Below, piece by piece: positions 1-64,000 of a stretch of 64,000 bases of DNA (within the stretch, counting starts at the first letter, position 1; every line of letters begins with the position of its first letter). The notes under the pieces were generated by a model. That model made no database searches. It was given only the letters and a program-made list of their open reading frames with translations, and was not told where the DNA came from. Source of the stretch: Psychroflexus sp. ALD_RP9 (lineage in GTDB: Bacteria > Bacteroidota > Bacteroidia > Flavobacteriales > Flavobacteriaceae). A program made the position numbers and the translations under genes. The stretch is taken from NCBI RefSeq assembly GCF_017311165.1, contig NZ_CP062973.1, positions 186,001-250,000 of the forward strand, given 5' to 3'.

Positions 1-277
1 CATAATGTACATGAAGTAAATCAATTTGGTGCTGTTTAACAACTGTAACCAACTTACTTGATAATGCCAACTCATAAGGTTGATAGTGAAATAAGGGATA
101 TTCAGGAACAATTACCTCATGGTACTTAATTTGGTGCGATAAATATTCTAACCTAACAGGCTGTTTATAAGTTACAAAATGTATTTCATGTCCGCGTTTA
201 GAAAGGGCAATACCTAATTCTGTCGCTACTACTCCACTTCCACCAAAAGTTGGGTAACAAACAATGGCTATCTTCAT
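1..277 (-). CDS. bshA: N-acetyl-alpha-D-glucosaminyl L-malate synthase, 3' end cut by window edge
   Basis: About 92 N-terminal residues are visible and the gene runs off the left edge. The protein begins with MKIAIVCYPTFGGSGVVATE, the glycine-rich donor-sugar loop at the start of GT4 family glycosyltransferases; this exact form (YPTFGGSGVVATELG) is typical of BshA. BshA transfers GlcNAc from UDP-GlcNAc to L-malate, the first step of bacillithiol synthesis in the cytosol. Later residues (EYPLFHYQPYELALSSKL, DLLHVHY) also fit the family. The ATG at 277 is the natural start because the motif follows directly. The identification rests on the N-terminal third only; another GT4 enzyme is possible but less likely. 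Confidence 0.85.
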   Translation of the reverse strand, partial: MKIAIVCYPTFGGSGVVATELGIALSKRGHEIHFVTYKQPVRLEYLSHQIKYHEVIVPEYPLFHYQPYELALSSKLVTVVKQHQIDLLHVHY

Positions 278-352
278 ATCTTAAAAATGAAATTAAAGCA
301 CTAAATTAGAATTTTATAAACTAAGAAATCTTAAATAAAATCAAATTTAATT

Positions 353-3250
353 TTATTCCTCAAGTGCATCATAAATAACCTGCTGAATTTTGGTGCGAAT
401 ATCTTCTTCAATGAGTTTTCGGTTTGAAGCATCCGGATGAATACGGTTTGATAAAAAGACATATAAAATTCCAGTTGAAGGGTCTGCCCATGTATAAGTT
501 CCTGTAAATCCTGAATGACCAAAACTAGTCATAGAAACGCAACCACATGTTGGGCCAACATCATCTAGTTGCGGCTTATCAAAGCCTAAACCTCGCCTAA
601 CATCTTTATCACAATAATAACAAGTATTAAATGCCTGAATAGTTGAAGGATTAAAATAGGTTCTACCTCCAAAAGTTCCTTCATTCAGATACATTTGCAT
701 AAACTGAGCAACACTTCTAGCATTCCCAAACAAGCCGGCATGACCACCAACTCCTCCAAGCATCGCGGCGCCTTGGTCATGAACATTACCATGAACTAAT
801 TCTTTACGCCAAATCTGATCATCCTCGGTTGGTATAATTTCAGATAGATTTTTATGCCGTTTAGGGTAAAAAAACATATTTTTAATATGCATTGTTTTAT
901 AAAAATCATTTTGAATGATAGTATGAATGGAATCTTTGTAAGATCGCTCAATAAACTGTTTTAAAAAGTAAAAAGGAAGATCTGAGTATTTATATTCAAT
1001 TTTTTCTAAAAGTTCAGATGAAGCTATTTGAGCATAAATTGAGTCCTGATAATCTTTTCGTAAATATAAATTTTCAGTAACTGGAACGCTGTATTTTTTT
1101 GAAGGTTCTTCACGATAATAATAATCTAAACTATCTAAAGTTGAAACATAAAAAGGAATCCAAGCCTGTAAACCAGCGTAATGTGATAGCATACGTTTAA
1201 CTGAAATATTGGTCTTGTTTGTGGTATCTAATTCAGGTAATAGATTTGATAGTTTATCATGAATACTGACTTTCCCTTCTTCAACTAAACGCATAAACAA
1301 CGGCAATGTTGACAAAATTTTAGTTAATGATGCTAAATCATAAACATCTGTAGGTTTTACCGGAATCTTGTTTTCATAAGTATGAAATCCTAAAGATTTA
1401 TCGTAAAAAATACTTCCATTTTTTGCTATAATAACTTGAACACCAGGAGACATTTTCTGCTCAACAACTTCAGTTAACAAGCTATCAACCTCTGAGAGTT
1501 TAGCTGTATTAAAGCCTAAGTTTTCAGGATAATCGTATTTCATTCTTCCTGTTGTAGAATTTTGATAACCTGTTCCAACAGGAAAAGCCTTAGTAATAGA
1601 AACAGGTAAACGGCCTTGTGCTTTAGTGGCCCCAAAAATAATTTCAGCGGCTACCTGCTGAGCATCGTCAGCATTTTGGTAGGCTTGTAATATTACTTCA
1701 ATTGGTAAGAACGAGTTAAGGTCGAGCAAAGCATATGGACTTGTAAAATTTACAAAAAACACCTTATGCTCTCTCGATATAGCATCTAGTAATTTAATTT
1801 CAGATGTTGTTAAACTATAAGATTTCCAAGGATTTTCATCAGATTTATGATGACTTATGATAACCTGATCTGCAAACTTCAACTCTTCTAAAAGATTAGG
1901 ATTTTCTTTTGAAAATGAATTGATTTCGGCGTAATTTGAAAGTGTTTCTATAAACTTGTTATTCTTTGCGTCTCCAAACTTTATATAAGCAATCTTAGAA
2001 TGATTAATTTCAGATATTGGCACACTATTTACATCATTCTTAACTAAAGTTACTGCTTCTTTGAATGCTTTAAAACGAGTTGCTTTATTATTATCTGTAT
2101 TTAGATCAGATGCCAAATTGTTAAGTGATATAGGGTGATAGTTATTTAAACCAACCTTATACTTAGCATAGAGTATTTTTTTGACTGAGTGAGTTAATCT
2201 TGATTTAGAAATTGTTCCGTTGTTGTAGGCTTTTTTTATTTGCTTAATAGCAGCTTCTAAGTTGTTGGGTATAAGTAAGACATCATTTCCTGCTAAAAAG
2301 GCCTTTAACTCAACAATTCCTTTTTCTCCAAACTCACTTGCACCTTTCATATTTAAGGCATCAGTAAAAATTAAACCTGAAAACTGAAGTCGATTTATCA
2401 ACAGTGAATCGACTACTTTAGATGATAATGAGGTTGGCAAACCATCTTGCTCGGTTAATTTTGGAACATTTAAGTGGGCAACCATTACGCTGCTTAGCCC
2501 TTGTTTAAAAAGCTTTTTGTAAGGATATAATTCGATAGAATCTAATCGATTTACATCAAATTCTAGACTTGGCAGGGTTTTATGTGAGTCTTGATCAGTA
2601 TCACCATGACCTGGAAAATGTTTGGCATTTGCTAAAACACCTTCAGATTGAAAGCCTTTAATTAAAGCCAGTGCTTTTTGGGTAACCTGATTACGATCTT
2701 CACCAAAAGAGCGGTTTCCTATAATTGGATTTTTAGGATTAGTATTAATATCTACAACAGGTGCAAAATTTACATGAACACCTAACCGCTTGCTGTGCTG
2801 AGCAATTTGTTGACCTACCTCAAAAACCGTATTATTATTGGTTATTGCGCCTAGTGTCATATTATAAGGGAAAGAGAAAGTTTCATCTAAACGCATTGAC
2901 AAACCCCATTCAGCATCCATACCTATTAATAATGGAACTTCAGCAATTTGTTGAAATTCATTTGTAAGTTGAATTTGTTGTTTGGCAGTACCTTTAGAGA
3001 ATATTACGCCACCAATATGAAAGTTTTTGATTTTATTTTTTAAAATATTTATTTCAGCTGATGATGCACTAGAAAACACATCAACCATAAATAATTGACC
3101 TATTTTTTGCTCTAAACTTAGAGTGTTATAAATACTATCAACCCATTTCCTTTGAGCTGAATGATTTTCAGCTATGAGAGGTTTTACTTGTTGAGCGTAA
3201 AAAAAATTGACTGCTAAAACAGCCAATAATAAAACTTGATTTCTTTGCAT
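353..3250 (-). CDS. Glycoside hydrolase family 3 / serine beta-lactamase-like fusion lipid-II-recycling type enzyme
   Basis: This 965-residue secreted protein joins two enzymes. A signal peptide (residues 1-19, ending FFYAQ) is followed by a GH3 N-terminal barrel with the NagZ signature KHFPGHGDTDQDSH at 210-223 (His-Asp dyad around 217-223) and a likely nucleophile D297 in FTDALNMKG, so hydrolysis of beta-N-acetylglucosaminides is expected. A GH3 C-terminal domain covers about 390-560. From about 585 to the end there is a class C beta-lactamase/penicillin-binding-like domain with SLTK at 641-644, YSD at 755-757 and HSG at 912-914. The fusion is known in Bacteroidota. The second domain could be an esterase, a D-aminopeptidase or a non-lactamase hydrolase; the peptidoglycan substrate is inferred from the NagZ-like motif. 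The next minus-strand gene upstream ends 3 bases before it, so it is probably the last gene of that transcript. Confidence 0.9.
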   Translation of the reverse strand: MQRNQVLLLAVLAVNFFYAQQVKPLIAENHSAQRKWVDSIYNTLSLEQKIGQLFMVDVFSSASSAEINILKNKIKNFHIGGVIFSKGTAKQQIQLTNEFQQIAEVPLLIGMDAEWGLSMRLDETFSFPYNMTLGAITNNNTVFEVGQQIAQHSKRLGVHVNFAPVVDINTNPKNPIIGNRSFGEDRNQVTQKALALIKGFQSEGVLANAKHFPGHGDTDQDSHKTLPSLEFDVNRLDSIELYPYKKLFKQGLSSVMVAHLNVPKLTEQDGLPTSLSSKVVDSLLINRLQFSGLIFTDALNMKGASEFGEKGIVELKAFLAGNDVLLIPNNLEAAIKQIKKAYNNGTISKSRLTHSVKKILYAKYKVGLNNYHPISLNNLASDLNTDNNKATRFKAFKEAVTLVKNDVNSVPISEINHSKIAYIKFGDAKNNKFIETLSNYAEINSFSKENPNLLEELKFADQVIISHHKSDENPWKSYSLTTSEIKLLDAISREHKVFFVNFTSPYALLDLNSFLPIEVILQAYQNADDAQQVAAEIIFGATKAQGRLPVSITKAFPVGTGYQNSTTGRMKYDYPENLGFNTAKLSEVDSLLTEVVEQKMSPGVQVIIAKNGSIFYDKSLGFHTYENKIPVKPTDVYDLASLTKILSTLPLFMRLVEEGKVSIHDKLSNLLPELDTTNKTNISVKRMLSHYAGLQAWIPFYVSTLDSLDYYYREEPSKKYSVPVTENLYLRKDYQDSIYAQIASSELLEKIEYKYSDLPFYFLKQFIERSYKDSIHTIIQNDFYKTMHIKNMFFYPKRHKNLSEIIPTEDDQIWRKELVHGNVHDQGAAMLGGVGGHAGLFGNARSVAQFMQMYLNEGTFGGRTYFNPSTIQAFNTCYYCDKDVRRGLGFDKPQLDDVGPTCGCVSMTSFGHSGFTGTYTWADPSTGILYVFLSNRIHPDASNRKLIEEDIRTKIQQVIYDALEE

Positions 3251-3253
3251 AGT

Positions 3254-3739
3254 TTATTTTAGTAATCGCGCATGCCAACTTTCTTCTAAAGGAATTTCCC
3301 AGAAATCATCAAATTCAGCTTTTGTATTCACTAAATTATTAAAAACTATGGTTTGTCTAGAAACAGCTTTTTGTTTCACCATTTTTTTAAAATCTTTCAA
3401 ATTTTTGTGCGCTACAAAATCGCCTTGTTTGTAACTTACATTCATTTTGTCTAACAAATCAACTTTGTAATCTTCCTCCAAAAACTGTATAAATCTTACA
3501 GAAGCGTCTATTGAACAACCTGAAGCCGAACTAGTTGTTTGATCTAACCCGATAACAATAAATCGATTGTAAGGAATTTTATATCCTGCACTTAAATCTT
3601 TACCATGAGCCGTCCAATCTTTTAAAAAGGCCTCAATTTTTGGCTTAAGAGTTGAAAGTTCTTCTTCTGAAAAACTACGATTAGATTGATAGACCCAAAT
3701 GCGAGCATCATCTGGTAATGAATTAAAGTCTACTATCAT
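3254..3739 (-). CDS. Conserved flavobacterial cytosolic protein
   Basis: A 161-residue protein with no signal peptide or membrane segment. It contains a conserved-looking block FIVIGLDQTTSSASGCSIDAS near residues 60-80 with a single cysteine, and ends in a WEIPLEESWHARLL segment. I believe relatives in Flavobacteriaceae are often labelled ABC transporter ATPase, but no Walker A, signature or Walker B motif is visible, so that label is not supported. The gene sits 3 bases upstream of the GH3 fusion gene and 6 bases downstream of the HdrB-like gene, so it is co-transcribed with the redox genes. Its function is unknown. Confidence 0.75.
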   Translation of the reverse strand: MIVDFNSLPDDARIWVYQSNRSFSEEELSTLKPKIEAFLKDWTAHGKDLSAGYKIPYNRFIVIGLDQTTSSASGCSIDASVRFIQFLEEDYKVDLLDKMNVSYKQGDFVAHKNLKDFKKMVKQKAVSRQTIVFNNLVNTKAEFDDFWEIPLEESWHARLLK

Positions 3740-3745
3740 AATAAA

Positions 3746-4537
3746 TTATAAATCTTCTGCATTAGCAATCATTTCTACTACGTCAAGCACTTCTATTTCG
3801 TCTTGTTTTTCTTTATTTTTAACACCATCTGTCATCATGGTATTGCAAAATGGGCAACCAGCTGCAATAGCCTCTGGTTTAGTTTCAAGCGCTTCTTCAG
3901 TTCTGTGTATATTAACCTCTTTGTCTCCCTTTTCAGCATCTTTAAACATCTGTGCACCGCCAGCTCCACAACATAAGCCTTTTTGCTTACAACTTTTCAT
4001 CTCTATTAATTCAACTTCTAGTTTGCGAAGTAAATCGCGAGGTGCTTCATATTCATCGTTAGCACGACCTAAATAACATGGATCATGATAGGTAATGCGT
4101 TTACCTTTAAATTTTCCTCCTTCAATTTTTAAGCGACCTTCGTTTAAAAGTTGCTTTAAAAACTGGGTATGATGAACCACATCATAATTACCGCCAAGTT
4201 CTGGGTATTCGTTCTTAATGGTATTAAAACAATGCGGACAAGCAGTCACTATTTTTTTTACTTCATAAGCATTTAAAACTTCGATATTAGTCATTGCTTG
4301 CATTTGAAATAAAAACTCGTTTCCAGCGCGTTTTGCAGGATCTCCTGTGCAAGATTCTTCTGTACCAAGAACAGCAAAATCAACGCCAATATTGTTTAGT
4401 ATTTTAACGAAAGTCTTTGTTATTTTTTTGGCTCTATCGTCAAAACTTCCTGCACATCCAACCCAGAATAAAACTTCTGGTTGTTTACCTTCAGCTAAAT
4501 ATGATGCCATTGTTGGCACATGTAATTGTTCACTCAT
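3746..4537 (-). CDS. HdrB/LutA-like CCG-domain iron-sulfur protein
   Basis: A 263-residue soluble protein with two cysteine-rich (CCG) domains. Visible ligands are C28 (VGCAG), C63, CPHC at 100-103, C154 (HDPCYLG), CCGAGG from 189 and CPFC at 228-231. Such domains bind unusual 4Fe-4S clusters and are found in HdrB, GlpC, LutA and related redox subunits that pass electrons to disulfides or quinones. Here it lies in one operon with a membrane iron-sulfur subunit (4977-6326), separated by a small HAD-like gene, which matches the HdrB/HdrC pairing. No flavoprotein (HdrA, GlpA or Dsr-like) partner is present in the window, so the electron donor and acceptor are unknown. Confidence 0.85.
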   Translation of the reverse strand: MSEQLHVPTMASYLAEGKQPEVLFWVGCAGSFDDRAKKITKTFVKILNNIGVDFAVLGTEESCTGDPAKRAGNEFLFQMQAMTNIEVLNAYEVKKIVTACPHCFNTIKNEYPELGGNYDVVHHTQFLKQLLNEGRLKIEGGKFKGKRITYHDPCYLGRANDEYEAPRDLLRKLEVELIEMKSCKQKGLCCGAGGAQMFKDAEKGDKEVNIHRTEEALETKPEAIAAGCPFCNTMMTDGVKNKEKQDEIEVLDVVEMIANAEDL

Positions 4538-4541
4538 AGCA

Positions 4542-4973
4542 CTAATCTTTAAATACTTGTATAGTCACTTCTTTATCAACTAAATCCGTGAATTTTCCTT
4601 TATATCTTGTGGCTTTAACGAGATGATTATCAATCCAATGATAATTCCCACCACGTGGTTTACCCATTAATAAATTATGGTATTTAAAACCATGTTTCTT
4701 TAACCATTCTTCTGTAATTGCTCTATGTTCTTCAGTCCTTGAAGTAAAAAAGCAAATTTTATGACCTTCACTAAACCAATTGTTTAGGGTTTTTAGAGCG
4801 TCTGGAAAAGGCTCACAAGTTGCCATTCTTTCTGGCTCTTCGTTAGGAACATCTTCAGTAATTGTACCATCAATATCAATGAGGTAATTTTTAATATGCT
4901 CTGGCAAGCCAGGACTTACGGTTTCACCATTAACGGTTAATTTTTGAAGTTGTTCGTCTTTATTTCCAGTCAT
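4542..4973 (-). CDS. Small HAD-superfamily-like protein
   Basis: A 143-residue protein with a HAD motif I, YLIDIDGTITED (residues about 30-41), and a motif II-like stretch ICFFTSRTEEHR. The acidic C-terminal motif is hard to place (HWIDNHLV). This fits a small phosphatase or LNS2/DUF-type HAD fold. Relatives are sometimes called phosphoheptose isomerase, which the sequence does not support. It is packed between the two HdrB/HdrC-like genes with 3-4 base gaps, so it is translated from the same transcript. A role in that complex is possible but unproven. Confidence 0.75.
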   Translation of the reverse strand: MTGNKDEQLQKLTVNGETVSPGLPEHIKNYLIDIDGTITEDVPNEEPERMATCEPFPDALKTLNNWFSEGHKICFFTSRTEEHRAITEEWLKKHGFKYHNLLMGKPRGGNYHWIDNHLVKATRYKGKFTDLVDKEVTIQVFKD

Positions 4974-4976
4974 AAT

Positions 4977-6326
4977 TTAAGATTCATTTACCCAGTTTAA
5001 ACGATCTTGTTGGTTGTAAGGCCAAGGTGCAGCATTGTTTTCTATGTTTGTCATAGCATTGTTTAATTCAGCTGGTGCCGCACTTTCTTCCATTACTAAG
5101 TATTGACGCATATCCATGATAATAGATAAAGGATCAATACCAACTGGGCAAGCTTCTACACAGGCATTACAAGTTGTACATGCCCAAAGTTCTTCACGCG
5201 AGATATAGCCATCTAACAATTTTTTATCATCATTTTCTGGTTGGTGGTCACTGTTTTTGTTAAGAGATTCACCTACAGACTCAAGTCGATCTCGCGTATC
5301 CATCATGATTTTTCGAGGTGATAATTTTTTGCCTGTTTGATTTGCTGGGCATTCGGCTGTACAACGGCCACATTCTGTACATGTGTATGAACTTAACAAC
5401 TGAAACCATGATAAATCAGTTACATCACTAGCACCAAATTTTTCAGGGATATCATCATCTTCGCCTTCAGCTGGCTCTGCAAATGGATCAGCATTTGGAT
5501 CCATCATCATCTTAACTTCATTAGTAACGGACTCTAAATTTCTGAATTCGCCTTTAGGCTTTAGGTTTGAAAAATAAACATTTGGAAAAGCAAGTAGAAT
5601 ATGTAAATGTTTTGAATAATATAAATAATTCAAGAAAAATAAAATTCCGATAATATGAAGCCACCAAGCTGCACGTTCAACTACAATTAAAGTTGAAGTT
5701 GATAAGCCGTCTAGAGCTGGTAATAAGTATTGACTAACAGGAAATGCACCCATGATACCTGCTTCACTTGCATAATGCTGAGCACCATTTAATTGAAGTT
5801 GATAGTCTGCTGCGTTCATAGTTAAAAAAAGCAACATTAAAACTACTTCGAAATATAAGATATAGTTAGCATCGTTCTTAGGCCAACCTTTTAATTCTTT
5901 AGATAAAAACCGTTTAATATTCATTACATTTCGACGTATCCAAAAAATGATAACACTTAATAACACTAATAATGCTAATACTTCAAAGCTTCCGATTAAG
6001 AAGTTATAAACTGGTCCTAAAAAACTAAATAAACGGTGCGTACCTAAAATACCATCAAGAATAATTTCTAAAACTTCAATATTAATGATTACAAAACCTA
6101 CATAAACAATAACGTGTAGTGCTCCAGCAATAGGTTTGGTTACCATTTTAGATTGCCCTAATGCCACACGCAACATTTTATTAAGTCGTTCTTTCTTTCG
6201 ATCGTTTCGATTAACATCTTTTCCTAGGTTAATATTGCGTTTTAAGCGCTTTACATTTCTAACAAAAAAATAAACAGCAAACGCAAAGACTGCTACGAAT
6301 AATATTTGAGGTAAAAATTGCATCAT
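4977..6326 (-). CDS. HdrC/NarI-like membrane 4Fe-4S ferredoxin subunit
   Basis: A 449-residue membrane protein. Hydrophobic segments lie at about 5-22, 68-92, 105-130, 155-172 and 222-238, with histidines in the helices (H71, H224) that could bind haem as in NarI-like subunits. The C-terminal half holds two 4Fe-4S motifs, C316-x2-C319-x2-C322-x3-C326 and C383-x2-C386-x2-C389-x3-C393, each followed by Pro. This is the architecture of HdrC/HdrE-type quinone-linked electron carriers. Its partner is the CCG protein at 3746-4537. The start is the first of two ATG codons and overlaps the stop of the MlaD gene by one base, indicating translational coupling. Confidence 0.87.
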   Translation of the reverse strand: MMQFLPQILFVAVFAFAVYFFVRNVKRLKRNINLGKDVNRNDRKKERLNKMLRVALGQSKMVTKPIAGALHVIVYVGFVIINIEVLEIILDGILGTHRLFSFLGPVYNFLIGSFEVLALLVLLSVIIFWIRRNVMNIKRFLSKELKGWPKNDANYILYFEVVLMLLFLTMNAADYQLQLNGAQHYASEAGIMGAFPVSQYLLPALDGLSTSTLIVVERAAWWLHIIGILFFLNYLYYSKHLHILLAFPNVYFSNLKPKGEFRNLESVTNEVKMMMDPNADPFAEPAEGEDDDIPEKFGASDVTDLSWFQLLSSYTCTECGRCTAECPANQTGKKLSPRKIMMDTRDRLESVGESLNKNSDHQPENDDKKLLDGYISREELWACTTCNACVEACPVGIDPLSIIMDMRQYLVMEESAAPAELNNAMTNIENNAAPWPYNQQDRLNWVNES

Positions 6327-7291
6327 TAATCTTGATTATTTTGATATGATGTATGTTTTTTTCCAAATAGAGAAAAATGAACATATCTTTTTGGGTTTTC
6401 TTTAATATCTTTAAACAACAACTCTAATTCTTTAGACGACTTTTCTAGGTTTGTATATAATTCATCATTATGTATCAATTTACCTAAACTTCCTTCTCCA
6501 TCTGAAATTTTGCTTGTGACTTGATTTAAATTTAACAAAGTTTGATCAATATTAGCCACCAAAGCTTGATATTCAATTTGTGATAGGCTATCAGTGATTT
6601 GAACTAAATTTTCTGAAGTTTTATTAAAATTACTGATAGACTGGTTTAAATCTGAATCTTCTTGATTTATGTTTTTATTAAGCGCATCAGCCGAAAGACG
6701 GATTGATTTTAAAGTCAGTGTTAATTCCGCAACTGCGGTTTGAACTTCGTTTCTTGTATCTGGATTTAGTACTTGATTAACACTAGTAACTAAAGAATCT
6801 ATACTTACAACAGAGCGTTCTATTTTAGCTTGAAGCGGCGTTAATTTATCATTAACAAGTTCTAGCAAGCCGTCATCAATATTGCCTATTAAGGTGTCTC
6901 CTGATATAGCTTTATTAGGGTTTTTATAATTAGGTTCTATCGCAATAGATTTACCACCAATAAAATCGCCGCCAAAAATGTTTACTACACTATTTTTTGA
7001 AAATTGAAAATCGCTATTGATACTAAGCTCAACTAAAATTTTACCAGTTTCATCTAAAAATCTAATATCACTAACCTGACCAACTTGTAGCCCGTTAATA
7101 GTAACTGGAGAAGAATTTCCTAAACCTTGAACATCGTCATAAACCGCATAAAATATACGTGATTTATTTAGTAAGTTATTACCTTTTAGGTAATTATAGC
7201 CAAATATAAAAAGTGCAATCGCCACAATGGCAATTATTCCTGCTTTAAATTCTTTTGATAGTTTCAAGTTTAGAATATTTTGAATGTTCAA
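6326..7291 (-). CDS. MlaD/MCE-family lipid-transport protein
   Basis: A 321-residue protein with one N-terminal membrane anchor (about 18-35) and a single MCE domain (about 40-120, with SSPVTINGLQVGQVSDI and FGGDFIGGKSIAI). A long helical region with coiled-coil character follows (150-300). MCE proteins sit in the periplasm, anchored to the inner membrane, and carry phospholipids between membranes. No MlaE or MlaF partners are nearby. No ATG is available near the N-terminus. The start given is a TTG at 7291; a second TTG at 7267 would give MKLSKEFKAG, which looks like the usual start of flavobacterial homologues and may be the true one. It follows the amidase gene by about 40 bases. Confidence 0.85.
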   Translation of the reverse strand: MNIQNILNLKLSKEFKAGIIAIVAIALFIFGYNYLKGNNLLNKSRIFYAVYDDVQGLGNSSPVTINGLQVGQVSDIRFLDETGKILVELSINSDFQFSKNSVVNIFGGDFIGGKSIAIEPNYKNPNKAISGDTLIGNIDDGLLELVNDKLTPLQAKIERSVVSIDSLVTSVNQVLNPDTRNEVQTAVAELTLTLKSIRLSADALNKNINQEDSDLNQSISNFNKTSENLVQITDSLSQIEYQALVANIDQTLLNLNQVTSKISDGEGSLGKLIHNDELYTNLEKSSKELELLFKDIKENPKRYVHFSLFGKKHTSYQNNQD

Positions 7292-7329
7292 ATGTAATAA
7301 ATTAAGCTGTAAGATGAGAATAAATAAGC

Positions 7330-8415
7330 TTATTTGAGTGCTTCTTGAATACTAACCATTTGGCCTGATTTATTAAAAGCAACGATAAAAGCCCCTTTAA
7401 AAGACTTAGATTCGGCTTTATCTTTTAAGCTTTTGGCATCTAAGTAATTTTTGGCTTCACCATAAAAATATTTATAAATATTACCAACTTTTAAACGTGA
7501 TATCAAGTCTAAACCTTTGAAATTGTACGGTTTAGTTTCAATTTTTTTTGAACTTGCAGCAAGTTGAACTTTGAATGTGAAATCTTGTTTGTTTTCAGTT
7601 AAATCGTTAGCTTCAACTTGCATTCCGGCGATTTGATCATCTAAACTTTCAAGATTGATGATGTTTTTATAATTAATTAATCCGTCCACAATAGCTTCAG
7701 CCATCTTGGTTTGTCCAGTTTTTGAGTTTAAAAATCGACCTTCGGCCTTATTGGTTAAAAAACCCGTTTCTACAAGAATACTTGGCATGTATGTTTCTCT
7801 TAAGACTAAAAAACCTGCCTGTTTCACTTTTCGGTTTTTTCGGTTAAGTACGCCTGTAAACTGTTTTTGTACATAATTAGCCACCAAAATACTTTGGTCA
7901 AGAAACTCCTCTTGCATTAGACTAAATATAATATATGATTCAGGAGATTCTGGATTAAATCCATCATACTTCACTTTGTAGTCTTCTTCTAATTTAATAA
8001 CAGAGTTTTCTTTCATCGCTATTTCAAGGTTATCTTTGTTACGATGTAAACCTAAAACGAAGGTTTCAGCCCCATAAGCACTTGAACTATGGGCATTACA
8101 ATGTACCGAAACGAATAAGTCGGCTTTTGCATCATTAGCTATTTGAGCGCGCTTATGCAAGGGAATAAACACATCAGTTTTACGGGTGTAAATTAGTTCT
8201 ATATCTTTATAGTTTTCAAGTAATTGACCGACTTTTAAAACAATTTTTAAGGCAATATCTTTTTCCTTATAACCATTACCTGTATTACCAGGATCATCAC
8301 CACCATGGCCAGCATCAAGTACAATTTTGAAGATTTCGTTTTGTGCAAAAAGCTGATTGCTACTTGGTAAAATAACTAAAAAAAACAGAAATAGTACAAT
8401 ATGTATTAACTTCAT
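7330..8415 (-). CDS. N-acetylmuramoyl-L-alanine amidase (AmiC/Amidase_3 family)
   Basis: A secreted zinc amidase that cuts the bond between MurNAc and L-Ala in peptidoglycan, typically during cell separation. With the ATG at 8415 the protein has 361 residues, a signal peptide ending LFAQ near residue 25, and an Amidase_3 domain with zinc and catalytic residues H37 (DAGHGG), E51 (YKEKD), H105 (VSVHCNAH) and E216 (VETGFLTN). The last ~80 residues (FKVQLAASSKK onwards) look like a SPOR-type peptidoglycan-binding domain. A reading frame from a TTG at 8430 adds five residues, but the ATG gives a cleaner signal peptide. It is the first gene of the minus-strand run down to 353, and a good promoter lies just upstream. 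Confidence 0.9.
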   Translation of the reverse strand: MKLIHIVLFLFFLVILPSSNQLFAQNEIFKIVLDAGHGGDDPGNTGNGYKEKDIALKIVLKVGQLLENYKDIELIYTRKTDVFIPLHKRAQIANDAKADLFVSVHCNAHSSSAYGAETFVLGLHRNKDNLEIAMKENSVIKLEEDYKVKYDGFNPESPESYIIFSLMQEEFLDQSILVANYVQKQFTGVLNRKNRKVKQAGFLVLRETYMPSILVETGFLTNKAEGRFLNSKTGQTKMAEAIVDGLINYKNIINLESLDDQIAGMQVEANDLTENKQDFTFKVQLAASSKKIETKPYNFKGLDLISRLKVGNIYKYFYGEAKNYLDAKSLKDKAESKSFKGAFIVAFNKSGQMVSIQEALK

Positions 8416-8481
8416 AAGTTGTGTTTTCAAGGCAAGTTTTGAGTTTTAATAAATATATGAGTTACATACTAAAATAATATG

Positions 8482-8489
8482 TAATTTTG
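8482..8489 (+). promoter_or_regulatory. Possible -7 element for the lptD-like gene
   Basis: TAATTTTG matches TAnnTTTG, but no TTG is found 19 bases upstream. It is placed so that transcription would begin about 40 bases before the TTG start at 8536. A weaker match (TAATCTTG, 8531-8538) overlaps that start codon. Confidence 0.35.
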
Positions 8490-8515
8490 GACTTTCAAAA
8501 ATCAAGCCAGTTACA

Positions 8516-8546
8516 CAAAAATAGTCTTATTAATCTTGCAAACAAA
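8516..8546 (-). promoter_or_regulatory. Promoter of the amidase-MlaD-redox operon
   Basis: On the minus strand TTTG (8543-8546), 19 bases and TATTTTTG (8516-8523) match the Bacteroidota consensus TTTG-N19-TAnnTTTG exactly. The -33 element lies inside the first codons of the divergent lptD-like gene as annotated. The leader would be about 90 bases long. Confidence 0.7.
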
Positions 8547-11199
8547 TCAACTACAACTACTTTTTTTGTTTTTAATGGTTTCCATAATGGCAAGTCAGGC
8601 TCAAGTCATCGATACTACTAACACAGCCACAAATAGTAATAAAAAAGCAATTGACTCTGTTAAGGTTGATTCGGTTAAGGTAAAAAAATCGCTTTTGACT
8701 GATATTATTAAAACTACAGCTAAAGATTATAAGCGTTTTGCTAGAAAAGAAAACAAGCTTTACTTGTATAATGAAGCGGAAATAAATTATCAAGATTATA
8801 ATATTAAAGCAGGGCAAATAGTAGTTAATAATAACAATAACATGGTCTTTGCAGCTGGAATAATAGACTCTACAGGCAGCTACACACAACGTCCTGTTTT
8901 TGAGCAAGGAAGTAACCTTGTTGAACCTGATAGCTTGGTATTTAATTTTGACACTAAAAAAGCTATTGTTTACAACTCACGTACAAAACAAGGCGCTTTT
9001 AATGTAAAAAGCCGAGTCTCTAAAAGGGTAAATGATTCGACTTATTATTCTGCAGATGCCATTTTTACGACAGATGACGACTTAGAAGATCCTGATTATT
9101 TTTTTAAGGGCAGAAAAATAAAGTTTGTTCCTGATAAGAAAATTGTAACAAGTTGGGTAAATATGTATATAGCTGATGTCCCAACGCCACTCGGTTTACC
9201 ATTTGGATATTTTCCACTAACCGATAAACAAGCTTCTGGTTTTATTATTCCTTCGTTTGGCGAAAATGCTAATCGTGGATTTTTCTTACAGAATGGCGGT
9301 TACTATTTTGCCATTAACGATTATGTTGATTTAGCCTTATTTGGTGATTATTACTCTAACGGTAGTTACGGTTTTAGAGCTGAAACTAATTATAATGTTC
9401 GCTATCGTTTTAATGGAAACTTCAACTTAAGAATTGAAAAATTACTAAGTGAAGAACGCGGATTCCCTAATTTTTCAGAACAAAGTATTTTTAATTTAAG
9501 ATGGTCTCATAACCAAGACTCAAAAGCTAGTCCTAATTCAAGATTTTCTGCTTCAGTTAATTTAGGTAGTAGTAATTTCTACAGGCAATCTGTTAATCAA
9601 AACAATACGGGTAACTTTTTAAACAACACTTTAAATTCTTCGGTTTCATTTTCAAAAACCTTTGACGGTGAACCTCAAATGAATTTAAACTTGACAGCAA
9701 CTCACAGCCAGAATACTAACACACAACAAATTAACATGACTTTACCAACACTACAATTTAGTGTTGGCAGAATATTTCCGCTTGCTCCGAAATCGGGTAT
9801 TAAAAAAGGTGCGATCGAAAACATTAACCTACAATATAATGTTAGAGCTGAAAATAGAATTAGAACAAGCGATTCTTTATTTTTCAAACCACAAATGTTT
9901 AGAGACGCTCAAGTTGGGGCAAGACACTCTATACCAATAGCAACTAACTTTAAAATATTTAAACACTTTAGCGTAACCGCTTCAACAAACTTAGAAGAAG
10001 TTTGGACGCTTAAATCAATCAAACAAGATTTTAATCCAACAACACGTCAAGTTGTTAGAGACACTTTAAATAATTTTGATCGCTATTTAACTTATAATTT
10101 TAGCTCTAGTATTGGAACTACTGTTTATGGTAAAGTAAATTTTGGTGATGACAAAAAAATAAAGGCTATTAGGCACGTCATGAGACCAAGTATTGGTTAT
10201 AATATTAACCCAGGTTTTGACCAGTATTACGACGAATACACAAGACCAGGAATTGCAGGTGCCGAAGATGAAATTGTAGAATATTCACGTTTTGAAGGAA
10301 CACTTTATGGCGCACCTAATAACCGGTTTTCTAACGGTATTTCATTTAGTTTAACTAACGATTTTGAAGCTAAAGTGCGTAAAAAAGACTCAACTTTGAC
10401 AGGCGAAGATCGCTGGGAAAAAAGAAAATTACTAAATAACCTAAGTTTTAGCACCAATTATGATATAGCTGCAGACTCACTTAATTTAAGTGAAATAGCT
10501 GTAAGAGCATCAATACCAGTTGTAAAAGATAAACTAACCATCAATGCAATCGGGTCTTTAAATATTTATGCCTTAGATAATAATAACCGTTTAATCGATA
10601 AGTTAAATATTGAAAATGGCGGAAGCTTATTTCGTTTAACTCGAGGAAATTTAAGCTTTAACTATGCCATAGACAGTAGAACACTTTTTGGAAAAGGTGA
10701 TGAAGATGAAGATAAAAAATCAGATAATAAGACTTCAGAGTCTGCTTTAAACGGCGGTCGGGACGATAATCTATTTGGTAGCAGCGAACCGCTAAACACC
10801 ACAAATAATCGAGACAATAATAAAGAAAAGCCAAAATCTGACAAAGAAAATAAGCTTTACAACTACAATATTCCATGGAGTCTAAATTTGGCCTACACTT
10901 TAACTTATAATAATAGTGCACGTCAAAATGAAATTGGCTCACATTCCATCATGTTTTCAGGTGATGTCGAGTTATCACCAAACTGGTCAGTTGGTGTGTC
11001 TTCTGGTTTTGATTTAAAAGACAAAGGCTTCACATTTACACAATTTAGATTTTCTAGAGACCTTAATACCTGGCGACTTAACTTTAATTGGACGCCGTTT
11101 GGTACCCGAAAATCTTGGTTTTTCTTTATTGGTATTAAAGCTTCAGTACTTAGGGATATTAAGTATGACAAAAACCGCGAACGTGATAGACAACTATAA
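8536..11199 (+). CDS. lptD: LptD-like LPS assembly outer membrane protein
   Basis: An 887-residue outer membrane protein of the Bacteroidota LptD type, which inserts lipopolysaccharide into the outer leaflet. A signal peptide (ending MASQAQ) is followed by an OstA-like beta-taco region (about 60-150, with INYQDYNIKAGQIVV and VFAAGIIDSTG) and a large barrel rich in alternating beta strands. Near 220-245 lies PTPLGLPFGYFPLTDKQASGF, a typical conserved LptD segment. A low-complexity acidic/asparagine loop occurs at about 720-775. The start is a TTG, because no ATG precedes the signal peptide; the next ATG is residue 15, within it. ridA begins one base after the stop, so the two genes are translationally coupled. 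Confidence 0.85.
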   Translation: MQTNQLQLLFLFLMVSIMASQAQVIDTTNTATNSNKKAIDSVKVDSVKVKKSLLTDIIKTTAKDYKRFARKENKLYLYNEAEINYQDYNIKAGQIVVNNNNNMVFAAGIIDSTGSYTQRPVFEQGSNLVEPDSLVFNFDTKKAIVYNSRTKQGAFNVKSRVSKRVNDSTYYSADAIFTTDDDLEDPDYFFKGRKIKFVPDKKIVTSWVNMYIADVPTPLGLPFGYFPLTDKQASGFIIPSFGENANRGFFLQNGGYYFAINDYVDLALFGDYYSNGSYGFRAETNYNVRYRFNGNFNLRIEKLLSEERGFPNFSEQSIFNLRWSHNQDSKASPNSRFSASVNLGSSNFYRQSVNQNNTGNFLNNTLNSSVSFSKTFDGEPQMNLNLTATHSQNTNTQQINMTLPTLQFSVGRIFPLAPKSGIKKGAIENINLQYNVRAENRIRTSDSLFFKPQMFRDAQVGARHSIPIATNFKIFKHFSVTASTNLEEVWTLKSIKQDFNPTTRQVVRDTLNNFDRYLTYNFSSSIGTTVYGKVNFGDDKKIKAIRHVMRPSIGYNINPGFDQYYDEYTRPGIAGAEDEIVEYSRFEGTLYGAPNNRFSNGISFSLTNDFEAKVRKKDSTLTGEDRWEKRKLLNNLSFSTNYDIAADSLNLSEIAVRASIPVVKDKLTINAIGSLNIYALDNNNRLIDKLNIENGGSLFRLTRGNLSFNYAIDSRTLFGKGDEDEDKKSDNKTSESALNGGRDDNLFGSSEPLNTTNNRDNNKEKPKSDKENKLYNYNIPWSLNLAYTLTYNNSARQNEIGSHSIMFSGDVELSPNWSVGVSSGFDLKDKGFTFTQFRFSRDLNTWRLNFNWTPFGTRKSWFFFIGIKASVLRDIKYDKNRERDRQL

Positions 11200-11200
11200 T

Positions 11201-11584
11201 ATGAAAAAGATATTTAACTCAAAAAATGCGCCTCAACCTATTGGTGCCTATAATCAAAGTGTTTTTATTAATAATATGCTCTACACATCTGGCCAAATAG
11301 CTATCAATCCAAAAACAAACAAAACTGAATTTGGAGACATCAGCCATGAAACACGCTTGATAATGCAACATTTAGAAGCTATTTTAGCAGAAGCAGAATT
11401 AAAATTTGAACATGTTATTAAGGTTAGTATTTTTTTGAAAGACATTTCAAACTTTACTGAAGTAAACAAAATCTATAGTGAATACTTTAACCCAGATACA
11501 GCACCAGCTCGTGAAATGGTTGAAGTGGCCGATTTGCCAAAACATGCCAACATAGAAATCAGTTTAATTGCTGCAAATTATTAA
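11201..11584 (+). CDS. ridA: RidA family reactive intermediate deaminase
   Basis: A 127-residue protein of the YjgF/YER057c/UK114 family. RidA hydrolyses reactive enamine/imine intermediates such as 2-aminoacrylate made by PLP enzymes, and acts as a trimer in the cytosol. Family features are the N-terminal APQPIGAYNQSV segment, YTSGQIAI, and the substrate-binding arginine R104 in APAREMVEV. The length fits the family exactly. The upstream frame is open, but the ATG at 11201 is chosen because homology starts there and it lies one base after the lptD stop. The symporter gene starts two bases downstream. Confidence 0.93.
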   Translation: MKKIFNSKNAPQPIGAYNQSVFINNMLYTSGQIAINPKTNKTEFGDISHETRLIMQHLEAILAEAELKFEHVIKVSIFLKDISNFTEVNKIYSEYFNPDTAPAREMVEVADLPKHANIEISLIAANY

Positions 11585-11586
11585 AT

Positions 11587-13317
11587 ATGCAACTAGAGCC
11601 GATAGATTGGGGAATATTAATTGCATTTTTTGCCATAAGCCTGTCGGTTGGCCTTATTGTTTCAAAGTCAAGTGGCAAATCTTCGGAAAATTATTTTTTA
11701 TCTGGTCGAAATATGCCTTGGTGGTTACTTGGCATTTCTATGGTTGCAACAACTTTTGCTGCTGACACACCAGGATTAGTTGCTGGTATTGTTCGTAAAA
11801 ATGGTGTAAGTGGTAACTGGATTTGGTGGGCTTTTTTGCTTACAGGATTGTTGACAGTATTTTTTTATGCCAAACTATGGAGACGTAGCAACATAACAAC
11901 TGACCTAGAATTTTACGAACTTAGATATGATGGTAAAAGTGCTGCATTTTTACGTGGTTTTAGAGCCATTTATCTTGGTGTTATTTTTAATATTCTAATT
12001 ATGGCAACTGTTTGTTTAGCCGCAATAAAAATAGGACATGTGTTATTTAATTTTTCAGCAGTTGAATCTTTACTAATTTCCTGTAGTATTACAGTTCTGT
12101 ATTCTACTTTAGGCGGACTTAAAGGCGTTTTAATTACAGATTTCATTCAATTTGGAATAGCAATTACTGGTAGCATTTGGGCTGCCATTTATATCGTCAA
12201 TCTACCTGAAATTGGAGGTTTACAAACATTAATTTCTACTGAAATTGTACAAAAATCAACACCAATTTTTCCTGATTTTTCGAATCCGAGTGAATTTATA
12301 CCACTTTTAGTTATTCCGCTTGCAGTACAGTGGTGGAGCGTTTGGTATCCAGGTGCTGAGCCTGGAGGCGGCGGTTATATTGTTCAACGTATGTTAGCTG
12401 CGAAAAATGAAAAACACGCTACATTAGCTAGTCTTTTATTTAATATTGTGCATTATGCTGTAAGACCTTGGCCCTGGATTATCATTGCATTTGCGTCTTT
12501 AGTTTTATTTCCGAATATAGATAGTTTAGCTCGAGCTTACCCAAACTTGAGTTCTGAATTTATTAAAGATGATTTGGCATACGCTGCGATGCTCTCTTAT
12601 TTGCCTGCTGGTTTATTGGGTTTAGTTATTACTTCTTTAGTAGCTGCATTCATGAGTACAATATCTACCCATTTAAATTGGGGCAGCAGTTATGTAGTTA
12701 ATGATTTCTATGTGCGATTTATCAAACCAAGTGCTTCACAAAAAGAACAAGTTTTAATTGGCAGAATTTCCACACTTTTTATGATGGTTATTGCTGGCTT
12801 TTTAGCACTTGTGTTAGAAGAAGCTCAAGATGCTTTTAACTTATTACTTCAAATTGGTGCAGGTACTGGTTTACTATTTATCTTACGATGGTTTTGGAAA
12901 CGTATTAATCCATATAGTGAAATTACTGCAATGCTTGTTTCATTTTTAATTGCAGTTGTGTTTTTTATAAACTCTAAGCTCGAAATAAATCTTTTTAATA
13001 TTGACCAACACTGGCAACTTGTTTTAGGTGTTGCGATAACTACAATTTCATGGGTTGCTGTTAGCTTATTTACAAACCCATCACAGCCAGAGACTTTAGC
13101 AAAGTTTAATGCGCTAATTTTTAAGCAAGAGTCTAAATTTAAAGATGTTAAGTTTAAATTACTTGGATTCTTTTTAAGTATCTTAGGTATTTATGCTGCA
13201 CTTTTTGGAACAGGTTACTTTATTTATAATAACTTAATTTTAGCTTCAATTTCATTTTGTGTAAGCCTTTGCTGTGCTTTAATCATGTATCTCAATTGGA
13301 AGAAGATTATTCTTTAA
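11587..13317 (+). CDS. Sodium:solute symporter (SSS family)
   Basis: A 576-residue inner membrane protein with about 14 hydrophobic segments. The N-terminus (ENYFLSGRNMPWWLLGISMVA followed by TTFAADTPG) carries the SSS hallmark, with TM1 and the sodium-site region intact. The conserved middle part (WWSVWYPGAEPGGGGYIVQRM) and the later FMSTISTHLNWGSSYVVND also fit. The solute cannot be deduced; relatives move sugars, amino acids, nucleosides or acids. It is the third gene of the lptD-ridA transcript. Its end overlaps the convergent tamB-like gene by 11 bases. Confidence 0.9.
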   Translation: MQLEPIDWGILIAFFAISLSVGLIVSKSSGKSSENYFLSGRNMPWWLLGISMVATTFAADTPGLVAGIVRKNGVSGNWIWWAFLLTGLLTVFFYAKLWRRSNITTDLEFYELRYDGKSAAFLRGFRAIYLGVIFNILIMATVCLAAIKIGHVLFNFSAVESLLISCSITVLYSTLGGLKGVLITDFIQFGIAITGSIWAAIYIVNLPEIGGLQTLISTEIVQKSTPIFPDFSNPSEFIPLLVIPLAVQWWSVWYPGAEPGGGGYIVQRMLAAKNEKHATLASLLFNIVHYAVRPWPWIIIAFASLVLFPNIDSLARAYPNLSSEFIKDDLAYAAMLSYLPAGLLGLVITSLVAAFMSTISTHLNWGSSYVVNDFYVRFIKPSASQKEQVLIGRISTLFMMVIAGFLALVLEEAQDAFNLLLQIGAGTGLLFILRWFWKRINPYSEITAMLVSFLIAVVFFINSKLEINLFNIDQHWQLVLGVAITTISWVAVSLFTNPSQPETLAKFNALIFKQESKFKDVKFKLLGFFLSILGIYAALFGTGYFIYNNLILASISFCVSLCCALIMYLNWKKIIL

Positions 13318-16300
13318 TCGTACGGCTTGTTGTTGTTTTTGGAAATTTAATGTAAGAAGGAATTTTAATTGAACTTTTTTCTGTGTTTTCGTCCTCTTCT
13401 TCCCTATTTGCTTTTATGTCTTGGCTAAAAATCCTTTGTACTAATTCTTTAAAACTATTGAAGTCTACAGTGTATGATAAACCTACACCTTGTGTATAAC
13501 CTAACTCTTCACCAATAAACTGAATATTACTTTCACGGTTAAAAGCAGTTGCACGTAAGCTACCACTTTCATTTAAAAGAAAACTTACTTCAACATCTCC
13601 AAAAATAACCGATTCTGTCGTGTTACCGACAGGAACACCAAATCTACTATTAACAAAAATTCGTTTACTTAACTGTGTTTGAAGTGTAAATCCAAAGCGA
13701 TCACCTGTTTGGTTTTGCGTTGGTGTACGTTGAGTTTGTACATAATCTAAACCAAGTTTAAATTTATTATCATCATTAGAAATTATTTTATCAAAAATAC
13801 CTGAGGCACTTTCAATTAAGTTTCCTGTTAAAGCATTCTGACCTAACATTTGCTGACTATAAAACGTACCTTGTGTAATTAAACTTAATGCTTGATATTC
13901 TAGATTTTCAGTACCCTGAATACGATATTCTAACTCAGATTTTACAACAGAACTCAAGTTTGGATAATTTAATTCGAATGCAATTTCAGGTTGAATCAGT
14001 TGACCGTTTAAATTAATTAAAACTTCTACTGGAATTTCTCGATTAATACTTGGGTTTTCAAGTATTGCTGCTGGATTAGCTGAAGTTGTATATTTGGCCT
14101 GAACATCCATATTGGCTTGAACAGGATTACCATTCCAGGTTAAATTTGAACCTGGTACCAAATCGAATCGTTTTTGAACTAAATTACCAGCATACCTAAA
14201 ATCGTAGTAACCTTCATAAGCTACAAAATCTCCCCACATATTAAATTTGCCATTGGTATTAATTTCAATAAGCAATGTTCCTGCACCTCGACCATTAAGT
14301 TTACTTCCTGTAGATTGGTCGACAACAATTTCAACCTCAGCATCACGCGTTATATCGAGTTCAAAATTAAGTTGCAAACCTTTAACTTCTTCAATTTGGA
14401 TGTTTTTGCCACCAATCTGCTTAGCTTTCTCTTCAGGTGTTAAGAAATAAATGAAAGAATTATCTGCAAAAGATTCTGTGTCATCTAAAGGAATTTTAAA
14501 TACAGTTTTGGGTTGTGTTTGGGCATTTACGTTTATTGTAAGTTCATCAACTGGACCAAGAATTTCAGCATTACCATTGATAAAGGCTGTACCATAATAT
14601 AGAGCACCTCGTTCAAAATCTGTATCTAATACCAAAAGATTATCTGAACTTATATCTAATCCCATTTCCCAATCAGACAAACTATTATGAGTTATAGCGC
14701 CTGATAAAATTCCTTTGGTTGAATATTTTGTATCGGTTAAACCGATATTTTCAAAAATTATATCTTTTTGGTCGAAGGTTAAAAGCGCATCATCATCAAA
14801 ATCAAAATCTACATTTAAATAAGGAATATTTAAACCTGCTTCATACAATTGTACTTCTCCGTCGATATTGGGTTCGCTTAGTTTTCCTGTTAAACTTAAA
14901 TCACCGTATAAAGCACCTCTAAAATTATTTATCACGTCTCCGCCTAATGCACTTAAAGCTTTTATATTAAAATCTTTAAAAGAGATGTCTAAGTCTGCAT
15001 ATTGGGCGCCATCTTGATTATTAATGTTACCTGTAATATCAAATAAATAGGTTTCTTCTTTTAAAAGATTAGCTATGATAGAGAATTGATTTAAATCTTC
15101 ACTACCGTTGGCTTCAAGCTTTAAATCTCCGTAATTAAACTGATTTACTAACAAACTATCAATCTTTAAATCTAAATTAGGTTTATAAAGTTGATTGTCT
15201 TGTAAGATTTTTAGTTGACCATTTAGCTCTCCACCAAGCTTCAAACTATCTAAATTTGGTGTAATTTTATCAATATCAACATTTGAAAATTGAAGATCTA
15301 AATTTTTATAAGTGGAGTCTCGTGTTTTACCTGTAAGTTTAATGAGCTGGTCTTTATAACGTATGGCTATAGAGTCTACTGTAAAATTTTGAAAATCGCG
15401 TTCTACTAAAATACGATTGTTAGCATTGTTATTTTTATTGATAAACCAAGTGTTATTTTTAAACTTAAGGCTAGAGCGTCTAAACCCAAAAATAGATTGG
15501 TTTTTATCATTTAAGGTTTGGTATAAGCTTAAATTATACTCATCTTGATTTGCTTTTCCGCCCTTAAATTCAGAACGCACAAAAATTGAATCGTTCAAGT
15601 TAACGTTTATCATACTAAATTTTGAGATATCATAAACATTGGTTGAAATACTGTCAACTTCAACATAGCTGTTGTACAATGGATTTTTATTATCAACTTG
15701 AATATTGATTTTCTCAAACCGATTACCATAAGCTTCAACTAAAGGCGACTTAAAATTTAGTTTAAATTCATTTTGATTAGCCACCAAACTTCCTTTTAAA
15801 TAAGTGTTAGCAGAAAGACTAATTTGAGGAAAAAAAACTTCTACAACCTTATTATAAATATCAAAGTCAAAATCTACATATTGGTACTGATTTTCACCAT
15901 AATCATCTCTTCTAAAATATAGATTTTTAAAGGCGTCACTAAACAACTCAGGTAAAGATGTAATTTTAAATTCACCGCTTAATTCTCCATCAATAATATC
16001 AGGTGAATTAATATTAATACGTTTAAATTTACCATCTAAAGTTGAAGTTAAGCTTAATGTATCAAACGCGTAGTTTTGAAAATCATCTTCGAATTTAAAA
16101 TTTTGTAACACCAAGCTTCCAATTGCATCATCTATAGAAGTTCCTTTAAAATCAGCTAATATTTTACCACTAAAATCTGCTATTTTTGTACGCCTAATTA
16201 AGTTCATTGCATGTAAATCTGCTTTAGCAATATCTAAATCAACTTTAAATGCTTTTAACTGCTCTGTTGTATTTAAACTCCCAAGAAATTTAAAATTAAG

Positions 16301-17782
16301 TGCTTCATCTTGACTTGTTATAGCAGCTGTAAACTGAGGCGATTTAAAATTTGCTTCAACTTTTATAGAATTGTAATCGTAATTTTTAATGTTAAGCGAA
16401 TTGATATTTAAATCTACATCTGTATTTATCGAAGCTTGTGTAAAACCACTACCGTTAATTTTAGCTGAAAAGTTTGCTGTTTTCACCTTTGTTGAAGCTA
16501 AAAGCTTCCCGAGGTTGAAACTGTAAGACGATAATTTTGCTGAATATTTAGCATTGATCGAATCACTTGGATTATTAAGTTTTAATTTAGTCTTAACTTT
16601 ACCTAAGCGCGTATCAGCAACGCCATTAAATTGTACGGTTTTAGAATCTACAAATGAATTACCGGTTAAATTGATGTCTCCAAATTTATTTAAAATTGGT
16701 GGTAAATTTGATTTTAATAAATTAGGTAAAAGCGACATTAAGTCTTCACGATTAGATTGAAATGATTCATGTTGTAGTTCAATAGTGAAGCCTTTTTCAG
16801 ATTGAAAACTATTAACTAAATGTGCTTCACCTTTGTATGAAGTAGAAGTTAGACCTTTTATATTAAAATTAGTTAGGTTAAAGTTGTTAAGACTTCCATC
16901 AAAATTTCCGAAAAGTTGAAGTTCTTGTCCGTAAGCAAACTCATTATAAAATCGTTTTAAATCTGAGGTAGAAACATGACTCTTGTCAAATTCAGCTTCA
17001 ATTTGAACTCGATTTTCAAAATCTCTAAAATCTTCTCTAGTGTAGGTCATTTTAATATCAGCATTCAAATTTGAATTTGCTGCTGTTTCCAAATTCAGCT
17101 GATTAATAAGCATTTGCGTTGGAGAATAAGCAAAACGCATTTGCATGTTGTCTATAACAATACCTCGTCCCATAACTGCTGAAAATCGATTTAATTCTAA
17201 ACGCACATCTGAGTTGATGATCTGCAAATCTGAAACATTTAAATTAAGATCATTAAGCTCTAAAACTTCAGGCGTAGAAAGATTTTCATTCGAAATATAC
17301 ACACGAGAGTTTGACAGCAAAATTTTACTAAATCGTGTGATTGAAGTTGTCGTATCAGTTGCTGTAGTGTCTGATAATTTATTTAAAAATAAATCTAAGT
17401 TATTATCTACTTCACCTTTATAGTGTTGGAGTTTAAAGGTTAAGTTTTCGGCTTCAGTTGTTGAAAAATCTAAATTTGAACTATCAAAATTCAATAAATC
17501 TAAAAGAGAACTTGATAAGCGTTCCGCATAAACTAAGGTATCTTTCTTGTGGTCTTTAATAAAAACACCTCTTAACCTGATATTACCACTATAAGAAATT
17601 TGGAAACGTTCAAGGTTAATATCTGTCTTGTAAGACTCATTTAAAGAAGTTGTAATTTCTTTAGCGACATAGGTTTGTACACCTGGTATAGAAAACAGCA
17701 AAACAATAATTATAAACAACAAAAGCAAGGCTACAACTAAGCGTTTTAGGTATTTAACAAATTGATTTAGAGTGTTGCGCAA
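13307..17782 (-). CDS. TamB-like translocation/assembly module protein (DUF490)
   Basis: A very large 1491-residue protein anchored to the inner membrane by one N-terminal helix (about 14-32) and otherwise made of beta-rich repeats, the AsmA/TamB layout. The C-terminal ~400 residues contain the TamB (DUF490) domain, including a GRGAGTLLIEINTNGKFNMWGDF segment and a final porin-like part. TamB-type proteins bridge the periplasm and are linked to lipid transport and outer membrane protein assembly. No TamA partner is in the window. The start is a TTG at 17782, because the frame has a stop 30 bases upstream and no ATG before the membrane helix. It is divergent from tsaD and convergent with the symporter. 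Confidence 0.87.
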   Translation of the reverse strand: MRNTLNQFVKYLKRLVVALLLLFIIIVLLFSIPGVQTYVAKEITTSLNESYKTDINLERFQISYSGNIRLRGVFIKDHKKDTLVYAERLSSSLLDLLNFDSSNLDFSTTEAENLTFKLQHYKGEVDNNLDLFLNKLSDTTATDTTTSITRFSKILLSNSRVYISNENLSTPEVLELNDLNLNVSDLQIINSDVRLELNRFSAVMGRGIVIDNMQMRFAYSPTQMLINQLNLETAANSNLNADIKMTYTREDFRDFENRVQIEAEFDKSHVSTSDLKRFYNEFAYGQELQLFGNFDGSLNNFNLTNFNIKGLTSTSYKGEAHLVNSFQSEKGFTIELQHESFQSNREDLMSLLPNLLKSNLPPILNKFGDINLTGNSFVDSKTVQFNGVADTRLGKVKTKLKLNNPSDSINAKYSAKLSSYSFNLGKLLASTKVKTANFSAKINGSGFTQASINTDVDLNINSLNIKNYDYNSIKVEANFKSPQFTAAITSQDEALNFKFLGSLNTTEQLKAFKVDLDIAKADLHAMNLIRRTKIADFSGKILADFKGTSIDDAIGSLVLQNFKFEDDFQNYAFDTLSLTSTLDGKFKRININSPDIIDGELSGEFKITSLPELFSDAFKNLYFRRDDYGENQYQYVDFDFDIYNKVVEVFFPQISLSANTYLKGSLVANQNEFKLNFKSPLVEAYGNRFEKINIQVDNKNPLYNSYVEVDSISTNVYDISKFSMINVNLNDSIFVRSEFKGGKANQDEYNLSLYQTLNDKNQSIFGFRRSSLKFKNNTWFINKNNNANNRILVERDFQNFTVDSIAIRYKDQLIKLTGKTRDSTYKNLDLQFSNVDIDKITPNLDSLKLGGELNGQLKILQDNQLYKPNLDLKIDSLLVNQFNYGDLKLEANGSEDLNQFSIIANLLKEETYLFDITGNINNQDGAQYADLDISFKDFNIKALSALGGDVINNFRGALYGDLSLTGKLSEPNIDGEVQLYEAGLNIPYLNVDFDFDDDALLTFDQKDIIFENIGLTDTKYSTKGILSGAITHNSLSDWEMGLDISSDNLLVLDTDFERGALYYGTAFINGNAEILGPVDELTINVNAQTQPKTVFKIPLDDTESFADNSFIYFLTPEEKAKQIGGKNIQIEEVKGLQLNFELDITRDAEVEIVVDQSTGSKLNGRGAGTLLIEINTNGKFNMWGDFVAYEGYYDFRYAGNLVQKRFDLVPGSNLTWNGNPVQANMDVQAKYTTSANPAAILENPSINREIPVEVLINLNGQLIQPEIAFELNYPNLSSVVKSELEYRIQGTENLEYQALSLITQGTFYSQQMLGQNALTGNLIESASGIFDKIISNDDNKFKLGLDYVQTQRTPTQNQTGDRFGFTLQTQLSKRIFVNSRFGVPVGNTTESVIFGDVEVSFLLNESGSLRATAFNRESNIQFIGEELGYTQGVGLSYTVDFNSFKELVQRIFSQDIKANREEEDENTEKSSIKIPSYIKFPKTTTSRTIKE

Positions 17783-17883
17783 GCTTGTATAATTTAGTAA
17801 TATTAATGTTTATAAATCTGTTTAATAAGATTACAAATTTATTTAGATTTGCGCTATTATAAACAATATTTGTGCCTAATCTT

Positions 17884-18918
17884 ATGCCGAAAGATCGTAT
17901 TTTCATTTTAGCAGTCGAATCATCTTGTGATGATACTTCAGCAGCGGTCTTCGAGAATGAAAATAAATTGAGTAATGTTACAGCCACGCAAAAAGTTCAC
18001 GAAGCTTATGGTGGTGTTGTTCCCGAGTTAGCTTCACGTGCCCACCAGCAACATATTGTTCCTGTAATTCATGAAGCTTTACGACAAGCTAATGTTAAGA
18101 TGAGTCAACTTGATGCAGTAGCATTTACAAAAGGCCCAGGATTAATGGGATCTTTACTTGTTGGTAATGCCTTTATGAAATCTTTAGCCTTAAGTCTAGA
18201 TATCCCATTAATAGGTGTTAATCACATGCAAGGCCATATTTTAGCACATTTTATCAAAGATGAAGTTCAACAAAAAGCACCAAGTTTTCCATTTTTAGGA
18301 ATTACCATTAGTGGTGGTCACACCCAAATAGTAAAAGTGAATAGCCATTTTGATATGCAAATTATAGGCGAAACGCTTGACGACGCCATAGGTGAAGCCT
18401 TCGACAAGTGTGGAAAAATGTTTGGACTTAACTATCCAGCTGGTCCAGAAATTGACCAATTAGCTAAATCTGGAAACCCGTTGAAATATCAATTCGCTAA
18501 GCCTCAAGTTAAAGGACTTGATTTTAGCTTTAGCGGCTTAAAAACTTCAGTTTTATACTTTTTACAAAAAAAACTGAAAGAAGACTCTGATTTTATAAAG
18601 CATAATTTACAAGATTTATGCGCCTCTTTTCAGCATACTGCTGTTCAAATTTTACTAGATAAAATAAAAAAAGCGAGCCAACTTACAGGTATAAAAACCA
18701 TTGCTATTGGTGGTGGTGTTTCAGCTAATTCAGGTATTCGCGAAGCATTACAATCTCAATCTAAACAACATAACTGGGAAGTCTTTACACCAAGTTTTGA
18801 ATACTGTACAGATAATGCTGCTATGATAGCTATCGTAGCATATTTTAAATATAGGGAAAATCAATTTTCTGACTTATCAATCACTGCAAAAGCCCGTTTA
18901 AAACTAACCGACAACTAA
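17884..18918 (+). CDS. tsaD: tRNA N6-adenosine threonylcarbamoyltransferase
   Basis: TsaD transfers the threonylcarbamoyl group onto A37 of ANN-decoding tRNAs. It is an ASKHA-fold protein with VESSCDDTSAAV at residues 11-22, the metal ligands H114 and H118 in HMQGH, the glycine loop ISGGHTQI and FSFSGLKTS, and YCTDNAAMIA near the C-terminus. The frame is also open from a GTG at 17872, but that codon overlaps a -7-like box (AATATTTG, 17865-17872), so the ATG at 17884 is preferred; it gives 344 residues, normal for the family. It opens a six-gene plus-strand operon (tsaD to the methyltransferase at 22612). Confidence 0.95.
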   Translation: MPKDRIFILAVESSCDDTSAAVFENENKLSNVTATQKVHEAYGGVVPELASRAHQQHIVPVIHEALRQANVKMSQLDAVAFTKGPGLMGSLLVGNAFMKSLALSLDIPLIGVNHMQGHILAHFIKDEVQQKAPSFPFLGITISGGHTQIVKVNSHFDMQIIGETLDDAIGEAFDKCGKMFGLNYPAGPEIDQLAKSGNPLKYQFAKPQVKGLDFSFSGLKTSVLYFLQKKLKEDSDFIKHNLQDLCASFQHTAVQILLDKIKKASQLTGIKTIAIGGGVSANSGIREALQSQSKQHNWEVFTPSFEYCTDNAAMIAIVAYFKYRENQFSDLSITAKARLKLTDN

Positions 18919-18922
18919 TTTT

Positions 18923-19558
18923 ATGAAAAAAACTTACTACATCTTTTTGTTTTTCAGCTTCATTTTTTGCCAATTTTTAAGTGCACAGCCTGAATTATTT
19001 AGAAATAACTTTAATGAATACAAAGATTTTAGTTTATCAAAACAACAAGTTAAAGAGCTACAAAAAGAAGGCGAATTAATCATTTTTAATCGTGATAAGC
19101 ACACCACGCGTTTCGCCAAAAAATTATTTAGTAAAAAAGTTGGTAGGTCTGTTAAAGAGAAAACTAGAACTGGTAAAGAAGAATATGAAGTTATAGCTAG
19201 AAAAAAAATTCTTCACTATCGTATTAATTATATTTTCTTTGATGGTGACGAAAATTCTTACCAATCAATTGAAAAATCACGCCAGCGCATGCTAAATCTA
19301 CTTGAGAAAGATTATAACTTCGAAAGCATTGCCAGACAATACTCTATGGATCAAAACCGGTATAAAGGTGGTGACTCTGGCTGGTTTAAAATTGAAAGTG
19401 TAAACGAAGATTTTAAAAATGCTATTACTAACACAATGCGATACGCCGATGAAGTTTTTCGAGTAGATTTACCTGAACAAAATTGGTACTATTTAGTTAA
19501 GAAAAGTTATTCACCACAAAAAATTGAAGAGATTTTAGTGATTAAACACAAGAAGTAG
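18923..19558 (+). CDS. Secreted parvulin-type peptidylprolyl isomerase
   Basis: A 211-residue exported protein with a signal peptide (cleavage after FLSAQ, near residue 22). The central part is short and charged. Residues about 100-205 form a parvulin (PPIC) domain with the typical AIARQYSMD-like segment (ESIARQYSMDQNRYKGGDSG) and a GDSGWF turn. Such proteins help fold periplasmic or outer membrane proteins. The domain is short and the sequence before it is unusual, so a scaffold without isomerase activity is possible. It lies 4 bases after tsaD and overlaps nothing; rsmE starts one base after its stop. Confidence 0.75.
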   Translation: MKKTYYIFLFFSFIFCQFLSAQPELFRNNFNEYKDFSLSKQQVKELQKEGELIIFNRDKHTTRFAKKLFSKKVGRSVKEKTRTGKEEYEVIARKKILHYRINYIFFDGDENSYQSIEKSRQRMLNLLEKDYNFESIARQYSMDQNRYKGGDSGWFKIESVNEDFKNAITNTMRYADEVFRVDLPEQNWYYLVKKSYSPQKIEEILVIKHKK

Positions 19559-19559
19559 A

Positions 19560-20270
19560 ATGCAACTATTTTACCAGCCAAATTTTGAACAAAACGCCAC
19601 TAACATTGTATTTGATGCACATGAAAGTAAACACATGTTCAAAGTGTTAAGAAAACAGGTTGGCGATTTAATAAAAGTTACAAATGGTCGCGGACTACTT
19701 GCTGAGGGAGAAATTTCAATTATCACTCAAAAACAATGTATTGTAAATGTTCTTGACATTAAATTTGAAACAAAAAAAAACTACCATATCCACATAGCGA
19801 TTTCACCGACCAAATCTAATGACCGGTTCGAATGGTTTTTAGAGAAAGCAACTGAAATTGGCATTGATGAAATTACACCAATCATCACAGAACACTCTGA
19901 ACGTAAAAAACTTAAACTTGATCGTGGTGAACGTGTTATTCAATCAGCCATGAAACAATCTTTAAAGCTTTATAAGCCTAAACTTAATCATCTCACTAAA
20001 CTTAATGATTTATTAATTAATGCCACTGAAGACGAAAAATACATTGCACATTGTGAAGAAAGTAAACATAAAAAACAACTGATTACAAGTTGTAATAAAC
20101 AAAAATCTTATCTTGTGCTTATCGGCCCTGAAGGTGATTTTAGTTCGCAGGAAATTAAAAATGCAATAAACAATAATTTTGATGAAGTTAACCTATCGCA
20201 ACAACGTTTAAGAACCGAAACTGCTGCTATAGTTTCTACACACAGTCTAAATATACTTCAACTATTATGA
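19560..20270 (+). CDS. rsmE: 16S rRNA (uracil(1498)-N3)-methyltransferase
   Basis: A 236-residue SPOUT methyltransferase that methylates U1498 of 16S rRNA. The PUA-like N-terminus contains HESKHMFKVLRKQVGD and the SPOUT knot shows ISPTKSNDRFEWFLEKATEIG, IGPEGDFSSQEI and LRTETAAI, all RsmE hallmarks. Length is normal. It starts one base after the PPIase gene and its stop overlaps the start of the DUF4159 gene (ATGA type overlap). Confidence 0.95.
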   Translation: MQLFYQPNFEQNATNIVFDAHESKHMFKVLRKQVGDLIKVTNGRGLLAEGEISIITQKQCIVNVLDIKFETKKNYHIHIAISPTKSNDRFEWFLEKATEIGIDEITPIITEHSERKKLKLDRGERVIQSAMKQSLKLYKPKLNHLTKLNDLLINATEDEKYIAHCEESKHKKQLITSCNKQKSYLVLIGPEGDFSSQEIKNAINNNFDEVNLSQQRLRTETAAIVSTHSLNILQLL

Positions 20271-20908
20271 AATTTAATCTAAATTTATTTTTAATATTAT
20301 TTGCTTCTTTTGCTTTTTCACAAAATATAGCGGTATTAAAATATAATGGCGGTGGTGATTGGTATAGCAATCCAACAGCACTACCAAATTTAGTTAAATT
20401 CAGTAATGCACAGATTAACACAAAAATAAGTCCTCAAATTGCTGAAGTTAAAGCAAGTAGCCCAGAACTGTTCAGTTTTCCATATGTTTACATGACAGGT
20501 CATGGCAACGTTTTTTTTAGTCCTGAAGACATCAAAAACTTAAGATTATACTTAAAATCTGGCGGTTTTTTACATATTGATGATAACTATGGCTTAGACC
20601 AATACATTAGACCTGAACTTAAAAAACTATTTCCTGATAAAACATTAGAGCTTTTACCAGCAAATCATCCTATTTTTAATCGGGTGTTTAATTTTCCAAA
20701 CGGTTTACCAAAAATTCATGAACATGATGGTAAACCACCTCAAGCTTACGGTATTTTTGAAGATAGCCGTTTAATCTTGTTATATACTCACGAAAGTGAT
20801 TTAGGTAATGGTTGGGAAGACCAAGCTATCCATAACGACCCAGAAGAAGTTCGATTAAAAGCTTTAAAAATGGGCACCAACATCTTACATTATATTTTTG
20901 TAAAATGA
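20267..20908 (+). CDS. DUF4159 domain protein, secreted
   Basis: A 213-residue protein with a signal peptide (about 1-18, ending AFSQ) and one DUF4159 domain. Recognisable parts are YMTGHGNVFFSPEDIKNLR, LKSGGFLHIDDNYG and the ending with HDGKPPQAYGIFEDSRLILLYT. The fold resembles a class I glutamine amidotransferase or Rossmann type, but catalytic residues are not clear. It overlaps rsmE by 4 bases and the TrmH-like gene by 4 bases, so it is translationally coupled. Its function is unknown. Confidence 0.8.
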   Translation: MKFNLNLFLILFASFAFSQNIAVLKYNGGGDWYSNPTALPNLVKFSNAQINTKISPQIAEVKASSPELFSFPYVYMTGHGNVFFSPEDIKNLRLYLKSGGFLHIDDNYGLDQYIRPELKKLFPDKTLELLPANHPIFNRVFNFPNGLPKIHEHDGKPPQAYGIFEDSRLILLYTHESDLGNGWEDQAIHNDPEEVRLKALKMGTNILHYIFVK

Positions 20909-21417
20909 ACCAACAACTTGAACATCATCAGGTTGGCCATAAACCAACTAAAGCAAAATTAACTTTAGTTATTCCAGATTTATCAAGTCCAGCCAATTTA
21001 GGGTCAATATTTAGAATTGCTGATGCTTTTGGTGTTCAATCGGTATTTTTAACCGAAGATGTTCAACAACTCATGCAAAGCAATCGGTTTAAACGTACAT
21101 CAAGAAGCACTGAAAAATATATATCCACAAAATTATTTAATTCTATTGAAAATTTACGAGAACAACTTCAAGACGATGGAAACCAACTAATAGCTTTAGA
21201 GCTTACTAAAAAAAGTGAAAATATTTCTACATATCACTTTAAAAATCAAAATATAGCTTTAATTATTGGTCATGAAAAAATGGGTCTTTCTGAAGATTTA
21301 TTAAAGCAAATTGAAACCCATTTGCACATAAATATGTACGGCAACAATAGCAGCTTAAATGTTGCCCAAAGCTTAGGAATTGCTCTTTATGAAATCTCAA
21401 AACAAAGTAATGTCTAA
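20905..21417 (+). CDS. SpoU/TrmH-family tRNA/rRNA methyltransferase
   Basis: A 170-residue SPOUT enzyme. SpoU motifs are visible: LSSPANLGSIFRIADAFGV (motif 1), IGHEKMGLSEDL (motif 2) and LNVAQSLGIALYEI (motif 3). These use SAM to methylate the 2'-OH of a ribose in tRNA or rRNA; the target nucleotide cannot be read from the sequence. It overlaps the DUF4159 gene by 4 bases and the next gene by 8 bases. Confidence 0.88.
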   Translation: MNQQLEHHQVGHKPTKAKLTLVIPDLSSPANLGSIFRIADAFGVQSVFLTEDVQQLMQSNRFKRTSRSTEKYISTKLFNSIENLREQLQDDGNQLIALELTKKSENISTYHFKNQNIALIIGHEKMGLSEDLLKQIETHLHINMYGNNSSLNVAQSLGIALYEISKQSNV

Positions 21418-22612
21418 GTTTGAAGATTATTTAGCAAAACCTATTCAAGATTTTATAGCTGAGCACTATCACTCTTCTATTGAAGCCTTAGTCTTAAAAA
21501 AACAAATTTTCGACAAGATTTCTAACCAAGCCTTAGCACAACAGATTAAAGCTAAACAAAAAGCTAGGTTGAAGTTACCGAACTTATTTAAACGTCGGGA
21601 TATCGTTTATCCACAAGATTTAAATTTACAGCAAACATCATCTGAGCTAACTGCACAATACAAAACCAAATTTATAAACAAAATTTATAAGATTGCTGAT
21701 TTAACTGGTGGTTTTGGAATAGATAGTATGGCTTTTGCTAAAAAAGCCGATAAGGTTTATCATATTGAGCAGAATACAGACTTGTCTGAGCTTGCGACAT
21801 TTAATTTTAAACAATTAAAAATCAGTAACATATCAACAATAAATACAACTGATGTCGCATTTTTGAAAAATATAAAATTTAAGCTAGATTTACTTTATAT
21901 CGATCCGTCAAGGCGTGACAAGAAACTCCATAAAGTATTTATGCTGGAAGATTGCTCACCAAACGTTCTTGAAAACATGGAACTTTATGCTGAAAAATCA
22001 AGACAAGTATTGCTTAAATTATCACCATTATTCGACTTAAAAAAAATAATTTCAGATTTAAAGCACGTTAAACAAATTGATGTTTTAAGTATAAAAAATG
22101 AAGTAAAAGAACTTCTGGTACTCGTCGATTTTAAATTTAATGGTGAACCTAAAATTATATGTGTCGATTTACTAAATGAAACTAAAGCGGCAATATTTGA
22201 ATTTAACTTTAAAAAAGAATTAAACATAGAAACTAGATTATCTCAACCTGAGATTGGCCAAATTTTAATAGAGCCGATGGGAAGTATTCTTAAAGCTGGT
22301 GGTTTTAAAAGTTTAGCAGATGATTACCACTTAAAAAAGTTACATGTAAACACCCATCTGTATACTTCAAACAAAGCCTTAAATGAAGCAATTGGGAGAC
22401 AGTTCAACATTATTAGAATCGAGGCTTATAAACCCAAATCACTCAAAAAGTTGTATAAAAATAAAAAAGCTAATGTTAGTAGCCGTAACTTTCCATTAAG
22501 TGTTGATGAAATCAAGAAAAAAATAGGTATTTATGATGGTGGTGAAACCTATTTATTTTTCACCACCAATTATAAAAATCAACGTATAGTTATCGAAGCA
22601 AATAAATTATAA
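21410..22612 (+). CDS. Class I SAM methyltransferase with THUMP-like domain (PG_1098 type)
   Basis: A 400-residue protein. The N-terminal ~85 residues are helical and basic; the middle has a Rossmann fold with IADLTGGFGIDSMAFAKK (SAM loop) and DLLYIDPSRRD, resembling a DPPR/NPPY-type catalytic motif; the C-terminus (about 280-400) has the THUMP-like features ILKAGGFKSLADDYHLKKL and KKANVSSRNFPLSVDEI. It probably modifies RNA. The ATG at 21410 overlaps the preceding stop; an in-frame TTG lies upstream at 21380 and an ATG at 21389. The gene ends one base before the convergent murA stop. Confidence 0.82.
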   Translation: MSKFEDYLAKPIQDFIAEHYHSSIEALVLKKQIFDKISNQALAQQIKAKQKARLKLPNLFKRRDIVYPQDLNLQQTSSELTAQYKTKFINKIYKIADLTGGFGIDSMAFAKKADKVYHIEQNTDLSELATFNFKQLKISNISTINTTDVAFLKNIKFKLDLLYIDPSRRDKKLHKVFMLEDCSPNVLENMELYAEKSRQVLLKLSPLFDLKKIISDLKHVKQIDVLSIKNEVKELLVLVDFKFNGEPKIICVDLLNETKAAIFEFNFKKELNIETRLSQPEIGQILIEPMGSILKAGGFKSLADDYHLKKLHVNTHLYTSNKALNEAIGRQFNIIRIEAYKPKSLKKLYKNKKANVSSRNFPLSVDEIKKKIGIYDGGETYLFFTTNYKNQRIVIEANKL

Positions 22613-23926
22613 TTAATCGAATCTTGTAATTTTTGCACCAATAGCGCGTAAACGCTTGTCGATATTTTCGTAACCGCGATCTATTTGTTCTATGTTGTGT
22701 ATTGTAGAGGTTCCTTTTGCTGAAAGTGCTGCAATTAAAAGCGAAATACCAGCACGAATATCTGGACTTGTCATGGTAGTTGCTTTTAGTTGCGACTGAA
22801 AATCGTGGCCGATGACAGTTGCGCGGTGAGGATCACACAAAATAATTTTTGCACCCATATCTATTAACTTATCGACAAAAAACAAGCGACTTTCAAACAT
22901 TTTTTGATGTATTAAAACGCTACCTCGTGCTTGCGTTGCAACAACTAGCATAATACTAAGAAGGTCAGGCGTAAAACCAGGCCATGGCGCATCGCTAATA
23001 TTCATGATAGAACCATCTATAAAACTTGCAACCTCATAACCATTAGTATGTGCTGGAATATAAATGTCGTCTTTATTTTTTTCAACTGTAATGCCAAGTT
23101 TTCTAAATGTTTCAGGAATAATACCAAGATCATCCCAGCTTACATTTTTAATGGTAAGTTCACTTTTAGTCATTGCAGCAAGGCCAATCCATGAGCCAAT
23201 TTCTATCATATCTGGTAAAACTGAATGCTCGCAACCTGAAAGTTTTTCGACGCCTTCTATGTGTAATAAGTTTGAGCCTATACCTTTAATATTTGCGCCC
23301 ATGGCTACCATCATTTTACATAACTGCTGAATGTAAGGTTCGCAAGCTGCGTTGTAAATAGTTGTTTTACCCTTAGCTAAAACAGCAGCCATTATAATAT
23401 TGGCAGTTCCTGTAACTGAAGCTTCTTCAAGTAACATATCAGCTCCTTTTAAGCCTTTAGGCGCTTCTACTCCGTAAAATCGTTCTTCTTTATTGTATCT
23501 AAAATCAGCACCCAATTTTATAAATCCACCAAAATGCGTATCTAAACGTCTTCTACCTATTTTATCGCCACCAGGTCGAGGAATGTAACCTTTACCAAAC
23601 CTTCCTAAGAGCGGACCAACAATCATAATAGAGCCTCGTAAACTACTGCCTTCATCTTTAAACTGCTGACTTTCTAAATATTCTAAATTAAGTTCGTCAC
23701 TTTTAAAAGAAAATTTTCCTTTACCAAGCTTTTGAATTTTTACACCTAAATTACCTAATATTTCTATAAGCTTATTGACATCACGAATATCAGGCACATT
23801 ACTAATGTGAACTTCTTCATCGGTTAATAAAACAGCACATAAAATTTGTAGAGCTTCATTTTTGGCACCTTGAGGCGTGATTTCGCCTTTAAGTTGGTGA
23901 CCACCTTCAATTTGAAAAGTCGCCAT
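22613..23926 (-). CDS. murA: UDP-N-acetylglucosamine 1-carboxyvinyltransferase with Asp in place of the fosfomycin-target Cys
   Basis: MurA catalyses the first committed step of peptidoglycan synthesis, transferring enolpyruvate from PEP to UDP-GlcNAc. The 437-residue sequence is of normal length, with K22/N23 (GAKNEAL) conserved. The mobile active-site loop reads PRPGGDKIGRRRLDTH, so residue 121 is Asp where E. coli has Cys115, the residue alkylated by fosfomycin. Asp at this site is known from naturally fosfomycin-resistant MurAs of Mycobacterium and Chlamydia, and keeps the enzyme active. Resistance here is therefore predicted, not shown. The gene follows the DUF4290 gene by 2 bases. Confidence 0.96.
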   Translation of the reverse strand: MATFQIEGGHQLKGEITPQGAKNEALQILCAVLLTDEEVHISNVPDIRDVNKLIEILGNLGVKIQKLGKGKFSFKSDELNLEYLESQQFKDEGSSLRGSIMIVGPLLGRFGKGYIPRPGGDKIGRRRLDTHFGGFIKLGADFRYNKEERFYGVEAPKGLKGADMLLEEASVTGTANIIMAAVLAKGKTTIYNAACEPYIQQLCKMMVAMGANIKGIGSNLLHIEGVEKLSGCEHSVLPDMIEIGSWIGLAAMTKSELTIKNVSWDDLGIIPETFRKLGITVEKNKDDIYIPAHTNGYEVASFIDGSIMNISDAPWPGFTPDLLSIMLVVATQARGSVLIHQKMFESRLFFVDKLIDMGAKIILCDPHRATVIGHDFQSQLKATTMTSPDIRAGISLLIAALSAKGTSTIHNIEQIDRGYENIDKRLRAIGAKITRFD

Positions 23927-23928
23927 GT

Positions 23929-24576
23929 TTACTTGCGTTTACGGTTATTTCGGTTATTGTTTCGGTAATTCTTTTTGTTAGATTTTTGGCGTTTAGAGTA
24001 AGATGTAAATTTAACCAAATCAGCTGCATCACTTAAATGATCTTCATCAGCTTTAATACTTAGCTTTCCGTTACTTAACTCGAATAAATGGTCTAATATT
24101 ACTTTGTCTTCAACGCTATCTCTATTCCAGTTTAGATAACACTTTTTCATGTGGTTAGCAATGGTTAAAACTAAACCTTCTTTTAAATCTCCATCATCAA
24201 GCTTGATCGCCTCATCTATCATACGTTTAATGTTGTTTCCGTAAAATCTGTATTTAGGGAAATTTTGTGGATATTCAAGTGGTTCAGGCTTTTCATAAAG
24301 CAGCTCTGGTGTTGGTTTAGGAAAAGGCGAATCGACATCAAGCTTAAAGTTGCTAATAATAAAAAGTTGATCCCAGAGTTTATGCTGAAAATCAGGGACA
24401 TCACGCAAGTGAGGCTGCATGTTGCCCATAACGTCTATAATTGCCTTAGCAGTTTCGTTTCGTTTTTGTTGATCGCTTATTGTAATGGCGTGTTCAACCA
24501 TTTTTTGAATATGTCTACCATATTCAGGAATACGGAGTAATGTACGTTCTGAATTGTATTCTAAATTATCTGTCAA
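23929..24576 (-). CDS. DUF4290 family protein
   Basis: A 215-residue cytosolic protein of the Bacteroidota-specific DUF4290 family. It begins LEYNSERTLLRIPEYGRHIQ, which is the conserved family start, and ends in a basic low-complexity tail rich in Asn, Arg and Lys (last ~25 residues). No function is known. The start is TTG at 24576, since the conserved N-terminus begins there and no ATG precedes it. It is transcribed together with murA, 2 bases away. Confidence 0.82.
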   Translation of the reverse strand: MTDNLEYNSERTLLRIPEYGRHIQKMVEHAITISDQQKRNETAKAIIDVMGNMQPHLRDVPDFQHKLWDQLFIISNFKLDVDSPFPKPTPELLYEKPEPLEYPQNFPKYRFYGNNIKRMIDEAIKLDDGDLKEGLVLTIANHMKKCYLNWNRDSVEDKVILDHLFELSNGKLSIKADEDHLSDAADLVKFTSYSKRQKSNKKNYRNNNRNNRKRK

Positions 24577-24635
24577 AATTATAAATTTAATCGCTTTGTT
24601 TGCAAATTACACAATAATATTAAGGTAATAGATTT

Positions 24636-24926
24636 TTATAATGAAATAACGCCTTTAACTTTATCTCCTACTTCTTTATATCTAGAAATAACATGATCTG
24701 GTGATTTCATTTTCACATGTATAGAAACACTAGTATATTTGCCTTTTGAAGATTGTTTAGTGGTTATTACAGCGTCTGTATTATCAAAAATTAAAGCTAG
24801 TTGTTCAAGTTCAGCTTCGTTTTGGGTAGGCAAAATAAATTTAAAAAGGTATAAAGATGGCCAATTGGTTGATTTTTTTAATTGCTTTTTAAGTTTTTTA
24901 TAAAACTCGTCTGAGTTTGATTGCAT
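24636..24926 (-). CDS. DUF493 (YbeD-like) family protein
   Basis: A 96-residue protein of the DUF493 family, a small ACT-like fold. The segment LYLFKFILPTQNEAELEQLA and the ending VISRYKEVGDKVKGVISL fit the family. Function is unknown. It lies just upstream of the DUF4290-murA pair with a 59-base gap, and is divergent from the P-loop ATPase. A -7 element (TATATTTG, minus strand 24938-24945) precedes it, with TAG instead of TTG at the -33 position. Confidence 0.82.
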   Translation of the reverse strand: MQSNSDEFYKKLKKQLKKSTNWPSLYLFKFILPTQNEAELEQLALIFDNTDAVITTKQSSKGKYTSVSIHVKMKSPDHVISRYKEVGDKVKGVISL

Positions 24927-24937
24927 ACTTTTTTTTG

Positions 24938-24945
24938 CAAATATA
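24938..24945 (-). promoter_or_regulatory. -7 element for the DUF493-DUF4290-murA genes
   Basis: TATATTTG on the minus strand matches TAnnTTTG exactly. The triplet 19 bases upstream is TAG, one base off the TTG consensus. The predicted start site lies within about 10 bases of the DUF493 ATG, so the leader is very short. Confidence 0.45.
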
Positions 24946-24993
24946 CTTGTAATCTATTAAATATCTAAATACATTTTACAATACATTTATTTT

Positions 24994-25527
24994 ATGCAAC
25001 CACAAAAAATTGTACTAATTGGCGGGCCAAGTACTGGAAAATCGACTTTAATTGAAGCACTAACCCATTTAAAGTATCAATGCTTACCAGAAATTTCAAG
25101 AGAGGTAACTCGAAAAGCTAAAGAAGAAGGCTTTGACCAACTGTTTCTTAGCGATCCATTAAAATTTAGCAAATTATTACTTGAAGGCAGAATTAGTCAG
25201 TTTAAAGCAGCTAAAGCACTTTCAACAAAATATGTATTTATTGATCGAGGTATTCCTGATATTACAGCATATATGGATCATTTTAAACAAGATTATCCCA
25301 AAAATTTCACTAAAGCAAACAAGAAATATATTTACGATAAAGTTTTTATTCTACCAATTTGGAAATCGATTTACACAAAAGACGATGAACGATTTGAAGC
25401 GTTTGAATTGGCTAAAGAACTTCAAGATGCTTTGATAACAACCTATACAAATTTAGGCTATAATTTAATTGAAGTACCAAAAGATAATGTAGAAAAGCGT
25501 GTAGAATTTGTACTTTCACATCTTTAA
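24994..25527 (+). CDS. NadR-like P-loop ATPase (AAA_28 type)
   Basis: A 177-residue protein with a Walker A loop GGPSTGKST (10-18), the RDRG/IDRG-type segment FIDRGIPDITAY near residue 80, and a C-terminal helical part. This matches the AAA_28 / NadR kinase-type P-loop family, which includes nicotinamide riboside kinase domains. The NMN-adenylyl domain of NadR is absent. The substrate is unknown. It precedes recQ by about 12 bases and likely shares its transcript. Confidence 0.78.
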   Translation: MQPQKIVLIGGPSTGKSTLIEALTHLKYQCLPEISREVTRKAKEEGFDQLFLSDPLKFSKLLLEGRISQFKAAKALSTKYVFIDRGIPDITAYMDHFKQDYPKNFTKANKKYIYDKVFILPIWKSIYTKDDERFEAFELAKELQDALITTYTNLGYNLIEVPKDNVEKRVEFVLSHL

Positions 25528-25539
25528 GTTAAAGTGGTC

Positions 25540-27426
25540 ATGACACCTGAAGAAGCATTAAAAAAATATTGGGGTTATGAAGCTTTTTTACCTAAGCAAG
25601 ACAGCGTTATTGCTAATGTTTTAAAGCAGAAAGACACATTAGCTATTTTACCAACAGGTGCAGGAAAATCAATTTGCTACCAAATACCGGCTGTAATTTC
25701 TAAGGGAATTTGCTTAGTTGTATCGCCTTTACTTGCTTTAATGCAAGATCAGGTTGTTAACCTAAACAATCGAGGTATTAAGGCCACTTACATCAAGTCG
25801 AAAATGCTTTTAAATGAAGTTCATAGAGAACTTGATAACTGTCAATTTGGCAATTATAAATTACTATATATATCGCCTGAACGCTTAAAAAGACAAGAGA
25901 TTTTTGAACATGTTATAAATTTACCCATTTCATTTGTAGCCGTCGATGAGGCACATTGTATTTCCCAATGGGGTCATGACTTTAGGCCTGCCTATCGGGA
26001 AATTTCACGCTTACGTGAGTTTTTACCTAACTTGAAGTTTTTAGCCTTAACAGCCACGGCAACTTCAACTGTTGCAAATGATATTATTGAAAATTTAAAA
26101 TTAAATTCGCCTTATGTTTTAAAAGACAGCTTTAAAAAAGAGCAAATTTCAATTTTAAAAAAAGAATCGTCAGACAAGTTATATTCTATTTTAAATATAT
26201 TAAAAGAAGAAAAAGGATCTGGAATAATTTATGTAAGAAGACGTCAATCAGCGCATGATATTAGTCGTTTTTTAAATCATCATGACATCACTTCAGCAGC
26301 TTTTCATGCTGGAGTAGATCAATCAAAAAAAAACACAACTTTACAGGATTGGTTGGCAAACAAAATTCAAGTAGTTGTGGCAACAACTGCATTTGGTATG
26401 GGTATCGACAAGCCTGATGTTCGATTTGTGATTCATTATCATTTACCTGAGAGTTTAGAAAACTATTATCAAGAAATTGGTCGTGCTGCACGTGATCGTA
26501 AACCTGCAAAGGCAATTTTATTGTATAATCAAAATGACATTATTCATTTAAAAAATGTACATCTAAAATCGATTATTACGCCTGATGATGTTAAGCTAGT
26601 GTACAAAAAATTGTTACAGTACTTTAGGATTGCTTTTGGTGAAGGAGAGTTTTTTGAAGTTGATTTAAACTTTACGAAGTTTTGTGAAAAATATAAACTT
26701 AACACTCATAATGCCTACCAATCACTTCAGTTATTAGACAAAATTGATGTGATTAGACTATCTAAAAGCTTTAAACGCACCACTAAAATTCAGTTTAAAA
26801 GCAACAGCAAAACTCTTTTAAACTTCATTGAAAAGCATAAAAAATACTATCAATTAGTTAGTACCATACTAAGAACCTACGGTGGAATTTTTGACCACAA
26901 ACTCAGAATAAACACAGAATTAATTGCGCACAAAGTTAAATTAACAGAATTTGAAGTTGTGAAGCAATTAAAAGAACTTTCAGCCCAAGATTTAGTTGAG
27001 GTTGAAAGCTTTAAACATGACTTAAGTTTGGTTTTCTTAGTTCCACGTGAAGATGAAGCAAGCATTAATCCATTTAAAAAAATAATCATTCAAAATGGTG
27101 AGCATAAAAAGGATCAAATAAAAGCTGTCATAGAATTTGCTTCAGAAAACAACGAGTGTTTACAAAATAAAATTCTTTATTACTTTGGGGAAGTTAGTTC
27201 ACGACCTTGTGGCAACTGTAGCAACTGCAATAAAAAACTTAAAAGTGAAGTAAGTATAAAAGAAGAAATTTTAAATTTACTGAAGCAGTATAAGGAACTA
27301 AATTCACAAGAAATTATAAGCTTACTCAAACTTAATGAAAATGTAGTTTTAGACACACTTAAAGCACTTTACATTAACCATAAAATTAAATTAACACCTA
27401 AGAAAAAATATACAATCAATGCGTAA
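25540..27426 (+). CDS. recQ: ATP-dependent DNA helicase RecQ
   Basis: A 3'-5' DNA helicase acting in recombination and replication repair. The 628-residue protein has Walker A LPTGAGKS (38-45), the DEAH box in VDEAHCISQWGHDFRP, the HRIGRxxR-type motif VI (YQEIGRAARD), and a RecQ-Ct zinc-binding cluster with cysteines in CLQNKILYYFG and PCGNCSNC. The length is normal for short RecQ forms; an HRDC domain is not obvious. A GTG two codons upstream (25534) is possible, but the ATG is preferred. Its last codons overlap fmt by 8 bases. Confidence 0.93.
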   Translation: MTPEEALKKYWGYEAFLPKQDSVIANVLKQKDTLAILPTGAGKSICYQIPAVISKGICLVVSPLLALMQDQVVNLNNRGIKATYIKSKMLLNEVHRELDNCQFGNYKLLYISPERLKRQEIFEHVINLPISFVAVDEAHCISQWGHDFRPAYREISRLREFLPNLKFLALTATATSTVANDIIENLKLNSPYVLKDSFKKEQISILKKESSDKLYSILNILKEEKGSGIIYVRRRQSAHDISRFLNHHDITSAAFHAGVDQSKKNTTLQDWLANKIQVVVATTAFGMGIDKPDVRFVIHYHLPESLENYYQEIGRAARDRKPAKAILLYNQNDIIHLKNVHLKSIITPDDVKLVYKKLLQYFRIAFGEGEFFEVDLNFTKFCEKYKLNTHNAYQSLQLLDKIDVIRLSKSFKRTTKIQFKSNSKTLLNFIEKHKKYYQLVSTILRTYGGIFDHKLRINTELIAHKVKLTEFEVVKQLKELSAQDLVEVESFKHDLSLVFLVPREDEASINPFKKIIIQNGEHKKDQIKAVIEFASENNECLQNKILYYFGEVSSRPCGNCSNCNKKLKSEVSIKEEILNLLKQYKELNSQEIISLLKLNENVVLDTLKALYINHKIKLTPKKKYTINA

Positions 27427-28363
27427 ATTACGAATATTATTTATGGGAACTCCCGATTTTGCTGTCAAGACCTTAAAATCAATTCATGAGAGTTTTGAGG
27501 TTTGTGGTGTTGTTACTGCACCAGATAAGCCGGCTGGTCGCGGTCGAAAACTCAATAAGTCTGCAGTAAAGGTTTATGCAGAATCTATCGATTTAGAAAT
27601 TTTACAACCAACTAACCTTAAGTCTGAAAAATTTCAAAATGAATTAAAACGTTTAAATCCGAATTTAATAGTAGTTGTTGCTTTTAGAATGCTTCCTAAA
27701 TCGGTTTGGAATTTTCCTAAATACGGAACATTTAATATTCATGCCTCATTATTGCCAGAATACAGAGGCGCAGCACCTATAAACTGGGCTATTATTAATG
27801 GTGAAAACAAAACAGGCGTCACGAGTTTTTTTATAGATGATAAAATTGATACTGGTGAAATTATCAAACAAAAAGAAATTTTAATTTCACCTGATGAAAC
27901 TGCAGGAAGTCTACACGATAAATTAATGCACTTAGGAGCTGCGCTTGCAGTTGAAACTTGTAAGGCCATTCAAGAAGAGCAAGTTGTAACGACTAAACAG
28001 CCAAAACTAAGCCCTAAAGAAGCGCCAAAACTCACAAAAGAAAACACACAAATTAATTGGAATAATTCTAGCAAAAGTATTATTAATCTAGTAAAAGGTT
28101 TGAATCCTTATCCTATGTCTTGGACAACGTTCAATGAAGATGGTTCTAAAAAATCAGTAAAGATTATAGAACTTTCAAACTCAGATGAAACAATTAAGGC
28201 AAATCCTGGAGAGGTTATACTTAGCAAAAAACAGATTCTTATAAAAACTAAAGATGATTGGGTTGAAATTAAAAAGCTAAAATATCCGGGTAAAAAAGCG
28301 CTAAATATTCAAGATTTTTTGAATGGGTATAGCAGACCAGATCAACTAAAATTAAGCCTTTAA
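27419..28363 (+). CDS. fmt: Methionyl-tRNA formyltransferase
   Basis: Formylates initiator Met-tRNA using 10-formyl-THF. The 314-residue protein has the formyltransferase fold with catalytic residues N106, H108 and D144 (NIHASLLPEYRG, IDDKIDTGEI) and the anticodon-independent C-terminal domain. Length is normal. It overlaps recQ by 8 bases, so the two are co-translated; an unusual pairing in other bacteria but common in this phylum as far as I know. Confidence 0.96.
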   Translation: MRKLRILFMGTPDFAVKTLKSIHESFEVCGVVTAPDKPAGRGRKLNKSAVKVYAESIDLEILQPTNLKSEKFQNELKRLNPNLIVVVAFRMLPKSVWNFPKYGTFNIHASLLPEYRGAAPINWAIINGENKTGVTSFFIDDKIDTGEIIKQKEILISPDETAGSLHDKLMHLGAALAVETCKAIQEEQVVTTKQPKLSPKEAPKLTKENTQINWNNSSKSIINLVKGLNPYPMSWTTFNEDGSKKSVKIIELSNSDETIKANPGEVILSKKQILIKTKDDWVEIKKLKYPGKKALNIQDFLNGYSRPDQLKLSL

Positions 28364-28448
28364 ATTCAGTCGGATAGCTAATTTTAGCAGTAAAACATAA
28401 AAAAATGAGGTTTTTTAGGGATTTTCAAAGGATTTATCTTCAAAATAC

Positions 28449-28478
28449 TTGCACAATTAGATTTTACATATAAATTTG
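28449..28478 (+). promoter_or_regulatory. Promoter of the HU gene
   Basis: TTG (28449-28451), 19 bases, then TAAATTTG (28471-28478) fit the Bacteroidota consensus exactly. It lies 50 bases before the HU start codon, so HU is transcribed separately from fmt. Confidence 0.75.
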
Positions 28479-28527
28479 TAATGTATTAACAAAATTTTTA
28501 ATCAACAAAATTCAAAATTTTTTAGTT

Positions 28528-28800
28528 ATGAACAAAACAAACTTAATTGATGCAATGGCTGAAGACGCTGGCATCTCAAAAGCTGATGCAAAAAAAGCTT
28601 TAGAATCATTTTTAGGAAATGTAGAAGGTGCTTTAAAAAAAGGTGACCGTGTTTCTTTAGTAGGATTCGGTTCTTGGTCTGTATCAAAAAGAGCTGCTCG
28701 TGAAGGTAGAAATCCACAAACAGGAAAAACTATCAAAATAGCTGCTAAAAATGTTGTGAAATTTAAGGCTGGTTCAGATTTACAAAAATCTGTTAACTAA
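28528..28800 (+). CDS. HU-family DNA-binding protein
   Basis: A 90-residue histone-like protein that bends DNA and shapes the nucleoid. It carries the family pattern MNKTNLIDAMAEDAGISKAD and the hairpin core VGFGSWSVSKRAAREGRNPQ, followed by TGKTIKIAAKNVVKFKAG. Length is typical. A strong promoter and a strong terminator flank it, so it forms a single-gene transcript, as expected for an abundant protein. Confidence 0.95.
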   Translation: MNKTNLIDAMAEDAGISKADAKKALESFLGNVEGALKKGDRVSLVGFGSWSVSKRAAREGRNPQTGKTIKIAAKNVVKFKAGSDLQKSVN

Positions 28801-28821
28801 ACAATTAAATTTTAAACTTAT

Positions 28822-28847
28822 AAAAAGGCCTTTTAAGGCCTTTTTTT
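28822..28847 (+). terminator. Rho-independent terminator after HU
   Basis: The hairpin AAAAAGGCC-TTTTAA-GGCCTTTTTTT, with a T tract, lies 21 bases after the HU stop codon. Confidence 0.9.
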
Positions 28848-28869
28848 AATCAATTTAGCTAACAATTAT

Positions 28870-29433
28870 ATGAAAGACGATTTTCCAAATCAAGGTGAAA
28901 TTTTAATTTCAGATCCATCATTACTAGGCGATGATATATTTACACGATCAGTCATTCTCATCAACTATATTGATGAAGTTGATGTTGTTGGTTTTATTTT
29001 AAATAAACCTGCAGATTTAAAACTTAAAGATATTATGCCGTCTATTAAAAATGACTATGATATTTATATAGGTGGTCCAGTAGAACAAGATAGCTTATAT
29101 TTTATACATACTGTTCCTGAATTAATCCCTAATAGTGTTGAAGTTAATCAAGGAATTTATTGGGGCGGCCAGTTTAAATCTATTGAAGATTTACTTAATA
29201 ATAATGTAATTACGCCTCAACAAATAAGATTTTATTTGGGCTATACCGGATGGAAAAAATCACAACTTAAACGGGAACTCATCGAGAAGAGTTGGATTAT
29301 TAATAAACCATTGAATTTAGATGAAATATTTTCAACAGATAAGAACCGTGAATTTTGGAAAGAAAAAATGCGATTAATTGGTGGTGAGTATTTAATCTGG
29401 TCTAATGCTCCTGATAACCCAAATTACAATTAG
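28870..29433 (+). CDS. YqgE/AlgH family protein
   Basis: A 187-residue protein of the YqgE/AlgH family (UPF0301). Conserved features are GEILISDPSLLGDDIFTRSV, FILNKP, and IYIGGPVEQDSLYFIH, then FYLGYTGWKKSQL. The family has been linked to alginate regulation in Pseudomonas, but its biochemical role is unclear. It follows the HU terminator by 23 bases and probably has its own promoter. Its stop is only 3 bases from the convergent aminotransferase stop. Confidence 0.9.
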   Translation: MKDDFPNQGEILISDPSLLGDDIFTRSVILINYIDEVDVVGFILNKPADLKLKDIMPSIKNDYDIYIGGPVEQDSLYFIHTVPELIPNSVEVNQGIYWGGQFKSIEDLLNNNVITPQQIRFYLGYTGWKKSQLKRELIEKSWIINKPLNLDEIFSTDKNREFWKEKMRLIGGEYLIWSNAPDNPNYN

Positions 29434-29436
29434 CTT

Positions 29437-30279
29437 CTACTCTACTAATCTGGCTTGTGCATTTAATTTTCCTATAAGTTGATTCGCTAATTTTGTGTTG
29501 TAAGTTTTTTTCCGGTATTGATGAACACTTTTTATACCAATAATTGAATTAGTTAAAAACAACTCATCTGCTTTTTGAAGTTCGAAAGGAGAAATTGAAG
29601 TTTCTTCTAAAGTATAATCGTCTAGTTTTTTAAGCATCTTTATCAATTCTCCACGAATAATACCTTTTAAGCAACCATCACTCAATGGTGGCGTTTTTAT
29701 CTTTTTCCCTTTTACCAAGAATAGGTTTCCATTTGTAAATTCAACAACAGATTTTTTTTCATTTAAAAGAATGCAATTATCAAAGCTATTTTCTTCAGCA
29801 AATATTGATGCTAGAACTTGAGTAATTTTATTAGTTGTTTTCAAGGTAGATAACATTCCTGCTAGAATAAAATGATCTTTAAATAAATCAACAACATAAT
29901 GATCTTTATTATTCACGAAAAATGAATTTTCTATAGCTTCAACTGTAATTACAACATCAACTTCACGCGATTTAGGCAAGTAAAGACCACCATCTTTTCT
30001 AGCAACCAGCAACTTTACTTTAACAGGCTTTTCTGTTAAATCATTAGCTTTAATCGTATCTTTTATTTGATTTTCTAATTTCTCAGGTGAGAAACTCATT
30101 GGAATTTCCATGCGAAGCATTCTCATAGAAGACATTAGCCTAAAGTAATGTGCTTCCCAAAACATGATTGAATTATTGATTACTCGAATAGTTTCAAACA
30201 AAGCATCGCCATAATTGAGACCTCTATTTTTTGCTGTAATCGGAGGATTATCAATCAGGCTACCATTAAAATTTATCAT
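29437..30279 (-). CDS. Class IV PLP-dependent aminotransferase / 4-amino-4-deoxychorismate lyase-like
   Basis: A 280-residue fold-type IV PLP enzyme. It shows the family start NGSLIDN and RGLNYGDALFETIRV, the Schiff-base lysine K147 in STLKTTNK, and the cofactor-binding EFTNGNLFLVKG. Members include branched-chain and D-amino acid aminotransferases and aminodeoxychorismate lyase (PabC). The short chain and LLVARKDGGLYLPKS fit the lyase/D-aminotransferase end better than BCATs, but the substrate is unclear. It lies 9 bases after the START-like gene. Confidence 0.85.
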   Translation of the reverse strand: MINFNGSLIDNPPITAKNRGLNYGDALFETIRVINNSIMFWEAHYFRLMSSMRMLRMEIPMSFSPEKLENQIKDTIKANDLTEKPVKVKLLVARKDGGLYLPKSREVDVVITVEAIENSFFVNNKDHYVVDLFKDHFILAGMLSTLKTTNKITQVLASIFAEENSFDNCILLNEKKSVVEFTNGNLFLVKGKKIKTPPLSDGCLKGIIRGELIKMLKKLDDYTLEETSISPFELQKADELFLTNSIIGIKSVHQYRKKTYNTKLANQLIGKLNAQARLVE

Positions 30280-30288
30280 AAGAAGAAA

Positions 30289-30681
30289 TTATGCAGACCC
30301 TAAAACATGTTTTAATTCAGCTACCATATTTTCCCAAAGCATTTTGCTTTCATCAAGTTCATCCTCTTCAGCAAAATCTGTAATCATTAAAGAAACATCT
30401 TTTGTAATTTCATCGACTTGAATTCTTAATTCAAAATAATAACTTTCATCTTCGTCTTCATCTGCTAACCAGCGTAATTTAATCTTATCATCTGATTTTT
30501 TGGTAAGAAGTCGCGCTTGTTCTTCACTACCTTCCCAAATAAAGGTAAAAATCTCACCTCTAGAATTCACATTATCAGCATACCATTCACTTAAACCTGA
30601 AGGTGTTGAAATATATTGATACAATAAATTTGGAGAAACTTGTATCGGGAATTCTAACTCATATTTTATTTTTTCACTCAT
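30289..30681 (-). CDS. START-like domain protein
   Basis: A 130-residue cytosolic acidic protein with a SRPBCC/AHSA1-like fold: an N-terminal beta strand, ISTPSGLSEWYADNVN near residues 25-40, and a C-terminal long helix with ESKMLWENMVAELKHVLG. Such domains bind hydrophobic ligands or Hsp90-type partners. Ligand and role are unknown. It heads a two-gene unit with the aminotransferase. Confidence 0.78.
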   Translation of the reverse strand: MSEKIKYELEFPIQVSPNLLYQYISTPSGLSEWYADNVNSRGEIFTFIWEGSEEQARLLTKKSDDKIKLRWLADEDEDESYYFELRIQVDEITKDVSLMITDFAEEDELDESKMLWENMVAELKHVLGSA

Positions 30682-30765
30682 ATTGAATGTTTCAAATTAA
30701 AATAGCAATATATGTATTTATAACTTAAGAATAAAAAAAACTTCTAGAAATTCAGTAAAAAGTAA

Positions 30766-30796
30766 TTTGTTTCAGAACAATTATATTATATCTTTG
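30766..30796 (+). promoter_or_regulatory. Promoter of tRNA-Met
   Basis: TTTG (30766-30769), 19 bases, TATCTTTG (30789-30796) fit the consensus without mismatch. The sequence across the -7 element and start, TTTGCAACCGCAAA (30793-30806), is repeated before the tRNA-Glu genes. Confidence 0.85.
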
Positions 30797-30809
30797 CAAC
30801 CGCAAAAAT

Positions 30810-30883
30810 GGCGAGGTAGCTCAGTTGGTTAGAGCGTCGGATTCATAACCCGGAGGTCGGCAGTTCGATTCTGCTCCTCGCTA
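30810..30883 (+). tRNA. tRNA-Met (CAT anticodon)
   Basis: A 74-base cloverleaf: acceptor stem GGCGAGG with CCTCGCT (one G-U pair), D arm GCTC...GAGC, anticodon loop TTCATAA with CAT, T arm GGCAG-TTCGATT-CTGCT, discriminator A. CCA is not encoded. The G-U (not mismatched) first pair and the absence of three G-C pairs in the anticodon stem argue for elongator Met, or an Ile-CAT tRNA modified by TilS, rather than initiator; I cannot distinguish these for certain. Confidence 0.93.
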
Positions 30884-30891
30884 CGAAATTT

Positions 30892-30926
30892 AAAAAGCTT
30901 CAAGTCAAAAACTTGAAGCTTTTTTT
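30892..30926 (+). terminator. Terminator after tRNA-Met
   Basis: The 14-bp hairpin AAAAAGCTTCAAGT / ACTTGAAGCTTTTT with a short loop and a T run lies 8 bases after the tRNA. It closes a single-tRNA transcript. Confidence 0.9.
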
Positions 30927-31069
30927 ATGGAATTTCTTATCATCAGTGTTGAACTAATATTAAATAAATAGTTTAGTTACATAAGCTTAAAAAATAACAT
31001 TTAAGATAAGATAAACACCTCAAAACAACAATAATAATTAGTTTTGAATCAAATTTGAAATCAAAATTC

Positions 31070-32920
31070 ATGACCTTTCAACAGCTTAAAACTTTTATTG
31101 AAGACGTATTAGCAAAATATCCTAATGATTGGCTAAACCTAACCACTCATAGACTTGATATTTATAATGAAGCATTAGCTAAAACTGAATTTTTAGAGTG
31201 TTTTGAGCATTTATATAATTCAAGCTCAATTACTAAAAATCAATTAGCTCAACTGCCAACGGCATACGATTATATTCGGTTAGGACATCCATTGTCGAGT
31301 ATTTTAGAATGGGCATTAGCAAAAATTTACAACTTACCTTATGAAAATGTAATTGCATTCTCATCAAAAACCATGAGCCTCTTAGCTATTTTAAGAGAAA
31401 ATTCTATCTCAGGTAAAACAACTCAAGTTATTTATCAAGGTGATCTTTTAAGTCATCTTAATCCTGAGGTATTAAAAAATATTTATAACTACAACGTAAA
31501 GTTTTCATCTGTAGATGACCAAGAAGCTATTTTGAATTTTGAAGGGACAACTGTTTATATATCTCAAAATGACAATTTAAAAGAAATAGAATTACAACCT
31601 AATATTGATTTTTATATTTCTACATTAGATAATTTAGGCAGCCTTGTTTTTGTAAATCAAAAAAATAGTGATTTTATACCAGCTATACAACATGTACGTC
31701 GTCGCGAAAGTATTGCAATGACACCTCAAAATAGTCATAAAGCATTACAAATCTTGATAGGACAAACACCAGAATTTATCAATGACAATCAAAAACAAAA
31801 AGATCTCATTAAAGTAAGAAGCTTAATCAATTCAATTACGCATACTAACTCTAAACCACTTTTAGGGTCTTGTGGATTATCAGTTCAATATGCAATTATG
31901 ATGGGCTTAATTCACGAAGCTCGAGAACGATACCCAGAAAAGCCTATCAAAATAATCGTACCTCCTAATTGTTATGGCGGCACTAACGATCAAGCTAGAC
32001 GTGTTGCTGCAAGTCAAAAAGGTGTAGATATTTTAGATTTACCTGTTGATGGTAGTCATGATATGGTTCAAAGCACGAATGAAGTACTTAAGAAGGTTGC
32101 AAAGCTAGATGCTATACCTTTAATTATTGCTGAAATACCCACAAACCCTCGTGTAGAAGTACCAAATTTAAACAATTTAAAAGAAGTACTATCTAAAAAT
32201 AGATTTACGCCTTCAGGAAACAAAGCAATAGAACCTATCTTTATTTTAGATCAGACTTTTTGTCCTGATTATAATTTTCTAGGCGAAGAGCAACTTTTAG
32301 CAGATGTAAAAACAATTTCTTATGTAAGTGGTTCAAAATTCCCTAGTGGTGGAAAGTGTACAGCAGGCTACTTAGTTTGTAACTCTAAAGCTAGTTATCT
32401 TACAAATTATATTGAAACTAACTTAAAATTATGCGATAATACTGCTACTGCTTTACAATTACATTATTTAGCAGAACAACTGCCATCTATGAAGAATCGC
32501 ATTAAGAAAGCCTACAAAAACACAAGACAATTTGTAGACTTTATCAATGAAGTTCTCCCCGAAGCAAATATAAATTTCGTATCTAAAAAGGTATCAAATC
32601 AAGGTTTTACGCCTTCTGTATTTTCATTAGACTTACCTACCAAAGGAGAAACCCCAGAAGAGCGCGAAACTTACAAACGCAAGTTAAACTTAAAACTTAT
32701 TAATATGATGATAACTGAAATACCTTCAGAAAGTAAGTATTGTGTAAGTTATGGACAATTAAAAGGCTGTTACTGGACTATTCCAGCTACATCAACACAA
32801 GGTACGACTAAAGAAGAAGATAAAGATTATATTGCTAGGGTTTCAGTTTCTCCAGAACTTAATTTAGACAAACATCAATCGGTTTTCAAGGCGTTTGTCG
32901 AAAAAGAAATTAAGACCTGA
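31070..32920 (+). CDS. Cys/Met-metabolism-type PLP-dependent enzyme with an extra central region
   Basis: A 616-residue protein of fold-type I, close to the cystathionine gamma-synthase/lyase class. The C-terminal half has PPNCYGGTND, ILDQTFCPDYN, and SYVSGSKFPSGGKCTAG with the likely Schiff-base lysine K423. Typical family members are 380-400 residues; this one is about 220 longer. The first ~110 residues contain YDYIRLGHPLSSILEWALAK and FSSKTMSLLAIL, which recall the YxRxGNP and AxSSGMAA elements of the family N-terminus, so an extra segment or a degenerate second copy seems to lie between them (about 110-290). The ATG at 31070 is used; an upstream TTG at 31055 would add five residues. The reaction is not known. 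Confidence 0.8.
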   Translation: MTFQQLKTFIEDVLAKYPNDWLNLTTHRLDIYNEALAKTEFLECFEHLYNSSSITKNQLAQLPTAYDYIRLGHPLSSILEWALAKIYNLPYENVIAFSSKTMSLLAILRENSISGKTTQVIYQGDLLSHLNPEVLKNIYNYNVKFSSVDDQEAILNFEGTTVYISQNDNLKEIELQPNIDFYISTLDNLGSLVFVNQKNSDFIPAIQHVRRRESIAMTPQNSHKALQILIGQTPEFINDNQKQKDLIKVRSLINSITHTNSKPLLGSCGLSVQYAIMMGLIHEARERYPEKPIKIIVPPNCYGGTNDQARRVAASQKGVDILDLPVDGSHDMVQSTNEVLKKVAKLDAIPLIIAEIPTNPRVEVPNLNNLKEVLSKNRFTPSGNKAIEPIFILDQTFCPDYNFLGEEQLLADVKTISYVSGSKFPSGGKCTAGYLVCNSKASYLTNYIETNLKLCDNTATALQLHYLAEQLPSMKNRIKKAYKNTRQFVDFINEVLPEANINFVSKKVSNQGFTPSVFSLDLPTKGETPEERETYKRKLNLKLINMMITEIPSESKYCVSYGQLKGCYWTIPATSTQGTTKEEDKDYIARVSVSPELNLDKHQSVFKAFVEKEIKT

Positions 32921-32942
32921 TAATAAAATTAAATAGACAAGA

Positions 32943-33089
32943 TTATTTGGCTTTAGACTTTCGGTCAAGTTGTTGTTTAATTCGTTTCAACTGGGCTTCT
33001 TTACGCTTTTTTTTAGCTAACAAGCTACTATTAAATCTAACACCATTATCATGCATGTCGGCTAATTGTATTTCTCTTTCTTTTTTCAT
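32943..33089 (-). CDS. Small basic hypothetical protein (48 aa)
   Basis: A 48-residue, strongly basic protein that begins MKKEREIQLADMHDNG and ends in a run of Lys, Arg and Gln (QLKRIKQQLDRKSKAK). It is predicted to be a single long helix. It has an ATG start, a clear stop and codon use like its neighbours. It lies alone, convergent with the PLP-enzyme gene 22 bases away. It resembles the many small unannotated flavobacterial proteins; a nucleic-acid-binding role is a guess from charge alone. Confidence 0.6.
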   Translation of the reverse strand: MKKEREIQLADMHDNGVRFNSSLLAKKKRKEAQLKRIKQQLDRKSKAK

Positions 33090-33165
33090 TTTTTATTTAA
33101 AACTAAAGTTTTGAAAAAATAAACTATTACTAAAACCAATATTTTTAAATAAATTTTAGAGCCTT

Positions 33166-33891
33166 TTAAACCTTTACTAGTTTTTTAACAGAATTATTAA
33201 CTTTAATCAAATAAATACCTGAAACTAGATGCGAAGTATTAATTGTTAAATTAGTTGAGTTAGAGGTATCACTAAAAAGAATTTGACCAGATGTATTGTA
33301 GATTTGTATACTAAAATTCAGAGGTCTTAACATTTTGATGTGAAGTTGATTTTTAACGGGGTTAGGATAGAATGAAAATACCATGTTTGAAGCTGAAGTT
33401 ATGCTTAAACTTTCACAGTTATTACTAAATTGAGTTTGAGAATCTATAAACTGCAAATTAGAATTTGCGTAAGAAACATCATCTACATCTATGCAGCTTA
33501 AATTAGGATTTAATTGTGCATTAAAAGAGAGTATATTGTAAAGATTTCCATTCTTGATGTTCAATGAATTTAGATTATTATTGTAAAGGTCTATACGCTC
33601 TAAATTTATATTTTGACTCAAATCTAATTCTTCTATAAAGTTACCTGTTAAATCAATCAAATTTAGTCCAATAAAGTCTTCAATGCCAGTCATATCAACA
33701 ATGGACTTATTTTCAAGAAAAAGAGATGTAATAGACTCGATAGCATTCGTTGGTACATAATCATCAAGCGGCGGACTATCATAACCTAAATCTATTAAAC
33801 CTTGTTCAAAATTATCATCTGGGATATAGGTTTGTTGAGCGGTAACTTTCAGAAAAAACAGAATAAAAAATAAATAAAATATAGCTCTCAT
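33166..33891 (-). CDS. Secreted T9SS cargo protein with leucine-rich repeats
   Basis: A 241-residue secreted protein. After a signal peptide (to about residue 20, KVTAQQ) comes a block with short leucine-rich repeats (NLIDLTGNFIEELDLSQNIN then LERIDLYNNNLNSLNIKNGN). The last ~75 residues are a type A T9SS sorting domain: FSFYPNPVKNQLHIKM and the ending LVSGIYLIKVNNSVKKLVKV. The type IX secretion system exports it and removes this tail. The ATG at 33891 lies two bases after the hisS stop; the reading frame also extends from a TTG at 33897. Binding function through the LRR is inferred. Confidence 0.85.
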   Translation of the reverse strand: MRAIFYLFFILFFLKVTAQQTYIPDDNFEQGLIDLGYDSPPLDDYVPTNAIESITSLFLENKSIVDMTGIEDFIGLNLIDLTGNFIEELDLSQNINLERIDLYNNNLNSLNIKNGNLYNILSFNAQLNPNLSCIDVDDVSYANSNLQFIDSQTQFSNNCESLSITSASNMVFSFYPNPVKNQLHIKMLRPLNFSIQIYNTSGQILFSDTSNSTNLTINTSHLVSGIYLIKVNNSVKKLVKV

Positions 33892-33893
33892 AA

Positions 33894-35267
33894 TCAAGGT
33901 TTAAAGATGTTAAGTAATTCATCTAAGGTTAAATTATTTTGATCTCCTGTCGCTAAATTTTTAAGCGAGAATTTATCTTCAGCCATTTCTGATTCTCCTG
34001 CTATGAGCACATGGTTTATATGCCGCTTCTCTGCATATTGCATCTGTTTTTTAAACTTAGCTTGATCTGGATATAACTCAACATTCACTCCGGCCAGTCT
34101 TAATCTATTTATTGCTCGCATCATGTACTTAGACTCTTCAAATCCAAAATTTAGACAAAGTAAATCTGTACTTGTTTTAAGTGTTTCTGGAAATAAGTTA
34201 AGCTCCTCGAGTACTAAATAAATACGGTCTAAACCGAATGAAATCCCAACACCGCTCATGTTTTTTAACCCAAAAATACCTGTTAAGTCATCATAACGAC
34301 CACCGCCGCCTATGGAGCCCAGCTTTACTTGGTTTGGTGCTGCAACTTCAAAAATTGCACCAGTGTAATAATTAAGTCCGCGAGCTAATGTAACATCTAA
34401 ATCTAGTGTAGAAGATTTAAATTGATAATCGCTCAAGGCATTATTTAAAAATTCGAGCTCCTCAATACCTTTCAAACCAATTTCAGAAGATGATAAGATT
34501 GATTTGAGTTGTTTTATTTTTTCATTGAAATCACCTGATAAACTAAATATAGGTTGTATTTTCTGAAGTGCTTCAGTTGAAATTCCTTTTTCTAGCATTT
34601 CATCTTTTACACCTTGCTCACCAATTTTGTCTAACTTATCAAGCGCAACGGTAAAATCGATTAATTTATCTTGTTCCCCAATCACTTCAGCAAAACCTGA
34701 TAATATTTTTCGGTTATTCATTTTGATCGTAACACCATCAAGTTTTAAACCCTTAAAAACTTGATCGTAAAGTTGAATAAAGTCAACTTCTTGCCATAAA
34801 CTATCACTACCGATAACGTCTGCATCGCACTGCACAAATTCTCTAAAGCGTCCTTTCTGCGGTCTATCTGCTCTCCAAACAGGCTGAATTTGATATCGTT
34901 TAAAAGGAAAAACCAATCCGTGTTGGTGTTGAACAACGTAACGCGCAAAAGGAACAGTTAAATCGTATTTTAAGGCTTTTTGAGCTATTGAAGAGGAAAC
35001 TTTAGCTGAATCCTTATTAGACAAATCTTCATCATTAGCTTTTTTAAGATAATCTCCAGAATTTAAAATCTTAAAAATGAGCCGGTCACCTTCTTCTCCA
35101 TACTTACCTAATAAAGTTGAAGACTTTTCAAAACTTGGGGTTTCTATAGGTTGAAAACCAAAACGTTTGAAATTAGTTTTGATGGTATTTATAATGTATT
35201 CACGCTTAGCCACTTCAACTGAAGAAAAATCACGCGTGCCTTTTGGAATTGAAGGTTTTTGGGCCAT
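33894..35267 (-). CDS. hisS: Histidyl-tRNA synthetase
   Basis: Class II aminoacyl-tRNA synthetase charging tRNA-His. The 457-residue protein has KGTRDFSSVEVAKREYI (motif 1 region), DRPQKGRFREFVQCDADVIG (motif 2), LARGLNYYTGAIFEVA (HisRS signature 1) and GSIGGGGRYDDLTGIF (signature 2), then an anticodon-binding domain. Length is typical. It is the second gene after the 158-residue gene at 35271-35747 (4-base gap), and is followed by the T9SS cargo gene. Confidence 0.97.
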   Translation of the reverse strand: MAQKPSIPKGTRDFSSVEVAKREYIINTIKTNFKRFGFQPIETPSFEKSSTLLGKYGEEGDRLIFKILNSGDYLKKANDEDLSNKDSAKVSSSIAQKALKYDLTVPFARYVVQHQHGLVFPFKRYQIQPVWRADRPQKGRFREFVQCDADVIGSDSLWQEVDFIQLYDQVFKGLKLDGVTIKMNNRKILSGFAEVIGEQDKLIDFTVALDKLDKIGEQGVKDEMLEKGISTEALQKIQPIFSLSGDFNEKIKQLKSILSSSEIGLKGIEELEFLNNALSDYQFKSSTLDLDVTLARGLNYYTGAIFEVAAPNQVKLGSIGGGGRYDDLTGIFGLKNMSGVGISFGLDRIYLVLEELNLFPETLKTSTDLLCLNFGFEESKYMMRAINRLRLAGVNVELYPDQAKFKKQMQYAEKRHINHVLIAGESEMAEDKFSLKNLATGDQNNLTLDELLNIFKP

Positions 35268-35270
35268 AAA

Positions 35271-35747
35271 TTAGTTATTATCTACAAGTTCTTCAAAATA
35301 AGTGTATAATTCGCCTTTTGTAATGTTAGCGCCTTTTCTAATTAATGCAAATATATCGGTATTGCGCTCCTCTCCGATTGGTTTAGTAGAAGTATAAATA
35401 TCTACATCATCATTCATTAAATTTTTACGTAACCATTGATAACCTTCAGTTGTTGTTATGTCTACAGCTTGGTTTTCGATTTTAATAGCAATTAAATTGA
35501 TATCAGTTTCGGTAAACTGAAATAAAAATAATTGCTGTGGTGAAAAATGTTCTAAATACTTCACATTATTCAAAACGCCTTCCCAAACTAAGTCGCTAAA
35601 AACATCTAATTCTTGCTCTGCAACTTGAGGTTTAGTAGTTTTAATTTCTTCCCATTCTTTTGCTGTTATTGATTGGGTAGCCAAGAAATTAATGAATTCT
35701 TGGTGCATTTCTTCAAACTGTTCTTTAGTAAGTCGTTCATATTTCAT
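35271..35747 (-). CDS. Conserved flavobacterial protein (possibly DUF6495)
   Basis: A 158-residue cytosolic acidic protein without membrane segments. It starts YERLTKEQFEEMHQEFINFL and has a middle block KYLEHFSPQQLFLFQFTETD. I believe its relatives form the Bacteroidota family DUF6495, which is recalled, not verified. It is separated from hisS by 3 bases, suggesting co-translation, and from the rplI gene by about 65 bases containing a terminator. Confidence 0.7.
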   Translation of the reverse strand: MKYERLTKEQFEEMHQEFINFLATQSITAKEWEEIKTTKPQVAEQELDVFSDLVWEGVLNNVKYLEHFSPQQLFLFQFTETDINLIAIKIENQAVDITTTEGYQWLRKNLMNDDVDIYTSTKPIGEERNTDIFALIRKGANITKGELYTYFEELVDNN

Positions 35748-35754
35748 ATGCGCA

Positions 35755-35790
35755 AAAATAAAAAAAGATCGGAAGTAAACTACCGATCTT
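35755..35790 (-). terminator. Terminator of the rpsF-rpsR-rplI operon
   Basis: On the minus strand the hairpin AAGATCGG (35783-35790) / CCGATCTT (35765-35772) is followed by a T-rich tract. It lies about 22 bases after the rplI stop. Confidence 0.85.
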
Positions 35791-35812
35791 AGATTTTAAA
35801 ACTTAAGTTAAA

Positions 35813-36262
35813 TTAAGCTTCGCCAACAACATCAAAAGTAATTTCTTCAATTACTTCACGATGAAAACGTAACTTGGCTGTGTATTGTCCTAAACGTTTG
35901 ATGTTACCACCAAAAATGCTAATGTATTTTTTATCAAGTTCTACACCTTCTTTTGCAAGAAAGTCTGCTAAATCTGCTGCAGTAATACTTCCGAAGAGTT
36001 TATCTCCAGCCCCAGATTTTGTAGTTATAGAGATTGATAAGCCTTTAGCTTTTTCAGCTAATTGCTTTGCTTCAGCGATTGCTTTCTCTTCTTTATGAGC
36101 ACGTTGTCTTAAATTTTCTGCTAATACTTTTTTTGCTGAAGGTGTTGCTATAACAGCGTAGCCTTGTGGAATTAAAAAGTTTCTACCGTAACCATTTTTA
36201 ACAGTTACAAGATCATCAGCAAAACCTAAGTTATCTACATCTTTTTTTAATATAATTTCCAT
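35813..36262 (-). CDS. rplI: 50S ribosomal protein L9
   Basis: A 149-residue ribosomal protein. It shows the L9 N-terminal domain (EIILKKDVDNLGFADDLVTV, the NGYGRNFLIPQGYA motif) and a C-terminal domain after a long helix. It binds 23S rRNA near the base of the L1 stalk. It is the last gene of the rpsF-rpsR-rplI operon, 12 bases after rpsR. Confidence 0.97.
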   Translation of the reverse strand: MEIILKKDVDNLGFADDLVTVKNGYGRNFLIPQGYAVIATPSAKKVLAENLRQRAHKEEKAIAEAKQLAEKAKGLSISITTKSGAGDKLFGSITAADLADFLAKEGVELDKKYISIFGGNIKRLGQYTAKLRFHREVIEEITFDVVGEA

Positions 36263-36274
36263 GGTTTTTGCTTT

Positions 36275-36571
36275 TTATTTTAATAAATCACCAACGTAAG
36301 GCATTAAAGCTAAGTGTCTTGAGCGTTTTATAGCTTGAGATACTTTTCGTTGATATTTTAATGATGTTCCTGTTAAACGTCTTGGTAAAATTTTACCTTG
36401 AGGATTTACAAATTCCATCAAGAAATCTGGATTTTTGTAATCAATGTACTTAATACCAGCTCTTTTAAAACGGCAATAACGTTTTTTTGAAGCTGTTTCA
36501 ATATCTAATGGCGTTAAATATCTAATTTCGCCGTCATTCTTTCCTTTTGATTGTTCTTCGATACTTGCCAT
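36275..36571 (-). CDS. rpsR: 30S ribosomal protein S18
   Basis: A 98-residue protein, longer than the E. coli form (75) by an N-terminal extension rich in charged residues. Signature: [21 protein letters not shown] and [21 protein letters not shown], followed by [16 protein letters not shown]. It pairs with S6 in the 30S platform, and the neighbouring gene order rpsF-rpsR-rplI is the conserved one. Confidence 0.97.
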
Positions 36572-36575
36572 ATCC

Positions 36576-36914
36576 TTAAGATTTAGATTTTGTACGTTTA
36601 ACTCTTTCTTTTGCCCATTCTACAGCGTGCTTATCTAACTTTACTGTTAAATAACGCATCATGCGCTCGTCTCTTCTAAACATTACTTCTAAAGGTTCAA
36701 TCGCTGTACCTTCTACCTGGTATTCAAACAAGTGATAAAACCCACTTTTTTTGTGCTGAATTGGGTAAGCTAATTTTTTTAAGCCCCAATTTTCTTTGTT
36801 AATCATCTTCGCGCCCTTAGAAGCCAAAAATTCTTCGTACTTCTGAACTGTCTCCTTTATCTGGTCTTCAGATAAAACGGGATTCAAGATGAAAACAGTT
36901 TCATAATGGTTCAT
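36576..36914 (-). CDS. rpsF: 30S ribosomal protein S6
   Basis: A 112-residue ribosomal protein with the S6 fold: [19 protein letters not shown], the [20 protein letters not shown] motif and an [18 protein letters not shown] segment. It is the first gene of the operon; rpsR starts 4 bases later. A -7 element (36940-36947) sits upstream. Confidence 0.97.
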
Positions 36915-36939
36915 AATTCTTTTTTTAAATTAATGTTTG

Positions 36940-36947
36940 CAAAAGTA
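36940..36947 (-). promoter_or_regulatory. -7 element of the rpsF-rpsR-rplI operon
   Basis: TACTTTTG on the minus strand fits TAnnTTTG; the surrounding CATTACTTTTGC is shared with the purM promoter region (44793-44800). No TTG is found at the correct spacing upstream. Confidence 0.45.
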
Positions 36948-36963
36948 ATGTTTTTATTTTGAA

Positions 36964-38133
36964 CTACATATTATTTTTTAAAATAGATTTTAGCTTTAAT
37001 TTAATATCATTAGCTGCATCTATTAACATTAGTTCATTACTAGGATAATCTACAAATTGACCTTGCAACAGTTGGCGTTCTGCTTTGGTTAAAGCTCTAA
37101 TATCTCCTTGATAAGATGCGAATCTATTTTCAAAAACAAAAACACTTCGCATAGGTTTTGATAAAACTTGCTGTTGGTTTAATGCATCTATGAATCTCAC
37201 ATTTGCTAAAACTTCAACTTCTTTAGATTGTATAGTTTCTAATAAAATTGCTTGAACTAAAACCAATCGATCTTCTTTAATTCTATTATCATCTTCATCT
37301 AGAACATAATCACCTTTTCTATCAATTCTATATTCCCAACCGTCAACTACTTCACGCTCAAGATTAATTTCTCGTTCAAGCAACCGTTCAGGAGAATAAT
37401 TAAATTGTTGAAAATCAACAATAACTTCTCTATCGTAAGTTACATTTGGTAATTTTGAATTGTGATAAACTGTCCAAAAATCGTTTAAATTATAGGTATT
37501 TAAAGATAAAAGTGACTCCTGAAATGCTTTTGGAAGAACCATCTGAGTTGAATTTTTTAAATTCATATATACAAATGAAAGCCCGTTGTTGTAAGCAATA
37601 TCAATAGTTTCATCTAAATTAGGATAATCTGGTTCTAAATTTTTCACTTTTTGTAATTGGTTGTAAGCAGTGCGACTGTCTAAAATTTGTTGGGTTTCAA
37701 GTAAGTTAATTGCTGAATTAAAAAGTGCATCAGCGTATGTAGACTTTGCTTTTATTAATTTAGAATTAACCTCAACAAAATCGAAGGTTAAGTTACCTTT
37801 AGTCCCTTCAAGTGGTAAAAGAGGCTTTATTTTTTGTTGATTTGCTCTGAGGGTTTTATAGGCAGAAAATATCTTTTCAGCATTATTAAATGCATTATCT
37901 TGCTTTAAAAAACTCACTCGATCAAGCAGCTGATTTTGATGCTTATGATAAGCTTCGTATAGCAAATCAGAATAAGCCTTCGCTTTTTTTGAGTATTTAT
38001 CTTTAGCAATTTTATTAATAGAATTATGAATAGCTGATGAATAATCACCACTATTTATTTGCTGTTGAGTGCCTTTTATAGTCGTACAACCTATTAATAA
38101 AACAACCAAACATACAGATATTATAGACTTCAT
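36964..38133 (-). CDS. Uncharacterised lipoprotein
   Basis: A 389-residue protein with a lipoprotein signal: residues 1-16 end in the lipobox LIGC (Cys16). The rest is largely helical, with repeated short helices reminiscent of TPR-like repeats (SGDYSSAIHNSINKIAKDKY, TAYNQLQKVKNLEPDYPNLD) in the first half and a beta-rich C-terminal half starting near 240. It is probably attached to the outer membrane. The function is unknown. It is divergent from the TonB receptor at 38272 and sits downstream of nothing in its own direction. Confidence 0.7.
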   Translation of the reverse strand: MKSIISVCLVVLLIGCTTIKGTQQQINSGDYSSAIHNSINKIAKDKYSKKAKAYSDLLYEAYHKHQNQLLDRVSFLKQDNAFNNAEKIFSAYKTLRANQQKIKPLLPLEGTKGNLTFDFVEVNSKLIKAKSTYADALFNSAINLLETQQILDSRTAYNQLQKVKNLEPDYPNLDETIDIAYNNGLSFVYMNLKNSTQMVLPKAFQESLLSLNTYNLNDFWTVYHNSKLPNVTYDREVIVDFQQFNYSPERLLEREINLEREVVDGWEYRIDRKGDYVLDEDDNRIKEDRLVLVQAILLETIQSKEVEVLANVRFIDALNQQQVLSKPMRSVFVFENRFASYQGDIRALTKAERQLLQGQFVDYPSNELMLIDAANDIKLKLKSILKNNM

Positions 38134-38208
38134 TCCTCGTGTATTTTAAAGCAAATTAACAAAAATAAATTTTAACAAATATTGTTTAAAATTAATCTAA
38201 ATAAAACA

Positions 38209-38238
38209 TTGTCTAATCTAAAACTACACCTATCTTTG
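38209..38238 (+). promoter_or_regulatory. Promoter of the FecA-like TonB receptor gene
   Basis: TTG (38209-38211), 19 bases, TATCTTTG (38231-38238) fit the consensus exactly. The ATG is 33 bases past the -7 element. No clear iron-box (Fur-like) palindrome was seen near it. Confidence 0.8.
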
Positions 38239-38271
38239 CACTCAATTTTTAATAAATCTAAATAAGTTATA

Positions 38272-40506
38272 ATGTATAAAATAAGGTTTAGTTTACTTTT
38301 AATCATGTTAACTATTGTTAGTTTTGGGCAAACTCAAAATCAGCAAAACCCACAAAAAAAAGATAGTATTAATAATTTAAGTGAAGTAACAATTGTTGCT
38401 AATAAACTTCTAGGCAGCAAGTTTGAAGCAAAAAACCGGACAGGTTCAGCTTACTTTATTTCAAAAAAAGACATACAAAAATTTAATTATTTTGATGTCA
38501 ACAATCTTTTAGGCCAAGTTCCAGGTGTTAATATTTATCAAGAAGACGGCTTTGGTTTAAGGCCTAACATCAGTTTACGTGGTACCTCTCCAGAACGTTC
38601 TAGTAAAATTACTTTGATGGAAGATGGCGTACTAATAGCTCCAGCACCTTACAGTGCACCAGCGGCCTACTACTTCCCTACAATTTCAAGAATGCAAAAT
38701 GTTGAAGTCCTCAAAGGAAGTAGCCAAATACAATACGGACCATTTACTACAGGTGGCGCGATCAATTTTGTGTCAACTGAAATCCCAAAAGATTTCGAAC
38801 TTAATCTAAGAGCTAACTATGGTTCGTATGATACCGGTAATTTTTATGCTAATATTGGTGATTCTAAGAAAAATTTCGGATATTTATTAGAATACAACAA
38901 TATTCAATCTGACGGATTTAAAAATCTTGATAACAATGGTGATACAGGATTTGATATCAACGATTTTGTTGGTAAATTTCGAGTTAACACTAATCCAAGT
39001 GCTAAGGTTTACCATTCGCTTGAGTTCAAATTTCAATATTCAGATGAATTATCTAACGAGACTTACTTAGGTTTAACGCAAAATGATTTTAATGAAACTC
39101 CTTTTAGACGTTATGCAGGTTCACAGGTAGATAATATGGATACTGAACATACACAATTCATGCTAACACATACTGCAAAATTTAGTGACTTTTTACGTCT
39201 AACAACAACTGCCTACCGCAATAATTTTAAACGTAATTGGTACAAACTTGATAAAGTCAACTTTAACAATATTCAAGTTGGTATTAGCGATTTACTTGAA
39301 AACCCCAACCAATTCCCTAATCACTTCAGCATAGTTAATGGTAACAACTCAACTAATGAAGGTGCTTTAACAGTAAAAAACAATAATCGTGAATACTACA
39401 GCCAAGGTATTCAAACTAAGTTTGACTATCATTTTTTTACAGGCGATTTTTCTCATGATCTAGAAGTTGGGCTTCGTTATCACCAAGATGAAATTGATCG
39501 TTTTCAATGGGTCGATGATTATAATATGTTAAGCGGAAATATGAATTTAGTTAACCAAGGAATTCCAGGGACTGAATCTAACCGTATTCAAGATGCTGAA
39601 GCTTTAGCAACTTACATTTTGTACAAGTTGAAGTTTAACAAACTAACTTTAACGCCAGGTCTTCGTTACGAGTCTATCAAACTAACACGCTCGAACTACG
39701 GCACAAATGACATTAACAGAACTGGTAGCGATTTAAGTTATCGAGAAAATACATATAACGAATTAATTCCTGGACTTGGTGCAAACTACAAAATCAATAG
39801 AGAAATTGCTATTTTTGGTGGCATTCATAAAGGTTTTGCACCAGGTGGGACACAACCTGAAGAAGAAGCAGAACAAAGCATCAACTATGAATTAGGAACT
39901 CGCTTCAACTTCAATGGCTTTAGTGGTGAAATTGTCGGTTTCTTTAATGATTATAGCAACTTGCTTGGTAGTGACCTTAACGCAACTGGCGGTACTGGAA
40001 GTCTCGAACAATTTAATGCTGGAGAAGTTAATGTAGCTGGATTTGAATTATTGTTGAACTACAATTTACTTCAAAATAATTCAAAATTTGATTTACCACT
40101 TAATTTTGCCTACACATATACCGATACCGAATTTCAAAACAATTTTGAAAGCGGTGTTGGGATTTGGGGCCAAGTTACCGCTGGTGACGAAATGCCTTAC
40201 ATCTCTAAGCACCAATTTAATTTTGGCGCTAGTTTTATTGCCGAAAAATTTCAAATTAATGCTAATGCCCGTTATAGAGGCGAGTTTAGAACCCAAGCTG
40301 GCACAGGTTCAATACCACAAAATCAGAAAGTTGACGGTAATTTTGTAATAGACATTTCAGGTGAGTATCAACTTACAAACAACTTTAGTTTAACCGCTAA
40401 TATGATTAACTTGTTAGATCACACATATGAAGTTGCCCGAGTTCCTGCAGGGTTAAGACCTGGTCATCCTTTTGGAATTTATGGTGGATTTAAATTTAAA
40501 CTCTAA
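38272..40506 (+). CDS. TonB-dependent outer membrane receptor (FecA-like)
   Basis: A 744-residue outer membrane receptor. A signal peptide (ending FGQ, residue 20) is followed by a TonB-box-like start (LSEVTIVANKLLG), a plug domain with GLRPNISLRGTSPERS (95-110) and KITLMEDGVLIAPAPYSAPA (112-131), which is the FecA/iron-citrate receptor pattern, and a 22-strand-type barrel ending in aromatic residues (GGFKFKL). Iron-chelate uptake is the best guess; other small substrates are possible. It forms a single gene with its own promoter and terminator. Confidence 0.88.
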   Translation: MYKIRFSLLLIMLTIVSFGQTQNQQNPQKKDSINNLSEVTIVANKLLGSKFEAKNRTGSAYFISKKDIQKFNYFDVNNLLGQVPGVNIYQEDGFGLRPNISLRGTSPERSSKITLMEDGVLIAPAPYSAPAAYYFPTISRMQNVEVLKGSSQIQYGPFTTGGAINFVSTEIPKDFELNLRANYGSYDTGNFYANIGDSKKNFGYLLEYNNIQSDGFKNLDNNGDTGFDINDFVGKFRVNTNPSAKVYHSLEFKFQYSDELSNETYLGLTQNDFNETPFRRYAGSQVDNMDTEHTQFMLTHTAKFSDFLRLTTTAYRNNFKRNWYKLDKVNFNNIQVGISDLLENPNQFPNHFSIVNGNNSTNEGALTVKNNNREYYSQGIQTKFDYHFFTGDFSHDLEVGLRYHQDEIDRFQWVDDYNMLSGNMNLVNQGIPGTESNRIQDAEALATYILYKLKFNKLTLTPGLRYESIKLTRSNYGTNDINRTGSDLSYRENTYNELIPGLGANYKINREIAIFGGIHKGFAPGGTQPEEEAEQSINYELGTRFNFNGFSGEIVGFFNDYSNLLGSDLNATGGTGSLEQFNAGEVNVAGFELLLNYNLLQNNSKFDLPLNFAYTYTDTEFQNNFESGVGIWGQVTAGDEMPYISKHQFNFGASFIAEKFQINANARYRGEFRTQAGTGSIPQNQKVDGNFVIDISGEYQLTNNFSLTANMINLLDHTYEVARVPAGLRPGHPFGIYGGFKFKL

Positions 40507-40523
40507 AAATACTTAAGACTAGA

Positions 40524-40559
40524 TAAAAAAAGGAACTTCAGCTGAAGTTCCTTTTTTTA
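40524..40559. terminator. Bidirectional terminator between the TonB receptor and pyrF
   Basis: A near-perfect palindrome, AAAAAAAGGAACTTC / GAAGTTCCTTTTTTT, is symmetric in both directions and lies between two convergent genes. Confidence 0.9.
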
Positions 40560-40574
40560 TTGATTTTTTTAAAA

Positions 40575-41387
40575 CTATAAGTATTTTTTCATCACTAATT
40601 GAAGCTTCTCAGCCTCACTTGCAGCAGCTTCAGCAAAATCTTCAGCATTAGACTTATAAATAATTCCTCTAGATGAGTTAATTAATAGTCCATGATTAGA
40701 ATTCATCCCGAATTCACAAACCTCTTCTAAACTACCACCTTGAGCACCAATTCCAGGAACTAAAAGAAATGCATTAGGGATAATCTGTCGGATTTTTTTA
40801 AAAAACTTAGGTTTAGTAGCTCCTACAACATACATCAACTGTTCTGAATTATGCCAAGATTTAGACTGTTCAATAACCTTTTCAAATACAAAACGATTAT
40901 CATTTAGCTTTTCTAGTTGAAAATCTTGAGCACCTTGATTAGAAGTTAAAGCAAGCATGATGGTTTGCTTATTTTTAAATGCTAAAAATGGCTCAACAGA
41001 ATCTTTACCCATGTAAGGCGCCACAGTAACCGCATCAAAGCCTAAATCATTAAAAAAAGCTTTGGCGTAACGCGATGCCGTATTACCAATATCACCACGT
41101 TTTGCATCGGCAATTGTAAACACATCTGGATAGCTGTTATTTAAATAGTTCATTGTTTTTTCAAGTGCAGACCAACCTTTTAAACCATAAGCTTCGTAAA
41201 AAGCTAAATTTGGTTTATAAGCCACTGAAAACTTTATGGTGGCATCTATAACAGCTTTGTTAAATTCAAAAATAGGATCTTCAAAATCAAGCAGATGTTT
41301 GGGGATTTTTTCTAAATCGACATCTAAACCAACGCACAGCATTGACTTTTTTAATTCAATTTGCTGCTTTAAAATATTGGTATTCAT
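40575..41387 (-). CDS. pyrF: Orotidine-5'-phosphate decarboxylase
   Basis: Makes UMP from OMP. The 270-residue protein is the longer type 2 form, with [25 protein letters not shown] and [14 protein letters not shown] (K96 the catalytic lysine), then [13 protein letters not shown] and [17 protein letters not shown] [10 protein letters not shown]. It is the last gene of a purM-DUF3078-prfA-pyrF run, 13 bases after prfA. Confidence 0.95.
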
Positions 41388-41400
41388 ACTTGTAATGAAG

Positions 41401-42477
41401 TTAAAGTGAGTCTGAAATATTTTTTAGCTTTTCAGTATTATCAACAAGCTTCAACTCATCAATTACTTTATCGAGGTCGCCATTTATAATGTTATCTAGA
41501 TCGTAGAGAGATAAGTTAATTCTATGATCAGTTACACGACCTTGAGGCCAATTATAGGTTCTAATTTTGGCACTTCTATCGCCGCTAGTAACCATATTGC
41601 CACGCTTCTCTGCATCTTCGGCTTGTTTTTTTGCTAATTCCATTTCATATAATCTGGAGCGCAATACTTTAAAAGCTTTCTCTTTGTTTTTATGTTGAGA
41701 TTTTTGGTCTTGGCATTGAGCTACTATTCCTGTAGGCTCATGCGTTAATCTAACGGCTGAATAGGTTGTATTGACAGATTGACCACCAGGTCCTGATGAG
41801 CAAAAGTAATCGATGCGGACGTCTTTAGGATTAATTTCAACATCAAATTCTTCAGCTTCAGGAAAGACCATAACTGTAGCTGCACTTGTATGTACTCGGC
41901 CTTGAGTTTCAGTTTGCGGCACACGTTGTACACGATGCACGCCAGCTTCATATTTTAATGTACCATAAACATTTTCTCCAGAAACTTCAAATTGAATTTC
42001 TTTAAAGCCACCATTAGTGCCTTCACTATAATCTACAGTACTTACTTTCCAGCCTTTATTTTCAGAATACCGTGTGAGCATTTTATAAATGTCGCCAGCA
42101 AAAATACTAGCCTCATCGCCGCCTGTACCAGCACGAACTTCAACTACTGCATTTTTGGCATCTTCAGGATCTTTAGGAATCATCATATACCTAATTTTTT
42201 CTTCAAGGGCTTCGAGTGCTTCTTTAGATTCTTCTAGCTGAAGCTTAGCCATTTCAAGCATTTCATCATCACTGCTATCATTTATAATAGCTTCGGCTTC
42301 TTGAATATTATTACTGAGAACGATGTATTTTTCGCGCTCATCCATAATATCTTTTAAGTCCTTATATTCTTTTGAAAGTGTAGCATAACGTTTTTGATCT
42401 GAAATAATATCAGGTTGAATGATAAGATCATTCACTTCATCAAAGCGTTGTTTTATGATGTTTAACTTGTCTAACAT
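41401..42477 (-). CDS. prfA: Peptide chain release factor 1
   Basis: RF1 recognises UAA and UAG in the ribosomal A site. The 358-residue protein has the GGQ motif at 231-233 ([20 protein letters not shown]) and the codon-reading tripeptide P187-Q188-T189 ([13 protein letters not shown]), where PAT or PVT is usual in E. coli-type RF1. The PxT pattern still identifies RF1 rather than RF2, which has SPF. It lies 13 bases before pyrF in reverse order and 70 bases after the DUF3078 gene. Confidence 0.95.
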
Positions 42478-42547
42478 AGTCGATTTTAAAATGTGTTCAA
42501 ATTTACAACTATTTCACTGAACTATGAAGTTATCAGTAAAGTTGCTT

Positions 42548-43600
42548 TTATAATTCTACAATAACACCAATGCCGAGTTGTTGTTTCCATTGAACTTTTG
42601 GTCCACCTTCAACGACCTCACCATTTTCATTTTCGTTGCTAATTCTTACATCGTCGTCGTAGCGCAAATGAGAGCCAAAAGAGGCTTTTATAAAACCATT
42701 AACCTTGAAGTCAAAATTGAGTTCCCAATCAATATCTATATTTCCAAATTTATTAAGATAATCGGTATATAGACGTAAATGGCTATTCATATTTACATTT
42801 TGAAAAATTTCGCGTTTATATTCGTTAGTAACAAGAATACCAATTTCCATTCTTGAACTTTTACCGTTTTTAATGATATTACCATCATCATCTAAAATTG
42901 CCTTTTCAACTCCAAAAGCACCTTGATTAGCCAAGCGCTGATTAAGTACGAAAGTAGATTTCATAGTTACTGGCGAAAGGTAAATCTGGTTATTTTTGTC
43001 TTCAGTAGTATATTCTGAACCAACCCCAAGAAATAAATATCCTGGTGCCATAAAATCTGAGATTGAAACATCACGATTAGGATAATTATAACCTCTTGAA
43101 AACTGAGAATTAAAACTAAATTTCCCTGAGTAATACCAATTTGATTTTTCAGAAACGCGATAACCAAAAGTTGATATAAACTCTAAATCGTCGTCAGTTT
43201 TACGTAATTCTTGACCTTCTTGTTGATTAACGCCATAGCGCATTCTAAGTTCATTATTCCATTTTAAGGCATTTCTAACAAATAAACGTTTAAAGTGAGT
43301 ACCAAATAAACCTGAAATAGAGTTAGAACCACCAGCATTCCAATTCACAAAAGCAACCTCACTTAAGTCGAAAGTAAATTTATTACTCTTTGCCCAGTAG
43401 CTTGTAGGCCCAATAATTCTAATTAAGTCTATAGCTTTAAATTCGTGTACGTAATCAGTATCGATGGTAGTTGTAATAAGTTTTTTAGGACCACGTGAAA
43501 AAAAATATTCAGCTACAGATGTTTGCTTTTGAATTTCTCCAAAAGATTGCGCTAAACTTAACAGCGGAAAGCAAATAATTAGAAGTTTAAATAGTTTCAT
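42548..43600 (-). CDS. DUF3078 family outer membrane protein
   Basis: A 350-residue exported protein, with a signal peptide (residues 1-18, LSLAQS) and a mainly beta-strand body of alternating aromatic/hydrophobic residues (NELRMRYGVNQQEGQELRKT, FGYRVSEKSNWYYSGKFSF), ending in the typical porin-like QLGIGVIVEL. This fits DUF3078, a Bacteroidota family of likely outer membrane beta barrels. It is separated from purM by 2 bases and from prfA by 70 bases. Function unknown. Confidence 0.82.
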   Translation of the reverse strand: MKLFKLLIICFPLLSLAQSFGEIQKQTSVAEYFFSRGPKKLITTTIDTDYVHEFKAIDLIRIIGPTSYWAKSNKFTFDLSEVAFVNWNAGGSNSISGLFGTHFKRLFVRNALKWNNELRMRYGVNQQEGQELRKTDDDLEFISTFGYRVSEKSNWYYSGKFSFNSQFSRGYNYPNRDVSISDFMAPGYLFLGVGSEYTTEDKNNQIYLSPVTMKSTFVLNQRLANQGAFGVEKAILDDDGNIIKNGKSSRMEIGILVTNEYKREIFQNVNMNSHLRLYTDYLNKFGNIDIDWELNFDFKVNGFIKASFGSHLRYDDDVRISNENENGEVVEGGPKVQWKQQLGIGVIVEL

Positions 43601-43602
43601 TA

Positions 43603-44778
43603 TCAGTAAGTGAATTGACCAAACTCAGACTTAATGTGCAAAGATTTTTTATCAGCAGCTTCAACATGACCGATAATTTGAGCGGGAATATTAAAACTTT
43701 CAGAAATTTTTATGATTTCGTCTGCAATTTCTTCATCAACATAAAATTCAAGTCGGTGCCCCATGTTAAAGACTTGATACATTTCTTGCCAAGACGTACC
43801 ACTTTCATCTTTTATAAGTTTAAATAACGGTGGCAAATTAAACATATTGTTTTTAACGATTTTTAATTGGTCTACAAAATGCAAAATCTTTGTTTGTGCG
43901 CCACCACTACAATGTACCATACCATTAATACGGTTTGCACCTGTATTTTCTAAAACTTTTTTTACGACAGGTGCGTAAGTTCTTGTTGGGGACAAAATCA
44001 GTTTTCCTGCATCTAAAGGAGAACCTTCAACTTGGCTGGTTAATTGTTTAGAACCCGAATAAATTAAATCTTCTGGAACTTTAGGGTCAAAGCTTTCAGG
44101 GTATTTTTTGGCTAAATATTTGCTTAAAACATCGTGACGTGCTGAAGTTAAGCCGTTACTTCCCATTCCGCCATTATACTGAGATTCATAAGTGGCTTGA
44201 CCCGATGAAGCTAGGCCTACAATTACATTTCCTGGTTTAATATTAGCGTTATCAATTACTTCATTGCGTTTCATACGGCATGTCACAGTAGAGTCGACAA
44301 TAATTGTACGTACTAAATCGCCTACATCAGCTGTTTCGCCACCAGTTGTATGAACTTGAACGCCATGTTTTGAAAGTTCTTCGCAAAGCTCTTCTGTACC
44401 ATTAATAATTTCGGATATTACTTCGCCAGGGATAAGATTTTTATTACGCCCAATTGTTGATGAAAGTAAAATATTTTTTGTTGCACCTACACAAAGCAAA
44501 TCGTCTAGATTCATAATTAAAGCATCTTGGGCAATGCCTTTCCAAACAGACAAATCGCCTGTCTCTTTCCAATACATATACGCTAAAGATGATTTGGTTC
44601 CAGCGCCATCAGCATGCATGACTAGACAATGCTTGTTACTACCTGTTAAGTAATCAGGAATAATTTTACAAAAAGCTTTTGGAAATAAACCTTTATTAAC
44701 TTTAGAAATAGCCTTATGAACATCTTCCTTTTGAGCTGAAACACCGCGTTGGCTGTATCGATTTGTTGAAGTAGACAT
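43603..44778 (-). CDS. purM: Phosphoribosylformylglycinamidine cyclo-ligase
   Basis: AIR synthase converts FGAM to AIR in purine synthesis. The 391-residue protein has the PurM fold, with an N-terminal SQRGVSAQKEDVH, the ATP-binding DGAGTKSSLAYMYW and GETADVGDLVR, and GMVHCSGGAQTKILHFVDQL in the C-terminal half. It is longer than E. coli PurM (345). It is the first gene of its minus-strand run, behind a -7 element and downstream of the glnN terminator. Confidence 0.93.
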   Translation of the reverse strand: MSTSTNRYSQRGVSAQKEDVHKAISKVNKGLFPKAFCKIIPDYLTGSNKHCLVMHADGAGTKSSLAYMYWKETGDLSVWKGIAQDALIMNLDDLLCVGATKNILLSSTIGRNKNLIPGEVISEIINGTEELCEELSKHGVQVHTTGGETADVGDLVRTIIVDSTVTCRMKRNEVIDNANIKPGNVIVGLASSGQATYESQYNGGMGSNGLTSARHDVLSKYLAKKYPESFDPKVPEDLIYSGSKQLTSQVEGSPLDAGKLILSPTRTYAPVVKKVLENTGANRINGMVHCSGGAQTKILHFVDQLKIVKNNMFNLPPLFKLIKDESGTSWQEMYQVFNMGHRLEFYVDEEIADEIIKISESFNIPAQIIGHVEAADKKSLHIKSEFGQFTY

Positions 44779-44792
44779 GAAAAAAATTTTAG

Positions 44793-44800
44793 CAAAAGTA
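44793..44800 (-). promoter_or_regulatory. -7 element of the purM operon
   Basis: TACTTTTG on the minus strand, with the same CATTACTTTTGC context as the rpsF -7 element. No TTG is present 19 bases upstream. A PurR-type operator was not seen. Confidence 0.4.
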
Positions 44801-44821
44801 ATGAAAATAAATGGGTAACAT

Positions 44822-44850
44822 AAAAGCCCAAGTTGGGATACTCGGGCTTT
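44822..44850 (-). terminator. Terminator of glnN
   Basis: The stem AAAAGCCC / GGGCTTTT with a T-rich 3' end on the minus strand lies about 25 bases after the glnN stop codon. Confidence 0.8.
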
Positions 44851-44871
44851 TATTTTGAGATATATTTCAGT

Positions 44872-47058
44872 TTATTTGGTAAATAACAGTTCTCTGTATT
44901 TGGTTAATGGCCAAATTTCGTCATCTACTAATAATTCTAGTTTATCGCAATGATATCTGATCTCTTCAAAGTAAGGCTTTACCTCATCACAATATAAATA
45001 AGCTCTCTTGGTAACGTCTTGAGTATTATTCGCTTTTTTACGCGCTTCAATCATATGATTAATTCCTGCGTTAATTTTTTCAATATGATTTGAGATACGC
45101 TCAATAATGGCTAATTGTTCTGTTGCCATAGTTTTAAACTGGTCGCCATAAATATCTTTTAAACCCTTAACGTTTTTAATTAATACATTTTGATACTTGA
45201 TAGCTGTCGGAATCACATGGTTTCTGGCAATATCTCCTAACAAGCGACCTTCAATTTGAATATGTTTTGAATAATCTTCAATTTCGATATCAAATCTTGC
45301 TTTTACTTCAACTTCATTCATGATGTTAAGCTCAGTAAATAGCTCAATCGCTTTTTTAGAAATTTTTGGTTGTAGCGCTTCTGGGGTTGTTCTATAATTG
45401 CTTAAACCACGTCTTTTAGCTTCATTTTCCCAAGCTTCTCCGTAACCATCTCCTTCAAATCTAATACTTTTAGATGCTTTTATGTATTCTCGTAATACAT
45501 TAAAAATAGCATCATCTTTCTTCATTTTTTTATCTTTCACAAGTGCATCGACTTCAACTTTAAATTCTTTAAGTTGTTTAGCAACAATAGCGTTTAAAAC
45601 TGTCATTGGGTCAGCACAATTAGCAGTAGAACCTACTGCTCGTAACTCAAATTTATTACCAGTAAAGGCAAAAGGTGAAGTTCGGTTTCTATCGGTGTTA
45701 TCAAGTAATATTTCAGGAATTTTACCAACTACGTTTAGTTTAAGATCTGTTTTTTCTTGAGGCGATAGCTTACCGTCTGTTACTTTTTCGAGCTCATCTA
45801 AAACTTTGGTGAGTTGAGAACCTATAAAAACTGACATGATAGCTGGTGGTGCCTCATTAGCACCTAATCGATGATCGTTTGAAGCTGAAGCAATTGTAGC
45901 TCTAATTAACTCTTCGTTTTCATACACTGCTTTGATGGTATTGACAAAAAACGTTAAAAAACGTAAATTACGCATAGGCGTTTTTCCTGGGCTTAATAAA
46001 TTAGAACCAGAACTTGTGGCTAAGGACCAATTATTATGTTTACCACTACCATTTACCCCTTTAAAAGGTTTTTCATGAAATAAGACTTTAAAATTGTGAC
46101 GCTCTGCAACTTTATCCATTACATCCATTAATAATGAATTATGGTCTACCGCTAAATTAGCCTCTTCAAAAATAGGTGCTAATTCAAACTGATTAGGCGC
46201 GACTTCATTATGCCTTGTTTTAACAGGAATACCCAACAACATGCTTTCTTTTTCTAGTTCACGCATGAAGTTTAAAATTCGTGCAGGAATAGAACCAAAA
46301 TAATGATCATCTAATTGTTGACCTTTAGCAGGTGCATGACCTAGTAAAGTTCGGCCAGACATCATCAGGTCTGGACGTGAAGCTGCCAAAGCAGAATCGA
46401 TTAAAAAATATTCTTGTTCCCAACCTAAAGTAGCATTAACTTTAGTTTCTTTTTTATCGAAGTATTTTACAACATCAGTTGCTGCTTTATCTAAAGCAGA
46501 AATTGATTTAAGTAAAGGTGTTTTATAATCTAAGGCTTCACCTGTGTAAGCCACAAAAATGGTAGGAATGCAAAGTGTTGTTCCCCAGACAAAAGCTGGT
46601 GAAGTTGGATCCCAAGCGGTATAACCACGAGCTTCGAACGTATTTCTAATACCACCACTTGGCAAACTTGAAGCATCAGGCTCTTGCTGAACAAGCTGAC
46701 CGCCGCCAAATTTTTCGATAGAGCGGCCATCACTGGTCGTTTCAAAAAAGGCATCGTGCTTTTCGGCTGTTGAACCTGTTAGTGGTTGAAACCAATGTGT
46801 ATAATGTGTAGCACCTTTTGAGATTGCCCATTCTTTCATACCAGTTGAAATATGATCGGCTAAGTCACGGTCGATTTTAGAACTATTTTCAATAGCATCC
46901 ATAATGCTGTTATAAGAATCGCTAGTCAAGTATTGACGCATCGCTTCTTTGTTGAAAACGTTTTTCCCAAAAAGTTCAGATCTTCTAATACTCTCATCTA
47001 CTGGTATTGGTTTTCGATTTAGAGTTTCTTTAATTGCATTAAATCTTAGATTAGCCAT
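44872..47058 (-). CDS. glnN: Glutamine synthetase type III (GlnN)
   Basis: Makes glutamine from glutamate and ammonia. The 728-residue length and the central signatures mark the large type III enzyme found in Bacteroidota and cyanobacteria: EVAPNQFELAPIFEEANLAV, the catalytic-core segments FKGVNGSGKHNNWSLATS and TDGKLSPQEKTDL, plus DNTDRNRTSPFAFTGNKFE. It is dodecameric in characterised examples. A minus-strand -7 element (TATTTTTG, 47075-47082) lies just upstream. Type III GS is the only GS in the window. Confidence 0.96.
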   Translation of the reverse strand: MANLRFNAIKETLNRKPIPVDESIRRSELFGKNVFNKEAMRQYLTSDSYNSIMDAIENSSKIDRDLADHISTGMKEWAISKGATHYTHWFQPLTGSTAEKHDAFFETTSDGRSIEKFGGGQLVQQEPDASSLPSGGIRNTFEARGYTAWDPTSPAFVWGTTLCIPTIFVAYTGEALDYKTPLLKSISALDKAATDVVKYFDKKETKVNATLGWEQEYFLIDSALAASRPDLMMSGRTLLGHAPAKGQQLDDHYFGSIPARILNFMRELEKESMLLGIPVKTRHNEVAPNQFELAPIFEEANLAVDHNSLLMDVMDKVAERHNFKVLFHEKPFKGVNGSGKHNNWSLATSSGSNLLSPGKTPMRNLRFLTFFVNTIKAVYENEELIRATIASASNDHRLGANEAPPAIMSVFIGSQLTKVLDELEKVTDGKLSPQEKTDLKLNVVGKIPEILLDNTDRNRTSPFAFTGNKFELRAVGSTANCADPMTVLNAIVAKQLKEFKVEVDALVKDKKMKKDDAIFNVLREYIKASKSIRFEGDGYGEAWENEAKRRGLSNYRTTPEALQPKISKKAIELFTELNIMNEVEVKARFDIEIEDYSKHIQIEGRLLGDIARNHVIPTAIKYQNVLIKNVKGLKDIYGDQFKTMATEQLAIIERISNHIEKINAGINHMIEARKKANNTQDVTKRAYLYCDEVKPYFEEIRYHCDKLELLVDDEIWPLTKYRELLFTK

Positions 47059-47074
47059 AATAAAATATTTTGAC

Positions 47075-47082
47075 CAAAAATA
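47075..47082 (-). promoter_or_regulatory. -7 element for glnN
   Basis: TATTTTTG on the minus strand fits TAnnTTTG and lies 17 bases before the glnN ATG. The -33 triplet at the proper spacing is not TTG. Confidence 0.4.
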
Positions 47083-47162
47083 GTTTTATTTTTAATTAAC
47101 CCCTATATTTTTAATGTTAAATTTAAATTATGTCCATAAAAATACAGTATCACCCCTAAAAA

Positions 47163-47441
47163 TTATACCCTAAAAGCTAAAACAACAAATATTAAATAAG
47201 GAATTAAAATTAAAGCTCCTTTATAACGGCCAATGGAGTGCTGTTTTGGTAATAAGGCTAAAATCAAGCTTAGTTTAGCAAAGCCAATCATCCAAAATAT
47301 ATCAATACTTAAAATAGATTTAGATTGTAATGCAATAGGCTTAATCATAGATGTTATACCTAACACAGGCGCCATATTAAAAATATTAGAACCGATTAAA
47401 TTTCCTAAAGAAATGGCTTTTTCGCCCTTAAAAGCAGTTTT
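47163..47441 (-). pseudogene. Truncated 3' end of a Ca/Na antiporter gene (displaced copy)
   Basis: The minus strand encodes the last ~89 residues of a CaCA antiporter (from AFKGEKAISLGNLIG to the stop), nearly identical to the 3' end of the intact gene at 51533-52480. There is no upstream part, so it is a gene remnant. About 7-8 residue changes occur among ~10 base changes, mostly non-synonymous, including Lys in a membrane segment (GFAKLSLIL where the intact copy has GFATLTLIL), which points to relaxed selection. It most likely is the original gene end left behind when the cassette 47442-51532 was inserted. Confidence 0.85.
47169..47435 (+). repeat. Direct repeat copy 1 (antiporter 3' end)
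   Basis: About 267 bp, matching 51539-51805 at a constant offset of 4370 bp with about 10 mismatches by hand count (around 96% identity). Confidence 0.9.
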
Positions 47442-47463
47442 GAGAAATATTTAAAAAATTTTC

Positions 47464-47562
47464 AACACATGATGAAAAAGCGATTTTAACATTATACCTA
47501 ATGCTGTTTGTATTTTTTTTTTTTAGGTTCGCATCATAACCAATTTAAAATCGTGATGTGTT
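47464..47562. other. Inverted repeat A at the cassette's left end
   Basis: Two-part inverted repeat: AACACAT (47464-47470) with ATGTGTT (47556-47562), and CGATTTTAA (47481-47489) with TTAAAATCG (47545-47553). The ~55-base centre includes a run of 13 T. No homology to known insertion sequence ends was recognised. Confidence 0.6.
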
Positions 47563-47583
47563 CTTAGTCAATTATTAAAAAAA

Positions 47584-47613
47584 GAGAAAGCTCCTACCAG
47601 GTAGAAGCTTCTC
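47584..47613 (-). terminator. Minus-strand terminator-like hairpin inside the cassette leader
   Basis: On the minus strand the stem GAGAAGCTTCTACC / GGTAGGAGCTTTCTC is followed by TTTTTTTAATAATT, a classical rho-independent shape. No minus-strand gene precedes it, so it may belong to an unseen transcript or protect the region downstream. Confidence 0.6.
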
Positions 47614-47623
47614 CCGAAAGATG

Positions 47624-47675
47624 CATGAAAAAACTTACATCTCACTCTCAATTTGCAAATGTAAGCTTTTTCATG
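47624..47675. other. Long hairpin in the cassette leader
   Basis: A 17-bp stem, CATGAAAAAACTTACAT (47624-47640) with ATGTAAGCTTTTTCATG (47659-47675), one mismatch, around an 18-base loop. It has no T tract on the plus strand, so it is not a plus-strand terminator. Confidence 0.7.
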
Positions 47676-47708
47676 AGACCTCAACAGCCTTCAGAGCTGA
47701 AAATTTAA
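47625..47708 (+). CDS. Possible 27-residue upstream open reading frame
   Basis: An ATG inside the left arm of the hairpin opens a 27-codon frame (MKKLTSHSQFANVSFF...) that ends with TAA at 47706, 52 bases before the small secreted protein gene. It may be a leader peptide controlling that gene. It could equally be chance; there is no ribosome binding site to judge by. Confidence 0.3.
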   Translation: MKKLTSHSQFANVSFFMRPQQPSELKI

Positions 47709-47760
47709 TCATCCGTTATGATGGCAAACTGACAATCTAAATTTTTTAAATACGAATATC

Positions 47761-47997
47761 ATGAAAAAGTTTTTCACAATTATTGCACTTAGTGCAATAA
47801 CTTTAAGTTTAAATGCAAATAACGCTCAATTACAATCTAACGATGACTGTGAAAGTTATGCTATGACACAAGCAGCTAGCGAATTTAGTGCAGGCTACTT
47901 CACAACACCATGGGCATCGTTAGACTCTTACTTTTATTACCTCGGAATTTGTGAAGATTCAGATGGAATACCAGCAGATACAGTTATTATTGACTAA
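47761..47997 (+). CDS. Small secreted acidic protein with two cysteines
   Basis: A 78-residue protein with a signal peptide (MKKFFTIIALSAITLSLNAN, cleavage near residue 22). The mature part of ~56 residues is acidic (many Asp and Glu) and rich in Ser, Tyr, Phe and Ala, with two cysteines (SNDDCESY and LGICEDSDG) that could form a disulfide. No homologue is recognised. It is followed by the GLPGLI gene after 9 bases, so the two are probably co-transcribed. It is the natural candidate substrate of the neighbouring receptor. It could also be a secreted signal or toxin; nothing in the sequence decides. Confidence 0.75.
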   Translation: MKKFFTIIALSAITLSLNANNAQLQSNDDCESYAMTQAASEFSAGYFTTPWASLDSYFYYLGICEDSDGIPADTVIID

Positions 47998-48006
47998 ACA
48001 ACAATT

Positions 48007-48753
48007 ATGAATTACAAACGACTTTACATTTTAATATTTATCTTCAGTCCTGCTTTCTTAATTGCACAATCTGATTTTGAAATCACTTACAAGAAAAGAG
48101 TGCTACCAGGATATTTTCAAATTTCTGATTCGGTTAGCGAAGTTAAAAAGTCAAGGTATTTAAAGACAAGAAACAGCGTAAAACGAAATATCGGTAAATT
48201 TAAATACACTTTACAAATAGATACGGAGTCAAATATTTCAGAGTTTAAGGTGATTAAAACCATGAGTGTTGATGGAAATGAGCGATTTAATAACAATTTG
48301 AAAGGTATGTTAGGCGGTCGTTTTCCGATATATAATCATTTAAAAAAAGATAGTGTTTTTGAAAATGCTGATTTCAGAGGAAAGATATATTTTACACGTT
48401 ACAAGAGTCCGCGATACAAATGGCGTTTAACAAAAAAAACGAAAGATATTCTTGGATTTAAATGTTATTTGGCTGTTACTGAAGAGAGCACAGACAAAAC
48501 GGTTATTTTTAATTTTCAAAAAGATAAAAAGAAAGCTTTTCATGCTTGGTACGCTCCGAGTTTACCCTCCAAATACGGGCCGTCATTTTTTACGGGTTTA
48601 CCAGGATTAGTATTGCAAGCTGGAAATAAAAAAATGGAAATTTATGCCTCAGACATCAAAAATGTTAACAATGTAAAGGTTGAATTTCCTGATAAAAAAT
48701 CAATAACTCATAAACAAAAAATTAATCAGCTCAAAGCTATGATCGGCAGGTAA
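48007..48753 (+). CDS. GLPGLI family protein
   Basis: A 248-residue exported protein (signal peptide 1-20, ending AFLIAQ). The GLPGLV motif at 197-202, inside FFTGLPGLVLQAGN, defines the Bacteroidota-specific GLPGLI family. The preceding stretch, FKCYLAVTEESTDKTVIFNF and HAWYAPSLPSKYGPS, is typical too. Function is unknown; members usually occur next to large TonB-dependent receptors, as here. Composition is AT-rich like the host. A terminator follows it, so the receptor gene may have its own transcript or be reduced in level. Confidence 0.85.
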   Translation: MNYKRLYILIFIFSPAFLIAQSDFEITYKKRVLPGYFQISDSVSEVKKSRYLKTRNSVKRNIGKFKYTLQIDTESNISEFKVIKTMSVDGNERFNNNLKGMLGGRFPIYNHLKKDSVFENADFRGKIYFTRYKSPRYKWRLTKKTKDILGFKCYLAVTEESTDKTVIFNFQKDKKKAFHAWYAPSLPSKYGPSFFTGLPGLVLQAGNKKMEIYASDIKNVNNVKVEFPDKKSITHKQKINQLKAMIGR

Positions 48754-48779
48754 AAATAAATGTAAAGTCGTATGTTTTA

Positions 48780-48811
48780 TTTAACCCTCAAAAATGAGGG
48801 TTAAATTTTTT
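48780..48811 (+). terminator. Terminator-like hairpin between the GLPGLI and receptor genes
   Basis: TTTAACCCTC / GAGGGTTAAA with a 6-base loop and a T6 run, 27 bases after the GLPGLI stop. It may act as an attenuator, since the receptor gene starts 35 bases later and lacks an obvious promoter of its own. Confidence 0.75.
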
Positions 48812-48845
48812 ATGATAATTGATACAAAAAAATTTTAAATTATAT

Positions 48846-51524
48846 ATGAACCACCTTTTGAAAATATTTCTAGTACTCCTTATCCCACTAACCAGTTTTG
48901 CCCAAACTCATAAACTCGAAGGCAAAATCCAAGACAGCCTTCAAAACAGCATTCCTAACACCAATATTATTGCCACACCTTTAGACACTGATGATGAAAT
49001 TACCTTTTCCATCAGCGACCAAAAAGGCAGATACCGCTTAAAACTGAGCGAGCATTCAAGATATCTGGTAGAAATTACGTATTTGGGATTTCAAAAAATT
49101 TCAGATACCATTCAGATTTCAGAAAATCAAACACAAAATTTCACCTTAAAAGAAAGTACCGTAAGTCTGGAAGAAGTCTTAATTCGTCAGGAAATGGCAG
49201 TCATTGTGAAAGAAGACACCATCACTTACCACACCGACCAGTTTAAAACTGGTGAAGAACGTAAACTGCGCGACATACTCAAAAAGCTTCCAGGTGTGGA
49301 AGTCGATCGGGACGGCAACGTGAAAGTCAATGGCAAATCAGTCACTAAACTGATGGTCGATGGCAAAACTTTTTTTACTGGCGATGAAAAACTGGGTGTC
49401 AACAACATTCCCGCTGATGCGGTAGATGAAGTTGAAGCACTAGACAATTACAATGAAGTCGCATTTCTGAAAGGTTTGGAAGACAGCGACAAAATGGCGC
49501 TTAACATCAAGCTGAAAGACGGCAAAAAGAAATTCGTTTTTGGCGATGTAGAAGTTGGCGGTGGCGTGGAAGATCGATTTTTATTTTATCCCAAACTGTT
49601 TTATTACAGTCCCAAAACGGCTATTAATGTCATTGGCGATGTGAATAATATTGGTCAGAAATCCTTTACAGTGCAAGACTATTTAGATTTTGAAGGCGGA
49701 TTTGGTTTGGCGCTAGAAGACCCGTCAACCTATTTCAGCTTATACAGAGACGATTTTGCGCAATTTTTGCAAGAAGACGAATTCACCTACAGCAAAAATG
49801 ATTTTGGTGCCGCCAGTTTGTCTCAAGAATTGGGCGGTCATTTTAGTTTGGATGCGTACAGCATTTTCAATAAAGGCAAACTTGAAACGCTTACGAAACA
49901 AAATTTAACCTACCAAGCCAATAATCAAGCCGACGAATTCAGAGAACAAAGCGGGCTCAACGAACTGTTGTTTAGCATCAATAAAATAAAACTGAGATAC
50001 GACAATATGGACAATCTGGATTTGCGCGCCAATACCACAATCAAATACAATGAAGGGAATTCAGAAAATTTATTGAGCTCTTTTGTCCAAAATGAAAAAG
50101 AATTTGTGAACACCTATACCAAACCAGATAATATTGAGTTTGCACAAGTCTTCAACCTCAATAAACAGTTTTCTTACAAGCACACCACAAAAGTAGAAGC
50201 AAGCTTAAAACACAGCGACCAAACGACGGATCGGTTGTGGAATTTCAACCAAGCTTTATTTTCAGGCATTATTCCACTGGTCGATGAAGACGACACCTAT
50301 CAACTGAGCCAACGCAACCGCAATACGATCAATAATTTTAAACTCAATGCCAAGCATTATTGGGTGTTGGCAGATTTTCACCACATTTATCCCGTGGCAG
50401 GTTTCAATTATTTTGACACTGAATACCAAACTTTGGACGAACAAATCCTGAATGACGGCAGCACCAATAGTTTTCAAGATGCAGGATTCAATAATCAATT
50501 GGACTTCAATTTATTGGATGCGTATGCAGGATTTCAATACAAAACACAAATTGATGATTTGGTGCTTCGTCCAGGTCTTGTTGTTCACAATTACAGTTGG
50601 AATGCCGCGCAATTCAACAATGAAATAGCCAACAATAACAAAACCATTTTTCTGCCTGAATTTTTTGCTGAATATGAATTCAATACGTCAAAGAAACTAA
50701 AACTAGAATACAATCGGTATTCAAATTTCAGCAATATTTCAGGCTTTGCCAACCGTTTGCGTTTGCAAAGTTTCAACCAATTGTACCGAGGCAATGAAAA
50801 TTTAGAAAACCAACTTTACAATAGAATTCGCTTGAATTATAGGAATTTCAATCTTTTCAAAGGTTTGACATATTTCGTCAATTTGAGTTACAGTCACCGA
50901 GAAAAAAGCATCAGAAATCAAACAGAAATAGAGGGCATCGACCAGATTTCAACCAGTATTTATACCGATTTACCAGAAAATACGTACAGCATTTCAGGAA
51001 ATATCAACAAGCGCATTCCGGATTTCAGTTTTAGTTTAGGCACAAATTTTAGTTTTTCAGATTATTCCAGAATTATCAATAATGAAACGCTGGCTTACCA
51101 AAATAACAACTACAGTTACAATTGGAGAGTCAACACGCGATTTGATGATTTACCAAATTTTGAAGTCGGGTACAGACATTCATTTTCCAGGTTGAATTCA
51201 GATCAAATCGATAATAAATTTATGCGACTCACGCCTTTTGCTTTGGTCGAATACGACTTTTTAGACGATTTTATTTTTAAATTCGATTACGATTACAATT
51301 ATTTTAAAAACCAAACCACCGATAATTCCAACCGTTTTGAAATAGCCGAATCCAGCTTGTTTTATGGCAAAGAAGATTCCGCTTGGTCTTTTGAAATCAG
51401 TGCCACTAATATTTTCGATGTCGATTTCAAAAGAGAAAACTCCGTCAACGAATTTATCGTGTCCGACCGCCGCATTTTTCTTCAACCCAGAACTATTTTA
51501 TTCAAATTGATTTACAAGCTATAA
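48846..51524 (+). CDS. TonB-dependent receptor-like outer membrane protein with carboxypeptidase-like N-terminal domain
   Basis: An 892-residue outer membrane protein with a signal peptide (1-18, LTSFAQ), a carboxypeptidase-regulatory-like beta-sandwich domain (HKLEGKIQDSLQNSIPNTNI, about 20-100), a plug (REMKKLPGVEVDRDGNVKVN-like region at 145-165, TGDEKLGVNNIPADAVDEVE), and a long barrel ending RTILFKLIYKL. The plug and N-domain are of the SusC-like type. Base composition differs clearly from the neighbours: many CTG, GGC, GTC and GAC codons, whereas the host uses TTA, GGT and GAT. This suggests recent acquisition. The ATG at 48846 is preferred over an upstream TTG because it gives a proper signal peptide. 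Confidence 0.82.
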   Translation: MNHLLKIFLVLLIPLTSFAQTHKLEGKIQDSLQNSIPNTNIIATPLDTDDEITFSISDQKGRYRLKLSEHSRYLVEITYLGFQKISDTIQISENQTQNFTLKESTVSLEEVLIRQEMAVIVKEDTITYHTDQFKTGEERKLRDILKKLPGVEVDRDGNVKVNGKSVTKLMVDGKTFFTGDEKLGVNNIPADAVDEVEALDNYNEVAFLKGLEDSDKMALNIKLKDGKKKFVFGDVEVGGGVEDRFLFYPKLFYYSPKTAINVIGDVNNIGQKSFTVQDYLDFEGGFGLALEDPSTYFSLYRDDFAQFLQEDEFTYSKNDFGAASLSQELGGHFSLDAYSIFNKGKLETLTKQNLTYQANNQADEFREQSGLNELLFSINKIKLRYDNMDNLDLRANTTIKYNEGNSENLLSSFVQNEKEFVNTYTKPDNIEFAQVFNLNKQFSYKHTTKVEASLKHSDQTTDRLWNFNQALFSGIIPLVDEDDTYQLSQRNRNTINNFKLNAKHYWVLADFHHIYPVAGFNYFDTEYQTLDEQILNDGSTNSFQDAGFNNQLDFNLLDAYAGFQYKTQIDDLVLRPGLVVHNYSWNAAQFNNEIANNNKTIFLPEFFAEYEFNTSKKLKLEYNRYSNFSNISGFANRLRLQSFNQLYRGNENLENQLYNRIRLNYRNFNLFKGLTYFVNLSYSHREKSIRNQTEIEGIDQISTSIYTDLPENTYSISGNINKRIPDFSFSLGTNFSFSDYSRIINNETLAYQNNNYSYNWRVNTRFDDLPNFEVGYRHSFSRLNSDQIDNKFMRLTPFALVEYDFLDDFIFKFDYDYNYFKNQTTDNSNRFEIAESSLFYGKEDSAWSFEISATNIFDVDFKRENSVNEFIVSDRRIFLQPRTILFKLIYKL

Positions 51525-51532
51525 CTTATTGT

Positions 51533-52480
51533 TTAAGACCTAAGTGCTAAAACAACAAATATTAAATAAGGAATTAAAATTAAAGCTCCTTTATAACGGC
51601 CAATGGAGTGCTGTTTTGGCAATAAGGCTAAAATCAAGGTTAGTGTAGCAAAGCCAATCATCCAAAATATATCAATACTTAAAATAGATTTAGATTGTAA
51701 TGCAATAGGCTTAATCATAGCTGTTATACCTAACACAGAAGCAATGTTAAAAATATTAGAACCGATTAAATTTCCTAAAGAAATGGCTTTTTCGCCCTTA
51801 AAAGCCGCTATAAGTGAAGCAGCAAGCTCAGGTACACTAGTTCCAAAAGCAATCATAGTTACTGATATAACAAGCTCACTAACACCAAGTGTTTTTGCAA
51901 TTTCTACAGAGCCTTTTACGAGCCAATCTGAACCAAAATATAAACCTAGACCACCAATAATTAACCAGACCACTATTTTAAAGGTCGATACTTCTTTTAA
52001 TTGGTCATCAACCTCTTCAGTTGTAAATGATTTTTTACCGCGTACCTTTCTTATTAAAATAAATAAGTAAACAAATAAGCAACTTAACAAAACCAAGCCT
52101 TCTAAGGCTGAAATTACTTCACCAGATTTTAGCATGAAATACAATAAGCCTGAAAACAGCATCATCACTGGCCAATTTAAACGATAAAAGTCTTTATCTA
52201 TACCAATACTAGAAATTAAGCTAGTTACCCCTAAAACTAAGCCGATGTTCGCAATATTAGAGCCGACTACATTACCTAATGAAATATCAGAAAAACCTTC
52301 TAAAGCCGCTTGTAAACTTACAATTAATTCAGGAGCAGAAGTCGAAAAAGAGACAACAGTTAGGGCAATGATCATTTTAGAGATCTTTAATTTAAAAGAT
52401 AAGGCTACTGATGAACGCACTAAAAATTCACCGCCAATAACTAAAGCTGCTAAGCCTATTAAAACTAAAATCACATTCAT
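51533..52480 (-). CDS. Calcium/sodium antiporter (CaCA family)
   Basis: A 315-residue inner membrane exchanger of the YrbG type. It has two inverted alpha repeats, STSAPELIVSLQAALEG with SLGNVVGSNIANIGLVLG, and FGTSVPELAASLIAAFKG with SLGNLIGSNIFNIASVLG, ten hydrophobic segments in all. It exchanges Ca2+ for Na+ or H+. The frame is also open two codons further (GTG at 52486), but the ATG at 52480 is chosen. Its 3' end is repeated as a pseudogene fragment at 47163. The cassette receptor gene ends 8 bases from its stop, convergent. Confidence 0.92.
   Translation of the reverse strand: MNVILVLIGLAALVIGGEFLVRSSVALSFKLKISKMIIALTVVSFSTSAPELIVSLQAALEGFSDISLGNVVGSNIANIGLVLGVTSLISSIGIDKDFYRLNWPVMMLFSGLLYFMLKSGEVISALEGLVLLSCLFVYLFILIRKVRGKKSFTTEEVDDQLKEVSTFKIVVWLIIGGLGLYFGSDWLVKGSVEIAKTLGVSELVISVTMIAFGTSVPELAASLIAAFKGEKAISLGNLIGSNIFNIASVLGITAMIKPIALQSKSILSIDIFWMIGFATLTLILALLPKQHSIGRYKGALILIPYLIFVVLALRS
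51539..51805 (+). repeat. Direct repeat copy 2 (antiporter 3' end)
   Basis: The active copy of the duplicated gene end; partner of 47169-47435. It forms the present 3' end of the intact antiporter gene and borders the cassette on its right. Confidence 0.9.
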
Positions 52481-52548
52481 TACCACATAATTTTCTGCGA
52501 AAATAGAACTTAATTTCTGTTTTGTGAAAATGTTAAAAACTATTTTTA

Positions 52549-52562
52549 TAGTTATATAACTA
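52549..52562. promoter_or_regulatory. Candidate BlaI-type operator
   Basis: Perfect 14-bp palindrome TAGTTATATAACTA, upstream of the blaI-like gene; a half-site ATATAACTA recurs at 52592-52600 just before its ATG. It lies between the divergent antiporter and blaI-like genes, where an autoregulatory operator is expected. Confidence 0.45.
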
Positions 52563-52573
52563 AATTTATAGTT

Positions 52574-52581
52574 TATATTTG
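52574..52581 (+). promoter_or_regulatory. -7 element of the blaI-like operon
   Basis: TATATTTG fits TAnnTTTG; at the -33 spacing the triplet is TTA. The operator palindrome covers the -33 region, which would let a repressor block RNA polymerase. Confidence 0.5.
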
Positions 52582-52600
52582 ATTATTGAAATATATAACT

Positions 52601-52963
52601 ATGAATAACAATTTACCGCATTTAACAGCCAAAGAAGAAGAAATCATGGCCTGCTTATGGTCGCTTGAAAAAGCTTTTGTAAAAGAAATTGTGGCCCATT
52701 TAGGTCAAAACTTACATTACAACACCGTTTCTACCATTATTAGAAACTTGGAAGATAAAGGCTATGTTGAACATCAAGCCTTTGGTAAAACCCATCAATA
52801 TTACCCGAAAATTTCTAAAGAAGTTTATAGCGAGCATGTATTAAACCTAAATTCTCAACGCTTTTTTAATGGCTCTTATAAAGATATGGTTTCATTTTTT
52901 GCTAAAAAAGAGCAAATTTCTAAAGAAGATCTTGAAGATATTTTAAAGCTGATCAATAAATAA
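52601..52963 (+). CDS. BlaI/MecI/CopY family repressor
   Basis: A 120-residue winged-helix repressor: LTAKEEEIMACLWSLEKAFVK then NTVSTIIRNLEDKGYVEHQA and the typical dimerisation tail. Such repressors are cleaved or released after a partner membrane protease senses a signal (antibiotic or cell-wall stress). The ATG at 52601 is preferred over the upstream in-frame codon at 52586. The BlaR1-like sensor gene starts 1 base after its stop. Confidence 0.92.
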   Translation: MNNNLPHLTAKEEEIMACLWSLEKAFVKEIVAHLGQNLHYNTVSTIIRNLEDKGYVEHQAFGKTHQYYPKISKEVYSEHVLNLNSQRFFNGSYKDMVSFFAKKEQISKEDLEDILKLINK

Positions 52964-52964
52964 T

Positions 52965-55079
52965 ATGGAACTTTTAATTTATTTCGGAAAAGCCTCACTT
53001 CTACTCTTTTTGTTTTGGGCTATTTACAAATTGGTTCTCGAAGACGAAACTTATAATCAACTTAAGCGGTATTATCTATTAATTGGCTATATCGCTAGTT
53101 TAATCTTGCCATTAATTCAGTTTACCAGAACAAAAATCATTGAGCCCACAACTTCAACATTAATAGCAAATTCTACTCTAGCAAGCAGTGATATTTCAAC
53201 GGAATTAAGCACTGCAGAATTGATGCTTCAAATTATAGATGATTATTATTTAATTGAATTGTTGCTTTTAGGTGTGGCCTTATTCTTTCAGTTGAAGTTT
53301 CTCCGCCAATTAGTTCGGTTAGTTTCCCAGTTGAAGTCAGCCCAAAAATACACTAAAAATGGTATTCATTATATCGCATCAAGAAGTGAAGACACAGCCT
53401 TTTCATTTTTAAATTATGTGGTCTATAATCCCGAAAAATTAACACCAACTGAACTTCAACTCATTTTAAAACATGAAGAAGCGCACGTAAAGCTAAGGCA
53501 TAGTTTAGACATTTTGTTGGCGCATATTTACACCAGTTTATTCTGGTTTAATCCTATAGCGTGGTTTTACAAAAATGCTATTACAGAAAACTTAGAGTTT
53601 CAAGCCGATGCTAGTGCTACTTCAGCCGACTCATTAAAACCATATCAGCAAACTTTATTCAAAGTAGTTGAAGAACGCTACAAACATCAACTGCAACATG
53701 CATTTAATCAAAACTCAATCAAAAAACGAATCATTATGTTACAAAAATCAAATTTTAAACCCTCTAAAAATTACTTTCGGTTAGTTTTAATTACGCCGTT
53801 TCTAGTGGCTTATATGCTTTTATTTCAAATTGAAACAATTGCACAAGTCAGAACAAATAACATTAAAGAAACTAAAGCTGAAATTACAAAAGTAGAACTT
53901 ACTTATGGTGCTAAAACTAGCTTTGAAAATCTAAGAAAAGACATCGAATTTTTGAAAGAAGAGTTTGGGGTTGACATGTCCTACCGTAACGATACTCGAA
54001 CCGAAGATGGTTTTATTAAAGGTATTACCTTAGATATCAATACAAATACAGGCTTTTCAGGCTCTGTAACTTCGCCCGATTTAGCACAAACACCTGTTTA
54101 TGTTTACTACTACCCAAATGAAGATGTAAAAAGTCCGTTTGGTGTTGGCACTGGCAAAAAATCAGAAAGCGAGACAGCTATAACTTACGATGAAATTAAA
54201 AATGCCGAAAAAATAAGAATTGACGGTAAGACTTACAAAAATGAAGAGTTGAAAGGAAAATACATTGCTTTTGATAAAGCGAGTTATAATCCCGAAACCA
54301 AAACCTTAACAATTAAACGACCATCTCAATTTACAAATGAAGAGTTTGATGACTTCAAAACATTCTTTTCAAAATTAAAAGAAGAAAAAGCTAAAAACTT
54401 CACCTATGAATTTATTAGTATTTCAGATGAAGCAAAAATAATGTTAGGCAAATACAAGCATGGCGAAAAAACTGATCTAAAGGCAGTTTCAAAAACATCA
54501 TCATTTTCTTTTGATGCCTCTACGACTGAAAATCTAAAGGAAATTTCAGCCAAAGACTTGAATGATACTGAAGTGTTAATTATTAACCGAAAGAAATTTT
54601 CTAAAAAAGAATTAGCCAACAAAAATATAATCGTTGAGCAAGCCGCTTATGATAGCTCAACAAAAACTTTAAATATAAAAACGCCTGAAGCATTTGGCGA
54701 AGGCATTTTTGATGGGTTTAAACAATTATTGAATAAAACGAAATCAATATACGGCAATGAATTGAAAGAAGAATTACATTTTATCAACATCACAAAAAAA
54801 CTTGACGCGCTTTTAATTACTGTTAATAATTTGAAGATTGATAATAATCCTGAAAACGCCACTCAAAATAAAATTGTAGAAAATTCTTTGACTAAAAACC
54901 AAGACGTTTTGTTTATAGTAGACGGTAAAAAAATAAATCAAAATGAAATTAAAAAGATTGATCCTAACAAAATAGCTTCTATAAATGTAATTAAGAATCC
55001 TACTGAAATTAAAAAATATACCTCTGATGAAGAAAATTATGAAGGTGTTATTTTAATTACCACCACAGATAAAAAATAA
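52965..55079 (+). CDS. BlaR1-like M56 membrane metallopeptidase with internal repeat and TonB-plug-like tail
   Basis: A 704-residue sensor-type protease. About 280 N-terminal residues hold four membrane segments and the M56 domain with the zinc motif HEEAH (170-174) and a downstream ENLEFQADASA segment supplying the third ligand. A last membrane helix (about 268-288) leads to a ~400-residue periplasmic part. Within it two ~85-90-residue units are clearly related (about 408-495 and 530-618), both with IDGKTYKNEEL-like, ETKTLTIKRP-like and EEFDDFKTFF-like segments. The C-terminus (DVLFIVDGKKINQNEIKKID...VILITT) resembles a TonB-receptor plug fragment. It presumably cleaves or activates the adjacent BlaI-type repressor. 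Confidence 0.88.
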   Translation: MELLIYFGKASLLLFLFWAIYKLVLEDETYNQLKRYYLLIGYIASLILPLIQFTRTKIIEPTTSTLIANSTLASSDISTELSTAELMLQIIDDYYLIELLLLGVALFFQLKFLRQLVRLVSQLKSAQKYTKNGIHYIASRSEDTAFSFLNYVVYNPEKLTPTELQLILKHEEAHVKLRHSLDILLAHIYTSLFWFNPIAWFYKNAITENLEFQADASATSADSLKPYQQTLFKVVEERYKHQLQHAFNQNSIKKRIIMLQKSNFKPSKNYFRLVLITPFLVAYMLLFQIETIAQVRTNNIKETKAEITKVELTYGAKTSFENLRKDIEFLKEEFGVDMSYRNDTRTEDGFIKGITLDINTNTGFSGSVTSPDLAQTPVYVYYYPNEDVKSPFGVGTGKKSESETAITYDEIKNAEKIRIDGKTYKNEELKGKYIAFDKASYNPETKTLTIKRPSQFTNEEFDDFKTFFSKLKEEKAKNFTYEFISISDEAKIMLGKYKHGEKTDLKAVSKTSSFSFDASTTENLKEISAKDLNDTEVLIINRKKFSKKELANKNIIVEQAAYDSSTKTLNIKTPEAFGEGIFDGFKQLLNKTKSIYGNELKEELHFINITKKLDALLITVNNLKIDNNPENATQNKIVENSLTKNQDVLFIVDGKKINQNEIKKIDPNKIASINVIKNPTEIKKYTSDEENYEGVILITTTDKK

Positions 55080-55095
55080 AAATACTGTATATATC

Positions 55096-55136
55096 AATAA
55101 AGCCTTTACAAGTTGACTTATAAAGGCTTTATTTTA
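55096..55136. terminator. Bidirectional terminator after the M56 gene
   Basis: Stem AATAAAGCCTTTA / TAAAGGCTTTATT with a 12-base loop and A/T flanks on both sides, lying between the convergent M56 and aldo/keto reductase genes. Confidence 0.85.
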
Positions 55137-55153
55137 ATAGCTATGAACAACTA

Positions 55154-56104
55154 TTATTCATCATAAATATTATGATATTTACCATCGGAAGTTTCAAAAA
55201 ACTTTCCATTTACATAGCGATAATGTTTATCAAGCTCTTTAAGCTGATTTAAATCGCTCTGATCAAGTTGAAATTCTAATGAACTTAAATTTTGCTCAAT
55301 TCGTTTTGGTGTTACCGATTTTGGGATGGTGATACAAGCTCGAGATACGTGAAAATTAATAAGTACTTGTGCTGCTGTTACATTATGTTTTTCGGCAATT
55401 GTATTCACAACTGGATTATCTAATAAGGTAGGTTCATTATTAGCTTTCATTTCTGGGGTTCGATCTTGACTACCTAAAGGTGAATAAGCTGTAATTAAAA
55501 TATTATGCTTCTCACAATATTTCAACATTTCATCTTGTTGCAAATAAGGATGTAATTCAATTTGATTCATTTCAGGTGATGTATTGGACTTTTTAATTAA
55601 ATCCTCTAACTTTTTAATACTGAAATTTGATACGCCAACATGTTTTATTAAGCCTTGATTTTTAGCTTCAACCATTGCTTCCCAAGTCTCAATTAGTGGT
55701 ACTTCATCTAGTGATAAATAGTCGTTATCATCTTCTGGAAAACCCGTAAGTCCAGATTTAAAAGCAACTGGCCAATGCATTAAGTATAAATCTAAGTAAT
55801 CTAATTGAAGATCACTTAAAGTTTGTTTCAATGCGGGTATAACATCTTCTTTTCTATGAGCATTATTCCATAATTTTGATGTTATAAATAGGTCATCTCG
55901 TTTAATATCTGAATTTTTAAATACATCAGTTAAAGCTTCACCTATTTCGGCTTCATTACCATAAATAGCAGCACAATCTATGTGGGTATAACCTGATTTT
56001 AAAGCGTGTTTTATAGCTTCTCCAACTTTATTTTCTTCAGACTTCCAAGTCCCTAAACCGACTTGACAAATTTTATCACCATTATTAAATTCTAGATATG
56101 ACAT
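55154..56104 (-). CDS. Aldo/keto reductase
   Basis: A 316-residue NAD(P)H-dependent carbonyl reductase. The catalytic tetrad D43, Y48, K77 and H110 is present, in HIDCAAIYGNE, ITSKLWN and LMHWP, at the same positions as in mammalian aldose reductase. The cofactor-binding tail IPKSVTPKRIEQNL is also conserved. The physiological aldehyde is unknown; detoxification is common for this family. Confidence 0.93.
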   Translation of the reverse strand: MSYLEFNNGDKICQVGLGTWKSEENKVGEAIKHALKSGYTHIDCAAIYGNEAEIGEALTDVFKNSDIKRDDLFITSKLWNNAHRKEDVIPALKQTLSDLQLDYLDLYLMHWPVAFKSGLTGFPEDDNDYLSLDEVPLIETWEAMVEAKNQGLIKHVGVSNFSIKKLEDLIKKSNTSPEMNQIELHPYLQQDEMLKYCEKHNILITAYSPLGSQDRTPEMKANNEPTLLDNPVVNTIAEKHNVTAAQVLINFHVSRACITIPKSVTPKRIEQNLSSLEFQLDQSDLNQLKELDKHYRYVNGKFFETSDGKYHNIYDE

Positions 56105-56117
56105 AAATATTTTTTAA

Positions 56118-56144
56118 ATAAAAATAAGCCTTGAGAAAGGCTTA
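56118..56144 (-). terminator. Terminator of the FadL-like gene
   Basis: TAAGCCTT / AAGGCTTA stem with TTTTTATTT downstream on the minus strand, about 38 bases after the gene's stop. Confidence 0.75.
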
Positions 56145-56181
56145 TAAAAACTTAGACAGAAGTTTAAATAAATTTTAACCT

Positions 56182-57681
56182 CTAAAAAGCAAAACTTACA
56201 CCAGCAGTAATATTATGTTGATTGGCGTTTATGCTTACTGGACTTTCTAAACCAGATCTTATAACCTGTTCACGTCGATCTTGTTGCGTATTAACATAAG
56301 AAATATCAAATCGCGTGTTACCTAAAGCGTAACCTAAACCAAAAGTAAATCTATTAATATCGGTAGCAATAACTTCAGATGAAAACGGACTCTCATGATA
56401 GTTATAACCAGCACGAAGACTAATGTTTTTGATACGGTATTCGCCACCAAAGTTTAATTCAGTTGCGGTTTGCATTAGTGTAGAAATTTCTTCATTTGCT
56501 TGTTGAAATCCATTTGAATTAAATTTCATATTGGTATAATTTCGGCTTGTAAAATCAGCACTTATCAATAAATTTTTATTTAAGATTAATGCTAAACTTC
56601 CTGTAAAAGTTGAAGGTGTTCTAAATTTATAATCTGGAAAAATATTAAAAATTTCAGGATTTGCATTAACAAAACCATTGTCTTGACTATTAGTACTTAT
56701 TTCATGAAACAACTCTTCTTGAATATTCATCCAAGTTGGTGTTTTATAACTTACACCTATTCTAACTTCATTAATAGGTTTATAAATTGCACCAAAATCA
56801 AATGAAATTCCACTGCCTCTTACGTTCAATAAATTATCAAATACTATTCTATTAACACCATTGGTTTCTCCATTTTGTTCATCAAAACTAGTTGCTCTAG
56901 AGTAATCAATAAAATAACCGTTAATGTTTATACCAAGCATTAATTTATTAAAAATATCTATAGCAGAATTAAAACTAACTTTACCACTATTTCCATCTAT
57001 ACCATAAGCATACTGTTGGTTTAGGTTATTTGCAAAAACATTAGGCTCGTAGGTTGTGTTAGATAAATCATTCGGATTTGTAGAATTTATCACAAAGGCT
57101 TCATAAGCTAAATAAGCTTCTTGACCAGATAAACCATATTCATTTCCGATACCATCATAGCGCTCAAAAAAAGATTCATTAGTAAAAGGAGTTAGATTAT
57201 CAAGCGGAATTCCGTTTGCTTGGTTCACGAAATAACTAGCAATTGAGTTGTTATTTAAACCAAATGCAAAAAATTCGTCATTTAAATTACTAACACGATC
57301 ATAATTTATACCAAATGTTATTTTTTTGACAGGAACATCTTCATTGTTAGCTTTAAAAACAAACATGACTCCTGCTTGAGATATATCTAAATCACTTGAA
57401 TTAGTTTGTGTTTTATTCTGTCTAAATAAATTATTATTGTGATTATGCTTATAATCAAGAGTAAAAGTAGCTTGATTAGTTGCAAATATAGCACTACCAG
57501 CAGGATTTATTTTTAGCGCCGACAAGTCACCACCCACAGCTCCAAAAGCGCCGCCCATACCCATAAATCTTGCAGTACCTTGTAAGTCTTCGTTACTAAA
57601 AAGTAATGCATCTTTAAAATTTTGGGCATTAGAACTAATGCCCAAAATAAATATTATAAAAATTATATTTTTTTTCATCAT
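56182..57681 (-). CDS. FadL/OmpP1-family outer membrane transporter
   Basis: A 499-residue outer membrane protein with a signal peptide (1-19, SSNAQN) and a start typical of the FadL/TodX/OmpP1 group in Bacteroidota: ARFMGMGGAFGAVGGDLSAL followed by KINPAGSAIF. The rest is a 14-strand-type barrel with repeated short beta strands and a C-terminal aromatic end (TAGVSFAF). It probably takes up hydrophobic compounds. The substrate cannot be read from the sequence. It follows the low-complexity lipoprotein gene by 15 bases, so they share a transcript. Confidence 0.85.
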   Translation of the reverse strand: MMKKNIIFIIFILGISSNAQNFKDALLFSNEDLQGTARFMGMGGAFGAVGGDLSALKINPAGSAIFATNQATFTLDYKHNHNNNLFRQNKTQTNSSDLDISQAGVMFVFKANNEDVPVKKITFGINYDRVSNLNDEFFAFGLNNNSIASYFVNQANGIPLDNLTPFTNESFFERYDGIGNEYGLSGQEAYLAYEAFVINSTNPNDLSNTTYEPNVFANNLNQQYAYGIDGNSGKVSFNSAIDIFNKLMLGININGYFIDYSRATSFDEQNGETNGVNRIVFDNLLNVRGSGISFDFGAIYKPINEVRIGVSYKTPTWMNIQEELFHEISTNSQDNGFVNANPEIFNIFPDYKFRTPSTFTGSLALILNKNLLISADFTSRNYTNMKFNSNGFQQANEEISTLMQTATELNFGGEYRIKNISLRAGYNYHESPFSSEVIATDINRFTFGLGYALGNTRFDISYVNTQQDRREQVIRSGLESPVSINANQHNITAGVSFAF

Positions 57682-57696
57682 TAAAATTTGAGTTAA

Positions 57697-58854
57697 TTAT
57701 CTACCGCCGCGTCTACCTCCAGAACTTCGGCCTCCAGAACTTCTACCACTTGATCTTGTACCACCTGAACTTCTTACTCTAGAACTACTTGAACTTGAGC
57801 GTCTTGTTGTTGTAGGTGAAGATCTCCTAATTGTAGATGATCTAACTCCTGTAGATCTACCTCTACTATTAGATGAACTTCCTCTGATTGTACGTCTATT
57901 ATTAGATGAAATCACCGAAGAACGTGTTGATCTTGCACTTATATTTCTAGGGTTTCTTACACGAACTGAATTATTAGAACCTATTGAAGTTCTAGAACGT
58001 GATGAAATATTAGAACTCCTTAATGCATTAACACGTCTTAGATTTAACGCTCTATTCCTTGAGAGGTTTGAGCGATTAGACCTGATAGATGTAGGTCTTT
58101 GACTTCTAACGGCATAAGAAGATCTTAAATTTCGGTTATAATTACGATAAGCATAACCATAATAATTTCGACCTCTTAACCATGGGTTGTAAAAACCTCT
58201 ATAGCCATAAAAACCACCAAATCCATAAGCAAATCCAGGACCGTAATACCCGTTAAAATAAGGGTTAAAGCCCCAACCAAAATTATTCCATCCTGGATAA
58301 CCCCAGCCAGCATTAAAACCCCAACCAAAATTGTTCCAAGAATTAAAACCAAACGGACTATAAAAGCCTGTTCTCCAACCCCAGTTATTCCAACCAGCAT
58401 TATAAAACCAAGGGTTATTATTATAGATATTTACAGAAACACTAGTTGGGTTAGAGCCCCATGCTGGGTTAGCGCTTTCATAATTTTGTGTATCGTCTTG
58501 ATAAATGATTTGGTCTTTAGAATTTTGCGTATTTGTAGATGAATATTCATCAATATTAGTAAAAACATTATTTTTACTTCTAGCCTCTTCAATTAACTCT
58601 CCCTGACTTTTAAAGTAATCTCTATATTCAGCGTTGTCTTCATTAACTGATTGCTTTGTATACGCCCTATTTTCACTTTCAACTTGTTGAACTTGTTGAC
58701 GCTTTTGAGTTTGAGTTTGTGCAACATCTTCGTTGTATATCCCATCTGTATATGAAGACACGTTCGAGTAAGAACCGCATGAAGTCATAAAAACCACAGA
58801 CAAAACAGCCGAAGCTTTCATTAGTAAAATTGAATTTTTTTTGATCTGTAACAT
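57697..58854 (-). CDS. Lipoprotein with aromatic/Gly-rich and Ser/Arg-rich low-complexity regions
   Basis: A 385-residue lipoprotein: a lipobox (FMTSCGS, Cys near 26), a charged spacer, a middle region (about 150-240) built from short repeats of Trp, Gly, Asn, Phe and Tyr (patterns NNFGW, GWGYPGW, YGYRGF), and a C-terminal ~140 residues of Ser and Arg with frequent Gly (RSSGGRSS patterns). No folded domain is expected. It could coat or stick to surfaces, or bind nucleic acid or LPS through its basic tail; that is inference. Its position next to proS may explain database mislabels, but no synthetase motif is present. It probably starts the FadL-like transcript; a minus-strand -7 element TAAATTTG lies at 58883-58890. 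Confidence 0.75.
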   Translation of the reverse strand: MLQIKKNSILLMKASAVLSVVFMTSCGSYSNVSSYTDGIYNEDVAQTQTQKRQQVQQVESENRAYTKQSVNEDNAEYRDYFKSQGELIEEARSKNNVFTNIDEYSSTNTQNSKDQIIYQDDTQNYESANPAWGSNPTSVSVNIYNNNPWFYNAGWNNWGWRTGFYSPFGFNSWNNFGWGFNAGWGYPGWNNFGWGFNPYFNGYYGPGFAYGFGGFYGYRGFYNPWLRGRNYYGYAYRNYNRNLRSSYAVRSQRPTSIRSNRSNLSRNRALNLRRVNALRSSNISSRSRTSIGSNNSVRVRNPRNISARSTRSSVISSNNRRTIRGSSSNSRGRSTGVRSSTIRRSSPTTTRRSSSSSSRVRSSGGTRSSGRSSGGRSSGGRRGGR

Positions 58855-58954
58855 AACTTGTGGTTTTAAATTAAACTTATAACAAATTTAATTAGTTTTG
58901 TGCCAATTAAATAGTTATTAACAATAAATCAATATTTGTGCCAAAAGATAAATT

Positions 58955-60433
58955 ATGGGTAAAAGCTTAACAACACGCAGCGAAGATTATTCAAAATGGT
59001 ATAACGAACTCGTTGTAAAGGCAGACTTAGCTGAAAACTCTTCGGTGCGAGGCTGTATGGTTATAAAACCTTACGGTTACGCAATTTGGGAAAAAATTCA
59101 AGCTGAACTTGACCGACGCTTTAAAGAAACAGGTCATGAAAACGCTTATTTTCCATTGCTGGTGCCTAAAAGCATGTTTGAAGCAGAAGAGAAAAATGCC
59201 GAAGGATTTGCTAAAGAATGTGCTATAGTAACACATTATAGATTAAAGACCGATGAAGATCAGGCTGGAAAGCTCAAAGTTGATAAAAATGCAAAACTAG
59301 AAGAAGAGCTTATTATTAGACCAACTTCAGAAGCTATTATTTGGAATACCTTTAAAAATTGGATACAGTCCTACCGTGATTTACCTTTAAAAATAAATCA
59401 ATGGGCAAATGTTATGCGTTGGGAAATGCGTACTAGACTATTTTTAAGAACAGCTGAATTTTTATGGCAAGAAGGCCACACAGCCCATGAAACAAAAGAA
59501 GAAGCGCTCGAAGAAGCCAAATTAATGAATGGTATTTACGCCGATTTTGTAGAAAATTACATGGCTATACCTGTCATAAAAGGGGTAAAAACAGAATCTG
59601 AACGTTTTGCAGGTGCCGATGAAACCTATTGCATAGAAGCACTTATGCAAGATGGCAAGGCACTTCAAGCAGGTACATCTCACTTTTTAGGCCAAAATTT
59701 CGCAAAAGCATTTGATGTAAAATATACTTCTAAAGAAGGAAAGCAAGACTTTGTTTGGGCAACAAGTTGGGGCGTATCCACAAGATTGATGGGCGCATTA
59801 ATTATGACGCATAGTGACGATCACGGCTTAGTTCTACCTCCAAAATTAGCACCATTTCAAGTTGTTATAGTTCCTATTTTTAGAAATGAAGAACAACTTA
59901 AGCAAGTAAGTGAAAAAGCAAATCAAATTAAGTCAGAACTTCAAGATAAAGGCATTTCAGTTAAATTTGATGATCGTGATACTCATAAACCTGGCTGGAA
60001 GTTTGCTCAGTATGAGCTACAAGGTGTTCCACTACGAATTGCCATAGGACCTAAAGACCTTGAGAAAGGAACAGTTGAGCTTGCAAGAAGAGATACCTTA
60101 ACAAAAAACTTTATCCAAGAATCTGAGATAAGTCAAAAAGTTGTGCAAAATTTGAGTGATATCCAAAGTAATTTATTTGAAAAAGCCCTAAATTTCAGAG
60201 ACTCGAATATCACTGAAGTTGATAGTTATGATGAATTTAAGGAAGTTATAGAAACAAAAGGTGGTTTTATTTCTGCACACTGGGATGGTACTGCCGAAAC
60301 TGAAGAAAAAATTAAAGCTGAAACAAAAGCAACTATAAGATGTATTCCTGATAATACAACTAAAAATGAAGGGAAATGCATTGTAACAGGCTTAGTTTCT
60401 CAACAAAGAGTTTTATTTGCTAAAGCATATTAA
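58955..60433 (+). CDS. proS: Prolyl-tRNA synthetase (type 3)
   Basis: Charges tRNA-Pro. The 492-residue, archaeal/eukaryotic-like short form lacks the bacterial editing insertion (YbaK). It shows [19 protein letters not shown], the class II motif 2 region [20 protein letters not shown], and [20 protein letters not shown] in the anticodon-binding part, ending in a C-terminal Tyr as in type 3 enzymes. It is divergent from the lipoprotein gene. A TAGTTTTG box (58893-58900) may be its -7 element. Confidence 0.96.
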
Positions 60434-60450
60434 TTTTTATCAATAAAAAT

Positions 60451-60480
60451 TTGCAGAAATGTAATTATTATCTATTTTTG
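60451..60480 (+). promoter_or_regulatory. Promoter of the tRNA-Glu genes
   Basis: TTG (60451-60453), 19 bases, TATTTTTG (60473-60480) match the consensus. The TTTGCAACCGCAAA sequence (60477-60490) equals that of the tRNA-Met promoter. Confidence 0.85.
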
Positions 60481-60498
60481 CAACCGCAAATGAAACAA

Positions 60499-60570
60499 GG
60501 TCCGTTCGTCTAGGGGTTAGGACGCTAGGTTTTCATCCTAGTAACAGGGGTTCGAATCCCCTACGGACTA
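60499..60570 (+). tRNA. tRNA-Glu (TTC anticodon), copy 1
   Basis: A 72-base cloverleaf, acceptor GGTCCGT / ACGGACT, anticodon loop TTTTCAT with TTC, T arm AGGGG-TTCGAAT-CCCCT. CCA is not encoded. Confidence 0.96.
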
Positions 60571-60597
60571 CAGAAATTATATTTGAAATACTAAATT

Positions 60598-60669
60598 GGT
60601 CCGTTCGTCTAGGGGTTAGGACGCTAGGTTTTCATCCTAGTAACAGGGGTTCGAATCCCCTACGGACTA
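60598..60669 (+). tRNA. tRNA-Glu (TTC anticodon), copy 2
   Basis: Identical in sequence to copy 1, 27 bases downstream. Both are probably made from one transcript that continues into rpsT, whose ATG lies 14 bases beyond. Confidence 0.96.
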
Positions 60670-60683
60670 CAAAACATTTTATA

Positions 60684-60935
60684 ATGGCAAATCACAAATC
60701 AGCATTAAAAAGAATTCGTAACAGCGAAACTAAACGATTAAGAAATCGTTATCAGCACAAGACTGCTCGTACTATTATAAAGAATTTAAAGTCAACTACA
60801 GATAAAGCAGAGGCTGAAAAGAAATTAGCTGAAGTTTATTCAGTTGTTGATAAGTTAGCAAAGAAGAATATTATACACAGTAATAAAGCTGCTAATTTAA
60901 AATCTAGCTTAACTAAGCACGTAGCATCTTTATAA
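60684..60935 (+). CDS. rpsT: 30S ribosomal protein S20
   Basis: An 83-residue basic helical protein that binds 16S rRNA. It starts MANHKSALKRIRNSETKRLR and ends with a helix pattern typical of S20 (KNIIHSNKAANLKSSLTKHV). It lies 14 bases after the second tRNA-Glu with no promoter between, so the mRNA is probably cut from a tRNA-containing transcript. Confidence 0.96.
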   Translation: MANHKSALKRIRNSETKRLRNRYQHKTARTIIKNLKSTTDKAEAEKKLAEVYSVVDKLAKKNIIHSNKAANLKSSLTKHVASL

Positions 60936-60957
60936 ATTATAATATTTCTTATAAAAT

Positions 60958-60985
60958 AAAGGCGGTTTAAAAAACCGCCTTTTTC
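60958..60985 (+). terminator. Terminator after rpsT
   Basis: Hairpin AAAGGCGGTTT / AAACCGCCTTTTT with a T run, 22 bases after the rpsT stop. Confidence 0.9.
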
Positions 60986-60993
60986 TGTTAAAT

Positions 60994-61024
60994 AAAAAGT
61001 TGGTAATTATCTTACCAACTTTTT
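60994..61024 (-). terminator. Terminator overlapping the ettA stop codon
   Basis: On the minus strand, the stem AAAAAGTTGGTAA / TTACCAACTTTTT surrounds the stop codon of ettA (61007-61009). It terminates ettA transcription right at the end of the coding region. Confidence 0.85.
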
Positions 61025-62695
61025 GTATTTAATTCTCTTTGGCATTAGGTCTCCACCTAAGCGTTGTCTTTTATTTTCTTCATAATCACTAAAACTTCCT
61101 TCAAAAAAGTAAACTTGAGAATCTCCTTCAAAGGCTAAAATATGTGTGCATATACGATCTAAAAACCAACGGTCGTGTGATATTACTACTGCACAACCCG
61201 CAAAATTCTCGAGCCCTTCTTCTAATGCTCTTAAAGTATTAACATCAAGGTCATTAGTTGGTTCATCTAATAACAATACATTTCCTTCTTCTCTCAAGGT
61301 CATCGCTAAGTGTAATCGATTACGCTCACCACCTGAAAGTGTATTCACTTTTTTATTTTGTTCACTACCTGAAAAATTAAATCGGCTTAAGTAAGCACGT
61401 GAATTGACTTTTCGACCACCCATCATAATAAGTTCTTGACCATCACAGAAATTTTCCCAGATACTTTTATCTGGATCAATGTCACTGTGAGCCTGATCTA
61501 CATAAGCGATTTTAGCAGTTTCACCAACTACAAACTCACCTTTATCAGGTGTTTCTTCACCCATAATCATTTTAAAAATGGTTGTTTTACCAGCACCATT
61601 AGGTCCTATAACACCAACAATACCTGCTTGCGGTAGTTTAAAGTTTAAATCTTCATAAAGTAATTTACTATCAAAAGCTTTACTAACCCCTTTTGCTTCA
61701 ATTACGTTTGTACCAAGCCTCGGACCATTAGGTATGTATATTTCAAGTTTTTCATCAAGTTTCTCTTGATCTTGACTCATTAATTTATCATAATTTTTCA
61801 ATCGTGCCTTTTGCTTTGATTGCCTTCCTTTAGGAGCCATTTTAACCCATTCTAACTCTCGTTCTAAAGTTTTTTGGCGTTTAGAAGCTTGTTTTTGCTC
61901 TTGTGACATCCGTTTTGACTTTTGATCAAGCCATGACGAGTAATTACCTTTCCACGGAATACCCTCACCACGATCTAATTCTAAAATCCATCCTGCTACA
62001 TTATCTAAAAAATAACGGTCATGAGTTACAGCAATGACTGTACCTTTATATTGTTGCAAGTGGTGCTCTAACCAGTGTACAGACTCTGCGTCTAAGTGGT
62101 TAGTTGGCTCATCAAGAAGTAAAACGTCAGGTTCTTGCAATAATAACCTACAAAGTGCAACACGTCTTTTTTCACCTCCCGATAATACTGAAATTTTCTT
62201 ATCAGCATCAGGTGTTCTTAAAGCGTCCATAGCTACTTCGAGTTTATTGTCAAGCTCCCAAGCATTTGTGGCATCAATTTTGTCCTGTAGGTCTGCTTGT
62301 CTATCCATTAACTTTTGCATTTTATCTGGGTTTTCATAAACCTCAGGCAAACCAAAATCATCGTTAATTTTATTATATTCATCTAAAATAGCAACAACAT
62401 CGGCTACACCTTCTTTAACTACTTCCAGTACTGTTTTATCGGGATTTAGTTCAGGTTCTTGCTCTAAATACCCGACAGAATAATCCTGAGAAAAAACAAC
62501 ATCACCCTGATAATTTTTTTCTTGACCTGCTATGATTTTCATTAAGGTAGACTTACCTGAACCATTAAGTCCAAGTATCCCTATTTTAGCACCATAGAAA
62601 AAACTGAGATAAATATTTTTTAGCACAGGTTTATTTGCACCTGGATAAGTTTTGCTTACCCCAGACATTGAAAAAATTACTTTTTTATCTTCCAT
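61007..62695 (-). CDS. ettA: Energy-dependent translational throttle protein EttA (ABC-F)
   Basis: A 562-residue ABC-F protein with two ATPase domains and no membrane segment. Walker A loops GLNGSGKST and GPNGAGKTT, two LSGGE signatures (LSGGEKRRVAL and LSGGERNRLHL), and DEPTNHLD/DEPTNDLD are present, together with the long linker (PtIM region) with KMAPKGRQSKQKARLKNYDK, a hallmark of EttA. It binds the ribosomal E site and gates translation by the ATP/ADP ratio. The neighbouring CAL67264-type gene lies upstream on the same strand. Confidence 0.94.
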   Translation of the reverse strand: MEDKKVIFSMSGVSKTYPGANKPVLKNIYLSFFYGAKIGILGLNGSGKSTLMKIIAGQEKNYQGDVVFSQDYSVGYLEQEPELNPDKTVLEVVKEGVADVVAILDEYNKINDDFGLPEVYENPDKMQKLMDRQADLQDKIDATNAWELDNKLEVAMDALRTPDADKKISVLSGGEKRRVALCRLLLQEPDVLLLDEPTNHLDAESVHWLEHHLQQYKGTVIAVTHDRYFLDNVAGWILELDRGEGIPWKGNYSSWLDQKSKRMSQEQKQASKRQKTLERELEWVKMAPKGRQSKQKARLKNYDKLMSQDQEKLDEKLEIYIPNGPRLGTNVIEAKGVSKAFDSKLLYEDLNFKLPQAGIVGVIGPNGAGKTTIFKMIMGEETPDKGEFVVGETAKIAYVDQAHSDIDPDKSIWENFCDGQELIMMGGRKVNSRAYLSRFNFSGSEQNKKVNTLSGGERNRLHLAMTLREEGNVLLLDEPTNDLDVNTLRALEEGLENFAGCAVVISHDRWFLDRICTHILAFEGDSQVYFFEGSFSDYEENKRQRLGGDLMPKRIKYKKLVR

Positions 62696-62705
62696 ATTAT
62701 ATATT

Positions 62706-62882
62706 TTAAACGCGGCCTTTTAAAGCATTAAACACCCATGCAATAGCAAAAAAACCAATACCAACAGCGGCAAAGCCCCAACCAGCAACTTCGTTATATC
62801 TAAATGCACCTAAAGCTATTAAACCTAGTCCAACGATAATCATTATAAATGTTGCCCAGGCTAAAACTGTGTTTTTATTCAT
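62706..62882 (-). CDS. CAL67264 family small membrane protein
   Basis: A 58-residue protein with two membrane helices (AWATFIMIIVGLGLIALGAF and GWGFAAVGIGFFAIAWVFNA) and an N-terminal MNKNTVLAW. I recognise it as the CAL67264 family, small membrane proteins of Flavobacteria found next to ettA. Function unknown. It precedes ettA by 10 bases and probably shares its transcript. A minus-strand -7 element (TATATTTG, 62907-62914) lies upstream. Confidence 0.85.
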   Translation of the reverse strand: MNKNTVLAWATFIMIIVGLGLIALGAFRYNEVAGWGFAAVGIGFFAIAWVFNALKGRV

Positions 62883-62906
62883 AGTTCTTTTTTAAATTTC
62901 AACTAG

Positions 62907-62914
62907 CAAATATA
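62907..62914 (-). promoter_or_regulatory. -7 element of the CAL67264-ettA operon
   Basis: TATATTTG on the minus strand matches TAnnTTTG; it lies 25 bases before the ATG of the small membrane protein gene. No TTG is present at the -33 spacing. Confidence 0.4.
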
Positions 62915-63031
62915 ATGATTTCTAGGTTCTCATAATTTCAACTAACATCGCTAATTTATAATTAAATTGTCGTCGCAATCGATTTAGTAAATCATACTAA
63001 TTTGTATTTTAGCACAAAACTTTTTCAGCCG

Positions 63032-64000
63032 ATGGATATTAAATTCAATAAAAACGAAGATCATAATAAACTTTTAGTTTCAGACCTTAGACATAAACTC
63101 AAAAAAGTCCATCTTGGTGGTGGTCAAAAAAAAATTGACAAACATCATGATAAGGGAAAGATGACGGCTCGTGAACGCATTGATTACTTATTAGATCAAC
63201 CCAAAAAAGCTATTGAAATAGGTGCATTTGCTGGTGATGATATGTATAAAGAATATGGTGGCTGCCCTAGTGGTGGCGTTGTTGTTAAGATTGGTGAAGT
63301 GTCTGGCAAGAAAGTTATTGTGGTAGCTAATGATGCAACTGTAAAAGCAGGTGCTTGGTTTCCTATCACTGGAAAAAAGAATCTCAGAGCTCAAGAAATT
63401 TCTATCGAGAATAATTTACCAATAATTTACCTTGTTGATAGTGCTGGCGTATTTTTACCCATGCAGGACGAAATTTTTCCAGATAAAGAGCATTTTGGTC
63501 GTATTTTTAGAAATAATGCTGTAATGAGTAGCAAGGGAATTACTCAAATTGCAGCAGTCATGGGAAGTTGTGTTGCTGGTGGCGCTTATCTTCCAATCAT
63601 GAGTGATGAAGCCTTAATCGTAGAAAAAACAGGTAGTATATTCTTGGCTGGAAGTTATCTTGTTAAAGCTGCTATTGGTGAAAGTATAGATAATGAAACT
63701 CTTGGAGGTGCTACAACGCATTGCGAGGTGAGTGGCGTAACTGACTATAAAGCTAAAGATGATAAAGATGCGCTTGACCGAATTAAGTCTGTATTTGATA
63801 AAATTGGCGATTATGAAAAAGCAGGATTTAATCGTATAACTCCTAAAAATCCTAAAAAAGATCAAAATGAAATTTATGGGTTGCTTCCTGAAAAACGAAG
63901 TGATCAATATGATATGATGCCAATAATCGAACGCCTTGTTGATAATTCTGAATTTGATGAATACAAATCTGGTTATGGACAAACAATCATTACGGGTTAT
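63032..64000 (+). CDS. Acyl-CoA carboxylase, carboxyltransferase subunit (3' end cut by window edge)
   Basis: The first 323 residues of a carboxyltransferase beta-type subunit (propionyl-CoA/methylcrotonyl-CoA/acetyl-CoA group). It begins with the usual KLKKVHLGGGQKKIDKHHDK, then GKMTARERIDYLLD, and has the crotonase-fold core with PIIYLVDSAGVFLPMQDE and VMGSCVAGGAYLPIMSDEA, plus FLAGSYLVKAAIGE. The product would transfer a carboxyl group from biotin to an acyl-CoA; the biotin subunit is not in view. Methylcrotonyl-CoA or related branched-chain substrates are most likely from this ordering of motifs. It is transcribed away from the small membrane protein gene. Confidence 0.9.
   Translation, partial: MDIKFNKNEDHNKLLVSDLRHKLKKVHLGGGQKKIDKHHDKGKMTARERIDYLLDQPKKAIEIGAFAGDDMYKEYGGCPSGGVVVKIGEVSGKKVIVVANDATVKAGAWFPITGKKNLRAQEISIENNLPIIYLVDSAGVFLPMQDEIFPDKEHFGRIFRNNAVMSSKGITQIAAVMGSCVAGGAYLPIMSDEALIVEKTGSIFLAGSYLVKAAIGESIDNETLGGATTHCEVSGVTDYKAKDDKDALDRIKSVFDKIGDYEKAGFNRITPKNPKKDQNEIYGLLPEKRSDQYDMMPIIERLVDNSEFDEYKSGYGQTIITGY

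Follow-up and report, generated by a model that had tools for sequence, protein, structure and literature searches.

A cassette insertion flanked by a duplicated antiporter gene end in Psychroflexus sp. ALD_RP9, and related flanking duplications in the genus

Features of the locus

The window, a stretch of 64,000 nucleotides, belongs to the genome of Psychroflexus sp. ALD_RP9, a single contig of 2.56 Mb. A glutamine synthetase type III is encoded by glnN on the minus strand (44872-47058; Pfam GSIII_N, 257.9 bits), the ancestral neighbour of the antiporter gene, near which it lies in relatives. Next to glnN are the original glnN-antiporter spacer (47059-47162) and copy 1 of the antiporter 3' end (47163-47444, minus strand), a displaced, headless fragment with its stop codon retained, recognized from open reading frame, repeat and alignment. 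A non-homologous joint, together with about 70 nt on the 5' side of a conserved leader block, occupies 47436-47507 on the plus strand. The block common to other leaders starts at 47508-47530 (plus strand), includes a run of 12 T (47513-47524) and may contain a promoter. The structured leader itself (47561-47735, plus strand), a covariance-model match, stands at the head of the cassette and precedes its genes.

Three genes follow on the plus strand. The first (47761-47997) encodes a small peptide of 78 aa, presumably exported, with a signal-like N-terminus as in relatives and a variable mature part containing two cysteines; neither Pfam nor NCBIfam yielded a match to it. The second (48007-48753) encodes a GLPGLI family protein (TIGR01200, Porph_ging; 108.1 bits for TIGR01200, cut-off 50). 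The third open reading frame (48819-51524) opens with TTG, and likeness to P. salarius suggests a start at 48846. Its product is a TonB-receptor-like outer-membrane barrel with a CarboxypepD_reg domain (48846-51524). Copy 2 (51533-51814, minus strand; repeat and alignment) forms the 3' end of the intact calcium/sodium antiporter gene (51533-52486, minus strand; TIGR00367, 232.4 bits, cut-off 179.65).

An earlier note on the window had described three genes in about 4.1 kb between the copies, free of integrase, recombinase and transposase genes. The list of open reading frames agrees with the gene count, and open reading frames and family search detected no integrase or recombinase among the three proteins of this insert or the three insert proteins of P. 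salarius. No inverted repeats were located at the insert ends among the 25 longest of 45 inverted pairs.

Direct repeat of the antiporter gene end

The direct repeat extends over 276 nt (47169-47444 versus 51539-51814) with 95% identity and a spacing of 4370. The earlier note had placed the antiporter 3' end twice at this offset, with about 10 differences and copy 1 in decay. Repeat scan and alignment confirmed the former: 47169-47435 and 51539-51805 (267 nt) differ by 10 mismatches (96.3% identity). The count of substitutions that it had proposed gave 13 mismatches across 11 codons when the comparison was run through the stop codon (273 nt), with dN 0.040 and dS 0.083 (NG86). Seven of these 11 codons replace the amino acid (I-M, S-P, A-S, T-K, T-S, L-F and S-V). 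The frame is intact in both copies, and the stop codons correspond (51533 and 47163).

One threshold was applied to repeats throughout: direct orientation, at least 60 bp, at least 80% identity and a distance of 0.8-15 kb. Such repeats occurred in two of 20 control regions of 17 kb, chosen at round coordinates (10 from the window's genome and 10 from P. tropicus), and in two of 58 loci from named flavobacterial genomes, each 14 kb or longer. The repeat at the antiporter is therefore not a matter of chance. One of the two positive control regions (2000000-2017000 of the window's own genome) contains many direct repeats of 66-500 bp.

The empty site in relatives

The named records closest to the window are P. 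salarius DSM 25661 (96%), followed by a Psychroflexus MAG and P. halocasei (75%). The glnN-antiporter interval, which the earlier note had named for comparison, was examined at named flavobacterial loci, of which 80 were kept out of 157 found. At 67 of the 80, no more than 600 bp separate glnN from the antiporter gene, and at seven the distance is 1.4-3.2 kb (66 and eight with a different search size at the same loci). No glnN was seen at five of the 80 kept loci, one of which is a contig end. An insert with an extra antiporter end was present at one of the 80, that of P. salarius. Within the genus, 17 of 26 relatives carry glnN within 340 bp of the antiporter gene. The other nine comprise six without glnN within 1.5 kb, one contig end, one locus outside the comparison and P. 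salarius itself.

In P. halocasei the DNA that separates glnN from the antiporter gene can be aligned with the stretch separating glnN from copy 1 in the window. The empty site in relatives and the conserved spacer on the glnN side identify copy 1 as the old gene end, with the insert having entered between the copies. The arrangement is thus a true insertion, as had been claimed from the window alone, and not an old layout: the insertion displaced the original gene end and apparently brought its own copy.

Sister species, age and homogenisation

P. salarius carries two units between glnN and the intact antiporter gene. Unit 1 follows glnN with a short decayed fragment, a leader, a gene for a 245-aa lipoprotein-like product and a small gene. 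Unit 2 consists of a full fragment, a leader, a peptide gene, two GLPGLI genes and a barrel gene, adjoining the intact antiporter gene. The fragment-leader joint, taken as illegitimate, is the point past TTAAAAGC where fragment and intact gene diverge. It has the same position within 2 nt in three fragments, one in the window and two in P. salarius, which speaks for a single insertion event. One flank of the middle fragment of P. salarius matches the flank of the intact gene over 26 nt that run from the last codons of the barrel gene into the stop codon; the opposite flank of this fragment is the fragment-leader joint. This middle gene end looks recombinant, as unequal crossing-over between flanking repeats would leave it. 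The gene content differs between the two units, so unequal crossing-over alone is insufficient and a later replacement is required.

The insert is as diverged as its surroundings. Between the window and P. salarius, dS is 0.41 for the GLPGLI gene and 0.94 for the barrel gene, compared to 0.35-0.97 for the flanks. The insertion is older than the split between the two species; independent insertion in each is opposed by the common joint and by the divergence of the insert. Inside one genome, dS between the copies is only 0.083 (window) and 0.093 (P. salarius), while orthologous gene ends reach 0.478. Site patterns in the gene ends group the copies by genome at 21 sites (concerted) and by position at one (orthologous). 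Low dS within genomes and these site patterns demonstrate that the copies were homogenised after the species split.

The statement that copy 1 decays while copy 2 is kept thus stands in part. With P. salarius as outgroup and by eye, six of the 13 differences fall on copy 1, two on copy 2 and five are without assignment. The changes in copy 1 affect five codons and all alter the amino acid, whereas both changes in copy 2 are silent. Copy 1 has indeed more changes, and replacing ones, but the copies have been homogenised over the long term. The pattern in P. salarius is less clean, with several changes, some of them amino-acid changing, within the intact gene.

A structured leader found only in Psychroflexus among the genomes searched

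The 5' part of the insert has further copies elsewhere in its own genome. A covariance model of the leader was built from five copies and used to search 100 genomes (E up to 0.01, stricter filters on). It gave 54 matches, in 16 of 27 Psychroflexus genomes and in none of the 73 others. The 43 distinct rows, including one probable false match on the minus strand of the window, have 86.5% of their pair cells paired, and 25 of the 30 pairs show changes on both sides; the alignment was fitted to the model and is therefore biased towards it. Shuffled controls reached none of five measures in 500 cases, and slid structures were 34-49% paired. Rfam 15 gave six hits in the window at 46500-53500, all below the family cut-offs. 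In six leader loci only SAM-II riboswitches reached a cut-off, and none did for the leader. The leader is accordingly presented as a candidate new RNA family, which appears to covary and is found only in Psychroflexus among the 100 genomes.

Upstream of the leaders lies a T run, in many species accompanied by TACGGT-ACCGTA dyads. The distance between scar and leader is variable, and the block common to the leaders begins near the T tract. For both reasons the leader was rejected as an integron- or transposon-like end, and the leader region is read as a probable promoter with a structured 5' untranslated region. The T run at 47513-47524 varies in length among leader copies, and slipped-strand phase variation is possible there. 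Dyads of the type TACGGT...ACCGTA were observed upstream of the leaders at loci L079, L085, L089, L096 and L078 and also beside ssb; they possibly represent a regulator site or a dispersed repeat.

Flanking duplications at other loci

The scan for duplications flanking a cassette, termed scars here, covered 30 leader loci, equal to 27 distinct sites and 41 of the 54 leader matches. Three further matches were scanned in short loci only, with no scar, and ten lie outside the larger-region scan. Direct repeats (at least 60 bp, at least 80% identity) occur at 14 leader sites. At nine of the 27 sites a stretch of the neighbouring DNA stands on both sides of a leader-headed cassette, among them the antiporter scars of the window's genome and P. 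salarius, which stem from one event. P. tropicus has scars at a ferredoxin gene (420 bp, 84%) and at ssb (998 bp, 90%), genome G021 has one at ssb (402+426 bp), and scars of barrel 5' ends are found in G021, G016, G009 and P. tropicus. Scar length ranges from 69 to 998 bp across loci, and the target gene varies. The insertion at the antiporter gene with its duplicating scar is hence one of a recurring set in Psychroflexus. Repeats of this kind around cassettes at other loci and in other species had been named beforehand as support for mobility, and they were found at ferredoxin, ssb and barrel genes.

No clear scar was recognized at 18 of the 27 sites (four with other repeats, one weak case and 13 with nothing). 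Several repeats were rejected as target duplications. Those at L045, L080, L094 and L095 are leader-leader, signal-peptide or paralogue repeats, and those at L087, L073 and L093 resemble dispersed elements, with TACGGT dyads and a repeat of the GAGGGGC type. A weak intergenic repeat of 61 bp at L083 was excluded from the count.

Of the 27 genomes, that of P. tropicus is the only one with ferredoxin in two copies and the only one with a close fragment of uvrC. At least two ssb copies with at least 91% likeness to the query are present in P. tropicus, P. montanilacus (G008), G021 and G001, and G010 and G014 each carry two that are less similar. The ferredoxin locus of G001 and of P. montanilacus contains a cassette whose leader is preceded by an additional ssb gene. 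In the barrel tree, the barrel of this ferredoxin-locus cassette groups with the ssb-locus barrel of G021, and the barrel of the window falls into a family located mostly at metK. The tree and the extra ssb genes indicate that related cassettes occupy different sites. The ferredoxin fragment of P. tropicus is nearer to G004 and G024, its intact gene nearer to G016, G001 and G008; a foreign origin of the intact gene has no support in the tree, and the neighbouring genes favour neither reading.

At the antiporter and ferredoxin genes the fragment lies on the 5' side of the leader and the whole gene downstream. A general polarity of this kind was rejected, because it fails at ssb: both copies are complete in P. 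tropicus, and G021 has the complete copy on the 5' side of the leader and a start-less copy downstream. The barrel 5'-end cases are uninformative in this respect. Duplications also exist without a leader, as in the ssb array of P. montanilacus and at an SdpI-family gene at uvrC in P. tropicus. The former (L265, 5893-11066) consists of six consecutive outer-membrane barrel genes between two complete ssb copies (738-bp repeats, 90%). In the latter (L089, 5250-6144), the SdpI-family gene is bordered by the intact uvrC gene and by a duplicated uvrC 5' end of 213 bp, and it adjoins a leader cassette. This insert has no leader of its own, and the intact gene is on the other side.

Origin of the arrangement

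Two things are required by the geometry: a joint within the neighbour gene, and a second copy by which this gene stays whole. A joint placed inside the homologous arm achieves both in one step. The explanation we favour, given about an even chance of being correct, is a duplicating form of homology-facilitated illegitimate recombination, with later exchange between the repeats and similar scars across the genus. In the ancestor shared with P. salarius, a leader-headed cassette (T tract, leader, peptide, GLPGLI and barrel genes) would have inserted between glnN and the antiporter gene. At one end, the incoming DNA would have undergone an illegitimate joining to the resident antiporter gene, at a point 276 bp in from the 3' terminus of that gene. 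At its other end it would have carried an antiporter 3' end and been resolved by homology, leaving the antiporter gene whole and a headless copy beside glnN. Subsequently, the flanking repeats exchanged sequence, P. salarius would have acquired a second unit whose middle gene end is recombinant, and related cassettes would have gained similar scars at other genes of the genus. Copy 2 is homologous to copy 1, and homogenisation has erased the sequence signal of its origin. Homologous recombination in the antiporter gene, the alternative raised in the earlier note, comes close to this proposal, but one illegitimate joint is also needed. As to the route of entry, natural competence has been described for a flavobacterium, and the consulted part of that report gives Psychroflexus homologues for three of four unusual flavobacterial transformation genes and none for the fourth (PMC8459023).

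Several observations weigh against homology-facilitated illegitimate recombination. The barrel of the window belongs to a metK-locus family, so the donor cassette may not have adjoined an antiporter gene, which leaves the homologous arm unexplained. The units of P. salarius differ in their genes, and 18 of the 27 leader sites lack a clear scar. The polarity is not general, as seen at ssb in P. tropicus and G021; this lowers the weight of the homology-facilitated mechanism and raises that of repair at two staggered nicks. In such patch-mediated repair, the antiporter gene would be nicked at two points about 276 bp from each other and filled in with capture of an unrelated cassette, and no homology would be needed. 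Patch-mediated repair is a mechanism from plants and animals, and overhangs of hundreds of bases are not known in bacteria. It would account for duplications of varied length at unrelated genes, for a window barrel whose family belongs to another locus, and for the leaderless SdpI-family gene with its 213-bp uvrC duplication in P. tropicus. By title and opening abstract lines, the listed papers on such repair deal with eukaryotes or with general break repair, and staggered nicks are considered an unlikely origin of the arrangement. An in-place tandem duplication of cassette and gene end, followed by recombination with an empty-site chromosome or by loss of the first unit, is more doubtful still. 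The two units of P. salarius and the metK locus of G021, with several units and repeated barrel 5' ends, would suit it, but more steps are needed, and the units at the ferredoxin gene differ in gene content, an outcome that does not follow directly from tandem duplication.

Readings that assign the insertion to a mobile element fare worse. It is improbable that the leader-headed cassettes for exported proteins across the genus form a mobile class of their own that moves among chromosomal sites and duplicates a neighbouring stretch of tens to about a thousand bases and spares the host gene, with participation of the leader or a cognate enzyme. Slightly less credit still is given to a dedicated element in which the leader region acts as recombination end for an unidentified enzyme making long, variable target duplications. 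A multi-copy leader seen only in the genus, and scars at unrelated genes, would fit such an element. However, the insert is devoid of a recombinase, leader matches lie anywhere from about 49 to 282 nt away from the scar, the leader shows the covariation expected of an RNA, and flanking duplications occur without it. Known transposases generate far shorter target duplications. The duplication of 276 nt, and a length that varies between loci, set the arrangement apart from insertion sequences and transposons. Finally, a site-specific integrative element at a gene 3' end, restoring the gene, is very hard to credit. The arrangement seen at the 3' ends of the antiporter and ferredoxin genes resembles one, and the earlier note had compared it to such elements; this comparison found no support. 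No integrase is encoded in the insert, barrel genes are affected at their 5' ends and ssb over its whole length, and genes, lengths (69 to 998 bp) and ends differ among loci, with no common attachment sequence.

Relation to known systems

For type VI secretion effector-immunity modules of Vibrio cholerae, a homology anchor on one side and an illegitimate joint on the other have been proposed; older gene ends are shifted and arrays grow (PMC5361080, consulted in part). The metK-locus arrays of Psychroflexus with displaced barrel 5' ends are similar to the modules as described there. In Vibrio the parts displaced are the module's own, whereas in Psychroflexus unrelated antiporter, ferredoxin and ssb genes are duplicated and a whole copy is kept. 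An effector or immunity role, as in the Vibrio modules, would be hypothetical for the Psychroflexus cassettes. Homology-facilitated illegitimate recombination has been described in Acinetobacter, pneumococcus and Pseudomonas stutzeri (PMC3240628, consulted in part). The favoured mechanism shares with it one homologous and one illegitimate joint; it differs in that the joint would lie inside the homologous arm and duplicate it. Merodiploids of Streptococcus pneumoniae arise by transformation as large tandem duplications between existing repeats (PMC3784515, consulted in part). What the two cases share is duplication through alternative pairing and unequal crossing-over, with no active transposase involved, while in Psychroflexus a short gene end flanks new DNA. 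The process resembles known module displacement; by the literature surveyed, what appears new is the targeting of housekeeping genes, the sparing of the host gene and the leader.

GLPGLI family proteins (TIGR01200) occur beside TonB-receptor-like barrels, and the product of 48007-48753 lies over the family cut-off. The structured leader, the two-cysteine peptide in front and the scars go beyond the known GLPGLI-barrel pairs. By title, the GLPGLI literature concerns Riemerella and Porphyromonas, and titles and opening abstract lines on GLPGLI and on the Psychroflexus genome and TonB contain nothing on such cassettes.

If the favoured reading is true, cassettes would be added recurrently beside core genes without disrupting them, and displaced gene ends would mark past insertions. 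Recombination could then use the scars as handles, amplifying the cassette and holding the copies similar, and the headless fragment would stay active as DNA. Leader, two-cysteine peptides, GLPGLI proteins and barrels together point to an unstudied regulated surface system.

Cassette contents

The genes downstream of the leaders encode signal-like peptides with variable mature parts, GLPGLI proteins and barrels. Most of the leader-associated peptides have two cysteines. GLPGLI genes are present in 23 of the 27 genomes, with up to 26 per genome. In three of five peptide groups, the first 22 residues have a higher median identity than the remainder; the exceptions are two groups of three peptides each. 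The cassette may constitute a system of variable exported peptides that perhaps acts in competition or recognition, a proposal made because of the likeness to module arrays: several peptide-GLPGLI pairs, one terminal barrel and displaced barrel starts.

Two peptide genes at L045 (12003-12066 and 14083-14146) have signal-coding DNA that is 98% identical over 64 bp, and their mature parts differ; the pattern is reminiscent of families that shuffle the mature domain. Upstream of metK in G021 (L078, 2113-17219), an array of peptide and GLPGLI genes includes several truncated barrel 5' ends and a terminal intact barrel, and the gene opposite metK at this array is presumably selD-like. In G024 (L087, 9256-10108), four tandem genes for 59-aa lipoprotein-like products have identical translations.
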